NCBI RefSeq assembly: GCF_900102185.1
Contig: NZ_LT629690.1
Coordinates: 248,001 to 312,000 of the forward strand
Origin: Terriglobus roseus
Lineage (GTDB): Bacteria; Acidobacteriota; Terriglobia; Terriglobales; Acidobacteriaceae
Direction: 5' to 3'
DNA: 64,000 nucleotides
The position numbers and the translations under genes were made by a program. Below, piece after piece: positions 1 to 64,000 of the stretch; within the stretch, counting starts at the first letter, position 1, and every line of letters starts with the position of its first letter. The notes under the pieces are model-generated. The model saw only the letters and a list, made by a program, of their open reading frames with translations. It was not told the origin of the DNA and did not search any database.

Positions 1-8
1 GAGATACG

Positions 9-533
9 ATGAGCCGGCCTGTATGGCTGGGTGGCCGTCAGGCTCCCGACACAAAAACCTTTGTCAGTTGGTTGGTTCGAACGTGGCTGCCTGTAGTGGT
101 CATGTTGACCGCCATCGCCATTGAATCGACCCACACATTCTCTTCGGACAACACCTCGGGATGGCTGCAGGTTCTCTATCAAGCGATCGCGGGAAGAGTG
201 TCTCCGGAACGGTGGCACGAAATTCACCATTACATCCGTAAAACCGGGCACTTCACCGGCTACGGCCTGCTTGGACTCGCATGGCTACGAGCGTGGCTGC
301 TCTTCTGGCAGATTCCGATGAAGCATCGTTCGGAGAGTGTTTGGCGAGGCTTCGCCATGGTGATGGCTGTTGTGTGCACAACGCTGGTGGCATCGCTGGA
401 CGAGCTGCACCAGAGCTTTATGGCAGACCGCACCGGGCTGGTATCCGATGTGTGGCTGGATACCAGCGGCGCCGTCTGTTTTATCCTTCTGTCGTTTCTG
501 TTAGGGAAGTTGCTGAGCTCTGCGAGCGAGTAA
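9..533 (+). CDS. VanZ-like family membrane protein (copy A)
   Basis: Predicted 174-residue integral membrane protein of the VanZ-like family, whose biochemical role is generally unknown. The family signature is visible: RKTGHFTGYGLLG at residues 77-89, DELHQ at 131-135, and a following R141...D147...D151 before DTSGA. Hydrophobic segments lie around residues 26-40, 83-101, 114-130 and 153-168. The ATG at 9 is the only upstream start visible, because the window begins 8 bases before it; a longer protein cannot be excluded. Its 3' end overlaps, tail to tail, the 3' end of a second VanZ-like gene on the other strand by 53 bp. The family call is firm; the function is not known. Confidence 0.85.
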   Translation: MSRPVWLGGRQAPDTKTFVSWLVRTWLPVVVMLTAIAIESTHTFSSDNTSGWLQVLYQAIAGRVSPERWHEIHHYIRKTGHFTGYGLLGLAWLRAWLLFWQIPMKHRSESVWRGFAMVMAVVCTTLVASLDELHQSFMADRTGLVSDVWLDTSGAVCFILLSFLLGKLLSSASE

Positions 534-1200
534 ACGTCGGCGTGCGAAGTGAAGGTGCTGACCAGCGTTTGGTATTGCGGACACCGCGACGGATCTCAGC
601 AATACTCTTAGCTGACTGAGCACGCAGAGCGCGCACATCGTGCGAGTTCGCGAACTGCTCCGGCAACTGAGCGAAGGACAGTCCCAGCGTAATGAACTGG
701 GTCTGCGGATGCAGCAACGCATTGCGTCGCGCCGCCAGGAACGCAAGGAATATGCCGTTCAGCACAACTGCTCCGCTGGTATCCAGCAGAACGTCCCAAA
801 CGGACGCGCCTCGCGTCGGCAGGAAGATCTGATGGATCTCGTCTGCGGATGCGACTACAGCGGCGGAGAGGATACCGAACATCGCTGCGCGCATACGAAG
901 CGTGCTCCAGCTGGCAACAATGCGACGGCGAAGAACTGAATACCAGCCGCGCGCAAAGAAAACTCCCAATAGACCATAGCCGGTGAAATGGCCAGACTTG
1001 CGCAGAATGTGATTGATCAACCAGATCGCGCCGTTGGGATGGCCAGCCCAAGCGGCCAGTTCTGACAACCAGATGCTGGTGTGGACGGCACCCATGGTGT
1101 TGGTAGATTCGCCGCAAATAACGGCAATGCCACAAAGTACAGGAAGCCAAGCAGCCTGTTGATGACGTACAGATGCGGGAGCCGTTGCCGAGATAGCCAT
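481..1200 (-). CDS. VanZ-like family membrane protein (copy B)
   Basis: Predicted 239-residue paralogue of the neighbouring VanZ-like protein. Matching signature: RKSGHFTGYGLLG (67-79), DEIHQ (120-124) and LLDTSGA (138-144). A GGAGGG Shine-Dalgarno sits about 10 nt before the ATG at 1200. After the last hydrophobic segment (about residue 157) there is a 75-80 residue polar, Arg/Ser/Thr-rich tail absent from copy A; its last 17 codons are the part that overlaps copy A on the opposite strand. The tail may be real or may reflect loss of an earlier stop codon after the two genes met. Role unknown; probably an inner-membrane protein. Confidence 0.85.
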   Translation of the reverse strand: MAISATAPASVRHQQAAWLPVLCGIAVICGESTNTMGAVHTSIWLSELAAWAGHPNGAIWLINHILRKSGHFTGYGLLGVFFARGWYSVLRRRIVASWSTLRMRAAMFGILSAAVVASADEIHQIFLPTRGASVWDVLLDTSGAVVLNGIFLAFLAARRNALLHPQTQFITLGLSFAQLPEQFANSHDVRALRAQSAKSIAEIRRGVRNTKRWSAPSLRTPTFTRSQSSATSLTETTEG

Positions 1201-1416
1201 AACTGCAGTCCCTCCGGGGGAAGTTAAGTTTCAGGAGACGGTGTTCCATCTCGCGTCTGCACTAGGTACTAGCAAATGGCGTGCCATTCTGGATGTCCAC
1301 TTCAAGGTTATGAAAATAAGGATTTTATCGCGCTTTGGCGGCGTTTGTCGTTGTGGAAGAAATCACGGTCTTTTCGAAACCTTTTGTTCATAGGACGAGC
1401 CGAAAGATACTCGTGC

Positions 1417-1445
1417 TTGACAATTCCATCCTTTCGCGGGATACT
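1417..1445 (+). promoter_or_regulatory. Sigma-70-type promoter of the rplA-rplJ-rplL operon
   Basis: A perfect -35 TTGACA (1417-1422) and a -10 GATACT (1440-1445) are separated by exactly 17 bp. Transcription would begin near 1452, giving rplA a leader of about 290 nt. No convincing reading frame lies between this promoter and rplA. Between 1201 and 1416 I see nothing else of note. Confidence 0.8.
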
Positions 1446-1608
1446 GATAAGAGTGTCCGAGCCTCCGTTTGTGCCCTGTGCCTGCGGTCCTCGAATACAT
1501 GGAAGTTGCGAAAGCAGCTTCCGTCCAACACCACGGCCGAACGGCTCGTTCCCCGCAGCAGTTGAGTAATCGCAATTCGGGACGGGTTCAGCGTAGAAGT
1601 AACGCTGC

Positions 1609-1741
1609 GGACAAAGGGCGGGGCCCTCGCTGTAAGTGGACGAAAGTCCGGATGTCAGCGCGAGGCATGCCCGCTGGGCTAGAAGAATCCATCAGCCCGC
1701 TTTGTCCAACGGTTCAGGCGGTGGGAGACAAAGGAATAGGA
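1609..1741 (+). promoter_or_regulatory. Structured leader RNA with alternative Shine-Dalgarno-sequestering fold, upstream of rplA
   Basis: Closing stem P1: 1609-1622 pairs with 1696-1707 (12 bp, with a GG bulge at 1617-1618). Inside it are hairpin P2 (CCTCG-CTG 1625-1632 with CAG 1656-1658 and CGAGG 1661-1665, then an internal loop and GGAC-GAAA-GTCC at 1638-1649) and a small hairpin P3 (GCCC 1669-1672 with GGGC 1676-1679). The 3' strand of P1, CTTTGTC (1700-1706), is equally complementary to GACAAAG (1727-1733), which overlaps the rplA Shine-Dalgarno AAGGA (1731-1735). P1 and the sequestering helix are therefore mutually exclusive. By position this could be feedback control by L1 or another r-protein, or a ligand switch; I do not recognise the fold as a named family. 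Confidence 0.55.
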
Positions 1742-2452
1742 ATGGCACGCAAGATTTCGAAGAATCTGGCTAAGGCGCGCGCGGCTGTTGAGCCCCGCAC
1801 CTACGCCCTGACGGACGCAGTCCCCCTCCTGCAGAAGATCAAGTACGCGAAGTTCGATGAGAACGTCGACATCACCCTGCGCCTTGGCGTAGACACGCGT
1901 CACGCTGACCAGATGGTCCGCGCGACCGTTCTGCTGCCCCACGGTCTGGGCAAGACGAAGAAGGTTGCCGTGATTTCGACCGCGGAAAACCAGCGTCTGG
2001 CTACAGAAGCCGGTGCAGACATCGTCGGCGGCGAAGAGCTCGTTGAGAAGATCCAGAAGGAGTCCTGGACGGACTTCGACGCCCTGATTGCAACGCCGGA
2101 CATGATGCGTTCGATCGGTCGTCTCGGTAAGGTTCTCGGCCCCCGTGGCCTGATGCCGAACCCGAAGACGGGCACTGTGACCACCGATGTGGCTGCAGCC
2201 GTGAAGGAAATCAAGGCCGGTAAGGTCGAGTTCCGCGCAGACAAGACCGCGTTGGTTCACGTTCCGGTAGGCAAGAGCTCCTTTGAGGCTGAGAAGCTGG
2301 TCGAGAACGCAATGACCGTAATCAGTGCTGTTGTGAAGGCGAAGCCGGCTGCCGCCAAGGGCAAGTACATCAAGGCGATGTACATCTCGTCCACGATGGG
2401 CCCTGGCATTGAGCTGGATCAGGCTGTCGCTGAGGCTGCCGCAAAGGCGTAA
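1742..2452 (+). CDS. rplA: 50S ribosomal protein L1
   Basis: 236-residue L1, which forms the mobile L1 stalk on 23S rRNA at the E site, helps tRNA exit, and in many bacteria represses its own mRNA. Start chosen at ATG 1742 ([14 protein letters not shown]), with AAGGA six bases upstream. An in-frame extension to 1469 would have no homology and would run through the folded leader. The central [18 protein letters not shown]-like segment (about residues 125-142) is the family signature. It is first in the operon with rplJ (67 nt downstream) and rplL. rplK, the usual upstream partner, is absent. Codon use is strongly biased (AAG, CTG, GTT), as expected for a highly expressed gene. Confidence 0.98.
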
Positions 2453-2488
2453 CGATTTCGCCGCTGCGAACGCGGCTCGATAGATTCG

Positions 2489-2506
2489 GCCGGGCATGTG
2501 CCCGGC
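2489..2506 (+). promoter_or_regulatory. Hairpin in the rplA-rplJ intercistronic leader
   Basis: GCCGGGC (2489-2495), loop ATGT, GCCCGGC (2500-2506): a perfect 7-bp stem whose 3' edge abuts the rplJ Shine-Dalgarno GAGGGA (2507-2512). A second small hairpin, CCGC...GCGG, lies at 2461-2475. This is the place where L10-L7/L12 complexes bind their own mRNA in many bacteria. Identity as an L10 leader is inference from position. Confidence 0.45.
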
Positions 2507-2519
2507 GAGGGATAAGACA

Positions 2520-3173
2520 ATGGCATTGACCAAGCAGAAGAAGCAGGAGAAGGTTGCGGCGCTCGCGGGCGAGCTGCAGAGCGCGACCGCTGCCATCATC
2601 GGCACCTTCACCGCGATGACCGCGGCAAAGGATGTTGATCTCCGTAAGACTGTCCGCGCTGCGGGCGGTAAGTATCAGGTGCTGAAGAACAAGCTGGCTC
2701 CCAAGGCTGGCGAAGGCACCAAGATTGAAGACGCGCTGGGCGGCCTCAAGGGCGTCAGCTCCATCGCGTACACCTCCGGCGATCCGGTGGCTCTGGCGAA
2801 GGCTCTGAGCACCTGGGTGAAGGACAACTCGCAGTTCACCTTCAAGCTGGGCATTGTGGACGGCAAGGTTCTTTCCGTTGCGGAAGTGAACCAGCTGGCA
2901 ACCATGCCGGGCAAGGAAGAGCTCTTCGCAAAGCTCCTGTTCCTCATCAACGCTCCGGCACAGCGTCTGGCTACGGTCATCAACGCAACCGGTCGCGATC
3001 TGGCTGTGGTAATCAACCAGGCCGTGGAACAGAACAAGCTGGGCGGCGCGGCTCCTGCCGCTGCTGTGGAAGCTGCTCCGGCGGCGGAAGCAGAAGCTGC
3101 TCCTGCTGCGGACACCGAAGGTGCTTCGGCTCAGGCCGAGGCGGCTGCCGACGAAGCTCCCGCAGAGGGATAA
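2520..3173 (+). CDS. rplJ: 50S ribosomal protein L10
   Basis: 217-residue L10, the base of the ribosomal stalk that anchors L7/L12 dimers through its C-terminal helix and contacts 23S rRNA near the GTPase centre. Start at ATG 2520 (MALTKQKKQEKVAAL), with GAGGGA 7 nt upstream. The typical L10 body covers about residues 1-172. It is followed by an unusual ~45-residue tail made almost only of Ala, Glu and Pro (residues 173-217), which is longer than the E. coli protein (165 residues). The tail follows the region expected to hold the L7/L12-binding helix, so it may be a flexible extension. It lies between rplA and rplL in the same operon. Confidence 0.97.
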   Translation: MALTKQKKQEKVAALAGELQSATAAIIGTFTAMTAAKDVDLRKTVRAAGGKYQVLKNKLAPKAGEGTKIEDALGGLKGVSSIAYTSGDPVALAKALSTWVKDNSQFTFKLGIVDGKVLSVAEVNQLATMPGKEELFAKLLFLINAPAQRLATVINATGRDLAVVINQAVEQNKLGGAAPAAAVEAAPAAEAEAAPAADTEGASAQAEAAADEAPAEG

Positions 3174-3181
3174 AAGTTTGG

Positions 3182-3201
3182 CCCGGCAAAACATCGCCGG
3201 G
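3182..3201 (+). promoter_or_regulatory. Hairpin between rplJ and rplL
   Basis: CCCGGC (3182-3187), 8-nt loop, GCCGGG (3196-3201), starting 8 nt after the rplJ stop in a 174-nt spacer before rplL. There is no following T-run, so it may serve as an mRNA stabiliser or processing site that allows rplL to be made in excess over rplJ, rather than as a terminator. Function is inference. Confidence 0.35.
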
Positions 3202-3347
3202 TTCGCAACAAGTTTTGCCGTGACTGTTTCAAGGGGCGCAAGTCTGGGCGCATCGGAAACCTTGCATACGGGAAGGGCAGCCGGAATAGAAGTTGGATTT
3301 CGGGGACGTAATCAGCAGTATCCAGATTGAATTAAAAGGAAAACATC

Positions 3348-3725
3348 ATGGCAGACATCCAGCAGTTGGAAGACGCAATCGTTAGCCTGAGCCTGCTCGA
3401 AGCAGCTGAGCTCGTGAAGAAGCTTGAAGAGCGCCTCGGCGTTTCGGCAGCAGCAGCTGCTGTAGCCGTTGCTCCTGCAGCAGGTGGCGGCGCAGCCGCT
3501 CCGGCAGCAGAAGAGAAGACCGAGTTCACCGTTATCCTGAAGGATGCCGGCGCGAACAAGATCAACACCATCAAGGCTGTTCGTGAAGTAACGGCTCTTG
3601 GCCTGAAGGAAGCAAAGGACCTGGTTGACGGCGCTCCGAAGCCCCTGAAGGAGAACGTTTCCAAGGATGACGCAGCTGCTATCGCCAAGAAGTTTGACGG
3701 CATCGCAACTGTTGAAATCAAGTAG
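3348..3725 (+). CDS. rplL: 50S ribosomal protein L7/L12
   Basis: 125-residue L7/L12, present as several dimers on the ribosomal stalk, where it recruits and activates translational GTPases. N-terminal dimerisation helices (about 1-35, [20 protein letters not shown]) lead into an Ala/Pro/Gly hinge (about 36-56) and the globular C-terminal domain (57-125) with the conserved KxxAIKxVRxxTxLGLKEAK-type segment, here [20 protein letters not shown] (about residues 72-91). AAAGGA lies 9 nt upstream of the ATG. It is the last gene before a strong palindrome. Confidence 0.98.
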
Positions 3726-3738
3726 TTTCAGCCATTGC

Positions 3739-3764
3739 GGCTCCCGGCGCTAGCGCCGGGAGCC
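3739..3764 (+). terminator. Palindromic terminator after rplL
   Basis: A perfect 26-nt palindrome begins 13 nt after the rplL stop: GGCTCCCGGCGC at 3739-3750 with its complement at 3753-3764. It is followed only by CTTTGCTGTG, so termination may be partial. It separates the r-protein genes from rpoBC. Confidence 0.65.
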
Positions 3765-4378
3765 CTTTGCTGTGTATGCGATTTGCTTTCTATTCACGAA
3801 AGCAGTATTCTTTCGTTTGGAAGATGACCGCCCTGCGTAGGACTGCGTAACGGCGCGACGGTCGGCCTCAAAACGACATTCGAACCTTCTCCGGTTCAAG
3901 CCAGAACCGGCCACGATATGCCTCAGGCGGCGGAGGTCTATCGTGCAGTCAACGCCTCAAGTCTCCTGCCCCGCCAGGCAGCGAGAAGGGTAACAAGGGC
4001 GGCAGTTATTTTTAGCAAATTTGAACTGGTGCAAAAGTCGGATCTTGCGCTCACGGGCTTTCCTGTCCCTGTGGGCCATTTCGCGTCTCCGGAGAAACCT
4101 CCGAGTAGACCGCATACACCGGCATAGCACTCGAACGGCAGGAAATCAGCGGTAACCGAAAGACAAGCTTCGTATCACCCGAACGGGCATCATGCCCATC
4201 TCAATTGCGCGCGGAACTCGCACCGGGGCAGAGCCTCCGCAGGAACTTTAAGCGCACACCACCCACGAAACAGCCGCCCACACGGCTATGTTTCGGCTCT
4301 CAATCGAAACTCTACCGCATCGGATGCGGTGGAAATCGGAAGGGAGGCCTCGGCACGACCAAGGGGAGTCTACAACGT
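3765..4378 (+). promoter_or_regulatory. Long rplL-rpoB intergenic region: candidate promoter and competing hairpins, no gene
   Basis: This 614-nt region has no convincing coding sequence. A weak promoter candidate is TTGCTT (3783-3788), 17 bp, TATTCT (3806-3811). CCGGTTC (3891-3897) can pair downstream with GAACCGG (3904-3910, perfect 7 bp, 6-nt loop), or its GGTTC part can pair upstream with GAACC (3882-3886), so two alternative hairpins compete. Smaller hairpins lie at 4272-4287 (AGCCG/CGGCT) and 4314-4330 (ACCGCA/TGCGGT). A GGGGAG Shine-Dalgarno precedes rpoB. The region probably acts as a separate promoter and untranslated leader for rpoBC. Confidence 0.4.
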
Positions 4379-8860
<4,482 letters not shown>

Positions 8861-8870
8861 ACGCCGGATC

Positions 8871-8898
8871 GGTGTCGAGGGTTAAACCCCTCGACACC
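8871..8898 (+). promoter_or_regulatory. Stable hairpin between rpoB and rpoC
   Basis: GGTGTCGAGGG (8871-8881), loop TTAAAC, CCCTCGACACC (8888-8898): a perfect 11-bp stem starting 10 nt after the rpoB stop. No T-run follows, so read-through into rpoC is expected; it may be a processing or stability element. Confidence 0.45.
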
Positions 8899-9018
8899 CG
8901 GTTCGCGCGCACAGAGTTTTGGAATGGGCATGCGGCCCGCCACAAGTGACCGCGAAGAAGCAGTACCAACCGCAGGACCGGTTCCCCACAGAATCGCAAC
9001 TGCACGGAGACTAACTAC

Positions 9019-13212
<4,194 letters not shown>

Positions 13213-13232
13213 GCGCGATCACAACACAAACA

Positions 13233-13266
13233 ACAAAGGGCGGACTCGAAAGAGTCCGCCCTTTGT
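13233..13266 (+). terminator. Intrinsic terminator of rpoBC
   Basis: A 15-bp perfect stem (13233-13247 with 13252-13266; core GGGCGGACTC/GAGTCCGCCC) with a GAAA tetraloop, preceded by A-rich and followed by T-rich sequence. Confidence 0.9.
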
Positions 13267-13296
13267 TTGATCACATCCCGTTGGTGAATCGTTGAT

Positions 13297-14907
13297 GTGT
13301 TCGATGTATCAGCGACATATAATCCTGGCTTGAACGCTCCGTCGAGTCGCACATCTACAAAGAGGCACGCTGCTGTCGTGGCTGCCGGTATCCTTCTTAG
13401 CCGACTGGTCGGTCTGGTGCGTGATCGCATCTTTGCGCATTATTTTGGGAACTCGGACGCTTCAGACGCATTTCGTGCGGCCTTTCGTATTCCGAATTTT
13501 TTGCAAAATATGTTTGGAGAAGGCGTACTTTCCGCGTCCTTCATCCCGGTATATGCGCGACTCGATGCGGAGGGCCGTCATGAAGAGGCTTCGCAGCTGG
13601 CTGAAGCTATCTTCGCGCTCTTGTTTTTCATCACGAGCACGGCGGTGCTTGTCGGTGTGTTCAGTACTCCATGGTTGATTGACCTCATCGCGCCAGGATT
13701 CCATGATGCCAAGCGGCTCTTGACTATCCGTCTTGTGCAGATTCTGTTTCCGGGTGCCGCAATATTGGTCTTATCGGCTTGGTGTCTGGGAATTCTGAAT
13801 AGCCACCGCAAGTTTTTTCTTTCCTATGCTGCGCCCGTTATTTGGAACGTCGCCATGATTGCGACATTGTTGTGGGCTGGTCGAGATCATTCACAGCCGC
13901 GACTTGCAGTGCTTTTGGCGATTGCTTCAGTGATTGGTAGTGGTCTGCAATTTGTAGTGCAGCTTCCGACGGTAATGAAACATCTGTGGCCACTGCGGCT
14001 ACAACTAAGTCAAGCCGATAAACATGTGCGCACGGTCTGCGTTAATTTCTTCCCAGTTTTCTTGAGTCGTGGAGTTGTACAGATCAGTGCGTATATTGAC
14101 TCTTGGTTGGGCAGCTTTTTAGGGACTGGTGCGGTTTCTGCGCTGGGGTATGCACAAACGCTTTACACCTTGCCCGTGAGCCTCTTTGGAATGGCGGTTT
14201 CTGCTGCGGAACTTCCCGCCATGTCGAGCGTCGTCGGTACACAGACAGAAGTCGCTGCTGCGCTACGTCAACGACTCACTGCGGGCATTCAGCGGATTGC
14301 GTTTTTTGTAATTCCGTCAGCGGTCGGCTTCGTAATGCTCGGTGACGTCATTGTCGCCACTATTTATCGCTCTGGTGCTTTTCAGCACCAGGACGTGCTC
14401 TTCGTGTGGGGGGTACTGGCAGGGGCAGCAGTGGGATTACTCGCCTCAACCATGGGAAGGCTTTACTCTTCGGCCTTTTATGCGTTGCGAGACACAAGAA
14501 CTCCATTGCGGTTCGCGCTCATTCGTGTGGCGCTTACCTTGGGCATGGGCTACGCTTGCGCACTGCCTTTGCCGCGAATCTTGGGGATCGATCAGCATTG
14601 GGGCGCCGTGGGACTGACGGCATCTGCTGGACTCGCTGGTTGGGTCGAGTTCATGATGTTGCGTCGAGGACTACAGAAATTCATCGGCGAGATACCTTCC
14701 AACCAATCTCGAATTGCCCGACTTTGGGTGATCGCAATCTTTGCAGGAATGGCTGGATTCGTGCTCAAAGTTATCCTGCCTTTACAACAACCGATTGTTG
14801 TTGGTCTCTGTGTGTTGGTTCCTTATGCGGGTCTGTACCTCGTCATCGCGCAGTGGATGGAGCTCGGCAACATGGGCGAAATCCAGCGTATGTTTACGCG
14901 TAAATAA
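13297..14907 (+). CDS. murJ: Lipid II flippase MurJ (MviN family)
   Basis: 536-residue polytopic membrane protein of the MurJ/MviN family, which moves lipid II across the inner membrane for peptidoglycan synthesis. The N-terminal signature (ILLSRLVGLVRDRIFAHYFG, then DAFRAAFRIPNFLQNMFGEG) is clear, and about 14 hydrophobic segments run to the C-terminus. The start is uncertain. GTG 13297 is the longest plausible one, but a TATAAT box at 13318-13323 lies exactly 6 nt before an in-frame TTG at 13330, suggesting a shorter, leaderless version that still keeps the first conserved helix. Codon use is less biased and more T-rich than in rpoC. It is a separate unit between the rpoBC terminator and a convergent gene. 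Confidence 0.9.
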   Translation: MFDVSATYNPGLNAPSSRTSTKRHAAVVAAGILLSRLVGLVRDRIFAHYFGNSDASDAFRAAFRIPNFLQNMFGEGVLSASFIPVYARLDAEGRHEEASQLAEAIFALLFFITSTAVLVGVFSTPWLIDLIAPGFHDAKRLLTIRLVQILFPGAAILVLSAWCLGILNSHRKFFLSYAAPVIWNVAMIATLLWAGRDHSQPRLAVLLAIASVIGSGLQFVVQLPTVMKHLWPLRLQLSQADKHVRTVCVNFFPVFLSRGVVQISAYIDSWLGSFLGTGAVSALGYAQTLYTLPVSLFGMAVSAAELPAMSSVVGTQTEVAAALRQRLTAGIQRIAFFVIPSAVGFVMLGDVIVATIYRSGAFQHQDVLFVWGVLAGAAVGLLASTMGRLYSSAFYALRDTRTPLRFALIRVALTLGMGYACALPLPRILGIDQHWGAVGLTASAGLAGWVEFMMLRRGLQKFIGEIPSNQSRIARLWVIAIFAGMAGFVLKVILPLQQPIVVGLCVLVPYAGLYLVIAQWMELGNMGEIQRMFTRK

Positions 14908-14949
14908 CGATCAGATTAGCTGTCTTCAGACAGGCATATCCAAATCGAC

Positions 14950-15708
14950 TTAGCGCGTGTCCGCCGGTAACTCCCGAATCTTGATATTCCGGAACCAAAC
15001 TGGAAATCCATGATCCTGCAGCAGAAGGTATCCGCTAGCTTCCTGACCATACTGCGGAAACACATGATACTTGCTGCCAGCAAGAATCGCTTTGAACTCC
15101 GGTGAGTCACGGTCGTACTCAAGCACCTTCACGCCATTCAGCCAATGCTCTGCATGTTTGCCGCGCACCACAATGCGAGCCGTGTTCCATTCCCCCACAG
15201 GCTTGATGGGCTTATCCGCCGCAGCGGGAATCATGTCATAGAGTGATGCAACAGTGCGGTCACCATCCTTACCGCGCTTCGCATCCGGATGCAGAGCGTC
15301 ATCCAGAATCTGGTACTCAAACCCAATGGGCGAACCATGGCCGTTCTTCCACGGCATCAGGTCCAGATTCACAAAATACATAATGCCGGAGTTCGCACCG
15401 GGCGAAGTCTTGAAGTCCACCGACAACTCAAAGTTCGAGTAAGTACGGTCAGTGACAATGTCGCCACCGTTGCCAGCCTCTTCGCCACCTGTTTCAGTCA
15501 CCGTGATCGTGCCATCCTGCACAGCCCAGCCAGTAGCAGGGAACCCACCACCACGCGCACTGCGCCAGCCGTTGGTCGTCTTGCCATCAAACAGCAGCTT
15601 CCAGCCATCGGCCTTTTCTTTAGCGGTGAGCGTATTCATCTTCTGTGCGGTCGCTGGCAACACAGCAAGCGAACAAGCCAGAACGCAGGCAGCAAGGTAT
15701 TTCATCAT
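14950..15708 (-). CDS. Secreted DUF1080 (3-keto-disaccharide hydrolase-like) protein
   Basis: 252-residue protein with a Sec signal peptide (MMKYLAACVLACSLAVLPATAQ). The concanavalin-like DUF1080 domain follows: GWKLLFDGKTTNGW near the N-terminus, SNFELSVDFK and GANSGIMYFV in the middle, and HGFPVWFRNIKIREL at the end. Some members cleave 3-keto-glycosides; here the substrate is unknown. The start is placed at 15708 because a TATGCT box (15716-15721) lies 7 nt upstream. An in-frame ATG at 15720 overlaps that box, and 15735 would put residues before the signal peptide. Its expected site is the periplasm or outside the cell. Confidence 0.85.
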   Translation of the reverse strand: MMKYLAACVLACSLAVLPATAQKMNTLTAKEKADGWKLLFDGKTTNGWRSARGGGFPATGWAVQDGTITVTETGGEEAGNGGDIVTDRTYSNFELSVDFKTSPGANSGIMYFVNLDLMPWKNGHGSPIGFEYQILDDALHPDAKRGKDGDRTVASLYDMIPAAADKPIKPVGEWNTARIVVRGKHAEHWLNGVKVLEYDRDSPEFKAILAGSKYHVFPQYGQEASGYLLLQDHGFPVWFRNIKIRELPADTR

Positions 15709-15785
15709 GGCCAACAGCATATCGCTCTTTCGCAATCATCATGTCAACGAGAACACGCCACGGAGGAACACATCAGAAAGCAAAA

Positions 15786-15809
15786 GGGCGAACTCACAAG
15801 AGTCCGCCC
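15786..15809 (-). terminator. Intrinsic terminator after the beta-helix gene
   Basis: Read on the minus strand: GGGCGGACTC, loop TTGT, GAGTTCGCCC, then TTTTGCTTT. It has one internal mismatch and lies between the two minus-strand genes; the stem resembles the rpoC terminator core. Confidence 0.7.
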
Positions 15810-15828
15810 CAACTGCTTACACATCCCG

Positions 15829-17085
15829 TTAGAAGTTAGGCTGAATATCCACCGGCGTAATCGACCACGGCAAAGAAATCACCGCACCCTTCACAGTCGA
15901 GCAGGCACCCGGGGCCAACGTAGGTCCAAAGATGCAGCCCCACCAGTTGCCCGTGGCATCAACCGTCGACGCACCCGTGTTCGACACACCAGTTCCTTTG
16001 CCCAGCAGGTTATTGAACTCCACCGTCACCGCCTGCGGATTGTTCACATTCACATCAATCTGCTCCTGCTGAATCTGATTGCCAGAGATCATGATGCCGC
16101 TTGCGTTCGACGTCGGCACTGCAGAAAACACATTGATGCCCGTCGGCCCTGCGGTTGCAGCATCGGCTGTATCGGCGCCATTACCAACCAGCGTGTTGCC
16201 GATCAGCATGTTGTCATTCAACTGTTGGTTCGGTGCATGCGCATGCATCGCAATACCCGGCAGGCCATTGTCTTTCGCCAGGTTATTCACAACAACGTTG
16301 CTATACGTCTTCGCACCCGGAATCGAAGCGAAGATACCGTATCCAGCACCGCCACCAATGCCTGCACCATTCCGCAGCGAACGATTGCCATAAATGGTGT
16401 TGTGATACACGCCAAAGGGCAATGCCGCGCCAGTGCTCGGCGCAGGCACATGCGAAGCCATCGTGATGCCGCACGCACCGGGGTTGTCATGCACATTGTT
16501 GAAGCTGATCAGGTTGTCATGCGTGGGCCCGCTATCGTCTGAGATCAGAATGCCGCCCGCATTTTCCGTCACCGTGTTGTTCGTCACAATGCTGTGGTCC
16601 GCAGCCTGCAGATGAATGCCTTCACCGCAATCCTGCGCCTCACCCGGCTCATAAGTTGGCAGGTCAGGGCACATACCTCCCGCCAGCGAAGTGTTGTTGT
16701 TCTTTACCGTGTTTCCCGACACGCTCACATACGAAGCATTCAAAACAAGAATGCCTTCATGCTTCGCGTTCTTAATCGTGAGATTCGAAATATGCACATT
16801 CGCCAGCCCGGCATTGTGCAAACCATCAACGATGATTCCATTGACCATGCCGGAAGCGTCGATCACACCGCTCAGCGCGGTCAAGGACAACGACTTGGTG
16901 ATGGTGACCTGCTCGTGAAAGGTTCCCTCAACGACAACGATGGTGTCGCCCGGCGCGGCAGCGGCAACAGCATCGCTGATGTGGTGATAGCATCCGCCAC
17001 CACTGGCGCTCACGCACAGTGTGGCAGCAACAGCAGCCTTGCACAGCAAGGCAGAGGCAAGAATAAGAAGACTACGGACGTGCAT
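15829..17085 (-). CDS. Secreted right-handed parallel beta-helix protein
   Basis: 418 residues with a signal peptide (MHVRSLLILASALLCKAAVAA). It then has a PGDTIVVVEGTFHEQVTITKS-type entry (about residues 45-65) and many NxxxxNxxGI/ILISxNxV-type rungs (LTIKNAKHEGILV, SGNTVKNNN, THDNLISFNNVHDN, GVYHNTIYGNRS, SNVVVNNLAKDNG, DNMLIGNTLVGN, GIMISGNQIQ), as in NosD/pectate-lyase-like beta-helices. The ending NWWGCIFGPTLAPGAC is typical of this group. Cysteines are few but regularly placed. It is probably an extracellular carbohydrate-binding or -cleaving protein; the activity cannot be assigned. AGGAGA lies close before the ATG. Confidence 0.8.
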   Translation of the reverse strand: MHVRSLLILASALLCKAAVAATLCVSASGGGCYHHISDAVAAAAPGDTIVVVEGTFHEQVTITKSLSLTALSGVIDASGMVNGIIVDGLHNAGLANVHISNLTIKNAKHEGILVLNASYVSVSGNTVKNNNTSLAGGMCPDLPTYEPGEAQDCGEGIHLQAADHSIVTNNTVTENAGGILISDDSGPTHDNLISFNNVHDNPGACGITMASHVPAPSTGAALPFGVYHNTIYGNRSLRNGAGIGGGAGYGIFASIPGAKTYSNVVVNNLAKDNGLPGIAMHAHAPNQQLNDNMLIGNTLVGNGADTADAATAGPTGINVFSAVPTSNASGIMISGNQIQQEQIDVNVNNPQAVTVEFNNLLGKGTGVSNTGASTVDATGNWWGCIFGPTLAPGACSTVKGAVISLPWSITPVDIQPNF

Positions 17086-17322
17086 GGGTATCTCCTGAAA
17101 AAGAGATTGCAGTGATGACGCGCATGGCAGAAATGCGGCGTCTGTCCGGAACAGATCCGGGCTCTCTAAGGGAGCGGCTTCATCAATTCAGTAAGTGCAA
17201 AAAGTGGGGGGCCGCAGGAGTGATTGCAGCACTCCCGCAGCTTCCGGCGTAGATCATAGGCCGAACACAAAAGAATAGGAAAGAAAATATAAGGTGAATG
17301 TCTAAGTTCACAGAAATGCAAA

Positions 17323-17359
17323 CGGCCCGCATCTGCTCCACAAAGGGAGATGCGGGCCG
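17323..17359 (-). terminator. Intrinsic terminator after the glutathione peroxidase gene
   Basis: CGGCCCGCATCT (17323-17334) pairs with AGATGCGGGCCG (17348-17359). On the minus strand it is followed by TTTGCATTTC. The rest of 17086-17388 shows no gene; it holds the upstream region of the beta-helix gene. Confidence 0.75.
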
Positions 17360-17388
17360 CTATTCACCGTATAAGTGTTTATTTAGAA

Positions 17389-17946
17389 CTACTTCTTACT
17401 AAGTTCGCTCTCAATCGCCGCAATTACCTGCGGTGAATCCGGCGTAGTCGCAGGCTCAAACCGAGCTACCGGCTGGCCATTGCGACCGACCAGGAACTTA
17501 GTGAAATTCCACTTAATATCCCCGGCAAACTTTGGATCTGTCGTGGCGCTGGTCAGGTAACCATACAGCGGAGTCTGATCCGCACCCTTAACTGAGATCT
17601 TCGACATCATCGGAAACGACACATGATACTTGCGGTTGCAGAACGTCTTGATCTCTGCGTCCGTGCCGCTCTCCTGGTTGGCGAAGTTATTCGCCGGAAT
17701 ACCGACAATCACCAGGCCCTTGTCCTTGTACTTCTCATAGACCGATTCCAGAGCCGCATACTGCGGCGTAAAGCCACACGCGCTGGCCACGTTCACCAGC
17801 AACAAAACCTTGCCCTTATACGGCGCCAGTGTCGTCGGTGCGCCATCAATCGTCTTCATGTGAAAGCTGTAGAGCGACCCCGTCGAGCCCGCATTCGCCG
17901 CAACACTTGTTGCCAACATCACCATTCCCAGTAGCTGCTTCCGCAT
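17389..17946 (-). CDS. Glutathione peroxidase-family thiol peroxidase, exported
   Basis: 185-residue GPx-family protein that reduces peroxides, in bacteria usually with thioredoxin. The catalytic tetrad is visible as C57 (NVASACGFTPQ), Q91 (IPANNFANQE), W147 and N148 (KWNFTKFLVG). It is the cysteine rather than selenocysteine type. The common FPCNQF motif is altered to IPANNF, which removes the usual resolving-site cysteine; C103 (TFCNRK) may act instead. The N-terminal ~20 residues (MRKQLLGMVMLATSVAANAG) look like a signal peptide. The start was chosen at 17946, next to a G-rich Shine-Dalgarno; the open frame continues to 18114 without homology. Confidence 0.9.
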   Translation of the reverse strand: MRKQLLGMVMLATSVAANAGSTGSLYSFHMKTIDGAPTTLAPYKGKVLLLVNVASACGFTPQYAALESVYEKYKDKGLVIVGIPANNFANQESGTDAEIKTFCNRKYHVSFPMMSKISVKGADQTPLYGYLTSATTDPKFAGDIKWNFTKFLVGRNGQPVARFEPATTPDSPQVIAAIESELSKK

Positions 17947-18171
17947 CTCATCCCCCGGTGTTCCTGTTGCGGCCATTATAGAAAGCTTCCGGTCGCGGTT
18001 TGTCATTCGTTTGCTGCATCCCAAGACGGGAACAGGATTATCAATAAGAAACATTTTTATTGACGAATCTTCTTCATTTCGCATAGCTTCCTGTCCACCT
18101 CGCGGGGTCTTCAATCCTGCGACCTGAAACGTTTTCCCCGGTTTTGCTTGTTGCGTTTCTTTGGAGGCTTT

Positions 18172-21100
18172 ATGACAATTTCATTGCGGAGAAGCGCATT
18201 GCTTCTGTGCCCGCTGCTGATTGGCGGAACCGCGCTGGTATCCACGCCTGCGGCCTATGCCCAGGCTGCCGGAACGGCCAGTCTTTCAGGAGCAGTGGTC
18301 GATCCCGCTGGCGCCACCATCCCAGGGGCTAGCGTCACAATCAATAACGCGGCCACGGACTATACGCGCACCGCCACAAGCGATGCGGAAGGCCGCTACT
18401 CCTTCCCCAACATCCCCGTAGGAACGTACAAACTCTCCGTCACGGCGACAGGCTTCGCCTCGTACGTGCAGCAGAACATCCTCCTGCAAGTGGGTAACAG
18501 CAGCACCATCAACGCCGAGATGAAGGTCGGCGCTTCCACAGAAGAAGTAACGGTTCAATCGAACAACGTGTCTCTGGAAACCGAGACGGTGAATTACAAA
18601 CAGGTCGTTGACTCCGCACGCATCAACGAACTGCCGTTGAATGGCCGCCAGCCAACGCAACTTGTGCTCATCACAGGCGGCGCAGTCACTGCTCCCAGCG
18701 GCGATATGGTGGGTTCGAAGAACTACGCCACATCAACCGTGATCGCTGTTGCGGGCGGACAGGGTAACTACAACAACTACGTCCTCGATGGCGGTTATCA
18801 CGTCGACGAATTCACAAACGTCAACCTGCCATTCCCATTCCCCGACGCACTGCGTGAATTCTCGGTAGAGTCCAACTCGCTTCCCGCGCGCAATGGTATC
18901 CACCCCGGCGCCCTGGTGAATGCAGTTACAAACTCTGGCACCAACCAATGGCACGGAACCGCATTCGAATTCATTCGCAACAACATCATCAACTCCACAA
19001 ACTTTTACTCCGTAGCCAAAGACACACTGAAGCGCAACCAGTTCGGTGGAACACTCGGCGGTTACATCCGGCGTGACAAGCTGTTCTTCTTTGGTGGATA
19101 TCAGGGAACGCGCAATCGTCAGGTAGGCAACGCCACGGGATACTGCATCCCCACGGCCGCAGAACTCGCCGGCGACTTCAGCAAGATGGGTGGCAACTGC
19201 GCCATCAACGTGAAGGATGGCCAGACGCTCCTCAATCCTGCAAGCGGAGCGACAATCTCAACCACTCCCGGATCTGCAGGCTATCGTCAGGTAAATACCT
19301 CCACCTACAGTCAGCAGTCGTTGAACCTGGTGAAGTATCTTCCCAGCTCACTTGCCGATCAATACGGCTACATCCGTGTTGCGTTGCCAGCGAACTACTC
19401 AGAAGACCAATACATCGGTCGGGTTGATTTCACATGGTCCCCGCGTCACTCGTTGTTTGGCCGGTATTACATCACCAACTACAACGCACCATCGTATTAC
19501 TCGCCAACAAATCTGTTGGTCACCACCACAGCAGGCAATGATGAACGTGTCCAGACATTCACGTTGGGCGACACATTCAACTTCACGCCACGCATGATCA
19601 ATAGCTTCCGTGGAACCTATGCTCGTCGTCGCAATAACCGTGGACCGACAGCAGGAGGCATCAACGCTCAGACGATCGGCGTAAATATCTACACTTACGT
19701 TCCCGTCGATCTTCGACTGACTGTTACGAACGGATTTTCCGTCGGTTGCGGAACTTGCTCGCCGGGCTTCTTCAACGTAAACACTGAAGCCTTCTCCGAC
19801 TCGATTGACTGGCAGCTCGGATCGCACGCAGTTGCGTTCGGCGGCGAATACATCCGAACAGGAAATAACGTCCTTACCGGTTACCTTCAAAACGGTAACT
19901 ACACCTTCAACGGCCAGCTAAGTGGCGCTAAGAATGGCAACACTGGCGAAGGCATGATCGACTTCCTCACGGGGCGCATGCAGGCATTCGGTCAAAGCCG
20001 TTCGCAGCAAAACTCTTTCCGTCAAAACATCTTCTCGTTGTACGGACAGGACACATGGCACGCAACGCAGAAGTTGACCGCCACGTACGGTCTCCGTTGG
20101 GAACCCATGTTGTATCAAACGGACAAGCAGGGTCGTGGCAGCACGTTCGATCAAACAGCGTTTAACAACGGAACACACTCCACGGTATTCCCGAATGCTC
20201 CCGCAGGCTCGCTTTACTACGGTGATGCGGGTATTCCCAAGAGCCTCACAAACAATCGCATGTTGAACTTCTCGCCGCGTGTCGGACTCTCCTATGCAGC
20301 GGACGATAAGACTGTGATCCGGCTGGGCGGCGCCATCATGTATGACATGCCCAACCTGTTCATGAATCAACGGCAGATCACCAACCCGCCTTACACCAAT
20401 GAAATCGATATCACCGGTAACATTCCGTTCTCGGACCCGTGGTCGGTCTATCCCGGTGGCAGCCCATTCCCCGGAGTATTTCCGCCAGATAAGACTGCTG
20501 TATTTCCTACGCAGGGGCAGTTCGTTATCTTGAAGCGGAATATCCGCACGCCGGTTATCTATCAATGGACAGCCAGCCTTCAGCATGACCTTGGCATGGG
20601 TTGGTCCATGTCCATGAACTACCTTGGCAACCGCAATAACTTCCAGTGGATTGGTAACTACTTCAACCACGCAAGATACATTCCCGGTAACTCAACCGGT
20701 CTTGCAGGATCGTGCGGCGGACTCACAGGATCGAACCTGCCTGCGTCTGGTTCGGCCTGCTCCACCACCGCATCAGCCAATGCGAATGCACGCACACCGC
20801 TTTCGCTCACGAATCCAACGCAGGGTTCGTATTACACGCCAACGATGACGCTCATCGACGACAAAGCATACTCGGTGTATCACGGTGGCATCTTCACCGT
20901 GCAGCATCGCGGTAAGGGAAGCTTCAGCTTCCTGGCAAACTACACGTGGTCGAAGTGCATGTCGCTTGCAGACAACCCAGGTGACGTCGCTGCCACCACC
21001 TTGCAGAACTCAGACAATCCACGCGGCGATTACTCCTACTGCGGCTTCGATGTCCGTCACATTGCAAACGTCACTGTCGTTGCGCAGAGCAACTTCAAGG

Positions 21101-21591
21101 GTCTGCATGGATGGGTGTCTGCTGTAGTGAATCACTGGCAGCTTGCACCGTACCTGCGTATGACCAGCGGTGCTGTCTATAACGTCACCAGCGGATCGGA
21201 CCGTTCGCTTACCGCGCAGGCAAACGATCGCCCCAACGTGGTGCCGGGCGCAAACGTCTACAGCGGCGTCAAGGTAAGAAGCTCAACACCTGGAAACCGT
21301 TTTTACTTCGTGGGATCGGCCTACACGCTCAATCCAACCGGAACGTACGGCAACCTGGCGCGCAATTCACTGCGTGGCCCGGCGTACTACAACATGGACG
21401 TGGCGCTGAGCCGCATCTTCCCCATACATCAGCGTTTGAATCTTCAGCTTCGGCTTGAAAGCTTCAACATGTTCAACCACCCATATCTCAACGGCTTCAC
21501 CACCGCCAATCCCACCAGCAGCACATTTGGTTATGCCACCGCCGCAGGCGACCCGCGCATCTTCCAGGCTGCTGCCAAGTTCAACTTCTAA
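18172..21591 (+). CDS. Oar-like TonB-dependent transporter with N-terminal carboxypeptidase-regulatory domain
   Basis: 1139-residue outer-membrane protein of the type greatly expanded in Acidobacteriota. It has a signal peptide ending AAYAQ, a CarboxypepD_reg-like beta-sandwich (about 33-115: SGAVVDPAGATIPGASVTI... SFPNIPVGTYKLSVTATGF), a plug (about 125-240, RINELPLNGRQPTQL), and a large barrel ending in the aromatic-terminal strand AAAKFNF. Members are thought to import large or complex substrates such as oligosaccharides. No SusD-like partner adjoins it. ATG 18172 has GGAGG 5 nt upstream; an in-frame TTG at 18148 is less likely. It is followed by a good terminator. Confidence 0.93.
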   Translation: MTISLRRSALLLCPLLIGGTALVSTPAAYAQAAGTASLSGAVVDPAGATIPGASVTINNAATDYTRTATSDAEGRYSFPNIPVGTYKLSVTATGFASYVQQNILLQVGNSSTINAEMKVGASTEEVTVQSNNVSLETETVNYKQVVDSARINELPLNGRQPTQLVLITGGAVTAPSGDMVGSKNYATSTVIAVAGGQGNYNNYVLDGGYHVDEFTNVNLPFPFPDALREFSVESNSLPARNGIHPGALVNAVTNSGTNQWHGTAFEFIRNNIINSTNFYSVAKDTLKRNQFGGTLGGYIRRDKLFFFGGYQGTRNRQVGNATGYCIPTAAELAGDFSKMGGNCAINVKDGQTLLNPASGATISTTPGSAGYRQVNTSTYSQQSLNLVKYLPSSLADQYGYIRVALPANYSEDQYIGRVDFTWSPRHSLFGRYYITNYNAPSYYSPTNLLVTTTAGNDERVQTFTLGDTFNFTPRMINSFRGTYARRRNNRGPTAGGINAQTIGVNIYTYVPVDLRLTVTNGFSVGCGTCSPGFFNVNTEAFSDSIDWQLGSHAVAFGGEYIRTGNNVLTGYLQNGNYTFNGQLSGAKNGNTGEGMIDFLTGRMQAFGQSRSQQNSFRQNIFSLYGQDTWHATQKLTATYGLRWEPMLYQTDKQGRGSTFDQTAFNNGTHSTVFPNAPAGSLYYGDAGIPKSLTNNRMLNFSPRVGLSYAADDKTVIRLGGAIMYDMPNLFMNQRQITNPPYTNEIDITGNIPFSDPWSVYPGGSPFPGVFPPDKTAVFPTQGQFVILKRNIRTPVIYQWTASLQHDLGMGWSMSMNYLGNRNNFQWIGNYFNHARYIPGNSTGLAGSCGGLTGSNLPASGSACSTTASANANARTPLSLTNPTQGSYYTPTMTLIDDKAYSVYHGGIFTVQHRGKGSFSFLANYTWSKCMSLADNPGDVAATTLQNSDNPRGDYSYCGFDVRHIANVTVVAQSNFKGLHGWVSAVVNHWQLAPYLRMTSGAVYNVTSGSDRSLTAQANDRPNVVPGANVYSGVKVRSSTPGNRFYFVGSAYTLNPTGTYGNLARNSLRGPAYYNMDVALSRIFPIHQRLNLQLRLESFNMFNHPYLNGFTTANPTSSTFGYATAAGDPRIFQAAAKFNF

Positions 21592-21611
21592 GGGCCCCTT
21601 TTCTTTGGTCA

Positions 21612-21645
21612 TTGGGCCCGTCGTTCGCGGCGGGTCCAATTTTTT
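21612..21645 (+). terminator. Intrinsic terminator of the TonB-dependent transporter gene
   Basis: 12-bp stem with two wobbles (21612-21623 with 21628-21639), TTCG loop, followed by six T's (21640-21645). Confidence 0.9.
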
Positions 21646-21700
21646 CTCAGACAGGAGCTTTGAGACAGAATCATCTCCGGCGTAGGGAGCGTCTAATCTA

Positions 21701-22291
21701 GTGACAGAGATTATGGCGAATTCGTTTGACGTTCTGGCAGGGGTAGCGGTGGAACTGGCGCTGATTGTGCTCGCGGGCACGGTTCTGCAGCGCATTCTGG
21801 GCAAGTTGTCATTCGTGCCGTCGCGCATCAAGCTACTGCCGTTCAATCGCGGCGTCCTTCTCAAGGGCGACTCCGTGGTGAAGGTCGTCGAACCCGGCTA
21901 CCACTGGGTCCGTCCGTCGCAGTCGCTGGTGCCTGTGGATATGCGCACCAAGCCCTTCCAGGTCTCCGCTCGCGAACTGCTTACCGCAGATGATGGCGTC
22001 ATCCGCGCCGCCTTCGGTGGCGAGTATCGAGTCAGCGATCCACAGCTTTACATCACGCAAAGCTCCGACGCATTCGGCGCTCTATACGTCGCGCTTGAGA
22101 AGGTCATCCCATCCGCATCGGTCGAGTTTGAAACGGACACCATCCTCAACACGCCTTCGCTCTTCGCGGAACGTATCGTGGAACTCATCGAACCGCGCGC
22201 CGCGCAGTACGGCCTGCGCGTAACCTCGCTTGAGGTGTCCAATAGCATCTCGCTTGGCTGGGTGATGAAGCACGTAGAACCGGAAAGATAA
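21701..22291 (+). CDS. SPFH/Band 7-like membrane-anchored protein
   Basis: 196 residues: one N-terminal transmembrane segment (about 11-30), then an SPFH/Band 7-like domain (RGVLLKGDSVVKVVEPGYHWVRP ... VDMRTKPFQV ... LTADDGVIRAAFGGEYRV). It lacks the long coiled coil that follows the domain in HflK/stomatin proteins, so it is a short form. SPFH proteins scaffold membrane microdomains or regulate proteases. Start: GTG 21701 or ATG 21713. A TAATCT box (21694-21699) would favour 21713. No close operon partner. Confidence 0.8.
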   Translation: MTEIMANSFDVLAGVAVELALIVLAGTVLQRILGKLSFVPSRIKLLPFNRGVLLKGDSVVKVVEPGYHWVRPSQSLVPVDMRTKPFQVSARELLTADDGVIRAAFGGEYRVSDPQLYITQSSDAFGALYVALEKVIPSASVEFETDTILNTPSLFAERIVELIEPRAAQYGLRVTSLEVSNSISLGWVMKHVEPER

Positions 22292-22448
22292 CTAACCTAA
22301 TCTCCGCGTTCTCTGCTTCGCAGGTAAGACTCAGCACAGCCAATTTTCACCCCGCAAAATCTCAGCGTCCGCGACACATTTTCGGTCAGACAAAAGCCAA
22401 AATAGGTTCTACAGTGAGAGTGAATCCCAACCTCTCCTGGAGTGACTT

Positions 22449-22826
22449 GTGAAGCTGCCGATTTTCGTCTGTGTATCTCTGTCTCTTGCTGTCTCCGTTG
22501 CCGCACAATCCCAGCCCAGCATCACCGGCACATGGACCACGCAGACAGAGGTGCAGGGAATCGCCGTGAATGAGACCTGCATGTTGAAGCAGGCCGCGGA
22601 CGGCGCGCTGAGTGGCACCTGCGATACGCCCGGTGGGAAGTTTACTGTTACGGGAAAAGCCAACGGCGGAAATGTAACCTTTTCACACCCTGCTGCGTAC
22701 CAGGGAGAGGATATGACGGTATCCTTCTTCGGCAAGCTGGATTCTCCCGAATCGATCACTGGCTCCATTGATATGCAGCCAATCAACGCGGGTGGAGCCT
22801 TTGCCATGAAAAAGATCAGTAAGTAA
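22449..22826 (+). CDS. Small secreted beta-rich protein (tandem paralogue 1)
   Basis: 125 residues with a signal peptide (MKLPIFVCVSLSLAVSVAAQ). The mature part is beta-rich, with the pattern GTWTTQTEVQGIAVNETC...SGTCDTPGGKFTVTGKANGGNVTF...FFGKLDS...TGSIDMQP, including two cysteines (SGTC and NETC) that may form a disulfide. GTG 22449 start with GGAG upstream. It shares length, cysteine positions and motifs with the next gene and is an obvious tandem duplicate. Similar proteins are known to me only as uncharacterised acidobacterial proteins; a lipocalin- or streptavidin-like barrel is possible but unproven. Confidence 0.75.
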   Translation: MKLPIFVCVSLSLAVSVAAQSQPSITGTWTTQTEVQGIAVNETCMLKQAADGALSGTCDTPGGKFTVTGKANGGNVTFSHPAAYQGEDMTVSFFGKLDSPESITGSIDMQPINAGGAFAMKKISK

Positions 22827-22862
22827 TCTCAGTGCGGCAACACCCTTTGGTGGAGGACGGAA

Positions 22863-23264
22863 ATGAAGAAAGTATGGATCGCAGCATTCGCAGTCGCAGC
22901 ACCCCTCCTGGCGCAAACGCCGGCCCCGGCAAACGTTGCCGGCGTGTGGGACATTGGCGGTGAAGTCGCAGGTGTTCAGGTCGTGGAGCACTGCACCTTC
23001 GTTCAGGCGGATGACGCCAGCATCACCGGAAGCTGCGACGTGCAGGGAGCCAAGTGGCCCACCACCGGCAACGTCAAGGGCGGCGACGTCACCTTCCAGC
23101 ACAACGGCAAATACAACGGCGATGACTACACCATCACCTACCACGGCAAGCTGGATAAAGGCGCGTTGACCGGCACCATGGATGTCGATCCGTTCGGCGT
23201 CACCGGCAGCTTCACCGCAGCAAAGGGAACCGCCACACCCGCACCAGCTCCTGCAGGCATGTAA
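22863..23264 (+). CDS. Small secreted beta-rich protein (tandem paralogue 2)
   Basis: 133 residues; signal peptide MKKVWIAAFAVAAPLLAQ, then the same architecture as its upstream neighbour: GVWDIGGEVAGVQVVEHC, TGSCDVQGAKWPTTG, GGDVTFQHNGKYNGDDYTI, YHGKLDKGALTGTMDVDP, and a Pro/Ala-rich end. Cysteines align with paralogue 1 (EHC, GSC). The two genes are 36 nt apart, share a direction and end at one terminator, so they are probably co-transcribed. Function unknown. Confidence 0.8.
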   Translation: MKKVWIAAFAVAAPLLAQTPAPANVAGVWDIGGEVAGVQVVEHCTFVQADDASITGSCDVQGAKWPTTGNVKGGDVTFQHNGKYNGDDYTITYHGKLDKGALTGTMDVDPFGVTGSFTAAKGTATPAPAPAGM

Positions 23265-23290
23265 CTCCGTAGACAAGTTTGCAAACAGAA

Positions 23291-23313
23291 GAGGGTCGCC
23301 ATCGGCGACCCTC
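23291..23313. terminator. Bidirectional intrinsic terminator
   Basis: GAGGGTCGCC, loop ATC, GGCGACCCTC, followed by TTTCTTT on the plus strand and TTCTGTTT on the minus strand. It serves the paralogue pair and the convergent nuclease gene. Confidence 0.85.
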
Positions 23314-23338
23314 TTTCTTTGCGTCCTTAACTCGTAAC

Positions 23339-24256
23339 TTACTTGCTAGCCGGCTTCTGAGAAGCGCTCTCGCGCTGTGCCTCAGCCTTCTCCGCATCCA
23401 CCGGCGCATAAGCATGCGGAGGCTGCGTAAACGCCGCATTCAATTCCGCCGCCAACCGAAGCCCACCCAGCTCCAACTGACGATCAATCGTTGGAATGAA
23501 CTTCTGGTAGTACGCCTCATCAATATCAGCGCCAGTCTTCACCATGCCTGCGTCAGAGACAATCTTCGACTGTTCTGTCCAAGCCACAGGATCAATCGGC
23601 CCAGCCTCTACCGAGTGCGCTTTGATATCACCTTCCAGCATCGCCAGATACTGCTTGTCGCTCAGCTTGCGACGATCAATCAGGAATCCATCCCAGATCG
23701 CGTGCAGGTTGCACTTCGAAGTGGTGGCATAGCTGCTGCACGTCGTCTGGCCAAACGCGGTGACGATAATCCCATTGCCACCCTTCTCCACACCCGACGC
23801 ATGAAACGGCTGATGGATATCGCCCACAAAATGCACCAGGAACTTCAGCGCCGTGGCGCGCTCCGATGGATCAAGTGTCGTATCGGCAACAATCTTTTCA
23901 AAGAATGGAATGCGATCCGTAGCGCAGTCGCGCACCTTGTCGTTGTAGCTGCCCATCTTCACGCCCGGCTGCAACGGGCAATCGCGGTCGCGATCGTACT
24001 TATCCGTATCTCCCGGAATATCCGTGAAGTGCCAGTTGCCCGTCTGCGTCACGCTGGGGCGATACACATCCGGCCACGAAGCCACGTCTTGCAGCGATTC
24101 CTTACCCAGCAGAAACTGCACATTCTTGCGCGCAACCGGAGTCAGGTGGTCCCACGCAATCTCCGCCACCAGGCGGTGTCCCTTCTCCCACCACGCATGG
24201 GCGGCAGACGGCAAAAGAACGGCAACAAGGGCGGCTGAAGCAAGGAACTTACGCAT
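23339..24256 (-). CDS. S1/P1-type zinc-dependent nuclease, secreted
   Basis: 305-residue S1/P1 nuclease, which cleaves single-stranded nucleic acids using three zinc ions. The signal peptide ends AAHA and the mature protein begins WWEKGHRLVAEIA, where the N-terminal Trp and the His are zinc ligands. Further ligand motifs are visible: D in SWPDVYR, H in NWHFTDIP, HFVGDIHQPFHA (HxxxDxHQPxH), and NLHAIWDG. Start at ATG 24256: a TATGCT box lies exactly 6 nt upstream (24263-24268). It ends with a charged tail. It is probably a periplasmic or extracellular scavenger of nucleotides. Confidence 0.92.
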   Translation of the reverse strand: MRKFLASAALVAVLLPSAAHAWWEKGHRLVAEIAWDHLTPVARKNVQFLLGKESLQDVASWPDVYRPSVTQTGNWHFTDIPGDTDKYDRDRDCPLQPGVKMGSYNDKVRDCATDRIPFFEKIVADTTLDPSERATALKFLVHFVGDIHQPFHASGVEKGGNGIIVTAFGQTTCSSYATTSKCNLHAIWDGFLIDRRKLSDKQYLAMLEGDIKAHSVEAGPIDPVAWTEQSKIVSDAGMVKTGADIDEAYYQKFIPTIDRQLELGGLRLAAELNAAFTQPPHAYAPVDAEKAEAQRESASQKPASK

Positions 24257-24378
24257 ACATTCAGCATAATGGAGCGCCACACGCCGAGACATGTCATGCG
24301 TGTGAAACCACTCGCCAATCCACGCGTCTCCGGTAAACTTTCTCCGCACACTCGATTTCATCCAAGAAGGAACCGAAC

Positions 24379-25164
24379 ATGAACCGGCGCGACTGGTTAA
24401 AGGGAGGCGCTGCTCTGGCAGCCGCCGCAGGAATGGCAAACGCAACCCCGTCCGTGGCGCAAGGCACAAAGCCCCGCAGCTACTTTCTGACACGCATTTA
24501 CAAAATGCAGTCCGGCCCCTCTGGCAAGCTCCTCAGCACGTACCTGTCTGACGCTCTGTTGCCCGCGCTGCAGCGTCTCGGCCTCGGTCCCGTCGGTGTC
24601 TTCAATCTCAGCTACGGCGACGCCACACCGCAGGTCTACGTCATCATCTCTGGCAACGACCTTGAGAAGCTCGCCAAGCTCGACCTTCTCCTCGCGAAGG
24701 ACCCAGCGTTCGTCACCGCCGCCGCTCCGTTCTGGGCAACACCGGCCACGCAGTCGCCATTCATCACCGTCACCAGCCGCCTCTCGATTGCGTTTGAAGG
24801 CTTTCCGCAACTCGTAGTCCCGGCAAAGGAGCCGCGCATCCTGCAGCTCCGCACCTACATCAGCCCCACCTTCGCCGCGCACGAACGCAAGGTCGAAATG
24901 TTCCACCAGGGCGAGTTCCGCATCTTCGAAGAATCAGGCGCACGCGGCGTCTTCTATTCCGACAACCTCATCGGCCCCGACCTCCCCAGCCTCACCTACA
25001 TGCTGTCGCACAAAGACCTCGCAGCCATGGATCAGAACTGGAAGAACTTCCTCAGCCATCCCGACTGGAAGAAGCTCTCCAGCAACCCGCGCTACGCCAG
25101 CGAACCCATCGTCACGCACGTAGACAACCTGGTGCTCACACCCACGGCTTACTCGCAGATCTAG
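24379..25164 (+). CDS. Tat-exported NIPSNAP-family protein
   Basis: 261 residues. The twin-arginine leader MNRRDWLKGGAALAAAAGMA is followed by two NIPSNAP (ferredoxin-like alpha+beta dimer) repeats: first about residues 38-120 (YFLTRIYKMQSGPSGKLLSTY), second about 152-257 (RILQLRTYISPTFAAHERKVEMF ... EPIVTHVDNLVLTPT). The function of secreted NIPSNAP proteins is unknown. AAGGAAC lies about 7 nt before the ATG. It is divergent from the nuclease gene with a 122-nt spacer. Confidence 0.85.
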   Translation: MNRRDWLKGGAALAAAAGMANATPSVAQGTKPRSYFLTRIYKMQSGPSGKLLSTYLSDALLPALQRLGLGPVGVFNLSYGDATPQVYVIISGNDLEKLAKLDLLLAKDPAFVTAAAPFWATPATQSPFITVTSRLSIAFEGFPQLVVPAKEPRILQLRTYISPTFAAHERKVEMFHQGEFRIFEESGARGVFYSDNLIGPDLPSLTYMLSHKDLAAMDQNWKNFLSHPDWKKLSSNPRYASEPIVTHVDNLVLTPTAYSQI

Positions 25165-25182
25165 CAAATCAATAACAAACAA

Positions 25183-25227
25183 AACGCCCTCTTCTCCCAC
25201 AAGAAACACAAGGAAGAAGAGGGCGTT
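25183..25227. terminator. Terminator between NIPSNAP and GH79 genes
   Basis: AACGCCCTCTTC (25183-25194) pairs with GAAGAGGGCGTT (25216-25227), followed by TCTATC; it lies between convergent genes and could serve both strands. Confidence 0.75.
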
Positions 25228-25232
25228 TCTAT

Positions 25233-26810
25233 CTACTGGCAAGCCGAGTTCTTCGCCCCCGGTAGCGTTACAAAACTCACCGTCAAAGGCGCAAAGTTAA
25301 CCTTCCCCGCAGCAACCTTCGCACCAGCCATGGCAGGCAACGAACCATCCCCGCCAGCAACAAGTTCCGTCCCATTCAGCATCGTCTGCTTACTCGTCAG
25401 CTCCGACGACGAAAGCGTGTAACGCTCTCCCGCAACAGGCAGCGTAAGTGCCTGCTCCGCGGAGTTATCAAAGTTAATGACTAACAGCGTCACACCTCCC
25501 TTGTGATCGCGTTCGCAAGCAGCGTACACACGCGCTTTGCCCGTCAGCGAAACGCCCGGATCAAGCACACGCACATCCATCGTTCGCTTCCACAACACAG
25601 CAGCCCAAAAATCCGGACGAGGCGCATACGTCTCTTCATCCAGCAGCCCGTAATCGCTTGAAGCCAACGTATTCACCATCACGCTGCGCACACCCTTCGC
25701 AGACAACGAACCAAGCTGGTCCATGAACCGAAACACATCTACAAACTGCGCGGCAAAAGGATCGCCGCCACACGCCGCCTCACTCGTCTCCGTCAGCCAC
25801 ATTTGCTTGCCGGGAAGATACTTATCGCGATCCGCAGCGTAGTGATTGAACCCCTGCATATTCCGGTCAAACCACGCTGCCGTCATCGCGGTCTCAGGCG
25901 TGTTCACAAACTTCAGCCCCATCATGCGCGTGCATCGCTGCGAAGCGTCGGAATAAAAGTGATATGAGAACGCATCGAAGATCGGGCCCGTGGCCTGCAG
26001 CATCTCCGGCGTCGTGGGCGATAGCTTCGGCCCACCGGCAGTCGCTCCACCAGCCATCACCACACCCTCACCAATACTCCCCGGCCCCAGCAGCAGAGTC
26101 CCGGGTGAAGCTTTCTTCAGAAAGCTGCGGAACGCCTTCACATCGCGCCCAAAGTCCGCACCGCTATAACCGGCAGGCGCGCCGCCAATCGACGCATACG
26201 TCGGCTCGTTCATGAACTCCGTAGCGGCAATATGCCCACCCACGCTCTTCGTGTACTCAAAGAACCCCGCCGCCTCCGCAGGAGTCCAGGCCCCACTCGC
26301 ATCGCGCGTTCCGGCACTCGTTGCAACAGACGTCACCAGCTCCGCTCCCGCCGCGTGTGAAAAGTCCACCACACCCTTCCACTGCGCACGCGTCAACACC
26401 GCCTGATAGCCCGTTGGCGGAGTCTTCGGTGCGGGATCATCCGTGTTCTGAAAGAAGCTGCTATTCCGCCACGTCCCACTCACACGCATATAAGCCGGAG
26501 CCAACGCACTCGCCAGCCGCCGCAGCTTCGCCTGCGAAAGGTCAATCGGAGCGCGGTACTGAAACATGCTCGGATCAATCCCTACAGGCGCATTCGTATT
26601 CGCCGTCTCGGCGGGCGTCTCAGCTTTGGCGGAATACGGCTTCCAGAAACGGCCACCCGTAACCTCCACCGTCTCCACGTTGTACGAAAGAAAGCGCGGA
26701 TCAACCTCCGCCACCTTCTTCATCGACCCCGGTTGAACAGCGGTTTGGCAGGTTGCAGCAAAGGTCGTGAGCAACAAAAACGCAATACCGGAAGATCGAA
26801 CAACAGCCAT
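25233..26810 (-). CDS. GH79 (heparanase/beta-glucuronidase-like) glycoside hydrolase, secreted
   Basis: 525-residue protein with a signal peptide (ending about CQTAVQ). The clan-A barrel carries the acid/base E202 in TEFMNEPT and the nucleophile E341 in MWLTETSEAACGG, closely matching the heparanase motif (LGETSSAYGGG-like). A C-terminal beta-sandwich (about 430-525, LLVINFDNSAEQALTLP) completes the GH79 architecture. Likely substrates are uronic-acid-containing glycans or plant arabinogalactan side chains; the exact specificity is not visible. Start at ATG 26810. It is monocistronic. Confidence 0.85.
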   Translation of the reverse strand: MAVVRSSGIAFLLLTTFAATCQTAVQPGSMKKVAEVDPRFLSYNVETVEVTGGRFWKPYSAKAETPAETANTNAPVGIDPSMFQYRAPIDLSQAKLRRLASALAPAYMRVSGTWRNSSFFQNTDDPAPKTPPTGYQAVLTRAQWKGVVDFSHAAGAELVTSVATSAGTRDASGAWTPAEAAGFFEYTKSVGGHIAATEFMNEPTYASIGGAPAGYSGADFGRDVKAFRSFLKKASPGTLLLGPGSIGEGVVMAGGATAGGPKLSPTTPEMLQATGPIFDAFSYHFYSDASQRCTRMMGLKFVNTPETAMTAAWFDRNMQGFNHYAADRDKYLPGKQMWLTETSEAACGGDPFAAQFVDVFRFMDQLGSLSAKGVRSVMVNTLASSDYGLLDEETYAPRPDFWAAVLWKRTMDVRVLDPGVSLTGKARVYAACERDHKGGVTLLVINFDNSAEQALTLPVAGERYTLSSSELTSKQTMLNGTELVAGGDGSLPAMAGAKVAAGKVNFAPLTVSFVTLPGAKNSACQ

Positions 26811-26912
26811 AGCGGAGCATCCTCAACAGTTACGTGTGCTCGCAATACGCCGCAGCACGCGCAAGTGTTCCGCCGCCTGTGTAGTGAACCGAGCTACCGC
26901 CTGTCAACCCGC

Positions 26913-27341
26913 TCAAAGAGCGCGTCGTGCCAGCCCGCGTACGGTTTCGCACACCACGCCATACACCACATGCGTCACCATTTCGCTGCGATGCTCACGG
27001 CCTGAATGCGGATCAGGACGTTCCAACAACCCCAGGGCCGGTAAAACGCCTTCGTGTGTCACGGCCATCATCGTCATGCCAAAGTTGGCCCCATGCCTGT
27101 CCGTGACCGGCGGATAGAGTTCCGCCAGCGCGCCATACGCGGCACCTGCCGCAGCGCCCAGCACCCATGGCATCAGCTTCTTGTCGTCGCTGTCCCGTCG
27201 CGCCAGTTCAGGGTGTGGCGGATACACCTTTTCCGCAACGGTTTTGGCTGCTGTGGCCACCAGGCCGCCAATCATTCCTGCCAGTGCGCCCTTCAAAATG
27301 TCTCGTGCCGGTGCGGGAAGTTTCTTCGTTTCTTTCGTCAT
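26913..27341 (-). CDS. DUF1440/YagU-like inner-membrane protein
   Basis: 142 residues with Gly/Ala-rich hydrophobic segments (GALAGMIGGLVATAAKTVAEKVYPP, about residues 18-42, and VLGAAAGAAYGALAELYPPV, 60-79) typical of DUF1440 proteins. E. coli YagU is linked to acid resistance, but the molecular role is unknown. Start at ATG 27341; an ATG at 27398 would add 19 residues. It is divergent from thioredoxin reductase and probably shares its promoter region. Confidence 0.75.
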   Translation of the reverse strand: MTKETKKLPAPARDILKGALAGMIGGLVATAAKTVAEKVYPPHPELARRDSDDKKLMPWVLGAAAGAAYGALAELYPPVTDRHGANFGMTMMAVTHEGVLPALGLLERPDPHSGREHRSEMVTHVVYGVVCETVRGLARRAL

Positions 27342-27412
27342 AGCTCTCTCTGGGACGCCGACCTCGGGAACCGGGTGGCCCGTCTTGAATCCTTTCATGG
27401 TCCTCGCGCATT

Positions 27413-27418
27413 TAGAAT
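27413..27418 (+). promoter_or_regulatory. -10-like box upstream of thioredoxin reductase
   Basis: TAGAAT, about 58 nt before the chosen trxB start; TTGAAT at 27385-27390 is too far (22 bp) to be an ideal -35. Modest support. Confidence 0.35.
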
Positions 27419-27476
27419 GATGGCTGTTGCGCTGCTTCGTACAGGTCAGCGCAAGAGAGACAGCAGATCGGACCTC

Positions 27477-28451
27477 ATGTCGAACACATCCTCTACGCCT
27501 TCCAGCACCACACGCGACGTTGTCATCCTCGGTTCCGGCGTCAGCGGCCTCACCGCTGCCATTTACACGGCGCGCGCCAACCTCAAGCCGCTCGTCATTG
27601 AAGGTCATGAACCCGGCGGCCAGCTTTCCATCACCACCCTGGTTGAAAACTTCCCCGGCTGGCCTGATGGTGTGCAGGGCCCTGAACTTGTGGAGAACAT
27701 CCGCAAGCAGGCACAGAAGTTCGGCGCAGAAATTGAGATGGGCCACCTCCACTCGGCCGACCTCTCGAAGACCCCCATCGAACTGAACTTCGGCGGCAGC
27801 CACGTCGTGCGCACGCACACGCTCATCGTCGCGTCGGGTGCATCAGCCCGCTGGTTAGGCTTGCCCAGCGAACAGGCGCTCATCGGCCACGGCGTTTCGT
27901 CCTGCGCCACCTGCGACGGCTTCTTCTTCTCCGGTAAAGAGATCTGCGTCATCGGCGGCGGCGACTCCGCCATGGAAGAAGCCATCTTCCTCACGCGCTT
28001 TGCCACCAAGGTCTACCTGATCCATCGCTCGGCCACCTTCCGTGCCAGCAAGATCATGCTGGACCGTGCCATGGCCCACCCGCAGATTGAGTTCCTTCCA
28101 AACACCGTCGTGGAAGAAGTTCTCGGTGTGGAACAGAAGGAAGTCAGCGGCATCCGCGTGCGCAACACCGTCACCGGCGAGGTGAAGGAAATCGCACTCA
28201 GCGGCTTCTTCCTCGGCATCGGCCACATCCCCAACGCCAAGTTCTTTGAAGGCCAGATGGATCTGGACGCAGACGGTTACATCAAGAGCAAGGACAACGT
28301 CTTCACCACGCTCGACGGTAAGATCATCCCCGGCGTCTTCGCCGCAGGCGACGTGCAGGACCGCCGCTACCGTCAGGCCATCACCGCCGCGGGCACGGGC
28401 TGCATGGCCGCTCTCGAAGTCGAAAAGTACCTCGAAGACCACGGTCGCTAA
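27477..28451 (+). CDS. trxB: Thioredoxin reductase
   Basis: 324-residue FAD/NADPH-dependent thioredoxin reductase that keeps thioredoxin reduced and so supports the peroxidase encoded upstream. FAD motif LGSGVSGLTAA (18-28), redox-active CATC (C143, C146), NADPH motif VIGGGDSAMEEA (158-169), and the second FAD motif GVFAAGDVQDRRYRQA near the C-terminus. Start at ATG 27477 (MSNTSSTPSSTTRDVVIL). In-frame ATGs at 27417/27420 exist but coincide with the -10 box. It is followed by a clear terminator. Confidence 0.93.
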   Translation: MSNTSSTPSSTTRDVVILGSGVSGLTAAIYTARANLKPLVIEGHEPGGQLSITTLVENFPGWPDGVQGPELVENIRKQAQKFGAEIEMGHLHSADLSKTPIELNFGGSHVVRTHTLIVASGASARWLGLPSEQALIGHGVSSCATCDGFFFSGKEICVIGGGDSAMEEAIFLTRFATKVYLIHRSATFRASKIMLDRAMAHPQIEFLPNTVVEEVLGVEQKEVSGIRVRNTVTGEVKEIALSGFFLGIGHIPNAKFFEGQMDLDADGYIKSKDNVFTTLDGKIIPGVFAAGDVQDRRYRQAITAAGTGCMAALEVEKYLEDHGR

Positions 28452-28477
28452 TCCGCATCAAGACACAAGGCAAGTAA

Positions 28478-28505
28478 AAGAGGCATCCCCAACGGGATGC
28501 CTCTT
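28478..28505 (+). terminator. Intrinsic terminator of trxB
   Basis: AAGAGGCATCCC (28478-28489), loop CAAC, GGGATGCCTCTT (28494-28505), then CTCTTT. Confidence 0.85.
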
Positions 28506-28520
28506 CTCTTTACGATTCCG

Positions 28521-28665
28521 GGTGCCCCAGGTTCGCGAAGCTAACCTGGGTATTCGTGCAAAGCACGATTCAGCGAAGCTTCAACGCGCAAAGCGCGTCT
28601 TCTTTCGGAAGGGCAGGGCTTCAGCCCTGCCGTAAAAGCTGCCAAAGATAAGGGGCTTTAGCCCC
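28521..28665. repeat. Cluster of REP-like palindromes
   Basis: Three palindromes between trxB and the next gene: CCCAGGTT/AACCTGGG (28526-28533, 28543-28550; 9-nt loop) flanked by TGC and TATTCG; GGCAGGGCT/AGCCCTGCC (28612-28631); GGGGCT/AGCCCC (28652-28665). The first has a near-relative at 59536-59571. They resemble dispersed intergenic palindromes rather than terminators, since no T-runs follow. Confidence 0.6.
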
Positions 28666-28676
28666 CGAGGGAAAGC

Positions 28677-29351
28677 CTACTTCGTAGCCGCCGGTGGCGT
28701 CGTCGCAGGAGCGGTAGTCGTAGCCGGAGTCGTCGTAGCAGGCTTCTTCTTCACAGTCTTCTTCTTCGTGGTGGTCTTAGCCGGTGGCGGAGCAGCAGCT
28801 GCTGCAGCCGCGGCCTGTTGCGCGGCGGCAATCTGGGCATTCTGCTGCTGAACAGTCGCCTGCAACTGGCTGATCTTCTTGTCCTGCGCCGCAGAAGAGC
28901 TGATGATGCGCTCGCCCAGGCTACGACGTGCCCCATCCAGCGACGCCAGAGCCCCGTCCAGGCCCTCAGCCTGGTCGCGTGGAGCGTTTCCCTTACCCGC
29001 AATCTGGATGCGCAGCAGCACGTTATACAGCGCGTCCAGGTTCAGCAGGATACGAAGACTCGCAGGCACAGAGTCGGGCGCCTTATCGGAATCCGCAAGA
29101 AGGGGAGGCAGGGTGTTCTGCAGATCCTTCTGAACCGAGGCCAGATTCGCATCCACCTCGCCACGCAGTCCGTTGCCGCCCTTCCACTTGTTCAGGTCCA
29201 CATTGCTGCCAGCCTGCGCCACCTTGTTCAGCGCCGGTTGCACCAGTGAAGTGGGCTTCTGCGCTGCATCACCAGCAGCGTCCTGCGCAGTAGCCGTGGC
29301 TATGCCACCCAGAACAAAAACGGAAAGTAAGGCAAACGTTCGCAAACTCAT
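28677..29351 (-). CDS. Secreted coiled-coil protein with Lys/Thr/Pro/Ala-rich tail
   Basis: 224 residues. Signal peptide (MSLRTFALLSVFVLGGIATATAQ), a helical middle (about 40-150: DLNKWKGGNGLRGEVDANLASVQKDL...), a Gln/Ala coiled-coil (about 150-185), then a histone-H1-like tail of K/T/P/A repeats (186-224: KTTTKKKTVKKKPATTT). The tail could bind nucleic acid, peptidoglycan or polyanions after export. No known domain recognised. GGAGGAG lies about 12 nt before the ATG. Confidence 0.75.
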   Translation of the reverse strand: MSLRTFALLSVFVLGGIATATAQDAAGDAAQKPTSLVQPALNKVAQAGSNVDLNKWKGGNGLRGEVDANLASVQKDLQNTLPPLLADSDKAPDSVPASLRILLNLDALYNVLLRIQIAGKGNAPRDQAEGLDGALASLDGARRSLGERIISSSAAQDKKISQLQATVQQQNAQIAAAQQAAAAAAAAPPPAKTTTKKKTVKKKPATTTPATTTAPATTPPAATK

Positions 29352-29519
29352 AAAAATAAGGGCTCCTCCACTTTGAGAGACGTCTCAGTGACGTGGGTTG
29401 CATGCACGCCAAACAGTGACAAGCAAATACTTCTCCAAATTCGCTGCGATTGAATACTGCCACAATCGACGGAAAAAGTTGTCAACCCCACAAATCACCT
29501 AAATCTTTCAAATCAAAAG

Positions 29520-29715
29520 AAATAGAGTTGGCAGGTTATTTTCCGCAAGTCACTAAAATAGAAATCAGGGGAAGTCGCGAACCCACAATCGTCAGCTAAA
29601 CCCTTTCGAAAGACGATTTTGCCCCTAACTTCAATGGATAGACGATTTTAGCGGCACTCGCAGCGTAACTCGTTTAGAAAGACGATTTTAGAAAGACAGG
29701 GGGAGGGGTACCCCC
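29520..29715 (-). repeat. ~200-bp dispersed intergenic element, copy A
   Basis: Shares long blocks with the inverse of 47676-47884: AATAGAGTTGGCAGGTTATT, CTAAAATAGAAAT, the motif AAAGACGATTTT three times (29609-29620, 29638-29650 as ATAGACGATTTTA, 29678-29690), and an end AGGGGGAGGGGTACCCCC (29698-29715). The middle (about 35 nt) is not conserved. It lies just downstream of the bactofilin gene, read in that gene's direction. No ORF, no terminal inverted repeats and no target duplication were noticed. Sequence 29352-29519 shows nothing else. Confidence 0.75.
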
Positions 29716-29736
29716 ACACTGCCATCCCCAAATGAG

Positions 29737-29758
29737 AAACCCCGCCGAAGCGGGGTTT
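29737..29758 (-). terminator. Terminator after the bactofilin gene
   Basis: AAACCCCGC (29737-29745), loop CGAA, GCGGGGTTT (29750-29758). It lies 20 nt downstream of the bactofilin stop on the minus strand. Confidence 0.8.
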
Positions 29759-29777
29759 TCTCGTAAAGCGGGTTTGC

Positions 29778-30320
29778 TTACGAAGCCGATTCCACGCCAA
29801 CAAGCTGGCCCTGTTCGGCCGGTGCGGATGCGGCGGCAGCAGCGGCAGCCTTCGGGTCGCCGGGCTTGCGGATGTCGATGCCGCCCTTGAAGAACGCGCC
29901 GTCCTCAATGGAGATGCGGGCTGCAATCACGTCACCCGTCAGCGAGCCTTCGCTGCGGATATCAATGCGGTCGCTTGCCTGGCAGTTTCCGCGAACCTTG
30001 CCCAGGACCACGATCTCGCGGGCAGAGATGTTCGCTGCAACCTGGCCATTGCGGCCAACGGTCACGCGGTTGCCGGGAAGGTTGATGGTGCCTTCAATGC
30101 GGCCATCGATGTAGAGCGATTCCGATCCGGTAACTTCGCCCTTGATCATCAGGCTCTTGCCAATGGTGGCCTGCTCACCGGTAGCTGCAGGTGCCTGCGG
30201 GCTGGCAGTGCGGGTGCTGGGCTGCTGTTCATACGACGACACAGCAGGCTGGCTGGGACGAACGGGTTCTGGGGTGGAGGGTGTGGCAGCGCCGGAGCCG
30301 GGAGTGTTGGGTTTCCACAT
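29778..30320 (-). CDS. Bactofilin family cytoskeletal protein
   Basis: 180 residues; the start was chosen at ATG 30320 (MWKPNTPGSGAATPSTPEP), with AGGAAA upstream. Disordered Pro/Thr/Ser N-terminus (1-50), central bactofilin beta-helix (about 55-152: TIGKSLMIKGEVTGSESLYIDG, RIEGTINLPGNRVTVGRNG, GDVIAARISIEDGAFFKGGIDI), and an Ala-rich end. Bactofilins polymerise without nucleotide and localise cell-wall enzymes or other machinery. It is monocistronic with its own terminator, and divergent from the next gene (244-nt spacer with no other feature). Confidence 0.93.
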   Translation of the reverse strand: MWKPNTPGSGAATPSTPEPVRPSQPAVSSYEQQPSTRTASPQAPAATGEQATIGKSLMIKGEVTGSESLYIDGRIEGTINLPGNRVTVGRNGQVAANISAREIVVLGKVRGNCQASDRIDIRSEGSLTGDVIAARISIEDGAFFKGGIDIRKPGDPKAAAAAAASAPAEQGQLVGVESAS

Positions 30321-30552
30321 GAGCTTCTTGAGTTTCCTTTCGGCTTGAAAATCCGGGCGGATAAGCGGCACAGCGGCCGTGTTTCCGCAAGAACTTATGC
30401 CTGCATCTTACGCCTCCGTTTACTCGGTAGATTCTGCCGACCAGCGGAAAACTCTACCAATTTACGGAGGAACCTTCCTGGATACGCGAAAATCCCTTCG
30501 CCGCCACAGAATTCCAGATCTTTGGTATTTGCCCCGGTAGCTTCGGCAGCAT

Positions 30553-30558
30553 TACCCT
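30553..30558 (+). promoter_or_regulatory. TANNNT box 6 nt before a start codon
   Basis: TACCCT, six nt before ATG 30565, where no Shine-Dalgarno is visible; a leaderless transcript is suggested. Confidence 0.4.
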
Positions 30559-30564
30559 CCGCGT

Positions 30565-31260
30565 ATGCGTTTTATCCGGTTCTCCACAATGCTCGCCGTC
30601 CTCCCGGCGCTGCTGGTAGCTCATGCTGCCGCACCAAAGGTCCATACCGTCGTTTTGGGGGCGTCACGCCGTGTGCCATTCGTGGCAGCAGATGTATCCA
30701 CCGAGGCGAAGGAGGACGAGGCAGGAACTCTGCGCATCCGCCCGCTGATCGTGGATGGCAAGACACACGAATGGCTGACCGGCGACACGCATGACATCAC
30801 AGAGCGTAGCTTCGTGGCGCGTCGCGTCCTACACATCAACGACGCTCTGCCAGGAGAGAAGTCTGGTCGCTGGGTCTGGCAGCCGGGCTCTTGGATATTG
30901 GTGGACCGTATCTCCGGCCACGTAACTGCTCTGCACCTGCCGGACTTCGACGCCAGCATCAGTGATGTGGTCTGGTACCGCGACTACGCGGCGTACTGCG
31001 GTATTCACACCACGGCAAAGGCAAGTGGTCTCAGCGCAGAGGTGTGGCAGATTGGCGCACACAAGGCGGCACTGTCCAAGGTCATCGCACCGTGGCCGCA
31101 GCCGGAACGCGTTCGTCCCGTCTGCCTTCCCGCCGTGTGGCAGCGCGAACCTATGCGCGTCACCGTGAAGCCCAACGGTGGTGATCCGGTGGTCTATAAC
31201 GTAGTCGGCACCTCCACCCAACTGGTGGAGGATGGCGAAGGTGGAGACGACGACAACTGA
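30565..31260 (+). CDS. Secreted protein of unknown function
   Basis: 231 residues with a signal peptide (MRFIRFSTMLAVLPALLVAHAAA). The mature part is beta-rich with paired tryptophans (SGRWVWQPGSWILVDRISG, about 100-118; DASISDVVWYRDYAAYCG, 129-146) and two cysteines (YCG, PVCLP) likely to form a disulfide; it ends in an acidic EDGEGGDDDN. I do not recognise the family. The ATG has a TACCCT box 6 nt upstream and no Shine-Dalgarno. It lies 85 nt upstream of the M1 aminopeptidase in the same direction. Confidence 0.75.
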   Translation: MRFIRFSTMLAVLPALLVAHAAAPKVHTVVLGASRRVPFVAADVSTEAKEDEAGTLRIRPLIVDGKTHEWLTGDTHDITERSFVARRVLHINDALPGEKSGRWVWQPGSWILVDRISGHVTALHLPDFDASISDVVWYRDYAAYCGIHTTAKASGLSAEVWQIGAHKAALSKVIAPWPQPERVRPVCLPAVWQREPMRVTVKPNGGDPVVYNVVGTSTQLVEDGEGGDDDN

Positions 31261-31333
31261 GTCGCCACACTTGACACCGAGCGCGCTGCTGGAACGCCTC
31301 TACTCCGTGATACCCATGCCGGGGACTCAGGCA

Positions 31334-31339
31334 TACACT
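31334..31339 (+). promoter_or_regulatory. TANNNT box 6 nt before the M1 aminopeptidase start
   Basis: TACACT, six nt before ATG 31346, no Shine-Dalgarno. TTGACA at 31271-31276 is too far upstream to pair with it. Confidence 0.4.
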
Positions 31340-31345
31340 GTCCGC

Positions 31346-33916
31346 ATGCGTCTTCGTTTTCTCCCGTTTGTTTTTGCAGTTGCAGTCACAGCTTCGGCAC
31401 AGCGACTTCCCTCGGATGTTCATCCCGAGCATTACTCGCTGCATCTCACGCCCAATCTGAAGGCAGCAACATTCACAGGCGAAGAGACGATTGATCTAAC
31501 GCTGGACTCGCCGAAGACTGCGATCACGCTGAATGCGATCGAGCTGAAGATCAACAGTGTGAAGGTAATTCGCCAGCGCATCGCAGACGCGCAGAAGCAG
31601 GAACTGGGACAAACGGGAACCGTAAGTTACGACACCAGCAAGGAACAAGCGACATTCACCTTTGCCTCGCCGCTTCCTGCGGGAAGAGTATCGCTCTCTA
31701 TTCAGTTCACTGGCATCCTGAACGATAAGCTGCGCGGCTTCTATCTCTCCAAGACCGCGAAGCGCAACTATGCAGTCACACAGTTCGAGGCGACCGATGC
31801 ACGTCGCGCCTTCCCCAGCTTCGACGAACCTGCGATGAAGGCAACGTTCGATCTGGCCATGACCATCGACAACGGCGATACCGTAATCGCCAATACGAAC
31901 ATGACCAGCGATAAGCCTGCGGACAACGGCATGCACACGCAGACCTTCGCCACCTCGCCGAAGATGTCCACATATCTTCTGGCCTTTCAGGTAGGCGATT
32001 GGACCTGCTCCAAAGGCGAGTCCGATGGTATTCCCATCCGCGTCTGCTCCACGCCAGACAAGGTCGCACTAACACCCTTCGCGGTGAAGGCAGCGGAACA
32101 CTTCCTGCATTACTACGACCAATACTTCGGCGTGAAGTACGCAATGCCCAAGCTCGACCTCATCGGCATCCCTGACTTCGAGGCAGGCGCGATGGAGAAC
32201 TGGGGTTGCATCACCTACCGCGAAACCGCACTACTCGTGGATGAGAAACACTCTTCTCTGAGCGACCGCAAGAACGTGGCAATCGTCGTGGCGCACGAGA
32301 TGGCGCATCAGTGGTTCGGCGACCTCGTCACCATGAAGTGGTGGGACAACCTATGGCTGAACGAGGGCTTTGCCACATGGATGGAGTCCAAGGCAGTGCA
32401 CGAGTGGCAGCCAACATGGGGCGTGCTTGAGGACGAAGCCCAGACCCTCAACAGCACACTGAACCTGGATGCAGCCGCACAGACGCGAGCCATCCGCAGT
32501 AAGGCAGATACACCAGAGGAGATCAACGAGCAGTTCGACGGCATCGCATATGGCAAAGCAGGTGCAGTCATCGGCATGGTGGAGCACTACGTTGGTGAAG
32601 GTGCCTTCCAGAGCGGCGTACACAACTACATGGAAGCCCACAAGTTCGGTAATGCCACGGCGGAGGACTTCTGGGGCGCGCAGACCAAGGCCAGCAGCAA
32701 GCCAGTCGATGCCGTCATGGAGAGCTTCGTAGCACAGCCTGGTGAACCACTGCTCACCTTCACCGCTAACGGCAAAGGTAGCTACGCAGTGAAGCAGAGC
32801 CGCTTCTTCCTCAACCCTCCGGCAACGAAGCCTATCCAGTCTTGGTCCATTCCCATCTGCCCCACGAACGGAACATGCCAGGTGATCCGCGCTAACACCG
32901 ACGTTACGGCAACTGCACCGGAAGACCTGCGTAACGCCAGCGCCCGAGGCTACTACCGCAGCAACTACGACACAGCCACCTTACAGTCCGTGCTGCAACA
33001 CGCACCGTCTTACACTGCACCCGAACGCATCCTGCTGGTGGGTGACCGTTACGCACTGCTCCGCTCCGGAGAAGGCTCGGTCGGTGAGTACATGCAACTG
33101 GTGCAAGCGCTACGAGCAGACCCAAGCGCGCAAGTACTACAGCAATCGGTAGGCGGCCTCGGCTCACTCCGCACCCGTGTCGCCACCGACCAGCAGTCGG
33201 ATCAGATAGAGGGGTGGGTGAGGAACCAGTTTGGCCCCGTCTACCACTCACTGGGAAAAGCTTCCTCGTCAGAGTCAGTCGAAGCGGAGCAACGTCGTGT
33301 CACATTGTTCAGCTTGCTTGGTGGTGCGAAAGATCCCACTGTACTGACTCAGGCAAATACCATTGCCAACGCCTATCTCAGCGGCGATAACAAGGTAGAC
33401 CCCGAGCTTGCACAGTCTGCGTTGGCTATCGCAGCGCAACATGGAGATGCGGCTTTGTACGACCGCATGCAGAAAGTCGCGCAGACCAGCACCGATCCCA
33501 ACCAGCAGACACAGGCGTTGTATCTTCTGGCATCGTTCGAAGACCCTGCGCTAGTGAAGCGTACTTTGGATGATGTAGCTGCCGGCAAGGTCCGCAATCA
33601 GGATAGTTGGATACTTCTCTCAATCCTGTTGCAGTCACGCAAGACACGTCAGCAGACATGGACGTATATCAAAGAGCATTGGGATGCGATCCACGCACAG
33701 TTGACGACTAGCAGCGGTAATCGTCTGGTATCTGCAACGGGAGCGTTCTGCTCGCAGGAAGAACATGACGATGTGCAACAGTTCTTCGCTTCGCATAAAG
33801 TGGAATCCTCAGACCGTGCTTTGCGTGACGCGTTGAATAGCATCAACAGTTGCGTACGGTTCCGCGGCCAGCAACAACCGGGCCTGCAACAGTGGCTGTC
33901 GACTGCTTCACACTAG
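31346..33916 (+). CDS. M1-family zinc aminopeptidase, exported
   Basis: 856-residue M1 metallopeptidase that removes N-terminal amino acids from peptides. Signal peptide MRLRFLPFVFAVAVTASAQ, N-terminal beta saddle, exopeptidase motif GAMEN at 281-285, zinc motif HEMAHQW with H317, E318, H321 and E340 (HExxH-18-E; NEGFATWME follows), and a C-terminal ERAP1-like alpha-helical domain (about 520-856). Start at ATG 31346 rather than the frame's opening at 31232, which would overlap the previous gene and place 38 residues before the signal peptide. The next gene begins 18 nt downstream. Confidence 0.95.
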   Translation: MRLRFLPFVFAVAVTASAQRLPSDVHPEHYSLHLTPNLKAATFTGEETIDLTLDSPKTAITLNAIELKINSVKVIRQRIADAQKQELGQTGTVSYDTSKEQATFTFASPLPAGRVSLSIQFTGILNDKLRGFYLSKTAKRNYAVTQFEATDARRAFPSFDEPAMKATFDLAMTIDNGDTVIANTNMTSDKPADNGMHTQTFATSPKMSTYLLAFQVGDWTCSKGESDGIPIRVCSTPDKVALTPFAVKAAEHFLHYYDQYFGVKYAMPKLDLIGIPDFEAGAMENWGCITYRETALLVDEKHSSLSDRKNVAIVVAHEMAHQWFGDLVTMKWWDNLWLNEGFATWMESKAVHEWQPTWGVLEDEAQTLNSTLNLDAAAQTRAIRSKADTPEEINEQFDGIAYGKAGAVIGMVEHYVGEGAFQSGVHNYMEAHKFGNATAEDFWGAQTKASSKPVDAVMESFVAQPGEPLLTFTANGKGSYAVKQSRFFLNPPATKPIQSWSIPICPTNGTCQVIRANTDVTATAPEDLRNASARGYYRSNYDTATLQSVLQHAPSYTAPERILLVGDRYALLRSGEGSVGEYMQLVQALRADPSAQVLQQSVGGLGSLRTRVATDQQSDQIEGWVRNQFGPVYHSLGKASSSESVEAEQRRVTLFSLLGGAKDPTVLTQANTIANAYLSGDNKVDPELAQSALAIAAQHGDAALYDRMQKVAQTSTDPNQQTQALYLLASFEDPALVKRTLDDVAAGKVRNQDSWILLSILLQSRKTRQQTWTYIKEHWDAIHAQLTTSSGNRLVSATGAFCSQEEHDDVQQFFASHKVESSDRALRDALNSINSCVRFRGQQQPGLQQWLSTASH

Positions 33917-33934
33917 GTAAGAAAGAGAGCCGCA

Positions 33935-34969
33935 ATGGAAACGCAGCCTGGCTATCAGGGATTCTCGCCCTCCAGTTATGGAGCGGCCTCAATGCCGCAA
34001 CCCACTGCACCACCGCCTGCGCAACCGCCCATGATGCGGCCTCTTTCCACCGGCGAGATTCTTGACCGCACGCTTGCTCTGTATCGCAGACACTTCTGGC
34101 TGTTTGTTGGAATCGGCACTGTACCGGCAGCGGTTGTGGCGTTAAGTACCGGGCTGCGACTGCTATTCCTAAACACTTACATAAAGTTTCCTAGTCCCAC
34201 AGCAGGGAATCCAAGGGCTGCGTCGCAAGCAGTTGGTGCTGCTGCTCTGTTGCAGGTTGAATTTCTACCTGCGTTGCTGCTGATCCTGGTCACGTACGGA
34301 ATTGCGCAGGCCGCTACTGTGCGTGCTGTTCAGGAGTTGTCTCTGGGGACTCTTCCAACTGCAGCCGAAGCTTATGGCGCAATTCGAGATCGGTGGCTAC
34401 GCTGGACTGGGATTGTGCTGCGCCAGCTATGGAGTGCCGCATGGCCCATGTCGGTTGGCGTTTTGTTGGTCATGATTGCGCTACTGTTGCCGGGAGGTGC
34501 CAACGCGCATCCTGCCGCATTCGTCAGTCTTGTCTTGCTGGCATGGTTACTGATCATTGCTGGTCTTGTTCTGGGAGTATTGAACTATCTGCACGTGGCG
34601 TTGGCTCCAGCCGCTGGCGTGATGGAGAACCTTGGCGTTAATGCGTCATTGCGGCGATCCCGTACTTTGGTTTCCGGAAGAAAGGGCCGCATCTTTCTGG
34701 CGCTTCTGCTTGTGTACGTTCTGCACATGGTGGCGGGCGGTCTACAGTTGCCATTCGCACTCCTTGCTGGGACGATGCATGGCGCACAACGCATTCTGCT
34801 GTTGGCAGCCGATCTACTCATTGCCTTTGTTGCGACTGCATTGGTTTCACCGGTGGCATCCATTGCACTGGCCATGTTCTATACGGACGAGCGTGTACGT
34901 CGCGAGGGCTATGACATTGAGCTGCTGCTTCAGCGCTCCATTGCAGAACGCGCTGAAGCGGGAGCCTGA
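33935..34969 (+). CDS. Polytopic membrane protein of the MoxR-cluster (glycerophosphodiesterase membrane-domain-like)
   Basis: 344 residues. Pro/Ala/Met-rich cytoplasmic N-terminus (1-35), then the conserved entry LSTGEILDRTLALYRRHFWLF and six predicted membrane spans (about 45-72, 100-128, 165-188, 193-217, 249-276, 285-315). It resembles membrane proteins annotated as 'glycerophosphoryl diester phosphodiesterase membrane domain', but no catalytic part is present. It lies 9 nt before a DUF4129 gene, with which it is usually linked in MoxR/DUF58 clusters. Confidence 0.8.
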   Translation: METQPGYQGFSPSSYGAASMPQPTAPPPAQPPMMRPLSTGEILDRTLALYRRHFWLFVGIGTVPAAVVALSTGLRLLFLNTYIKFPSPTAGNPRAASQAVGAAALLQVEFLPALLLILVTYGIAQAATVRAVQELSLGTLPTAAEAYGAIRDRWLRWTGIVLRQLWSAAWPMSVGVLLVMIALLLPGGANAHPAAFVSLVLLAWLLIIAGLVLGVLNYLHVALAPAAGVMENLGVNASLRRSRTLVSGRKGRIFLALLLVYVLHMVAGGLQLPFALLAGTMHGAQRILLLAADLLIAFVATALVSPVASIALAMFYTDERVRREGYDIELLLQRSIAERAEAGA

Positions 34970-34978
34970 TCGCGGACG

Positions 34979-36001
34979 ATGATCTTTTCGCAAGGTGCCC
35001 GTCGATGGCTTTTGGTGATGGCGTCTATTGGACTCGGCTTGTGCGCCCGAGCGCAGATGCCCGCGTTGACTCCGCCACAGGGTCTGCCTTCGTTGCAGGA
35101 CGTTTCCGTAGAAGAGTATCGGCATCATCTGGATCAGTTACGTGGTCTGGTAGCGGATTGCGGGCGTGTCGTAACTGCGTGCAATCCCGAGAGCGTTGGA
35201 AATGACGATCGCGTTCATCCACTGCAAGGTCAACCCTATGCTGTGCGTTATGGATGGCTCCGGACGTTGATGGATGATCGTGATCCCGCAGTGCATCGTT
35301 CACGTACCGAATTGCTTGCACAAGCAGAACAACGATTGAGCGAACAGGAAGAAGATCTGGATCATCCAAAGTCTGCTTCGCCTCTGAAACAGGAAGATCG
35401 TGTGCAGCGTGATCGTGTGCTGGCTTCGAAAGAGTTTGAAGTAGTGCATGAATATTCTTGGCGAGAGCGTGCCAGCGCATGGCTGTCAGAGAAGCTAGCG
35501 CGCATCTTCGGTGGTGCAGCTTCGCTTGGCCGGATTGCTCCATGGCTTGGGAAAGCCCTGGAATGGGGATCGTTGCTTGCAGCGATTACGTTGCTCGTCC
35601 TCTGGATCTATCGCACACTGGACCGGCAACGTACTGCGCTTGGAAAACTGACCGGTGAAGTATCGAAGCGCGAAGCCATAGAAGCTTCTCGCGCGTGGGC
35701 TGAATTGGCGCAGATACATGCGACAAACGGAGAATGGCGCGACGCGGTTCATTGTCTTTATTGGGCAACCATCGTTCTGTTGGAAGAACGCCGTACTCTG
35801 CGTCGGAGTGATACACGCACACCGCGAGAGGTGCTCCAACTGTTGGTTGTCTCTCCACAGTTGCGTGAGCCGTTGGCTGCGCAGACGGTTGCGTTTGAAC
35901 GCATCTGGTATGGCTTTGCCCAAGCGACGCAGGAAGATTATGAATCGGCGCAGCAAAGTTATCGCAGCGTCAAGGGCGTTGCCATGGGAGCGGCGATATG
36001 A
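34979..36001 (+). CDS. DUF4129 domain membrane protein
   Basis: 340 residues. Signal peptide or anchor (about 8-25), an extracytoplasmic helical and acidic region (27-185), one strong membrane span (about 192-212, LEWGSLLAAITLLVLWIYRTL), then the cytoplasmic DUF4129 domain (235-330: AIEASRAWAELAQIHATNGEWRDAVHCLYWATIVLLEERR ... LRRSDTRTPREVLQLL ... FERIWYGFAQATQEDYES). DUF4129 is found with transglutaminase/DUF58/MoxR systems; its activity is unknown. It overlaps the next start by ATGA (35998-36001). Confidence 0.88.
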   Translation: MIFSQGARRWLLVMASIGLGLCARAQMPALTPPQGLPSLQDVSVEEYRHHLDQLRGLVADCGRVVTACNPESVGNDDRVHPLQGQPYAVRYGWLRTLMDDRDPAVHRSRTELLAQAEQRLSEQEEDLDHPKSASPLKQEDRVQRDRVLASKEFEVVHEYSWRERASAWLSEKLARIFGGAASLGRIAPWLGKALEWGSLLAAITLLVLWIYRTLDRQRTALGKLTGEVSKREAIEASRAWAELAQIHATNGEWRDAVHCLYWATIVLLEERRTLRRSDTRTPREVLQLLVVSPQLREPLAAQTVAFERIWYGFAQATQEDYESAQQSYRSVKGVAMGAAI

Positions 36002-37215
36002 GGCCGCCAAATGCAGATCGTCGTACCGTGTTGTGGGTGCTCGGAGTCATGGCGCTACTGGTGACGCTGACTGCCATCTTTGCTCCTGCAACCAGTGATG
36101 ATGACAAAGCGCCCACCACATACAATTCCGGTGCTGCCGGTTGGAAGGGTGCTTATCTCCTGCTGCAGCGGCTTGGATATAACGTAAGCCGATCCGAAAC
36201 ACCTGCATCCATGCTGGATCGGACGGACGCTGTCCACACGACGTATGTACTGGCCTCACCGAACACTCCCGCCGAAGATACCCAGAAGCGGGATTACGAA
36301 GCATTGGAGCGTTTTCTTCAGCGCGGTGGCCGCGTTATCGCGACAGGATCAAGCGGCGCGTTGTTTCTTCCCGGTGGCCGTGCTGGCAGGCCCACACAGT
36401 TTGTAGGAGATCTCTGCAATGCCATGCCAGAGGGAAATGGTGAACTGGCACAGGCAGGAAGCTTCTCACTCTACGATGCAGCGCCATGGAATGCGCTGGA
36501 ACCGCTGGCACGTGTGGATGCGCGATGCGGAGCTGACGCCGTGCTTGTGCATCGCGACTATCCGCATGGCGGTGCGATGATTTATCTCGCCTCATCGGAG
36601 CCGTTCAGCAACCGTGGCTTGAAGCAGGATCAATCGTTACACCTATTACTGCTTGCGATAGGGCCATCATCTGGAGAGAGCCGTCGTACGGTCATCTTTG
36701 ACGAGTTTTATCGCGGCGAGCAAGCATCACCGTCGGACTACCTGCGTGGCTTGCCATTACGTTCGCTTATCATGCAGGCACTGCTCGTTCTCTTATTGCT
36801 GATGTTCACATACACGCGTCGTAGTGGGCCTATACGCGAACCAGTTGTGGTGCCACGAACATCCCCGCTTGAGTTTGTAGAGAGCATGGGCGCGTTGTAT
36901 GAACGAGCAGGTGTATCCAAACCTGCTACGGACGGAGCTCGTCGCAGACTTCTCGGGTTCCTGATATCCGTGTGCGGTCTACCCGCCGAAATGGCTGAGT
37001 CTAGCCAAAGGACAGCAGATTTTATTGCGCAGCGGTTTGGTATATCTCAGGAATCACTGGCTACGCTACTAGAACGATTGCAGGCTGCTCGTTATGAGAC
37101 TCTGCGTCCGCGTGATGCACTTGCGCTCGTGCGCGAGACCGATGCAGAGATCGAACGACTGCAAGTCATGATGAAATCATCCCAATCCCAACCGCTTGTA
37201 CAGGAGATGAAGTGA
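35998..37215 (+). CDS. DUF4350 domain membrane protein
   Basis: 405 residues. An N-terminal membrane span (about 10-29) is followed by a DUF4350 region (38-230), GATase/sugar-binding-like in fold: NSGAAGWKGAYLLLQRLGYNVSR, FLQRGGRVIATGSSG, FDEFYRGEQ. A second span lies at about 259-277 (MQALLVLLLLMFTYTRR), with a cytoplasmic helical tail ending near the next gene's start. It is translationally coupled on both sides (ATGA with DUF4129, GTGA with MoxR). Confidence 0.88.
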   Translation: MRPPNADRRTVLWVLGVMALLVTLTAIFAPATSDDDKAPTTYNSGAAGWKGAYLLLQRLGYNVSRSETPASMLDRTDAVHTTYVLASPNTPAEDTQKRDYEALERFLQRGGRVIATGSSGALFLPGGRAGRPTQFVGDLCNAMPEGNGELAQAGSFSLYDAAPWNALEPLARVDARCGADAVLVHRDYPHGGAMIYLASSEPFSNRGLKQDQSLHLLLLAIGPSSGESRRTVIFDEFYRGEQASPSDYLRGLPLRSLIMQALLVLLLLMFTYTRRSGPIREPVVVPRTSPLEFVESMGALYERAGVSKPATDGARRRLLGFLISVCGLPAEMAESSQRTADFIAQRFGISQESLATLLERLQAARYETLRPRDALALVRETDAEIERLQVMMKSSQSQPLVQEMK

Positions 37216-38168
37216 ACACCCCAAGCCATTCCCTTGAGTTATTTCAAAGCGGCCGCGAAGAGCTTGGCCGTGTTCTTGCTGGTCAACAGGAGTTGATTGA
37301 GCAATCGTTGCTGACGCTGCTTTGTGGAGGACATGCGCTCGTTGAAGGTGTTCCAGGTGTGGCAAAGACGCTTGCGGTGAAGACACTCGCTCGTTTTCTT
37401 GGCTTGGATTTTCGTCGTGTGCAGGGAACGCCAGACATTATGCCCGCAGACATTTTAGGAACGAATGTGTTCTCTCCAAGGACGGGTGAGTTCGCCATGC
37501 ATCGCGGGCCAGTCTTCACTGAGTTTCTGCTGGCCGACGAAATCAACCGCATGCCTCCCAGGACGCAGGCGGCGCTGCTTGAATCTATGGAAGAAAGACA
37601 GGTAACGCTTGATGGTCAAACATATCCGTTGCCAATCTATTTCACAGTCTTTGCAACGCAGAATCCTCTCGAATTTGAAGGCACATATCCGCTACCGGAG
37701 GCGCAGTTGGATCGATTCTTATTGAAGATCCGTGTTGCCTACCCTGAATTCTCAGAAGAACGCGTTGTGCTTGAGCGCCATCATGCGATTTCGGTAGGCC
37801 ATCGTCTCGAGGATATTTCGTTGACACCAGTCGCACCGCAATTGTTGGAGGCGGCACGTGCAGAGGTGCGTGCAGTGCAGGTGGAATCAGCGTTGTTCGA
37901 CTATCTTCTTGCCATTGTGCGGCGCACACGAGAGTGGCCTGCGTTGATGCTTGGAGCATCGCCCCGTGCAGCTACAAGTCTGCTGTTGGTTGCCAAGGCA
38001 TATGCGGCGCGTGATGGGCGCGACTATCTTCTTCCTGACGATGTGAAGTTTGCTGCCGCGCCAGTCTTGCGTCACAGGCTGATCCTGAAACCAGAAGCAG
38101 AGCTGGAAGGATTCAACACGGACCGCGTGATTGCAGATGTGCTAGCTGCGACTCCATTGCCTCGTTAA
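37212..38168 (+). CDS. MoxR-type AAA+ ATPase
   Basis: 318-residue AAA+ ATPase of the MoxR class, thought to act as a chaperone that activates or inserts partner proteins with VWA/DUF58 domains. Walker A GVPGVAKT (46-53), Walker B LLADE (106-110), sensor 1 ATQNP (148-152), arginine-finger region LPEAQLDRFLLKI, and a C-terminal lid (GASPRAATSLL). GTG start overlapping the DUF4350 stop by 4 nt; the DUF58 gene begins 6 nt after its stop. Confidence 0.95.
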   Translation: MNTPSHSLELFQSGREELGRVLAGQQELIEQSLLTLLCGGHALVEGVPGVAKTLAVKTLARFLGLDFRRVQGTPDIMPADILGTNVFSPRTGEFAMHRGPVFTEFLLADEINRMPPRTQAALLESMEERQVTLDGQTYPLPIYFTVFATQNPLEFEGTYPLPEAQLDRFLLKIRVAYPEFSEERVVLERHHAISVGHRLEDISLTPVAPQLLEAARAEVRAVQVESALFDYLLAIVRRTREWPALMLGASPRAATSLLLVAKAYAARDGRDYLLPDDVKFAAAPVLRHRLILKPEAELEGFNTDRVIADVLAATPLPR

Positions 38169-38174
38169 CAAAGC

Positions 38175-39608
38175 ATGCAGACGCTGATCCCATTACCGGT
38201 TACCGCTATTGCGCATCCCAAAGGGAGGCGTTTGGGCAGGCTGCTGGGCTTTGGCGCCACACCGCGTCTATTGCTTCTGCTGGCCGCATCGATACTACTC
38301 AGCATCCCGGCTTTCCTTGCCAGCCGTACACCATGGTTGATGTTTGGTTTCGATGCGTTGCTGCTTGGAGCATTCGTCGTGGACGCTCTATTGTTACCAG
38401 CGCCTGAGCGGTTTGAATTAACGAGAAGATTTCTTCACGCCCCAGAGTTGGGAACACCGATCGCTATTGAATTGCAGGCAACGAAGTCTGCGGTTGGAAT
38501 TCATAAGTTGCGCTTTACGGATGACCTTCACGCATCCATGTTGTTCTCTGAGGCGATCGGAACCGCTGTCAGTTATCCAAGCGAGCCGTCGAAAGTGGAA
38601 TACGTGGCGACGCCGTCGCAACGCGGCGATTTGGCGCTCGGAAAACTGTACTTCCGATATCGCAGCGCGATTGGATTTGCCGAGCGGTGGGCGGTAGCCG
38701 ATCTTCGTCAGACCATTCGTGTCTTCGCAGCGGGCGAGCAAGCGAACGAGTCTTCGGAATTATTTCTTTTGCGTGCGCGACAGATTGAACTAGAAAAAAG
38801 AAGGCTGCGCCGCATTGGTCTGGGGCGCGAATTTGAACAATTGAGGGACTATCGCATCGGCGATGAACTGCGCAATATTTCATGGAAGGCGACGGCACGG
38901 CACAATCGTCTGATCACGCTGCAATTCACTACAGAGCGTTCGCAGCAGGTGTGGATTGTGCTGGACGCCGGAAGGTTGTCGAGAACAACATTCGCGTTGG
39001 AAAAGGCGCTTGCGGTCAACGGTGAAGGGGATGCAACACAGATTGTCACGCAGTTGGATCAGGCGGCGTCAGCGGCTGGACAGCTTGCGCGCGTCATCCA
39101 GCAGTCGGGCGATCGCAGTGCGCTATTGACGTATGGCCGCAGTGTCCAGCAGCAGTTGCTGCCATCGTCGGGAACGTTACATCTGCGTCGCATGATTGAT
39201 GCGTTGTCGCAGGTGCGATCCGAGACAGCGGAGGCTGATCATCTGATGGCTTCTGTTCGTTTGCGGCAGTTGCAACGCCGACGCGGACTAGTTTTATGGA
39301 TCACGGAGATGACCGAAAGCGCGGGGAGGCCGGAGATTGTGACGGCTGTCAGCGCGCTGGTGCGCCGTCATCTGGTCGTGCTTGTTTTGCTGCAGCAACC
39401 AGAGTTGGAGGCATTGGCTTCGTCTTCCCCGAAAAACGCGCACGAGATGTATGCCATTACTGCAGCGCAAGAAATGCTCGATCGTAGAAGAACCTTGCTA
39501 GCTCAGTTGCGTTCACAAGGTGTGTTGGTCGTGGAAACCAATGCGGCCAACGTTGCCGCCGACAGCATTTCCAAATATTTGGAAGTTAAATCGCAGGGAC
39601 AGCTTTGA
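38175..39608 (+). CDS. DUF58 domain protein (VWA-like)
   Basis: 477 residues. Two N-terminal membrane spans (about 30-70), then a beta-rich segment, the DUF58 signature GREFEQLRDYRIGDELRNIS (about 216-235) with WKATARHNRLITLQF, and a VWA-like fold with a MIDAS-like start (QQVWIVLDAGRL). DUF58 proteins are the usual partners of MoxR ATPases. Its 3' end overlaps the convergent SpoIIM-like gene by 23 bp. It is the last gene of the operon that begins at or before 33935. Confidence 0.92.
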   Translation: MQTLIPLPVTAIAHPKGRRLGRLLGFGATPRLLLLLAASILLSIPAFLASRTPWLMFGFDALLLGAFVVDALLLPAPERFELTRRFLHAPELGTPIAIELQATKSAVGIHKLRFTDDLHASMLFSEAIGTAVSYPSEPSKVEYVATPSQRGDLALGKLYFRYRSAIGFAERWAVADLRQTIRVFAAGEQANESSELFLLRARQIELEKRRLRRIGLGREFEQLRDYRIGDELRNISWKATARHNRLITLQFTTERSQQVWIVLDAGRLSRTTFALEKALAVNGEGDATQIVTQLDQAASAAGQLARVIQQSGDRSALLTYGRSVQQQLLPSSGTLHLRRMIDALSQVRSETAEADHLMASVRLRQLQRRRGLVLWITEMTESAGRPEIVTAVSALVRRHLVVLVLLQQPELEALASSSPKNAHEMYAITAAQEMLDRRRTLLAQLRSQGVLVVETNAANVAADSISKYLEVKSQGQL

Positions 39609-40566
39609 TATCGAGCTGACGATTGCGTCCGCCCTCGCTCAACCAGAAAAACAGTCCGGTCAGCAACAGTGCACAAACAGAAAATTTCACTGCTCTTGGC
39701 ACGTGCGTGGGATCGAGAAAAGCTTCTAGAATTCCCGCGATGAAAAGCATGGGTATGGTGCCTGCAAGCAGCCTCACAGCTTCACTGCCTGCGCGCGCAA
39801 GTGAGGTTCGCCGTGTTAATGTTCCTGGAAACAGCAAGCCTGTGGCTATGCGAAGGCCGGCGCCACCGGCTATAAAGATGCTCGGCAGTTCCAGTGCGCC
39901 GTGAGCCGCGACAAAGCTCCATAAGTCCAATGCCATACCGTGCTGCGCGCAGGCGGTGGAGATAATGCCGACGCTCATGCCATTCCAGAACAACATCAAC
40001 ACGGTGGGAATGCCCGCGAGAATGCCGCCCGCAAAGACATAGAACGTAACCGCAATGTTGTTCGTCATGATGGCGCTGGATTCCTGTGGCTTCGCGCTCA
40101 ATACACTCTCAGTCCACATCTCATGGCGCTCAATGGTGGCCACCATCTCCGGCCCCAGAACGGCGCGCATGAAGTGTGGGCGAGCAATTGTTTCCAGAGA
40201 GCCAAGCAGCGCACCCAGAAGGCAAAGCGTAACTGAGGCGGCGATGTATGGCCACAGCCGTCGCACCAGTATCGGGAAATCCGCACTCAGAAAGCGCCAG
40301 ACGCTGAGCATACTGGTGCGCTGTCCGCTATAGACATGATTATGGGCGCGGCTAACAAGGCGATTGAGATATTCCGCTAGCGATTGCGCCGTGCGATCGC
40401 TCCTTACCGCCGAGAGATCTGCCGTTGCGCGCCGATAGAGCAGGCCGAAGTCGCGCAGTTCGTCTGCTGTGAGGGACTTCAATCCCTTGGTCTCCACAGT
40501 TGTCGTTAGCGCATGCAGCCGATCCCAATCTTCACGTCGCGCCGCAATCCAGCCGTTGGAGACCAT
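39586..40566 (-). CDS. Stage II sporulation protein M (SpoIIM)-like membrane protein
   Basis: 326 residues; start at ATG 40566 (MVSNGWIAARREDWDRLHAL), with a TAGCAT box 7 nt upstream (40574-40579). A cytoplasmic helical N-terminal region (1-105) contains the family motif LGLLYRRATADLS-like (DFGLLYRRATADLS). Then come about five membrane spans in the SpoIIM domain (IAASVTLCLLGALLGSL; NNIAVTFYVFAGGILAG; AAHGALELPSIFIAGGAGL). No sporulation is implied: this family commonly pairs with RDD and MoxR genes in non-sporulating bacteria. An in-frame GTG at 40650 would overlap the divergent RDD gene. Confidence 0.9.
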   Translation of the reverse strand: MVSNGWIAARREDWDRLHALTTTVETKGLKSLTADELRDFGLLYRRATADLSAVRSDRTAQSLAEYLNRLVSRAHNHVYSGQRTSMLSVWRFLSADFPILVRRLWPYIAASVTLCLLGALLGSLETIARPHFMRAVLGPEMVATIERHEMWTESVLSAKPQESSAIMTNNIAVTFYVFAGGILAGIPTVLMLFWNGMSVGIISTACAQHGMALDLWSFVAAHGALELPSIFIAGGAGLRIATGLLFPGTLTRRTSLARAGSEAVRLLAGTIPMLFIAGILEAFLDPTHVPRAVKFSVCALLLTGLFFWLSEGGRNRQLDIKAVPAI

Positions 40567-40579
40567 ATAGTGAATGCTA
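40566..40579. promoter_or_regulatory. Overlapping divergent -10 boxes between SpoIIM-like and RDD genes
   Basis: TATAGT (40566-40571) faces the RDD gene, and TAGCAT (reverse of 40574-40579) faces the SpoIIM-like gene. The two boxes are 2 bp apart, so the two partners of the cluster are probably controlled together. Confidence 0.4.
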
Positions 40580-40597
40580 ACTGGAGAGTCTGCCTCT

Positions 40598-41443
40598 GTG
40601 AGCACGTTTTCCCAACCGCCCGCCACTTTTGACGACCACGCAATCGACACGCCGGAGCAGGTGGCGCTTTACTTTCCACTGGCTGGCTTGGGAAGCCGGT
40701 TTCTCGCGGCTGCACTGGACATTGCGATCCAGACTGCGGTTACGTTATTGCTCGTCCTTGTTGCGGTAATCGTATTCAGCGCCATTGGCACACACAGGCT
40801 GGACAATATGTCCAACACTGCTGCGAAGTGGTTTACAGCACTGCTCATCCTTGGATACTTCACGCTGATCTGGGGTTACTACACGCTATTCGAGGCATTT
40901 CGTAACGGACAGACGCCGGGTAAGCGAGTTCTGAAGATCCGCGTGATCAAAGACAGCGGACGACAGATCACGTTCTTCGAGGCATTGGCGCGCAATCTAC
41001 TACGTGTAATCGACAATTTGCCCGGAGCTTATCTCACAGGTGTAATTTCCATCCTTGTTACGAAGCAGAATAAGCGGCTAGGCGATCTGGTTGCCGGCAC
41101 CATTGTCGTGCATGAACGTACCGACGAGTTTGGTGGATACTTGTCTGCACCTGTGAGCCGTAGTTTCACTTCCAACATTTTTCAGGCCCCTGCGGCTCCG
41201 CCTCCAATGTTGTCTGAGATTCCAGCGGATCGCGTTGCACGTCTCACTCCTAATGATTTGCATCTGATCGATAGCTTTCTGGCTCGTGCGATTTCGTTGC
41301 CCATGGATGTACGCGCTCAGCTTGGGTCGCGTCTTCTGGATACGCTATGCACGAAGATGGATGTGCCCGTGCCGACGGATGTGCCTCCTGAGAGAATATT
41401 GGAGGCGCTCGCTTATACCTTGCGCGGCGCGGGAAGAGCGTAA
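40598..41443 (+). CDS. RDD-family membrane protein
   Basis: 281 residues. RDD domain: GSRFLAAALDIAIQ at the start (the R..D signature), two spans (about 35-60 and 75-100), NGQTPGKRVLKIRVIKDSGRQITFFEALARNLLRVID (about 108-145), NKRLGDLVAGTIVV. A cytoplasmic C-terminal tail of ~100 residues follows. GTG 40598 was chosen because GGAGAG lies 10 nt upstream; ATG 40574 is in frame but lacks a Shine-Dalgarno and sits inside the promoter. RDD proteins are often transporters or Na+/H+ antiporter-like; the role here is unknown, but it is linked to SpoIIM/MoxR. Confidence 0.88.
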   Translation: MSTFSQPPATFDDHAIDTPEQVALYFPLAGLGSRFLAAALDIAIQTAVTLLLVLVAVIVFSAIGTHRLDNMSNTAAKWFTALLILGYFTLIWGYYTLFEAFRNGQTPGKRVLKIRVIKDSGRQITFFEALARNLLRVIDNLPGAYLTGVISILVTKQNKRLGDLVAGTIVVHERTDEFGGYLSAPVSRSFTSNIFQAPAAPPPMLSEIPADRVARLTPNDLHLIDSFLARAISLPMDVRAQLGSRLLDTLCTKMDVPVPTDVPPERILEALAYTLRGAGRA

Positions 41444-41499
41444 TGCCAGCCGCGTATACTTTGCGATGCAGATAGCTTTTATCCGTGGAGAGTAAGTGC

Positions 41500-42546
41500 A
41501 TGGCATTTCCGCAGTCGTACGTTGCCAACCCTGATCGCTACAGCAATGCGCAGTTCCGCCGCTGCGGCAAGAGCGGCATTCAGTTGCCCCTGATTACGTT
41601 GGGCCTATGGCAGAACTTTGGTGGCGATGATGTCTATGAGACAGGCCGAGCCATGTTGCGTCGTGCATTCGACCGTGGTGTGACGCATTTTGATTTGGCG
41701 AATAACTATGGGCCACCGTATGGCTCTGCTGAGGAGAACTTCGGCAAAGTGCTTCGCACAGACTTCGCAGCGCATCGCGATGAACTCATCATTTCGTCCA
41801 AGGCTGGCTGGGATATGTGGCCCGGGCCGTATGGCATTGGTGGATCGAAGAAGTACCTTGTTGCTTCGCTGGATCAGTCGCTGAAGCGTATGGGGCTCGA
41901 GTATGTCGATATCTTCTACACGCACAGGCCTGATTTCGATACGCCAATTGAAGAAACAGTAAGCGCTCTTGCGCAAATCGTCCGCCAAGGCAAAGCGCTT
42001 TATGTAGGCATTTCCTCCTACTCTCCAGAGCGCACGAAGATTGCTTATGAATTGTTGGCGAAGGAAGGCATTCGTCTGCTGATTCATCAGCCTTCGTATT
42101 CCATGTTGAATCGCTTCTTAGAGCAGGGACTGCTGGACACGCTGGGAGAACTCGGCGTGGGATGCATCGCGTTTTCGCCGCTCGCACAGGGACTGCTAAC
42201 AAACAAGTATCTGAAGGGTGATGCAACACAAAACACACGAGCAAGCGGCGGCGACAGCAGTTTCAGTAAAGATCTGTTGAAGCCGGAAACGCTTGATCGG
42301 GTACGCGCGTTGCATACGATTGCGGAAAAGCGTGGACAATCGCTCGCGCAGATGGCTATCGCGTGGACACTGCGTGATTCTCGCGTTACTTCATCGCTGA
42401 TTGGAGCTCGCAACGTTGCCCAGTTGGACGATTCGCTGAATTCTTTGAACAATCTCGCATTCACCGAAGAGGAACTGAAGCAGATTGATCAGTTTGCCGT
42501 CGATACGCCAGAGATTGATTTGTGGCGTCCGGTAAACAGCAGATAA
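41500..42546 (+). CDS. Aldo/keto reductase, YghZ/L-glyceraldehyde-3-phosphate reductase-like
   Basis: 348-residue NADPH-dependent aldo/keto reductase. Close to the YghZ group: RRCGKSGIQLPLITLGLWQNFG, HFDLANNYGPPYGSAEENFG, ISSKAGWDMWPGPYG. The catalytic tetrad is the Asp in HFDLANNYG, the Tyr in that motif, the Lys in ISSKAG and the His in FYTHRPD. YghZ-type enzymes detoxify methylglyoxal and reduce L-glyceraldehyde-3-phosphate. ATG 41500 has GGAGAG about 8 nt upstream. Convergent with the next gene (1-nt gap). Confidence 0.92.
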   Translation: MAFPQSYVANPDRYSNAQFRRCGKSGIQLPLITLGLWQNFGGDDVYETGRAMLRRAFDRGVTHFDLANNYGPPYGSAEENFGKVLRTDFAAHRDELIISSKAGWDMWPGPYGIGGSKKYLVASLDQSLKRMGLEYVDIFYTHRPDFDTPIEETVSALAQIVRQGKALYVGISSYSPERTKIAYELLAKEGIRLLIHQPSYSMLNRFLEQGLLDTLGELGVGCIAFSPLAQGLLTNKYLKGDATQNTRASGGDSSFSKDLLKPETLDRVRALHTIAEKRGQSLAQMAIAWTLRDSRVTSSLIGARNVAQLDDSLNSLNNLAFTEEELKQIDQFAVDTPEIDLWRPVNSR

Positions 42547-42547
42547 C

Positions 42548-44161
42548 TTATCGACCGAAAGAAGAGGCGCGGAGGCGTGTGATCACTTTCACGCCTTCGC
42601 GCCATTTTTCATTCAGACCTAATACTGTCCATTCCACTTCCGGTTTGAGATAACGCAGAACCGTTTCTGTTACAGGATGAATGCGTAGCGATGGTGCAAC
42701 CAGATACAACCGCGGCGGTAACGCACTGAGGCGCAGCGTAGGGAAGTATCCATGTTGCTGCAGCGCGCCGAGGCCTGAAGATGCGTCTATGGTTTGCGTG
42801 TGGTGCCAACGAACGCGGAGCCAGTAATCCAACCCCTGCAGGGCAAAGTGCATGTCTTCATTTGCCTTCAGTTCCAACACCGCAAGACGACCATCGCGCG
42901 TAACAGTCAGCAGGTCCAACATACCGCGATCACCCGCCTGGAATGCAGGAACCTGAGGGTAGACATGTTCCGGATCAAACTGTGACAGGCTGCTTTGCCC
43001 ATCGGTCAATGGTCCTATGTCGGCTCGTAAGGAAGACTCAAGCCATGCTTCCGGAGCCATGCGATACAACGGATCTTTCTGCGATCCTGCTGCGTGACGT
43101 CGTTCAAAGAGCCGTTGCACAAAGTCTCGCAACATCGGTTCCGTATCTGGTTCCAGTGGCGTTTCCTGCGCGCCGCTTCCAAACGTGATCTCTGTTGTGC
43201 GGTCAAACGAGTTTGGCGACGCGCCATGACGAATCCGTGCAAACTCCAGGCCGTGCAGTAGCAACGCCATCTCCGTTGTGGAGCGCGGACGTAACTCAAC
43301 GTGACTGCGCATCGTCTCTGGCACGAGAGAGACAGCTTGCTCGATGGCAGAGGCAAAGCGCTCCGTCATGCGTTGTTGATCCACGGCATGAATCAGGCGA
43401 GTTGCAAGGTTGCCGGTATCGGCCAGGTCACACTCTTCTAGCGCTTCCGTACCTTCTTCCAGTTCGTACAACTCCCACTGGGCCGCGTCGGGCCGCAACC
43501 ATCCCATGCGCGAGAGTGTCGTGAGCGCAGCTCCCCTTGGGAGGACGACGCGCAAGCCTCGAAACAAACGCTTGCCACCTGCATGATCGCGACAGTGTTG
43601 CAGCCACAAAATGCCAACAGTCAGAATGCCGTCAATGGTGCTTTGCGACTCCTCCGCATTCACACCAACAACAGCCCATGCATCTTGCCCCCGCGAGAGT
43701 ATGCCGCGTGCGTATGCAGGACCGAATGATTTCTCCAGATCCATAGCAGAGCGAAATGCATCACACTTCCAATCAGAGAACTGACGCTGTAGTACTCGCT
43801 CGAGACGTGCAACATACTGTCTCCGCGTAGTGTCGCGTTCTGTCGGTGTACGACGATCAGGACGCGATACGAACTCCAATGTCTGAGGCTTGCTCTGACC
43901 GAAGCGCATGCTGGCGAGTCGCAACGTGTCCTTGCGTAGCGCGGTACCGGTGATGCGCCGCACCATGTTGCGATCTTCACTCCATAGGTGCAGTGTGCAA
44001 CGTCCGCGATCCTGTTGAATGGAGTAACGTGCGGATCGCATGTCGAAGATTGCGTTTCCTTCTTCCAGCACGAGGGATGCCGGGTAGTCCGCAAGGAAGT
44101 CTTCCAACGCGCGCGCAACCACTTCTGGCGATTGCTCCTCCACTGTCCGCGAAGATGCCAA
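42548..44161 (-). CDS. Uncharacterised protein with a C-terminal PD-(D/E)XK-like nuclease motif
   Basis: 537 residues, not recognised as a named family. The C-terminal third contains GMLDLLTVTRDGRLAVLELK, with D416, E430 and K432, followed by ALQGLDYW (Q442): the spacing and hydrophobic strands match a PD-(D/E)XK nuclease core of the D-(x13)-ExK...Q type. The N-terminal two thirds is helical and charged, with a segment (about 165-250) resembling a ligand- or DNA-contact domain without a clear motif. It starts 3 nt after the stop of the upstream DinB-like gene, so they form one operon. It could be a DNA repair or defence nuclease, or an inactive binder. Confidence 0.7.
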   Translation of the reverse strand: MASSRTVEEQSPEVVARALEDFLADYPASLVLEEGNAIFDMRSARYSIQQDRGRCTLHLWSEDRNMVRRITGTALRKDTLRLASMRFGQSKPQTLEFVSRPDRRTPTERDTTRRQYVARLERVLQRQFSDWKCDAFRSAMDLEKSFGPAYARGILSRGQDAWAVVGVNAEESQSTIDGILTVGILWLQHCRDHAGGKRLFRGLRVVLPRGAALTTLSRMGWLRPDAAQWELYELEEGTEALEECDLADTGNLATRLIHAVDQQRMTERFASAIEQAVSLVPETMRSHVELRPRSTTEMALLLHGLEFARIRHGASPNSFDRTTEITFGSGAQETPLEPDTEPMLRDFVQRLFERRHAAGSQKDPLYRMAPEAWLESSLRADIGPLTDGQSSLSQFDPEHVYPQVPAFQAGDRGMLDLLTVTRDGRLAVLELKANEDMHFALQGLDYWLRVRWHHTQTIDASSGLGALQQHGYFPTLRLSALPPRLYLVAPSLRIHPVTETVLRYLKPEVEWTVLGLNEKWREGVKVITRLRASSFGR

Positions 44162-44164
44162 TGC

Positions 44165-44716
44165 TTACCAGCCTTTGGCTTCTCGGAGGGAAGTGATATG
44201 GGCGAGGTGATGTCTGCTGTGCCAGTCGTACATCAGCACAGCAGTTTGCAGGTTAAGCGGGCCATGCTCAGGATGCGCAAAGGTGCGTTGCCATTGTTCA
44301 TCCTTCAGAGAACGCAGCATCGTTACCCAGCGTGCGTGTAACGCTTCCAGAAGCTGCAGCGACCACTCCACGGGCGCGTTCTTGCCGTCGGACAATTCTG
44401 CCCAAAGCGCCTCTTCGTATGTCTTGATCACGGGCGCATTTTCCGTCAGTGCAAGCTTCATACGGATGTACGCGTTCATGTGCGAGTCGGCTACGTGATG
44501 CACCGTCTGTCGCACCGTCCATCCACCTTCACGATACGGTGTGGCAAGTTGTGCATCGTTCAGATCCTTCACTGCATTCCGAAGCTGCTGTGGCAATTCT
44601 TGTAGTGTCTTCAATGCGTCTTCGATAGCGGCAGCGTCGATGGTCGGTGGATTGTGGAAGCGGCCCATCGGGTACCGTGGATCGCTGGACGGTTGCGCTG
44701 GGGTGTTGGTTGTCAT
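44165..44716 (-). CDS. DinB/YfiT-like putative metal-dependent thiol transferase
   Basis: 183 residues, DinB four-helix fold of the YfiT/BstA type. Metal ligands H73 (TVHHVADSH), H166 and H170 (DWHSRHHLAHI) have the same spacing (93 and 4) as in B. subtilis YfiT. Opening RYPMGRFHNPP is also typical. YfiT-like proteins are related to bacillithiol S-transferases; thiol and substrate here are unknown. ATG 44716 with AGGAGG directly upstream; the sequence TAGGTT precedes it. It is divergent from tldD (42 nt) and upstream of the PD-(D/E)XK-like gene. Confidence 0.88.
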   Translation of the reverse strand: MTTNTPAQPSSDPRYPMGRFHNPPTIDAAAIEDALKTLQELPQQLRNAVKDLNDAQLATPYREGGWTVRQTVHHVADSHMNAYIRMKLALTENAPVIKTYEEALWAELSDGKNAPVEWSLQLLEALHARWVTMLRSLKDEQWQRTFAHPEHGPLNLQTAVLMYDWHSRHHLAHITSLREAKGW

Positions 44717-44743
44717 CCTCCTGAACCTAGCACACCGCAGGCG

Positions 44744-44749
44744 TAGAAT
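44744..44749 (+). promoter_or_regulatory. -10-like box of tldD
   Basis: TAGAAT 9 nt before ATG 44759, with CTGAAC 17 bp upstream (44721-44726) as a poor -35. The 42-bp spacer serves both tldD and the divergent DinB-like gene. Confidence 0.45.
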
Positions 44750-44758
44750 CAGGACAGA

Positions 44759-46225
44759 ATGAGTAGCCTGGCCGCCACGCCTTCCGCATCGACTTCTCCC
44801 AACTATTTCCAGGAACGCTTCGGCGTCGACCATGCGCTTGTTACGCGTTGCCTTGCTGCCGCTTTGAGCGCTGGTGGCGACTTCGCAGAGCTGTACTTTG
44901 AGTCTGTTACCTCCTCCTCTATTGGGATTGATGAGGGGATTGTGAAGTCCGCTAGCCAGGGCCACAGCATGGGTTGTGGTGTCCGCGTGCTCAGCGGCGA
45001 ACGCACTGGTTACAGCTATACCGATTCGCTTGAGGAAGATCGTCTGATCCATGCGGCGAAGACGGCCGCGTTGATAGCCAGCGGGCCCGCGAAGCAACAG
45101 GTTGTGCCGTTTGTCGAGACGCAGGTACATGATCTGTATCCGGTGATTGGTCTTGATGCGGAGATACGCGAGAAGTTGGCGTTAGTTCAACGTGCGGACA
45201 AAGCGGCGCGCGCGTATGACTCGCGTATCACGCAGGTTCGTGCGGGATTCAACGACGAGGTTCGCCACATTCTGATTGCGGCCAGCGATGGAACATGGGC
45301 TTCTGACACGCAGCCATTGAGCCGGTTCAGTGTTTCTGTAATTGCCAAGGGGGCGGACGGGGTCACCACGCGCGGGTCTGGTGGAGGCGGTGGCCGTGTC
45401 AAGCTGGACTACTACACGACTGAGCGTACTCCGGAGCACTTTGCCCAGCAGGCAGCACGGCAGGCCATCCTGCAACTGGATGCGGTAGCTGCGCCGGCGG
45501 GTGAGATGGAAGTGGTGTTAGGGCCGGGATGGCCGGGTGTGCTGATCCATGAGGCTGTGGGGCATGGTTTGGAGGCGGACTTCAACCGGAAGAAGCAGTC
45601 GGCTTTTGCCGGGTTGATGGGACAGCGTGTTGCCACGGACAAGGTCACAGTAGTGGACAACGGCACCATTGCTAACCGTCGCGGGTCGCTGAACGTGGAT
45701 GACGAAGGCACGCCTACGCGTAACAACGTCCTCATCGAGAAGGGCATCCTGAGGCAGTACATGAGCGACAAGCTGTCGGCCAAGGTGATGGGGCTGCAGT
45801 CGACGGGCAGTGGACGACGTGAGAGCTATGCCTGCGTGCCGATGCCGCGCATGACCAACACCTACATGCTCGCTGGCGAGGACGATCCTGCGGATATCCT
45901 GCGGAGTGTGAAGTGCGGGTTGTACGCGGTGAACTTCTCCGGTGGTTCGGTAGACATTACCAACGGCAAGTTCGTATTCGCCGCCAGCGAGGCGTACCTG
46001 ATTGAGGATGGCAAGGTAACTGCGCCGGTGAAGGGCGCGATGCTGATCGGCGATGGTGCTACGGCGTTGAAGCACGTCAGCATGGTGGGCCATGATCTGG
46101 CGTTGGATGAGGGCATTGGTACCTGCGGTAAGCGTGGGCAAGGCGTGCCTGTTGGCGTCGGGATGCCGACGGTGAAGCTGGACAAGGTGACGGTCGGCGG
46201 GACTGGTCACGGAGCAGGGAACTAA
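44759..46225 (+). CDS. tldD: Metalloprotease subunit TldD
   Basis: 488 residues, TldD/PmbA family. The zinc motif HEAVGHGLEAD (H264, E265, H268; HExxxH) marks it as the catalytic subunit. The TldD-TldE complex trims small or unfolded peptides, for example leader removal from microcin B17 in E. coli. N-terminal alpha/beta domain (AELYFESVTSSSIGIDEGIVKSAS) and C-terminal beta domain with MPRMTNTYMLAGEDD and GAMLIGDGATALKHVSMVG. The partner tldE starts 2 nt after its stop. No modified-peptide biosynthesis genes are near. Confidence 0.95.
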   Translation: MSSLAATPSASTSPNYFQERFGVDHALVTRCLAAALSAGGDFAELYFESVTSSSIGIDEGIVKSASQGHSMGCGVRVLSGERTGYSYTDSLEEDRLIHAAKTAALIASGPAKQQVVPFVETQVHDLYPVIGLDAEIREKLALVQRADKAARAYDSRITQVRAGFNDEVRHILIAASDGTWASDTQPLSRFSVSVIAKGADGVTTRGSGGGGGRVKLDYYTTERTPEHFAQQAARQAILQLDAVAAPAGEMEVVLGPGWPGVLIHEAVGHGLEADFNRKKQSAFAGLMGQRVATDKVTVVDNGTIANRRGSLNVDDEGTPTRNNVLIEKGILRQYMSDKLSAKVMGLQSTGSGRRESYACVPMPRMTNTYMLAGEDDPADILRSVKCGLYAVNFSGGSVDITNGKFVFAASEAYLIEDGKVTAPVKGAMLIGDGATALKHVSMVGHDLALDEGIGTCGKRGQGVPVGVGMPTVKLDKVTVGGTGHGAGN

Positions 46226-46227
46226 GC

Positions 46228-47607
46228 ATGGCGATGACAAAGCAAGTGAAGTTGGCTCTTGTGCAGGAGATTGTGGAGCGTGCGTTGGGGGCGGGGGCTA
46301 CCGATGCTGAGGCTGTGGTGGTGGAGGGGGATGAGTTCTCCACCAAGGTGCGGCTGGGGCAGGTGGAGACGCTTACGGAGTCTACGTCGCGGGCGATTGG
46401 GTTGCGGGTGTTTCATGGGCTGCGTACTGCGAGCACCTCTACCAACGACCTGAGTGAGGAGAGCCTCAAGCGGTTGGTGAGTGGTGCGGTGGAGTTGGCT
46501 CGCATCACCGAGGAAGACCCGTTTGCGGGGTTGCCGGATGCGAGTGCGTACTCGACCGTGCGCAATGCGGATGGTCTGCATATCTACTTCGAGGATGTGT
46601 ACAAGCTGCCTGCTGCGGAGCGGATTGAGATGGCGCGTGCGACCGAGGCTGCGGCGATGGCGGCGGATGTGCGTATCCAGAACAGCGATGGCGGGACGTT
46701 CTCAGCCGCGACATCGTACAAGGCGATCGCCAACTCGCGTGGGTTTGCGGGTGAGTATCGCAAGAGCTACTGCGGCATTGGCGTGACTGCGATTGCGCAG
46801 GATGCTTCTGGGATGCAACGCGATGGATGGGGCAGCAGCGCGCGTACGCTAACGAAGCTGGAGTCACCTGAGGACGTTGGCAGAGAGGCAGCGAAGCGTG
46901 CGGTGCGTCGCCTTGGCTCTCGCAGGGTGAAGACGCAGAAGGCTTCCGTAGTGTTCTCGCGGGAGATTGCGCGCGGGATTATTGGGAACATCTTCGACGC
47001 GGTGAATGGCGATGCGATCTATCGTCATGCTTCGATGTTCGAGGACAAGTTGGGCGAGCAGATTGCCAATCCGCTGGTGACGGTTGTGGATGATGGCACG
47101 ATGATGCTGGAGCCGATGCTTGGTGGCTTTGGCACGTTGCCGTTTGACGGTGATGGTTTGCCGATGCAGCGCAAGGTGATCGTGGACAAGGGCGTGTTGC
47201 AGACCTATGTGACGAACACTTATACCGCGCGCAAGCTGGGTGTGAAGAGTACGGGTAACGCTTCGCGTGGGTTGGCTGGAGCGCCTGGTATTGGTGCGGG
47301 GAACTTCTACCTAGAAGCCGGAACGCTGACACCGCGCGAGATCATTGCCGAGGTGCAGAACGGGCTTTATGTCACCGAGGTTCTTGGTAGCGGTGTGAAC
47401 CTTGTTACGGGCGACTATTCGCAGGGCGCTGCAGGTTTGTGGATTGAGAACGGCGAGTTCACGGGTGCTGTGGAAGAGATCACCATTGCGGGCAATCTGA
47501 AGGACATGTATCGCAACATTGTTGCGGTTGGGAACGACCTGATTTTTCGCGGTGCTTCAGCTTCTCCATGCTTCCGCGTAGAGGGCATGACGATCGCCGG
47601 CTCCTAG
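46228..47607 (+). CDS. pmbA: Metalloprotease-associated subunit TldE/PmbA
   Basis: 459 residues, the non-catalytic TldE (PmbA) partner of TldD: it has the same fold but no HExxxH. Motifs GATDAEAVVVEGDEFSTKVRLGQVE near the N-terminus, PLVTVVDDGTMMLEPMLGGFGTLPFDGDGLPMQRK and NFYLEAGTLTPREIIAEV in the C-terminal half. Overlapping expression with tldD is expected from the 2-nt spacing. The G of its TAG stop is also the first base of a tandem hairpin array. Confidence 0.94.
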   Translation: MAMTKQVKLALVQEIVERALGAGATDAEAVVVEGDEFSTKVRLGQVETLTESTSRAIGLRVFHGLRTASTSTNDLSEESLKRLVSGAVELARITEEDPFAGLPDASAYSTVRNADGLHIYFEDVYKLPAAERIEMARATEAAAMAADVRIQNSDGGTFSAATSYKAIANSRGFAGEYRKSYCGIGVTAIAQDASGMQRDGWGSSARTLTKLESPEDVGREAAKRAVRRLGSRRVKTQKASVVFSREIARGIIGNIFDAVNGDAIYRHASMFEDKLGEQIANPLVTVVDDGTMMLEPMLGGFGTLPFDGDGLPMQRKVIVDKGVLQTYVTNTYTARKLGVKSTGNASRGLAGAPGIGAGNFYLEAGTLTPREIIAEVQNGLYVTEVLGSGVNLVTGDYSQGAAGLWIENGEFTGAVEEITIAGNLKDMYRNIVAVGNDLIFRGASASPCFRVEGMTIAGS

Positions 47608-47664
47608 TACTTCGTACCGTTCTCGAGTACTTCGTACTGTTCTCGACGCCTTCGGCGTGTTCTC
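47607..47664 (+). repeat. Tandem TTC-loop mini-hairpins, 20-nt period
   Basis: Three units start at 47607, 47627 and 47646/47: GTAC-TTC-GTAC, GTAC-TTC-GTAC, ACGCC-TTC-GGCGT. Each is followed by a linker of the form (C/T)GTTCTCGA or GTTCTC. Stems differ in sequence but keep pairing. Related units occur at 61160-61190. Confidence 0.7.
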
Positions 47665-47675
47665 TGGGGATAGGT

Positions 47676-47884
47676 GGGTACCCCCTCCCCCCTGTTTTTC
47701 TAAAATCGTCTTTCTATTCGACTTACGATTTTAGTGTCGCTAAAATCGTCTTTTCATTGGAGTTAGAGGCAAAATCGTCTTTCTAAAGGGGTTAGGAGCG
47801 GAGTTTGCAGCTCCGCCTATTCCGGGATTGATGGCTCTATTTCTATTTTAGAGATTGCGAGGAAATAACCTGCCAACTCTATTT
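47676..47884 (+). repeat. ~200-bp dispersed intergenic element, copy B
   Basis: Inverse-oriented relative of 29520-29715. Contains TAAAATCGTCTTT at 47701-47713, 47741-47754 and AAAATCGTCTTTCT at 47771-47784 (complements of AAAGACGATTTTA). Extra half-motif: ACGATTTTAG (47725-47734) and CTAAAATCGT (47740-47749) form a perfect 10-bp hairpin, which copy A lacks. A GCGGAG/CTCCGC hairpin lies in its variable middle (about 47798-47816). It ends in AATAACCTGCCAACTCTATT. It lies just 3' of pmbA in the sense direction, like copy A after bactofilin. Confidence 0.75.
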
Positions 47885-47954
47885 GGTTTGTTTTGATGGA
47901 GATGGGTGGGTTAGGGGCTTGACAGGATTTTCGCTCGTGCCTGTTCGTGTCTGT

Positions 47955-48347
47955 CTATAGGAGCTTTTCGACGATCTTCGCAATGCCGGAGATGTTTGCG
48001 AGTAGGTTCTCCGGGATGTGGTGGCGCGCGGCTAGATAGGCCGGATCGTTGTAGGCCAGTTGCGTTGCTCCTTGTTCGTCTTCCCAAACGAGAATCTTGA
48101 GCGGCAGGTCGATCGCGCTGGTGATGGACGCGAGCATGAGTGGAGTACCTGCTTTGGGATCGCCGAAGATGAACAGCTTTGTCGGTCTCATGGTGAGGCC
48201 AGCCTTTACGGCTTCTCCGCTGTGGTCGATGAGAGCGAAGAGATGGATGCTTTTTGCGACTAACATCGCCTGCAACGACTGCACGACTTCATCAACAGTG
48301 TGACTGCTGCGGCGTATTACGAGACCGTTGGTTGCTTCCTGCTGCAT
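47955..48347 (-). CDS. DUF302 family protein
   Basis: 130-residue single-domain DUF302 protein: SHTVDEVVQSLQAMLVAKSIHLFALIDHSGEAVKAGL, PTKLFIFGDPKAGTPLML, DLPLKILVWEDEQG. It is of the cytoplasmic type (no signal peptide); binding of nucleotides or small ligands has been proposed for the fold. GGAGGA lies about 6 nt before the ATG. 48348-48582 shows no gene or clear promoter. Confidence 0.9.
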   Translation of the reverse strand: MQQEATNGLVIRRSSHTVDEVVQSLQAMLVAKSIHLFALIDHSGEAVKAGLTMRPTKLFIFGDPKAGTPLMLASITSAIDLPLKILVWEDEQGATQLAYNDPAYLAARHHIPENLLANISGIAKIVEKLL

Positions 48348-48582
48348 GTTGTTCCTCCGACCTGTGTGCGTTTGGATTCGTGATTACTGTTTGTTAGTTC
48401 GAGGTCGTTCCAAATCTCACGAGTCTTCCCGGTCTCACGTATCGTGCATACCCCACAGTAATTGCAGTGCATGCATCGCTTGTTGTGTGAATGATGCAGC
48501 CCCGCAATTTTTCGCTGGTTGAGACGATTCAATTAAGGCTAGGATGGTGCGGCCCGGATTCCTGAGTGGGCACTTCTTCTGA

Positions 48583-51519
48583 ATGAGAATATCTATGGCT
48601 TCGTGGTCGCGCAGGGACGTACTGAAGAGTGGTGTGGCGCTGCCTACGTTGGGCCTGCTACCTGCAGAGTTATTACCAGCGCAGACTTCGGCTTCTCACA
48701 CCGTACGCGAACGACTCTGTCTGGACGCTGGTTGGCGGTTTCATTTTGGCCATGCGACCGATGCGACCAAGGATTTTGGTTACAACTCAGGCCGCAACGG
48801 TTCGTTTCAGAAGACGGGAAACTTCCTGCCCGCGGCGGCACTTCCATTTGATGACACTGGTTGGACAGACGTTGATTTGCCGCATGACTGGGTGATTTCA
48901 CTGCCGTTCAAGAACGATCCGTCGCTGAGCAGCAAAGGCTTTTATCCGATTGGCCGTTCGTATCCAGAGAACAGTGTGGGTTGGTATCGGCGTGTGTTCA
49001 CGCTTGCGAAAGACGATGCGGGAAAGCGCATCAGCATTGAGTTTGATGGTGTGTACCGTGAAGCGCTTGTGGTGTTTAACGGGTACTACATTGGGCGTCA
49101 TCGCGGCGGATATGATCCTTTCCGTTATGACGTGACGGACTTCATGAAGCCGGGCGAACCGAATGTGTTGTTGCTGCGTGTGGACGCGACTGAGAGCGAT
49201 GGCTGGTTCTATGAAGGCGCGGGGATTTATCGGCACACGTGGCTGGTGAAGACGGCTCCTGTTCACGTGGCGCAGTGGGGAACGTTTGTTCGCTCGACGG
49301 TGGAGGGCAGAAAGGCGAATCTGCAGATCCGCACCGAGGTGGAGAATAACGCTGGTGCTTCAAAGGCTGTGCGCGTCACATCGACTGTGATTGATCCGAG
49401 CGGAAAGACTGTTGGGAAAGTTACAAGTAAGCCGATGGCGGTTCCTGATGGCGAGACCGGAACGTTTGAGCAGCAGGTGAGTGTGAATGATGTTGCGCTG
49501 TGGTCGCTGGAAGAACGCAATCTGTATCGGCTTGTGACTGAGGTGGATGCAGATGGTGTGGCGATGGATCGATATGAAACGCGCTTTGGTATTCGCACGT
49601 TGCGTTTCGATGCCAACGAAGGATTTTTCCTGAATGGGAAGTCGGTCAAGATCAAGGGCACATGCAATCACCAGGATCATGCGGGGCTTGGCGTGGCACT
49701 GCCGGATGCGGCACAGCGCTTTCGTGTGAAGACATTGCAGGAGGTGGGATGCAATGCGTATCGCAGTGCGCATAATCCGCCCACGTCGGAACTGTTGGAT
49801 GCGTGCGATGAGATGGGCATGTTGTTTCTGGATGAGACGCGCATGATGTCTTCGAATCCGGAAGGCATTGCGCAGTTTGAAAACCTGATTCGTCGCGATC
49901 GCAACCATCCTTCTGTCTTCATGTGGAACATGGGCAATGAAGAGCGCGAGGCGACGACTGAGACGGGGTTGCACATCCTGTCGACGATGAAGCGGTCGGC
50001 AATAAAGCTGGATGGCTCGCGACCGGTTACAGTGGCACCGCCACCGCTTGGCATGGGGCTGGGGCAAGGCGGTCTGATGGTGAGCGACGTGATTGGTTAT
50101 AACTACACTGACCCGCAGATTGAAGCGTTCCACAAGACGCATCCCACGCTGCCGTGCCTGGGGACGGAGAATGTCAGCGCCGTGGCGACGCGCGGAGCGT
50201 ACGCCATTGATGAGGCCAATGGTGCTGTGAGTTCTTATGATCCGTACACCACGTCGGGGCGCGCATCGGCTGAAGGATGGTGGCGCTTTGTGAACACGCG
50301 TCCGTGGATGAGTGGCGGATTTGTGTGGACGGGATTTGATTATCGCGGTGAGCCTTCACCGTTTCAGTGGCCCAATATCAACTCAGAGTATGGCTTTCTG
50401 GATACGTGCGGCTTTCCCAAGGACACGTACTTTTACTACCAGGCATGGTGGACTGCGAAGCCGGTGCTCCACATTTTTCCGCACTGGAACTGGCCGGATT
50501 TTGTAGGTAAGGAGATCGCAGTCTGGGCGCACTCCAACATGGACGAGGTGGAGTTGTTGCAGGATGGCACGAGTCTTGGGCGGCAGCGTGTGCCGAAGGA
50601 TTCGCACCTGCAATGGATTGTGACTTACAAGCAGGGAACGTTGGAGGCTCGCGGCTTCAAGGCAGGAAAGCAAGTGATGTCGACGAAGCGTGAGACAACG
50701 GGTAAAGCAGCGAAGTTGGCGATTCGTGTTGATCGTACTGAGATGGATGCTGACGGTGCGGATCTGGTTTTTGTCGTGGCGGAAGTACACGACGCTGAAG
50801 GTCGCGTGTTACCTGTTACGGATAACGAAATCTCTTTCAACGTGAGTGGGCCCGCGCGTGTGAAGGGGACCGGGAATGGTAATCCCGTGTCGCATGAGCC
50901 GGACACGGGGAGCAGTCGCAAGGCATTTGCAGGGATGTGCATGGGGATTGTGCAGGCGACGCGAGAGAGTGGCAACGTCGTGATCGAGATCACTTCGCCG
51001 GGGTTGGAACCGGCTTCAGCGACTGTGACATCACGCGTTGTGAAGGAACGGCCAGAGGTCGTTGTTTGGAAACGTGAGGTGCCTGCTGGTGAGGGAGTGA
51101 CCGGACTGTGGCGACCTGTGTTGCAGGATGGTCCGAGCGGACCTGATCCGCTTCAGCTGGCTGTATCTGGTGACACGCTGTATACATTCATCCAGCGTGG
51201 CAGTGTGTTGACGGGATCTATCGATGCTCCACCAGCGATGTTCGGACCTGCTACTACTGGCGCGGTGCAGGGAACGGTGGAAGGTGGGCGCGTTCACTTT
51301 ACGTCTGGAAGCACGACGTATGACGGCGGTGTGACGGGAGACCGTATGGAGCTGCACCGGACGATGCCGCCGCGTGGAGGACAGCCAGCGCGTGCGGCTG
51401 AGACTGGTGCGCATCCTGTGATTGGACCGCCGCCGGATGGTTCGGATCCGTCGTTGGGGCTTGGTCGACGCGGAGCAGGCACTCAGCCTGCGTTGATTTT
51501 GCAGAGGGCGAAACGCTAG
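48583..51519 (+). CDS. GH2 beta-galactosidase-like glycoside hydrolase, Tat-exported
   Basis: 978 residues. Twin-arginine leader (SWSRRDVLKSGVALPTLGLLP). GH2 sugar-binding domain (about 45-220: DVDLPHDWVISLPF, GWYRRVFTLAKDD, VFNGYYIGRHRGGYDPFRYDVTD), Ig-like domain (225-345), and TIM barrel with acid/base E453 (NMGNEE) and nucleophile E529 (CLGTENVSA). C-terminal Ig-like domains (DUF4982-type, about 640-800) and a Pro/Gly-rich tail follow. Substrate is a beta-linked hexoside or uronide; which one is not visible. ATG 48583 or 48595; neither has a strong Shine-Dalgarno. Confidence 0.92.
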   Translation: MRISMASWSRRDVLKSGVALPTLGLLPAELLPAQTSASHTVRERLCLDAGWRFHFGHATDATKDFGYNSGRNGSFQKTGNFLPAAALPFDDTGWTDVDLPHDWVISLPFKNDPSLSSKGFYPIGRSYPENSVGWYRRVFTLAKDDAGKRISIEFDGVYREALVVFNGYYIGRHRGGYDPFRYDVTDFMKPGEPNVLLLRVDATESDGWFYEGAGIYRHTWLVKTAPVHVAQWGTFVRSTVEGRKANLQIRTEVENNAGASKAVRVTSTVIDPSGKTVGKVTSKPMAVPDGETGTFEQQVSVNDVALWSLEERNLYRLVTEVDADGVAMDRYETRFGIRTLRFDANEGFFLNGKSVKIKGTCNHQDHAGLGVALPDAAQRFRVKTLQEVGCNAYRSAHNPPTSELLDACDEMGMLFLDETRMMSSNPEGIAQFENLIRRDRNHPSVFMWNMGNEEREATTETGLHILSTMKRSAIKLDGSRPVTVAPPPLGMGLGQGGLMVSDVIGYNYTDPQIEAFHKTHPTLPCLGTENVSAVATRGAYAIDEANGAVSSYDPYTTSGRASAEGWWRFVNTRPWMSGGFVWTGFDYRGEPSPFQWPNINSEYGFLDTCGFPKDTYFYYQAWWTAKPVLHIFPHWNWPDFVGKEIAVWAHSNMDEVELLQDGTSLGRQRVPKDSHLQWIVTYKQGTLEARGFKAGKQVMSTKRETTGKAAKLAIRVDRTEMDADGADLVFVVAEVHDAEGRVLPVTDNEISFNVSGPARVKGTGNGNPVSHEPDTGSSRKAFAGMCMGIVQATRESGNVVIEITSPGLEPASATVTSRVVKERPEVVVWKREVPAGEGVTGLWRPVLQDGPSGPDPLQLAVSGDTLYTFIQRGSVLTGSIDAPPAMFGPATTGAVQGTVEGGRVHFTSGSTTYDGGVTGDRMELHRTMPPRGGQPARAAETGAHPVIGPPPDGSDPSLGLGRRGAGTQPALILQRAKR

Positions 51520-51628
51520 GAGCAAGCCTTCTCCAAAGAGCGAGTGGTGACAATGCTGCTGCGCGCTTCCTCCACTTACGTTGGACGGTTGTTTTTTCGC
51601 TGTCTGCTCGAAGTTGTTCCATTTTGGA

Positions 51629-51686
51629 CAAAGTCAAGAATCCTATATTTTGCCTAACGCTTCTTTCATAGCGCATCTTGACTTTG
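51629..51686. promoter_or_regulatory. 11-bp perfect inverted repeat upstream of the NHL protein gene
   Basis: CAAAGTCAAGA (51629-51639) and TCTTGACTTTG (51676-51686), 36 nt apart, in the AT-rich 271-nt spacer 51520-51790. It could be an operator or a long-loop hairpin. No good promoter hexamer pair was found around it. Confidence 0.35.
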
Positions 51687-51790
51687 ATATGTATTCTCCC
51701 AGTGAAGATGAACGTTAGTACTTCGGGCTAGCGATTCAGACTATTGTTCTCTCTTGCTTCTTCGTTCCAATTTTCTGTTTTGGAGATTCG

Positions 51791-54700
51791 GTGAAAAGTT
51801 TTTCTCTCTTGTGTTCTCGTGTCGTTCGAACTGTCTGCCCAATTCTCAACAAAAAGAATGTAATAACGGCAGCGGCGATGCTTTGCGGCATATCTGTGGG
51901 AACGATGGTCCCCTGTGGCTATGCGCAGAGTGCGCACTTTAGCGGATCGCAAGTTACATTGCCGATCACTGGTCTGAACAACCCTGAGCAGATTGCGTCG
52001 GATGCCAATGGGAATTTATACATCGCCGATGTACTGAACAATCGCGTACTGAAGGAAACCCCGACTAACGGGAGCTACGTCCAGACCACGATCGGTGCCG
52101 GACTGTCTTCTCCGCGCGGTGTTGCGGTGGATGTCAGCGGCAACGTCTACATTGCCGACTCCGGTAATGGTCGGCTACTGAAAGAAACGTTATCAGGCGA
52201 CACGTACTCCCAGAGCACGGTCAGTAGTTCTGTTGGTGCGGCATGGAGTGTTGCTGCGGACGCGAGCGGAAATGTTTTTGTTGTAAATCCCGGCAGCAAC
52301 CAAACACTGAAGGAAACACCGTCAGGCAGCAGTTACGTTGAAAGCACGATCGGTACCGGGATATTGCTGCCGACCGCCGTAGCAGTGGACACAGTCGGCA
52401 ATGTTTATGTCGCTGACCTATACATGAACCAGGTTTACAAAGAGACGCTGACCGGTGGAAGCTACGTCCAAAGCACGGTCGTCAGCGGCCTGAACGCTCC
52501 CATCAGCATCACCGTGGATGCCAACGCGAATGTCTTTATTGCGGTCCTCGGTATCCCGGGCAATGCGCAGGCGAGCCAGATCCTAAAAGAGACGCCGTCG
52601 GGGAACAGCTACACCCAGAGCCTGGTGGGGAGCACTGCCTACAACGTTGGTCTTCCCTATATTTCGGCGGATGCCAACGGCGATATTTTGATGGCAGCTT
52701 TGGGTAGTGGTTCAGGCTTCATTGCCAAAGTGAGTCCGTCGTCCGGAGACTTCGGTGCCGTGAATGTTGGCAGTTACAGCTCGCCGGTATCGTTGATCTT
52801 TACGTTCGACTCGGCGGGTACCATTGCCACTCCGTCGGTGCTGACTCAGGGAACAGAAGGTCTCGATTTTACGGATGCTGGCACCGGAACCTGCACGAGT
52901 TCTACATATGCCGCAGGGACGAGCTGTACCGTTGATGTGCTTCTGAACCCGAAGTTCTCTGGCCCCCGTTATGGTGCGGCAGTGCTTCGATCGACTTCAG
53001 GAAATCTGATTGCTACTGGTTATGCTCACGGCTCTGGGGTAGGACCTCAGATCAACTTCCCGGCTGGCAATCTAAGCGCCCTATCCCTGAGCAATGTGAC
53101 GAGCCCGATTGCAATTGCTCAGGATGCAGCCGGAAATCTTTATATCGTCGAGGCCGTAAGTTCCGGCAGCCCTCAAAACGCAGTCGTTAAGGAGACCTGG
53201 ACGGGAAGTGGCTATACCCAGAGCGTTGTAGCTACGGGCTTTACGTATCCCATTGGGGTGGCGGTGGACGGAGCCGGAAATGTCTATATTGCTGACCAGA
53301 ATGCTACGAGAGTAGTGAAAGAGTCGCCCCTGAGTGGGGGTGGCTACACGCAAAGTGTAGTCTTCAGCGGCCTTGGCAATGTAGAGTCCGTGGCAGTTGA
53401 TGGTAGCGGCAATGTGTATATCGGAAGCCTGGCCTACAAACTATTGAAGGAAACATTGACTGGTGGCAACTACGTCCAGAGCCAGATTACAAGTTCTGTC
53501 TATCCGTGGGGAATTGCAGCGGACGAGAAAGGCAATTTGTATGTGAGTGATGGCTCAAATCAGCTTCTTAAGCAGACCCTATCCAACGGCAGTTATACAG
53601 AGAGCACGATTGCCAGTGGGTTAAGTGGACCCCATGGGACGGCTGTCGATGGAAACGGTAATGTCTACATTGCGGAAACCTTCGGAGATCGGATACTCAA
53701 AGAAACGCTTTCGGCTGGCACTTACTCGCAGAGCACGATCGCCAGCAACTTCGGTAATCCTTTCGGTATAGCAGTCGATGGGAGCGGCAACGTCTTTGCA
53801 TCCAGTGCTTCTGCCAACAGGGTCTGGAAATTGAATGTTGTAGATCCCCCGAGTTTGACCTTTGCAACAACGACTTCGGGTTCGACAAGCAGTGTGCAGA
53901 ATGTAACGGTTCAGAACGTTGGCAATTCCCCATTGAGTTTTCCGATTCCGATCTCTGGAAATAACCCCAGCATCGCTACGAACTTTAGCTTGAACAGTAC
54001 GGGAACGACGGCATGCCCTCTTATTGGGTCGGGTGCCTCGAACGCGGGAACACTGGCTGCAGGTGCTTCCTGCCAACTTTCTCTAAGCTTCGCGCCAACT
54101 GCAGCGGGCAACATCACTGGTTCGCTGGTATTGACGGATAACAATTTGAACGCGGCTGCTCCGAGCTATGCGACCCAAAGCATCGCGTTGAGTGGTACCG
54201 CGCTTGAGTTGCCGATACTGACTTTTGCAGCCATTCCTACGCAGACGTATGGCAATGCACCTTTCACTGTAAGTGCAACATCGGCTTCAACTGGAGGGGT
54301 TACCTACTCTGTTGTGAGTGGTCCCGCGAGCATCTCGGGGACGACAGTGACGTTGACTGGAGCAGGCACGGTCATGTTAAGGGCAAGCCAGGCAGCGAGC
54401 GGAAACTATGGCGCGGCGACTGGGACGACCAGCTTTGTTGTTATGCCCATGGTGCCAACGCTGACGTTTGCCGCGATCCCTGCACAGACGTATGGCAACG
54501 CGCCTTTCACTGTGAGCGCAACGTCTGCCTCAACTGGAGCCGTTACTTACGCCGTTGTCAGTGGTCCGGCAAAGATCGCCGGAGCGACGGTTACATTGAC
54601 TGGAGCAGGTACGGTGGCGCTGAGCGCTAGCCAAGTGGCCGACGGAAATTACGCGGCTGCAACGGCCACTACGAGTTTCAGCGTAGCGGCACAGAGCTTT

Positions 54701-55234
54701 ACGCTTTCTGCCGGAACAGGTTCCAGTAGCGTTACAACCACTGCAGGCGGGGCAGCAACCTATACCCTCTCGTTGTCGCCAGGGGCCGGAACAACCTTCC
54801 CAAATGCGGTGAATTTCTCGGTAAGCGGTCTTCCTACAGGAGCGACTGCGACGTTTTCTCCGACGACACTTCCAGCCGGTAGCGGGACGACATCGGTCAC
54901 CTTGACGATTCAGACCAGCAAAACCCAGACGGCACGCAATGAAAGCTCTTTCCCAATAAGCCCTATTGCACCTGTTGCATTGGGATTGTTGTTGCTGCCG
55001 ATCGCAAGTAGTAAGTCTGCTTGTAAGCGCCTGCAACATGGTCAGCGTCTATTGGCGATGCTGGCTTTGGTATCGCTCTCTCTGGGGGCAGCTATGGGCT
55101 TGAGTGGTTGCGCTGGCAACGGTTCGGGCTCATCGGGGCAAACGACTGCCAAAACTTACACCATGGTTGTTACAGCTACAGACGCGACAACCGGTCTCCA
55201 GGGCACGACCAATTTGACACTGACCGTGCAGTAG
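51791..55234 (+). CDS. Secreted NHL-repeat/Ig-like surface protein with acidobacterial C-terminal membrane module
   Basis: 1147 residues. GTG start with GGAG 7 nt upstream; N-terminal hydrophobic export segment ending about residue 46 (GYAQ). Repeated NHL units of the form VAVDxxGNVYIADxxNxRVLKET...GSYVQSTI run at about 55-320 and 425-690, forming beta-propellers. A choice-of-anchor-D-like segment lies at about 325-415 and again at 690-800. Two nearly identical MBG/Ig-like repeats (TFAAIPxQTYGNAPFTVSAT) lie at about 810-885 and 890-965. After an Ig-like segment the end has two hydrophobic stretches, an LSGCAG cysteine and a final beta strand. Likely surface adhesion or binding; no enzyme motif. 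Confidence 0.88.
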   Translation: MKSFSLLCSRVVRTVCPILNKKNVITAAAMLCGISVGTMVPCGYAQSAHFSGSQVTLPITGLNNPEQIASDANGNLYIADVLNNRVLKETPTNGSYVQTTIGAGLSSPRGVAVDVSGNVYIADSGNGRLLKETLSGDTYSQSTVSSSVGAAWSVAADASGNVFVVNPGSNQTLKETPSGSSYVESTIGTGILLPTAVAVDTVGNVYVADLYMNQVYKETLTGGSYVQSTVVSGLNAPISITVDANANVFIAVLGIPGNAQASQILKETPSGNSYTQSLVGSTAYNVGLPYISADANGDILMAALGSGSGFIAKVSPSSGDFGAVNVGSYSSPVSLIFTFDSAGTIATPSVLTQGTEGLDFTDAGTGTCTSSTYAAGTSCTVDVLLNPKFSGPRYGAAVLRSTSGNLIATGYAHGSGVGPQINFPAGNLSALSLSNVTSPIAIAQDAAGNLYIVEAVSSGSPQNAVVKETWTGSGYTQSVVATGFTYPIGVAVDGAGNVYIADQNATRVVKESPLSGGGYTQSVVFSGLGNVESVAVDGSGNVYIGSLAYKLLKETLTGGNYVQSQITSSVYPWGIAADEKGNLYVSDGSNQLLKQTLSNGSYTESTIASGLSGPHGTAVDGNGNVYIAETFGDRILKETLSAGTYSQSTIASNFGNPFGIAVDGSGNVFASSASANRVWKLNVVDPPSLTFATTTSGSTSSVQNVTVQNVGNSPLSFPIPISGNNPSIATNFSLNSTGTTACPLIGSGASNAGTLAAGASCQLSLSFAPTAAGNITGSLVLTDNNLNAAAPSYATQSIALSGTALELPILTFAAIPTQTYGNAPFTVSATSASTGGVTYSVVSGPASISGTTVTLTGAGTVMLRASQAASGNYGAATGTTSFVVMPMVPTLTFAAIPAQTYGNAPFTVSATSASTGAVTYAVVSGPAKIAGATVTLTGAGTVALSASQVADGNYAAATATTSFSVAAQSFTLSAGTGSSSVTTTAGGAATYTLSLSPGAGTTFPNAVNFSVSGLPTGATATFSPTTLPAGSGTTSVTLTIQTSKTQTARNESSFPISPIAPVALGLLLLPIASSKSACKRLQHGQRLLAMLALVSLSLGAAMGLSGCAGNGSGSSGQTTAKTYTMVVTATDATTGLQGTTNLTLTVQ

Positions 55235-55267
55235 AGTGGCGTGGTTTTGTAATTGGAAGTAAATGCA

Positions 55268-55300
55268 AATGGCGGAAGTAACTTAGTTACTTCCGCCATT
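55268..55300. terminator. Bidirectional terminator between NHL protein and oxidoreductase genes
   Basis: A 15-bp perfect stem (55268-55282 with 55286-55300; AATGGCGGAAGTAAC), 3-nt loop, followed by CATTCATTCATTTATTTGTTTG. Confidence 0.85.
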
Positions 55301-55327
55301 CATTCATTCATTTATTTGTTTGGTTGA

Positions 55328-56923
55328 CTAGGAGAGAGCCCAGCCGGTGCGGTTGGGGCGCTTGATGTATGGGGCTGCTTGTGGGCAGTTCTTTGCTTCC
55401 ATCTTGTGGGCGTCCCACTCGATTTTTTGGCCGACGCGCAGGGAGACGCAGCCGAGGAGCATGATCTCTACGAGGCGGCCTGCTACGTCGAAGCGTGAGT
55501 AGCAGTCCTCGGGCTTGTTGGCCTTGATGGCGGCGAGCCATTCGGCGGCGTGCGCCTGGACGAGGTTCGCGTTCTTTCCGTCGGTGGACACCACGTGCTG
55601 GTTGCGCGGGATGCGTTCCGGATACTTCGCCATTGCCGGGTGCTTGAGGTAGTTCACGAATTCCTTCTCGCCCTTGAGCTTGATGAAGAAGTTCGTGCCG
55701 TAGTCGTCTGGCGAGAAGATCATACCGCCTTCGCCTACGAGCAGGCAGCCGCTGTCAGGGAGTTTGCCCTGCAGAGCGGCGATGTCTGCGGTGAGTTCAG
55801 CGGGTGGCTTGTTGGTGAGGTCGTGGCCGCCTCGGAGCGATTCGTCGGGCTGTCCGCCGTCATACCAGAAGAGAGTGCAGGGATCGTATTCGACCTTGCG
55901 GCTGTGGTGGAAGAAGCTGGGGTGCTCCAGCGGCACGTGGGCGGTGCGCTTCGGGAACTCGAAGCGGATCTTGGTGCCAACGGGGTAAGACTCCTTGTTC
56001 ATGGTGCCGAAGGGGACGGCTTCAATTTCAGTTGGTGCATCGAAGCCGAGCGAACGGAACGGCATGTTGACGGTGTGGCATGCCATGTCGCCGAGAGCGC
56101 CTGTACCGAAGTCCTGCCAGCCGCGCCAGTTGAATTGCGTGTAGACGCCGTTTTTGTCTTTGGGATTGCGATGACCGACATACGGGCGCACGGGCGCGGG
56201 GCCAAGCCAGATGTCCCAATCAAGTGTGGAGGGGATTGGGTCTTCTCCGACGGGGCGGTCCATGGCCTGCGGCCAAACGGGGCGGTTGGTCCAGACGTGT
56301 ACCTGATGCACCTGGCCGATGATTCCGTCCTGAACGACTTCGACGCCGCGGCGCAGACCGGGTGCTGCGGAACCCTGGTTGCCCATCTGCGTGACGAGTT
56401 TCTTATCGTGCGCCATGTTGCGGAGGTAGCGGGCTTCGTAGATGGTTTGCGTGAGTGGCTTCTGGCAGAAGATGGCCTTCTTACGCTTCATGGCAGCGGA
56501 CGCGATGATGGCGTGCATGTGATCCGGCGTGGAGACGGTCACGGCGTCGATGCGGTCGCCCATCTGTTCGAGCATCTGACGGTAGTCCTTGTAGAACTTC
56601 GCGTCAGGATACTTCTTGGTTTGGATCGGATAGGCGTCGGTGCCGGCGTCGACGTCGCAGAGCGCGACGATGTTTTCACCGGCGCAGGCGTCGGTGTCGC
56701 TGCGGCCTTTGCCGCTGATGCCGATGCAGGCGATGTTCAGCTTGCTGTTGAGATGTTGTCCGCGCACGATGGCGGGCGCCCCGATAGCGAGTGCACCTGC
56801 GGCCAGAGCGCTGGTTTTAAGGAAGTCACGGCGGTCGACACGCGCGGGGGCAGCGGTCTCAATTTTCAGAGAGGGCAGATTATCAATAGGTTTGGACACG
56901 GGCACAGGATACACATGGCACAT
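55328..56923 (-). CDS. Tat-exported Gfo/Idh/MocA-family oxidoreductase
   Basis: 531 residues. The twin-arginine leader RVDRRDFLKTSALAAGALAI begins about residue 28. NAD(P)-binding Rossmann fold (LNIACIGISGKGRSDTDAC; ENIVALCDVD), with the catalytic-loop motif as FCQKPL instead of the common EKP, and a C-terminal beta-sheet domain with GTGALGDMACHTVN. Exported members of this family act on glycosides or sugar acids in the periplasm with a tightly bound cofactor. ATG 56923 is followed by in-frame GTGs, so the true start could be slightly later. The neighbourhood is carbohydrate-related. Confidence 0.92.
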   Translation of the reverse strand: MCHVYPVPVSKPIDNLPSLKIETAAPARVDRRDFLKTSALAAGALAIGAPAIVRGQHLNSKLNIACIGISGKGRSDTDACAGENIVALCDVDAGTDAYPIQTKKYPDAKFYKDYRQMLEQMGDRIDAVTVSTPDHMHAIIASAAMKRKKAIFCQKPLTQTIYEARYLRNMAHDKKLVTQMGNQGSAAPGLRRGVEVVQDGIIGQVHQVHVWTNRPVWPQAMDRPVGEDPIPSTLDWDIWLGPAPVRPYVGHRNPKDKNGVYTQFNWRGWQDFGTGALGDMACHTVNMPFRSLGFDAPTEIEAVPFGTMNKESYPVGTKIRFEFPKRTAHVPLEHPSFFHHSRKVEYDPCTLFWYDGGQPDESLRGGHDLTNKPPAELTADIAALQGKLPDSGCLLVGEGGMIFSPDDYGTNFFIKLKGEKEFVNYLKHPAMAKYPERIPRNQHVVSTDGKNANLVQAHAAEWLAAIKANKPEDCYSRFDVAGRLVEIMLLGCVSLRVGQKIEWDAHKMEAKNCPQAAPYIKRPNRTGWALS

Positions 56924-56965
56924 TACAGATGCCAGTGTGCTGTCATTACAGGTGAGGGGATTGGA

Positions 56966-59455
56966 TTAGTTGGCGGAAGATGACTCGTCCGCGACGATTA
57001 CGACCGCGGTCAGAGGCGCTACGCTGATGGCGCTTGCGGCGTTGTTATCGAGTGACTTACCGACGAGCTTTGCGTTGGTTGGAGTCGTGAGGGAGCCGTA
57101 TTCGTAGCGCGTGATGTTGGTAAGTGCGCCCTTGCCCTGCACGTTGACGTATGCCGTGTCCGTGGTGCCGCGGTTGATGAGCATGACGGAGAGCTTGCCG
57201 CTCTTTTGCTTTGCCGCGTGGACGAGAAGATTGCTGCTGGCGCTGGTGGTCATGACGAGTTGATCGCCTGCGCTGGCTAGGATGGTGGCGAGTTGGAAGC
57301 CGTAGAAGGCTGGGCCGGGAGCTTCGGCTTCACTGAGGAATGTGCCTGCGCCGCCGTGCAGTTCGAGCCATTCGGCGTTGTCGATGCCTGATTCAAATGA
57401 GGTGAGCAGATCGTGCGCGGCGAAGAGCGCGGTGGCAACGTCGGGTGTGGTGGTGGCGAGTGTGCCGTTGGGGTTGGTCTCCGTCATGAAGATGGGCATG
57501 GGAGTGCGTGAGGTGGTGCAGAGACTGTTGGTCTGCGATTGAATGCCTTGCACGATGCCGGGGAAATCCTTTTGCGGATTGCTGAGGAGTTCGTCGGTGG
57601 TGACGGCGTTATAGGTGCCTGGGTAGTAGTGCAGGATGGTGAAGTCGAAGGTGGCCTGGCTGCAGGCCGCGGTGAGTACGTCGCTTGTCCATGTGGATGG
57701 GATGGGGTCGATGTCAGAACCGACAACGATGCCGACCTGGATGGTGGGATCGACGGCGCGCATGGCGTTTGCGTATGCCGCTGCGCCGGTGCCGTATGCG
57801 GTGGGTGATAGTGTGCTGATGCCTTGTCGGCTGTCGGGATCGTTTGAGTATCCGTTGGAGTAAATGAACGGCGCGTGCAGATCGGTTTCTGTCAGGATGC
57901 TGTTGTAGCCGTTGTAGTAGATCTCGTTACCGATCTCCCAATAGCGGACGCCGATGGGTGTGGTCATGCCGAGGCGTAGGAAGTTGAAGCCGTCGTCTTG
58001 TGCGAGCGGTTGACTGGCGCGCAGCGATGCCCAGTAGCCGACGGTCTTCCAGTCGTAGCCGGTTGCGTCAGTGCCGATGGTTTGAGTGTTGCCAGGGGCT
58101 CCGTTTGCGTAGGCGACCCATGCTGCGGCTTCCTGCGGCTGGCCTCCGGTGTTGGGTGCGGAGCAGTCGTTGTCGCCGCTCCAACTGGTGGAGATTGTGC
58201 CGGAAGCATCGGCTACGCTGGTGCCGTAATTTACGGTGACGATGCCCGTGGCGCCGCTGGCCTGGAGGAGTTTCGCAAAGTTTCCGAAGTCAGAGTTGGC
58301 GGCGAGGTAGCCGTTCCAGATGTTGGCGCAGGCTCCGGTGTCGTTGGGCGAGAAGTTTGGCGTGAGAGTGTGTTGCGCCCAGTGGTAGCGATCGGAATAC
58401 GAGCCGCCGGGGAAGCGGAGTACCTTTGCGCCCGCTGTTACCAGTAGCGGAGCTGTGCCGGTGATGTCGCCGATGGAGTGGTCGTAGACCGAGGTATGGA
58501 TGCCGTAGGCTTCGGCGGAAATTGTGCGCAGCGGGATGTCGGAGTTGACGTGCACGCTGGTGGTGGAGACGAGGAACGAGACGGGGATGGTGATGGTCTT
58601 GCTTGGGATGGTGCTGTCGGTGACGGACACCACGACGTTGTAAGTGCCGGGTTGCGTGACTTGTCCTTGCAAGGTGCCGGTGGAGGTGAGTGTGACGCCG
58701 GTTGGCAGTGTGCCGCTGGTGATGGCGAAGGTATATGGCGATGTGCCACCCTGCACAGTCAGCGGTTGCAGGATGTTTTGGTTGATGGGGACTATGAGCG
58801 GGGCAACCGTCGTGGCAACCAGCGGCGGTGATGTGACGAGGATGTCTACGGTGCCGGTGCCGGTTTGGCCGACAAAGTCTGTCCAGCGAATGGTCGCGGT
58901 GAAGGGAGCTGCCACGCTGGCGGTGCCGGAGACGCTGCCATCTGCATTCAATGCGACTGAGTCAGGCAGAGTGCCGCTGGCGATGGAGAAGCTATACGGT
59001 GCTGTGCCTCCGCTTAATAAACGCGAGGTGAAGGATGCTCCGCGCGCAATCTGCACAGACACCGTGGATGCCACTTGTAGGCGTGTGGATGAGTTGAGTG
59101 AGAAGGATTGTGTTGCTGTCTTTGCAGGGGTTTCGGAGTCAGTGAGTGTGATCTGAAACGCGTAGGTGCCTGTGCCGGTTGGATTGCCAGTGAGTGCGCC
59201 ACCGGAGCTAAGAGTGAGGCCCGTGGGCGGGGCGCCGCTGGTGACTGCGTAGGTGTACGGCGATGTGCCGTAGCGCGCGAGCAGGCTTGTGCTGTAAGTG
59301 GTTCCTACGATGGCTAGCGGGAGCGTAAGCGGCAACAGTTCCGGCGCAGTGATCTGCTGCGGGGAATCTGGGGTCTTTGTCTCTTGTTGGCCGCAACCGG
59401 AGAGGAGCAACAGGCAGCAAAGAAAAAGTCGGGGGATGGTGCGTGTTTGCATCAT
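56966..59455 (-). CDS. Lipoprotein glycosidase with Ig-like repeats and arabinofuranosidase-like catalytic domain
   Basis: 829 residues. Lipoprotein signal with lipobox LLLLSGC (cysteine about residue 21). Three putative-Ig (He_PIG) domains (about 38-122, 122-207, 207-293) with repeated TSGAPPTGLTLSSGGALTGNPT-like cores. A clan-A barrel from about 300 (AEAYGIHTS... VLRFPGGSYSDRYHW) has acid/base E511 (YWEIGNEIYYNG) and nucleophile E659 (FMTETNPNG), and a C-terminal beta domain (about 740-829). It is closest to GH51/GH39-type alpha-L-arabinofuranosidases, but the exact family is uncertain. Likely surface-exposed. Confidence 0.82.
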   Translation of the reverse strand: MMQTRTIPRLFLCCLLLLSGCGQQETKTPDSPQQITAPELLPLTLPLAIVGTTYSTSLLARYGTSPYTYAVTSGAPPTGLTLSSGGALTGNPTGTGTYAFQITLTDSETPAKTATQSFSLNSSTRLQVASTVSVQIARGASFTSRLLSGGTAPYSFSIASGTLPDSVALNADGSVSGTASVAAPFTATIRWTDFVGQTGTGTVDILVTSPPLVATTVAPLIVPINQNILQPLTVQGGTSPYTFAITSGTLPTGVTLTSTGTLQGQVTQPGTYNVVVSVTDSTIPSKTITIPVSFLVSTTSVHVNSDIPLRTISAEAYGIHTSVYDHSIGDITGTAPLLVTAGAKVLRFPGGSYSDRYHWAQHTLTPNFSPNDTGACANIWNGYLAANSDFGNFAKLLQASGATGIVTVNYGTSVADASGTISTSWSGDNDCSAPNTGGQPQEAAAWVAYANGAPGNTQTIGTDATGYDWKTVGYWASLRASQPLAQDDGFNFLRLGMTTPIGVRYWEIGNEIYYNGYNSILTETDLHAPFIYSNGYSNDPDSRQGISTLSPTAYGTGAAAYANAMRAVDPTIQVGIVVGSDIDPIPSTWTSDVLTAACSQATFDFTILHYYPGTYNAVTTDELLSNPQKDFPGIVQGIQSQTNSLCTTSRTPMPIFMTETNPNGTLATTTPDVATALFAAHDLLTSFESGIDNAEWLELHGGAGTFLSEAEAPGPAFYGFQLATILASAGDQLVMTTSASSNLLVHAAKQKSGKLSVMLINRGTTDTAYVNVQGKGALTNITRYEYGSLTTPTNAKLVGKSLDNNAASAISVAPLTAVVIVADESSSAN

Positions 59456-59535
59456 GCAGCGCTTGGTTGAGGATAGCAGCGCGTATTGCGTGACATAGTG
59501 ACCGCTTCAAAAGCGCTTTCACTGCACAGATGCAC

Positions 59536-59571
59536 GAATGCCCAGGCTCATCTTGTGAACCTGGGCATTCG
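59536..59571. repeat. REP-like palindrome between convergent-spaced genes
   Basis: CGAATGCCCAGG with CCTGGGCATTCG at 59535-59546 and 59560-59571, 13-nt loop. Same core and flanks (TGCCC...CCTGGG(C/T)ATTCG) as the palindrome at 28521-28555. It may also terminate the PQQ-type gene on the minus strand, but no T-run follows. Confidence 0.55.
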
Positions 59572-59583
59572 GTTTGTTTCTCT

Positions 59584-61071
59584 CTACTTGAGGCCGTAGA
59601 CGACGATGGAAGCCGAGCCTGAGGCCATGGGCCAGGTGTTGGATTTCATGCCGGAGGTTACGGCGATGCGTTGTTTGCCTGCGATGGCGTAGCTGATGAC
59701 GCCGCCGCCGATTGCGCCGCCCGTGGCCGTCTTCCATGCGATGTCGCCGGTCTTAGCGTTGAAGGCATAGAGAGTGCCGCCGAGGTCACCTGCGAAGATG
59801 AGATTGCCTGCGGTGGGTGTTATGCCGCCTACGACGGGTGCAGGTGTGCGGAAGCTCCATGCTTCTTTACCCGTTGCCGGGTTGAATGCTTTGACCCAGC
59901 CGGTGGCTTGTGTGGGTGCGTCAAAGGTGATCTTTGGTTTCGGTGTGTTGGTGCTGGTGAGTGTGGCGCACCAATCAACGGCTCCGTTGTAGATGAGCTT
60001 GGTCGCGGGCGAGTAAGCGGGGTTGCTCCATTCATTGCCGCCGAGTGTGCCGGGGCAGACGTGCGGGCCGGTGGCGGTGAGCGGTGCGGTCTCGTTACTT
60101 ACTGTTGTGGCGTTCGCTGTCCATGCGGGTTTGCCAGTCTTGATGTCGCCTGCGTAGATGCGGCCGTCCTTGGTGGCGGAGGCGACCATGGCTTTGCCGT
60201 TGATGGAGTAGAGCAGCGGAGCCGCGGAGACTTCCCAATCGTGGAAGTCATGCTTCACGGGGAGATAGGTTTGTTTAACGGCGCCGCTCTTCGCATCGAG
60301 CGCTACGGAGAAGGCAGCGTCTTCGGTGCTGATGGGGTCGCCGCCGGGAACGTAGAGCGTGCCGGTGGCTTCGTCGAGTGTGAAGGCGGTCCAGGGTGTG
60401 CCGCCTTCGTCAGCGGTGCCCTTCACTTTGGGTGCGGGGGCTGCGGGGCCGCGTGACTTATCGTCTGCGGAGCGCGGCACCATGTACTGCTCCCAGATGA
60501 TCTTGCCGGTGGCGGCGTCGATGCCGTACATGCGGCCCTTGGTGGGCATGCGGCTGCTGCCTGCGTTGCCGGTGAAGACCATGCCCTTCCAAGCGAGGAC
60601 TGCGGCGGAGGTGGTTTCAAGGTGCTTGGGGTCGCCGAGGGAGATGTCCCAGAGTTTCTTGCCGGAGGCGGCGTCGTAAGCGAGCAGGCGCGCGTCCTGT
60701 GTGCCGCGGAAGACGCGGCCATCGGCGAAAGCAACGCCACGGTTGGTGTCGTTAGGGATGGCCATGGTGTAGTCGTCGTGCGCGCGCCATTTTTCAGCGC
60801 AGGTGTTTGCGTCGATGGCAATGGTGTCGTGTGCGGTGGTGATGTACATGGTGCCGTTCACCACGACGGGGCCGGTCTGGAAGCTGCTCTGTAGTTTGAG
60901 GTCGTAGCGGCAGAGTTCTTTCAGGTTGGCTGCGTTTGCCGGTGTGATCTCAGTCTGCGGGGCGAAGCGCTGGCCGTTGAGCGTGCGGTTGTAGCTGGGC
61001 CAGTCGGATGCGTTTTGTGCGTGCGCGGCGAAGGGCAGAAGGACGAGGCTGGCTGCGATGATGTGACGCAT
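59584..61071 (-). CDS. PQQ-type beta-propeller (quinoprotein dehydrogenase-like) secreted protein
   Basis: 495 residues. Signal peptide MRHIIAASLVLLPFAAHAQ, then SDWPSYNRTLNGQRFAPQTEITPANAANLKEL typical of quinoprotein alcohol/glucose dehydrogenases, and repeated W-motif blades (DARLLAYDAASGKKLWDI; MYGIDAATGKIIWEQY; WVKAFNPATGKEAWSF; LYAFNAKTGDIAWKT). A fused cytochrome c domain is absent, and the usual calcium/catalytic Asp motifs are not obvious, so activity is uncertain. ATG 61071 with GGGAG 11 nt upstream (in-frame TTG 61089 is less likely). Confidence 0.88.
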   Translation of the reverse strand: MRHIIAASLVLLPFAAHAQNASDWPSYNRTLNGQRFAPQTEITPANAANLKELCRYDLKLQSSFQTGPVVVNGTMYITTAHDTIAIDANTCAEKWRAHDDYTMAIPNDTNRGVAFADGRVFRGTQDARLLAYDAASGKKLWDISLGDPKHLETTSAAVLAWKGMVFTGNAGSSRMPTKGRMYGIDAATGKIIWEQYMVPRSADDKSRGPAAPAPKVKGTADEGGTPWTAFTLDEATGTLYVPGGDPISTEDAAFSVALDAKSGAVKQTYLPVKHDFHDWEVSAAPLLYSINGKAMVASATKDGRIYAGDIKTGKPAWTANATTVSNETAPLTATGPHVCPGTLGGNEWSNPAYSPATKLIYNGAVDWCATLTSTNTPKPKITFDAPTQATGWVKAFNPATGKEAWSFRTPAPVVGGITPTAGNLIFAGDLGGTLYAFNAKTGDIAWKTATGGAIGGGVISYAIAGKQRIAVTSGMKSNTWPMASGSASIVVYGLK

Positions 61072-61159
61072 GATTGTGCTTGCTCCCAAGGTGCATGGCG
61101 GGTGTCACGGCTGCGTTCACGACGCGGTCTGTGCGTGCCATGCGGACACGAGGATTGTA

Positions 61160-61190
61160 GTGCTTCGCACCGTTCTCGACGCTACGTGTG
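61160..61190 (+). repeat. TTC-loop mini-hairpin pair related to 47607-47664
   Basis: GTGC-TTC-GCAC (61160-61170), linker CGTTCTCG, then ACGC-TAC-GTGT (61179-61189, one wobble), again at a 20-nt period. Located in the 151-nt spacer between divergent genes. Confidence 0.5.
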
Positions 61191-61210
61191 TTCGCGTTTT
61201 GGTAGAACGC

Positions 61211-61216
61211 TAGAAT
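61211..61216 (+). promoter_or_regulatory. TANNNT box 6 nt before the UvrC-like gene
   Basis: TAGAAT, six nt before GTG 61223; no Shine-Dalgarno seen. Confidence 0.4.
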
Positions 61217-61222
61217 CGGTGA

Positions 61223-62509
61223 GTGGCAGTCGAACCCATCTTCGAGCATGAGATTGCGTTTGATCCGGCGCAGGCGGCGGATGCGTTGAGGCAGTTGCCT
61301 GCGGGGCCTGCGGTGGTGGGGCTGTTTGGGCATAGCGCTACGGATCGTCCGCATTTGATGAAGAGTGCGAATGTGCGTCGGCGGTTGCAGCGTTTGCTGG
61401 AGCCTGCGGAGGGGCAGACGAAGCGGCTGAATCTGCGCGATCGGATTGCTCGGATTGCGTGGCGTGAGGCGGGCAGCGAGTTTGAGTCGTTGCTGTTGCT
61501 GTATCGCGCGATGCATCTAGCGTTTGGTGCGGATGAGGCGCGGAAGCGGATGCGGTTGTTGCCTCCGTTCACGATTCGGTTTGCAGCGGAGAATGCGTAT
61601 CCGCGGATTTATGTGACGAACCATTTGCGTCGGCGTTCGTTAACAACGACATTTGGTCCGTTTGCTTCTCGCACTGCTGCGGAGCGTTATTGCGAGGCGG
61701 TTGAGGAGTTGTTTCTGATTCGTCGTTGCTACATGGAGCTGCATCCTTCGGTGGATGATCCGGGTTGCATTTATGGCGAGATGAAGAAGTGCATGGCGCC
61801 GTGCCAGATGCGATGCAGCGATGAGGAGTACAGCGCGGAATGCTCGGCTGTGTTGAGCTTTTTACAGACGCGTGGTGGCTCTCGCATTGCGGCTCTGGAG
61901 GCGGAGCGCGATGAAGCTTCTGCTGCTATGGAGTTTGAGCAAGCCGCGGCGGTGCATGGACGCATTGCGAAGGTGAAGGCTGCGGCTGCGTTTGCGGATG
62001 AGTTGGTGCAGCCGTTGAGTGAGTTGAAGGCGGTGTTGGTGATGCCTTGTCCTTCGCGCGCAGAGGATGATGCTCCGCATGTGGCGGTGTGGAGTTTTGC
62101 GGATGGATGTTTCCGCGGACCGGAGCGTGTGTCGTTGCTGGGTGTGCGGTTGGCGAAGGAGCAGGCGGAGGTTGGGTCCAGCTTGTTTGCGCAGCCGATG
62201 ATGCTTGCGGCTACTCCGCTTGAGGGTGGTGCTGCTTCTGGTGGTTCGTCTTCGGGTTCTGCGGAGGAGCGGATGCTTGCTGCTGTCGCGCGATTGTTGG
62301 ATAGTGCTGCTGGTGCGCGGGACATGGTGGAGCTTGGGGATCAGTTGTCGCTGTTGAAGCGTTGGTATTACCGGCCGGAGAAGCAGCGTGTGGGAGCGAT
62401 CTTCTTTATGGCTCGTGGGGAGTGGCCCGTGCGACGGATGGTGCGGGCTGCGGCTAAGTTGGTTGCTCCGGTTGAGGCTGCTCCGAAAGTCGATGTAAAG
62501 CCCGAATAG
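61223..62509 (+). CDS. Degenerate UvrC-like protein (N-terminal half, no nuclease domain)
   Basis: 428 residues related to the N-terminal half of excinuclease UvrC. Residues 25-110 align in order with the GIY-YIG domain but lack its tyrosines (VVGLFG in place of GVYxM; HLMKSANVRRRL in place of YVGKAxNLRxRL). The cysteine cluster C169, C182, C190, C194 has nearly the UvrC iron-sulfur spacing (12, 8, 4), here 13, 8, 4. A UVR (UvrB-binding) motif is at about 224-255 (LEAERDEASAAMEFEQAA). The RNase H-like nuclease and HhH domains are absent. It may bind UvrB or DNA without cutting. GTG start. Confidence 0.8.
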   Translation: MAVEPIFEHEIAFDPAQAADALRQLPAGPAVVGLFGHSATDRPHLMKSANVRRRLQRLLEPAEGQTKRLNLRDRIARIAWREAGSEFESLLLLYRAMHLAFGADEARKRMRLLPPFTIRFAAENAYPRIYVTNHLRRRSLTTTFGPFASRTAAERYCEAVEELFLIRRCYMELHPSVDDPGCIYGEMKKCMAPCQMRCSDEEYSAECSAVLSFLQTRGGSRIAALEAERDEASAAMEFEQAAAVHGRIAKVKAAAAFADELVQPLSELKAVLVMPCPSRAEDDAPHVAVWSFADGCFRGPERVSLLGVRLAKEQAEVGSSLFAQPMMLAATPLEGGAASGGSSSGSAEERMLAAVARLLDSAAGARDMVELGDQLSLLKRWYYRPEKQRVGAIFFMARGEWPVRRMVRAAAKLVAPVEAAPKVDVKPE

Positions 62510-62587
62510 TTATTAGCTTTCTTTTCGTGATCTACCCATCCTCGATTTCCTAATCAAAGAGCAGGCAGTCAGGCGAAAAAGCTGTGC

Positions 62588-62615
62588 TTGACATCTTTCT
62601 GAAATCCACTACCAT
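62588..62615 (+). promoter_or_regulatory. Promoter of the ArsR-AHSA1 operon
   Basis: TTGACA (62588-62593), 16 bp, TACCAT (62610-62615), then 6 nt to the GTG start: a good -35 with a leaderless arrangement. Confidence 0.6.
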
Positions 62616-62621
62616 TTGGTT

Positions 62622-62972
62622 GTGAATCGATTGGACACTACGTTTGCGGCTTTGTCTGATCCGACTCGGCGAGCTATGGTTGAGCGGCTTGCGCGGGGGC
62701 CGGACTCGGTGCATGGGTTGACCGAGCGATTTGATGTGTCGCAGCAGATGATTTCGAAGCACATTGCCGTTCTGGTGCGCGCACGGATTGTTGTGAAGAC
62801 GAAGCGTGGGCGTGAGAGTGTGTGCTCGCTTCGGCCCGAGGCGATTAAGACAGTGAGTGACTGGGCTTCTAACTATCGCCGACTTTGGGAAGAGCGTTTG
62901 GACAGGCTGGATGCGGTTGTAACTCAACTGAAGAATGAGGAGATCAGAAATGGGAAACAGCATGGCAAATGA
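62622..62972 (+). CDS. ArsR-family winged-helix transcriptional regulator
   Basis: 116 residues; start at GTG 62622 (VNRLDTTFAALSDPTRRAMVERL). HTH: SVHGLTERFDVSQQMISKHIAVLVRARIV (about 28-56). The metal-binding ELCVCD motif of ArsR/SmtB is absent, so this is the non-metal type that pairs with AHSA1/SRPBCC proteins. It overlaps the next gene by 23 bp. Likely an autorepressor of this two-gene operon; the signal is unknown. Confidence 0.92.
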   Translation: MNRLDTTFAALSDPTRRAMVERLARGPDSVHGLTERFDVSQQMISKHIAVLVRARIVVKTKRGRESVCSLRPEAIKTVSDWASNYRRLWEERLDRLDAVVTQLKNEEIRNGKQHGK

Positions 62973-63450
62973 AACAGAGCGGATGACCATTACGCGCGTG
63001 TTTGATGCTCCGCGCGAGTTGGTTTGGAAGGCTTGGACAGACCCGAAGTATGTTGTGCAGTGGTGGGGGCCGAAGGGATTTACGACGACTGCATGCAAGA
63101 TCGATTTTCGCGTGGGAGGGAAGGCGCTCTTCTGCACGAAGTCGCCGGAAGGGCAAGAGTTCTGGAACGGGATTGAGTATTTGGAGATTGTGCCGTACGA
63201 GAAGATCGTCTCGCTTATGTACTTTGCTGATGTGGACGGGAACAAGATTGATCCCGCGCAACTGGGAATAGAGCATGAGGCAATTGAAGGGGCGTACGAC
63301 ATGACTCTGTTTGAGGATCTTGGAGACGGTACGACGAAGCTCACCTTTATTGGCAATGAGCCGATGAAGGACGCGGCAGAGAGCGGTCAGCTTGAGGGCT
63401 GGATGGAGACTCTGGACAAACTTGCTGACGTTGTCGCGGAGTTGGTTTAA
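62950..63450 (+). CDS. SRPBCC/AHSA1 (activator of Hsp90-like) domain protein
   Basis: 166 residues, one SRPBCC hydrophobic-cavity fold: ITRVFDAPRELVWKAWTDPKYVVQWWGPKGFTT at the N-terminus, FRVGGKALFCTKSPEG in the middle, and GWMETLDKLADVV as the C-terminal helix. Start at ATG 62950, with GAGGAG about 7 nt upstream inside the ArsR gene. It is the usual partner of this ArsR type; it probably binds a small hydrophobic molecule. Confidence 0.92.
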   Translation: MGNSMANETERMTITRVFDAPRELVWKAWTDPKYVVQWWGPKGFTTTACKIDFRVGGKALFCTKSPEGQEFWNGIEYLEIVPYEKIVSLMYFADVDGNKIDPAQLGIEHEAIEGAYDMTLFEDLGDGTTKLTFIGNEPMKDAAESGQLEGWMETLDKLADVVAELV

Positions 63451-63790
63451 GGCGAACTAAGAAGCCGACGATTGATGATTGTCGCGTGCGAGATGCAGTC
63501 AGGTGTGGCGAGAAGGTTTCTCGTCCCTTGGCTGTATCGTCGTTTTGGTCGACCTACGAGCGCTTATTGAATGTGATAGGGATGCTTGTATCTGAAGTGG
63601 GTGGCGGAGATACATCCTCACTGCCCATCTTTAGTTTACAAGAGGCGGGTGGGCTTGCCGCAAGGTCCGGGTGTTGGTTCATGATCGTCATTCGGCGTGG
63701 AAGAATGCGCCGCGGAAGATGCTTCGTCTGGACCTGATGCTGACTTGATCTGGTTCGACGTTTCGTCACTTCAAAGGAGCGATTGAACTT
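63451..63790. other. Spacer with no supported gene
   Basis: 340 nt between the AHSA1 gene and the arr-like start. Short frames exist on both strands but have no recognisable motif, weak starts and Arg/Ser-rich composition. An AAGGAGCG Shine-Dalgarno for the next gene is at 63773-63781. Confidence 0.5.
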
Positions 63791-64000
63791 ATGTCGGAAG
63801 TGGATAGCAGGTTTCGTCGGCAATACTTTCATGGCACCCGTGCTGATCTTCAGCATGGCGATCTGATCACTGTTGGCTACGCGTCGAACTTCGGAGAAGG
63901 GAAAGTACTGTCGTGGGTGTATTGCACGGGAACGCTGGATGCTGCGATATGGGGTGCGGAATTATCTGTTGGGGGTGGGGCGGAGAGGATCTACGTGGTA
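63791..64000 (+). CDS. arr: Rifampin ADP-ribosyltransferase (Arr-like), 5' part, cut by window end
   Basis: First 70 codons of an Arr-type enzyme, which inactivates rifamycins by ADP-ribosylation with NAD+. YFHGTRADLQHGDLITVGY (residues 12-30), SNFGEGKVLSWVYCTGTLDAAIWGAEL and ERIYVV match the family from its N-terminus onward, including the conserved HGT and the AxWGAEL segment. Full Arr proteins have about 140 residues, so roughly half is outside the window. A Shine-Dalgarno AAGGAG lies 11-17 nt upstream. The chromosomal rpoB in this same window has a drug-sensitive sequence. Confidence 0.88.
   Translation, partial: MSEVDSRFRRQYFHGTRADLQHGDLITVGYASNFGEGKVLSWVYCTGTLDAAIWGAELSVGGGAERIYVV

Follow-up and report, generated by a model that had tools for sequence, protein, structure and literature searches.

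Several described systems resemble, in one respect or another, the element considered here. REP, BIME and REPIN sequences are high-copy and extragenic, are associated with RAYT transposases, and have a family word that differs between species; pneumococcal BOX and RUP and similar small interspersed repeats are modular, intergenic and present in tens of copies. Among protein-binding sites, Tn7- and Mu-type ends and lambda-type attP carry several phased direct-repeat sites within about 200 bp, and parS, matS and SlmA sites are single short palindromes dispersed over a chromosome. There are also multi-copy sRNA families with repeated seed motifs, LhrC being an example.

The element compares with each of these in part. 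Like REP sequences it is high-copy and extragenic and has a species-dependent word, but REP is a palindrome of 20-40 bp, whereas the element is about 240 bp long, consists of direct repeats at rigid spacing and holds many stable positions; in the alignment of copies it is not a 20-40 bp imperfect palindrome. It is modular, intergenic and present in tens of copies, as BOX and RUP are, but is kept in place between species and has stepped spacers and a species-specific core. Tn7 and Mu ends and attP share its phased direct-repeat sites and a left end beginning TGT, but no element body was seen and no recombinase was noticed beside the copies, and the element occurs as dozens of single copies, many of them stable. 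As with parS, matS and SlmA there would be many dispersed protein sites per chromosome, but here the site is compound and not evenly spaced. Integron attC sites, which go with IntI, are folded single-strand sites in arrays, with RYYYAAC/GTTRRRY boxes that fit poorly by eye to the element, a dispersed single site. LhrC-type families likewise have three repeated motifs and several copies, but the element has no RNA structure support and its spacing follows the DNA helix. No known kind considered here unites an element of this size with stepped spacers, stable positions and a core that switches in concert.

Two copies in the window

The window, meaning the whole stretch of 64,000 nucleotides that was analysed, contains two copies with shared blocks, B being inverted relative to A (Table 1). 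The original prediction had described three AAAGACGATTTT-type motifs, a GGGGTACCCC-type end, a AATAGAGTTGGCAGGTTATT block and a variable middle, and all were found in both copies. The ends had to be redrawn: the true start lies about 41 bases further left, at CTGTCAAG/TTGTCAAC (29479 in A, 47925 in B), and the AATAGAGTTGGC block, taken earlier for an element end, is internal. As had been stated, neither copy contains a convincing ORF (a 92-aa ORF called mechanically at 29648-29926 runs over the end of A) and there are no terminal inverted repeats, the left end CTGTCAAGCCCC and right end GGGGGGAGGGGTACCCC not being inverted copies by eye. The gene 3' end said to lie beside both copies is present on the right side of A (bactofilin) and B (PmbA/TldD); to the left lie the 3' end of a DUF302 gene in B and the start of an ORF without Pfam match in A. 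A common orientation relative to the gene applies to A and B but not genome-wide, where orientation is mixed.

With one mismatch allowed, the motif occurs six times in the window, always inside A or B, where shuffles lead one to expect 0.19; since none of 100 shuffles reached six, chance similarity of A and B was rejected. A sequence model, R1, trained on 43 copies with A and B among them, matched nothing else in the window but A and B.

Table 1. Positions of the two copies and their parts in the window
Feature	Positions	Strand	Basis
Copy A, whole element, ~240-base family	29479..29716	+	R1 match 29480-29713, E 4.5e-52; ends from 45-copy alignment
A left end TTGTCAACCCC (consensus CTGTCAAGCCCC)	29479..29489	+	alignment
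A S0, degenerate fourth site	29498..29526	+	dyad TAAG-N17-CTTA by eye in G001
A TTGGC block, -35-like, 20 bp before -10-like box	29528..29544	+	alignment
A -10-like box CTAAAATAGAAAT	29553..29565	+	97% identity, 28 orthologous pairs
A variable slot	29566..29595	+	77% identity between orthologues
A repeat 1, core AGACGATTTT	29596..29620	+	motif search
A repeat 2, core AGACGATTTT	29625..29649	+	29 bp from repeat 1 core
A repeat 3, core AGACGATTTT	29665..29689	+	40 bp from repeat 2 core
A G-rich right end GGGGGAGGGGTACCCCC	29699..29715	+	alignment
Copy B, whole element	47676..47925	-	R1 match, E 1.7e-56
B left end CTGTCAAGCCCC	47914..47925	-	
B S0	47878..47906	-	
B TTGGC block	47861..47876	-	
B -10-like box	47839..47851	-	
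B variable slot, longer class	47796..47838	-	-10-like box to core 1 = 72 vs 59 in A
B repeat 1	47771..47795	-	motif search
B repeat 2	47742..47766	-	motif search
B repeat 3	47702..47726	-	motif search
B G-rich right end	47676..47692	-	

Other repeats occur in the same DNA. Window positions 54210-54678 hold two tandem direct copies of about 226 bp each, 74% identical. Ordinary REP-like palindromic short repeats (GTACGAAGTAC, GGCGTCGAGAACGG..., CCCCAGGTTCGCGAAGCTAACCTGGGG) exist separately from the element in these genomes: at 47610-47665 of the window, in the right flank of B; in several left flanks elsewhere (e.g. L042, L048, L176); and in G007 to the left of quite a number of element copies, where they build up blocks several hundred bases long.

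Spread across genomes and position in them

The original prediction of a dispersed element was borne out. The own genome (G000) has at least 51 matches to the sequence-only model (150 of 411 candidates scored), so the blocks are far from absent outside the window, and many more occur across the family; 49 listed own-genome rows, representing 48 loci, were used for analysis. BLASTN against the same genome gave 44 matches (40 of 50 candidates scored). The same model found 49 matches in G013 and 38 in G007, both sister species, and 31, 23, 13, 13, 5 and 1 in the more distant Terriglobus genomes G011, G005, G004, G001, G018 and G006; G002, G008 and G017 gave none in this genus-level search or in a fuller scan. 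A second model, trained on 51 Terriglobus copies, matched at least 168 of 300 family genomes and 49 of 79 genera. As the family and class surveys scored six candidates per genome, their per-genome counts are minimum values; no other model search scored more than 150 candidates. The fuller scan covered 12 genomes and found 71-83 matches in the five g42 genomes, 59 in G065, 43 in G297, 6 in G079 and 5 in G006, with 43-83 copies in seven of the eight genomes scanned from four other genera. At class level 80 of 299 genomes matched at E<=1e-4, other families included. Matches in eight other-family or distant genomes that were re-searched fall mostly in the right half, and remote copies read by eye have two or three TAAsTCCTTTnGAATC-like repeats, a G-rich end and, in some of them, a promoter-like stretch; of all the matches, these remote ones are the least certain.

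No copy among the 157 extends more than 40 bp into a predicted gene, as judged with a simple gene caller and, for a split copy, on the right half only. Median distances by species are 23-58 bp to the right gene and 79-219 bp to the left. Even spacing along the chromosome was considered and dropped (CV p 0.18, 48 loci), and 30 of 48 loci point toward the origin by a hand count on sampled skew, which is no clear bias. With spacing uneven and no clear orientation to replication, a chromosome-organising role is left without positional support.

Stepped spacing and species-specific cores

The consensus order of parts is CTGTCAAGCCCC, S0, TTGGCATGGTATTTCC, 8-9 bp, CTA(A/C)AATAGAA, the slot, three units of CTAACYCC..-AGACGATTTT, and AGAAAAACAGGGGGGAGGGGGTACCCC; in the general layout the -10-like box reads TA(A/C)AAT, the repeats read TAAsYCC-core and the right end is GGGGGGAGGGG. 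The word CTGTCAAGCCC is found 30 times in the own genome, 29 of them at elements, and the one stray looks coding by eye. One copy, at G000 3274654, has four repeats, spaced at 29, 29 and 40. The repeats have the look of protein sites with two arms, of which the left is conserved and the right changes: by eye, some repeats in G001 are near-perfect palindromes (CTAAGTTCTTCT-GCG-AGAAGAACTTAG in L068), and S0 in several G001 copies has a TAAG-N17-CTTA frame like that of the repeats.

Distances between the parts change in steps. From the -10-like box to core 1, scored in 130 of the 157 Terriglobus copies (27 were left out for a missing anchor, motif or range, and orthologues are included, so the copies are not independent), the distance is 58-62 in 95, 68-73 in 30, 76 in 1, 81-83 in 3 and 103 in 1, with none at 63-67. 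A period scan of these distances gave no single period (R 0.80-0.83 for 10.25-12 bp), and in the orthologous pair L001/L045 they are 59 and 81, two turns apart. An extra 22 in the left spacer is seen in three of the scored copies, which come from two clades (G000_2165790, G011_651875 and G011_4465142). A wider set of 52 other copies, 28 from four Terriglobus species and 24 from five other genera, has a left spacer of 47-49 in 43 and of 70-71 in 8, the remaining row being a partial match. Within it the distance from repeat 1 to repeat 2 is 29 in 50 of 52 copies, that from repeat 2 to repeat 3 is 40-43 in 50 (30 and 32 in the other two), and that from the TTGGC block to the -10-like box is 25-26 in all 52; its slots range broadly, from 42 to 94, and slot phasing is visible in the first set of 157 alone. 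Since the steps, of about 10-11 or 22 bp, recur in separate spacers and amount to one or two helical turns, they point to a DNA-protein assembly.

The second line of evidence is the 10-bp core, which is AGACGATTTT in G000, G007 and G013, TCTRATTTTT in G011 and G004, and of AGGAACTTA type in G001 and G018; in G005 it is nAGGATTTT, with a third repeat of GAACTTA type. Outside G000 the cores were read from part of the copies (20 in G011, 8 in G004, 18 in G005, 11 in G001 and few in G018). Three G000 copies with a diverged scaffold still carry GAnGATTTT cores, eight of nine being GACGATTTT. The core gave 132 matches, against 0 and 1 for the reversed control; of 100 listed, 95 are in elements and the other five look coding by eye, and the idea of an extra regulon of cores was set aside on that count.

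Cores also differ where the site itself is orthologous. At the rpmB/ZIP site, orthologous in both flanks, G007 has AGAAGATTTT, AGACGATTTT and AGAGGATTTT and G011 has TCTAATTTTT, TCTAATTTTT and TCTGATTTTT; at the NtrC site (diacylglycerol-kinase and dehydrogenase neighbours), again with both flanks, the core differs between G007 and G001; and at the rimO and radical-SAM sites, orthologous in the right flank, it differs between species (gene names at all these sites were assigned by eye). In each case the core is the local species word, with single-base variants. Two candidate cases were discarded: the 3455695 group (G000/G013/G007 with G011_4817414), first taken as a cross-clade orthologue, has different neighbouring proteins, and at response-regulator sites compared between genera the regulators differ. 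A core that is concerted across a species and differs at orthologous sites requires either a shared trans-acting partner or strong gene conversion. The switching suggests a co-evolving partner, and gene conversion could keep cores alike. Among the 25 gene-neighbour clusters listed, none offered a convincing partner or binding protein.

On balance, and with somewhat better than an even chance of being right, we favour a dispersed DNA site on which a dedicated, putative DNA-binding protein builds one large complex. Binding to the three repeats and S0 would be cooperative and confined to one face of the helix, with the promoter-like block that separates S0 from repeat 1 enclosed in the complex.

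Competing readings and the left edge

The rival that survives best, although we think it unlikely, is a set of multi-copy small RNA genes, in which the -10-like box would drive an RNA that exposes the three cores, ends at the G-rich tract and serves as a protein or mRNA sponge. The promoter-like block is indeed conserved (97%), some copies in another family of the class have TTGACA-N17-TATAAT-like promoters by eye, and many slots in other species contain hairpins, some of them terminator-like (by eye). That said, a terminator-like hairpin stands immediately after the promoter-like block in copies from at least four other genera (by eye), and a stepped spacer also occurs upstream of the presumed start. 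A structured small RNA finds no support: the fold z-scores of the window copies, -0.31 and -1.27, do not set them apart from shuffles, and RNAalifold on 43 copies returned -2.9 kcal/mol with one of 13 pairs compensated. The conserved 3' RNA of the original prediction is not supported either, on the same fold energies and weak consensus, on spacers that step by the helical turn, and on the 25 of 157 copies from which both neighbouring genes point away, so that no 3' end faces the element. An Rfam family, named earlier as something that might account for the similarity, was rejected, with 0 matches in the window reaching the gathering cut-off; a permissive scan around A gave 11 sub-threshold matches, 10 of them overlapping a hairpin at about 29734-29762, to the right of A.

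We rank next, as quite improbable, an old non-autonomous MITE-like mobile element spread by a lost or distant transposase. High copy number, dispersed intergenic positions and the existence of some split copies would suit it; the ends without inverted repeats (by eye) would not. Copy A has no blastn match at E<=1e-3 in 72,556 plasmid records or 50,697 phages, and a plasmid or phage origin was rejected on that result. Many copies are, moreover, orthologous across species, with 102 right-flank orthologous pairs among three species, 58 of which share both flanks. In 28 G000-G013 pairs (29 of 31 were kept, 4688605 and 2165790 being left out, and one more was skipped) identity is 96.4, 98.6 and 96.4% for the three cores, 97.1% for the -10-like box, 93.5% for the TTGGC block and 88.5-94.1% for the left arms; the tail stands at 91.1%, the left end at 87.2%, S0 at 82.8%, the slot at 76.7% and the link between repeats 2 and 3 at 75.6%. 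At each site the cores are slower to change than the slot and the link, against the expectation for a mobile element. Taken as a whole, the element (71-96% identity) is no better conserved than its flanks (76-100% over the adjoining 100 bp on the right, often coding); as it changes about as fast as they do, the case for selection is made by the differences between blocks.

The two sides of the element differ. Accessory DNA to the left varies between species and the right neighbour is conserved: 44 pairs share a right flank only, against five strong left-only pairs, the thresholds being unequal (right flank, 300 bp or more with the start no further than 250 bp away; left-only, 500 bits or more). 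These pairs share members, and a few of the right-only ones (3274654, 3274823, 4688605) also have a left flank in common once the threshold is lowered. In the 44, homology ends within 10 bp of CTGTCAAG in 27, inside S0 in 7 and further left in 10. Part of the asymmetry is explained by the right gene, which in general is about 30 bp away, and, the element end being conserved, an alignment edge at CTGTCAAG alone is no proof of precise joining. At eight loci compared over 20-kb upstream stretches (locus 729600 in G007 only), about 2.3-10.5 kb of unalignable DNA precedes the next conserved stretch in at least one genome, synteny resuming kilobases further left. At 3048357, for instance, genes for a GntR regulator, for a large membrane protein and for an M48-like peptidase make up the accessory DNA; the corresponding stretch in G013 is only about 77 bp long. 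A variable left segment in L251 (G007:C2:527000-546500) contains, by eye, a cytosine methyltransferase-like gene and a possible restriction partner.

Under the favoured reading, a protein complex on a dispersed DNA site, the complex would perhaps also mark a boundary on the chromosome or a point of exchange, given that the accessory DNA differs right up to the left edge and the right neighbour stays; we hold this role less firmly than the complex itself. Some sites go further. In G013_656820 the left flank is that of G000_2371018 and the right flank that of G000_1721867, and two loci are 98% identical in the blocks compared right of S0 but 44% and 54% identical in the left 48 bp, TGTCAA being retained, as if the left half had come with new DNA. 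Such cases invite a separate reading, which we consider a slim prospect: a family-wide and perhaps wider exchange system, in which accessory DNA brings along a CTGTCAAG-S0 left half and becomes linked to a right half resident at the site, and in which, as part of the same slim prospect, a recombinase would recognise TAAs-N16/17-TTA dyads, with a fast-evolving species-specific arm. Greater divergence of the left 48 bp in right-only pairs reached p 0.036 in one species pair, with 0.16 and 0.49 in two others, and no recombinase was recognised by eye among the 18 variable stretches listed from the eight loci or the 25 neighbour clusters listed.

Slots occasionally contain genes. In the copy at 3338256 (L024, G000:C1:3338256-3338767) the stretch from the -10-like box to repeat 1 is occupied by a complete gene of 102 aa with an ABM domain (PF03992, E 2.8e-6), which starts right after the box, as if leaderless; the G013 orthologue of this copy is without the gene. 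In L146 (G001) the slot holds a 72-aa ORF of no Pfam family. A promoter/operator cassette, with a repressor at S0 and the three repeats and with a slot or downstream gene as its target, would fit these two slots and is nonetheless the least probable of the readings, as no other slot ORFs were noticed in Terriglobus copies with both halves and in 29 of the 49 own-genome rows the downstream gene is oriented toward the element. Separately, ORFs in another family of the class (L306, L310 and L316 in G326, L311 in G514) start just after the promoter-like block and run through the repeats (by eye, possibly by chance), and L203 (G011:C1:3331081-3331833) is a split element with a tandem array (GCGGACGAGATCGAAGCAGTCGACGGAAGTA) and REP-like repeats in its slot.

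All told, an element in tens of copies per genome in several genera has no match in Rfam or in the plasmid and phage collections, and nothing on it was found in the open-access listings and abstract openings searched. The concerted switch of a 10-bp word at stable sites is a natural experiment on how a protein and its many binding sites change together. The identity of the partner would open this to direct test and show whether these bacteria have dedicated marking or exchange of chromosome segments.
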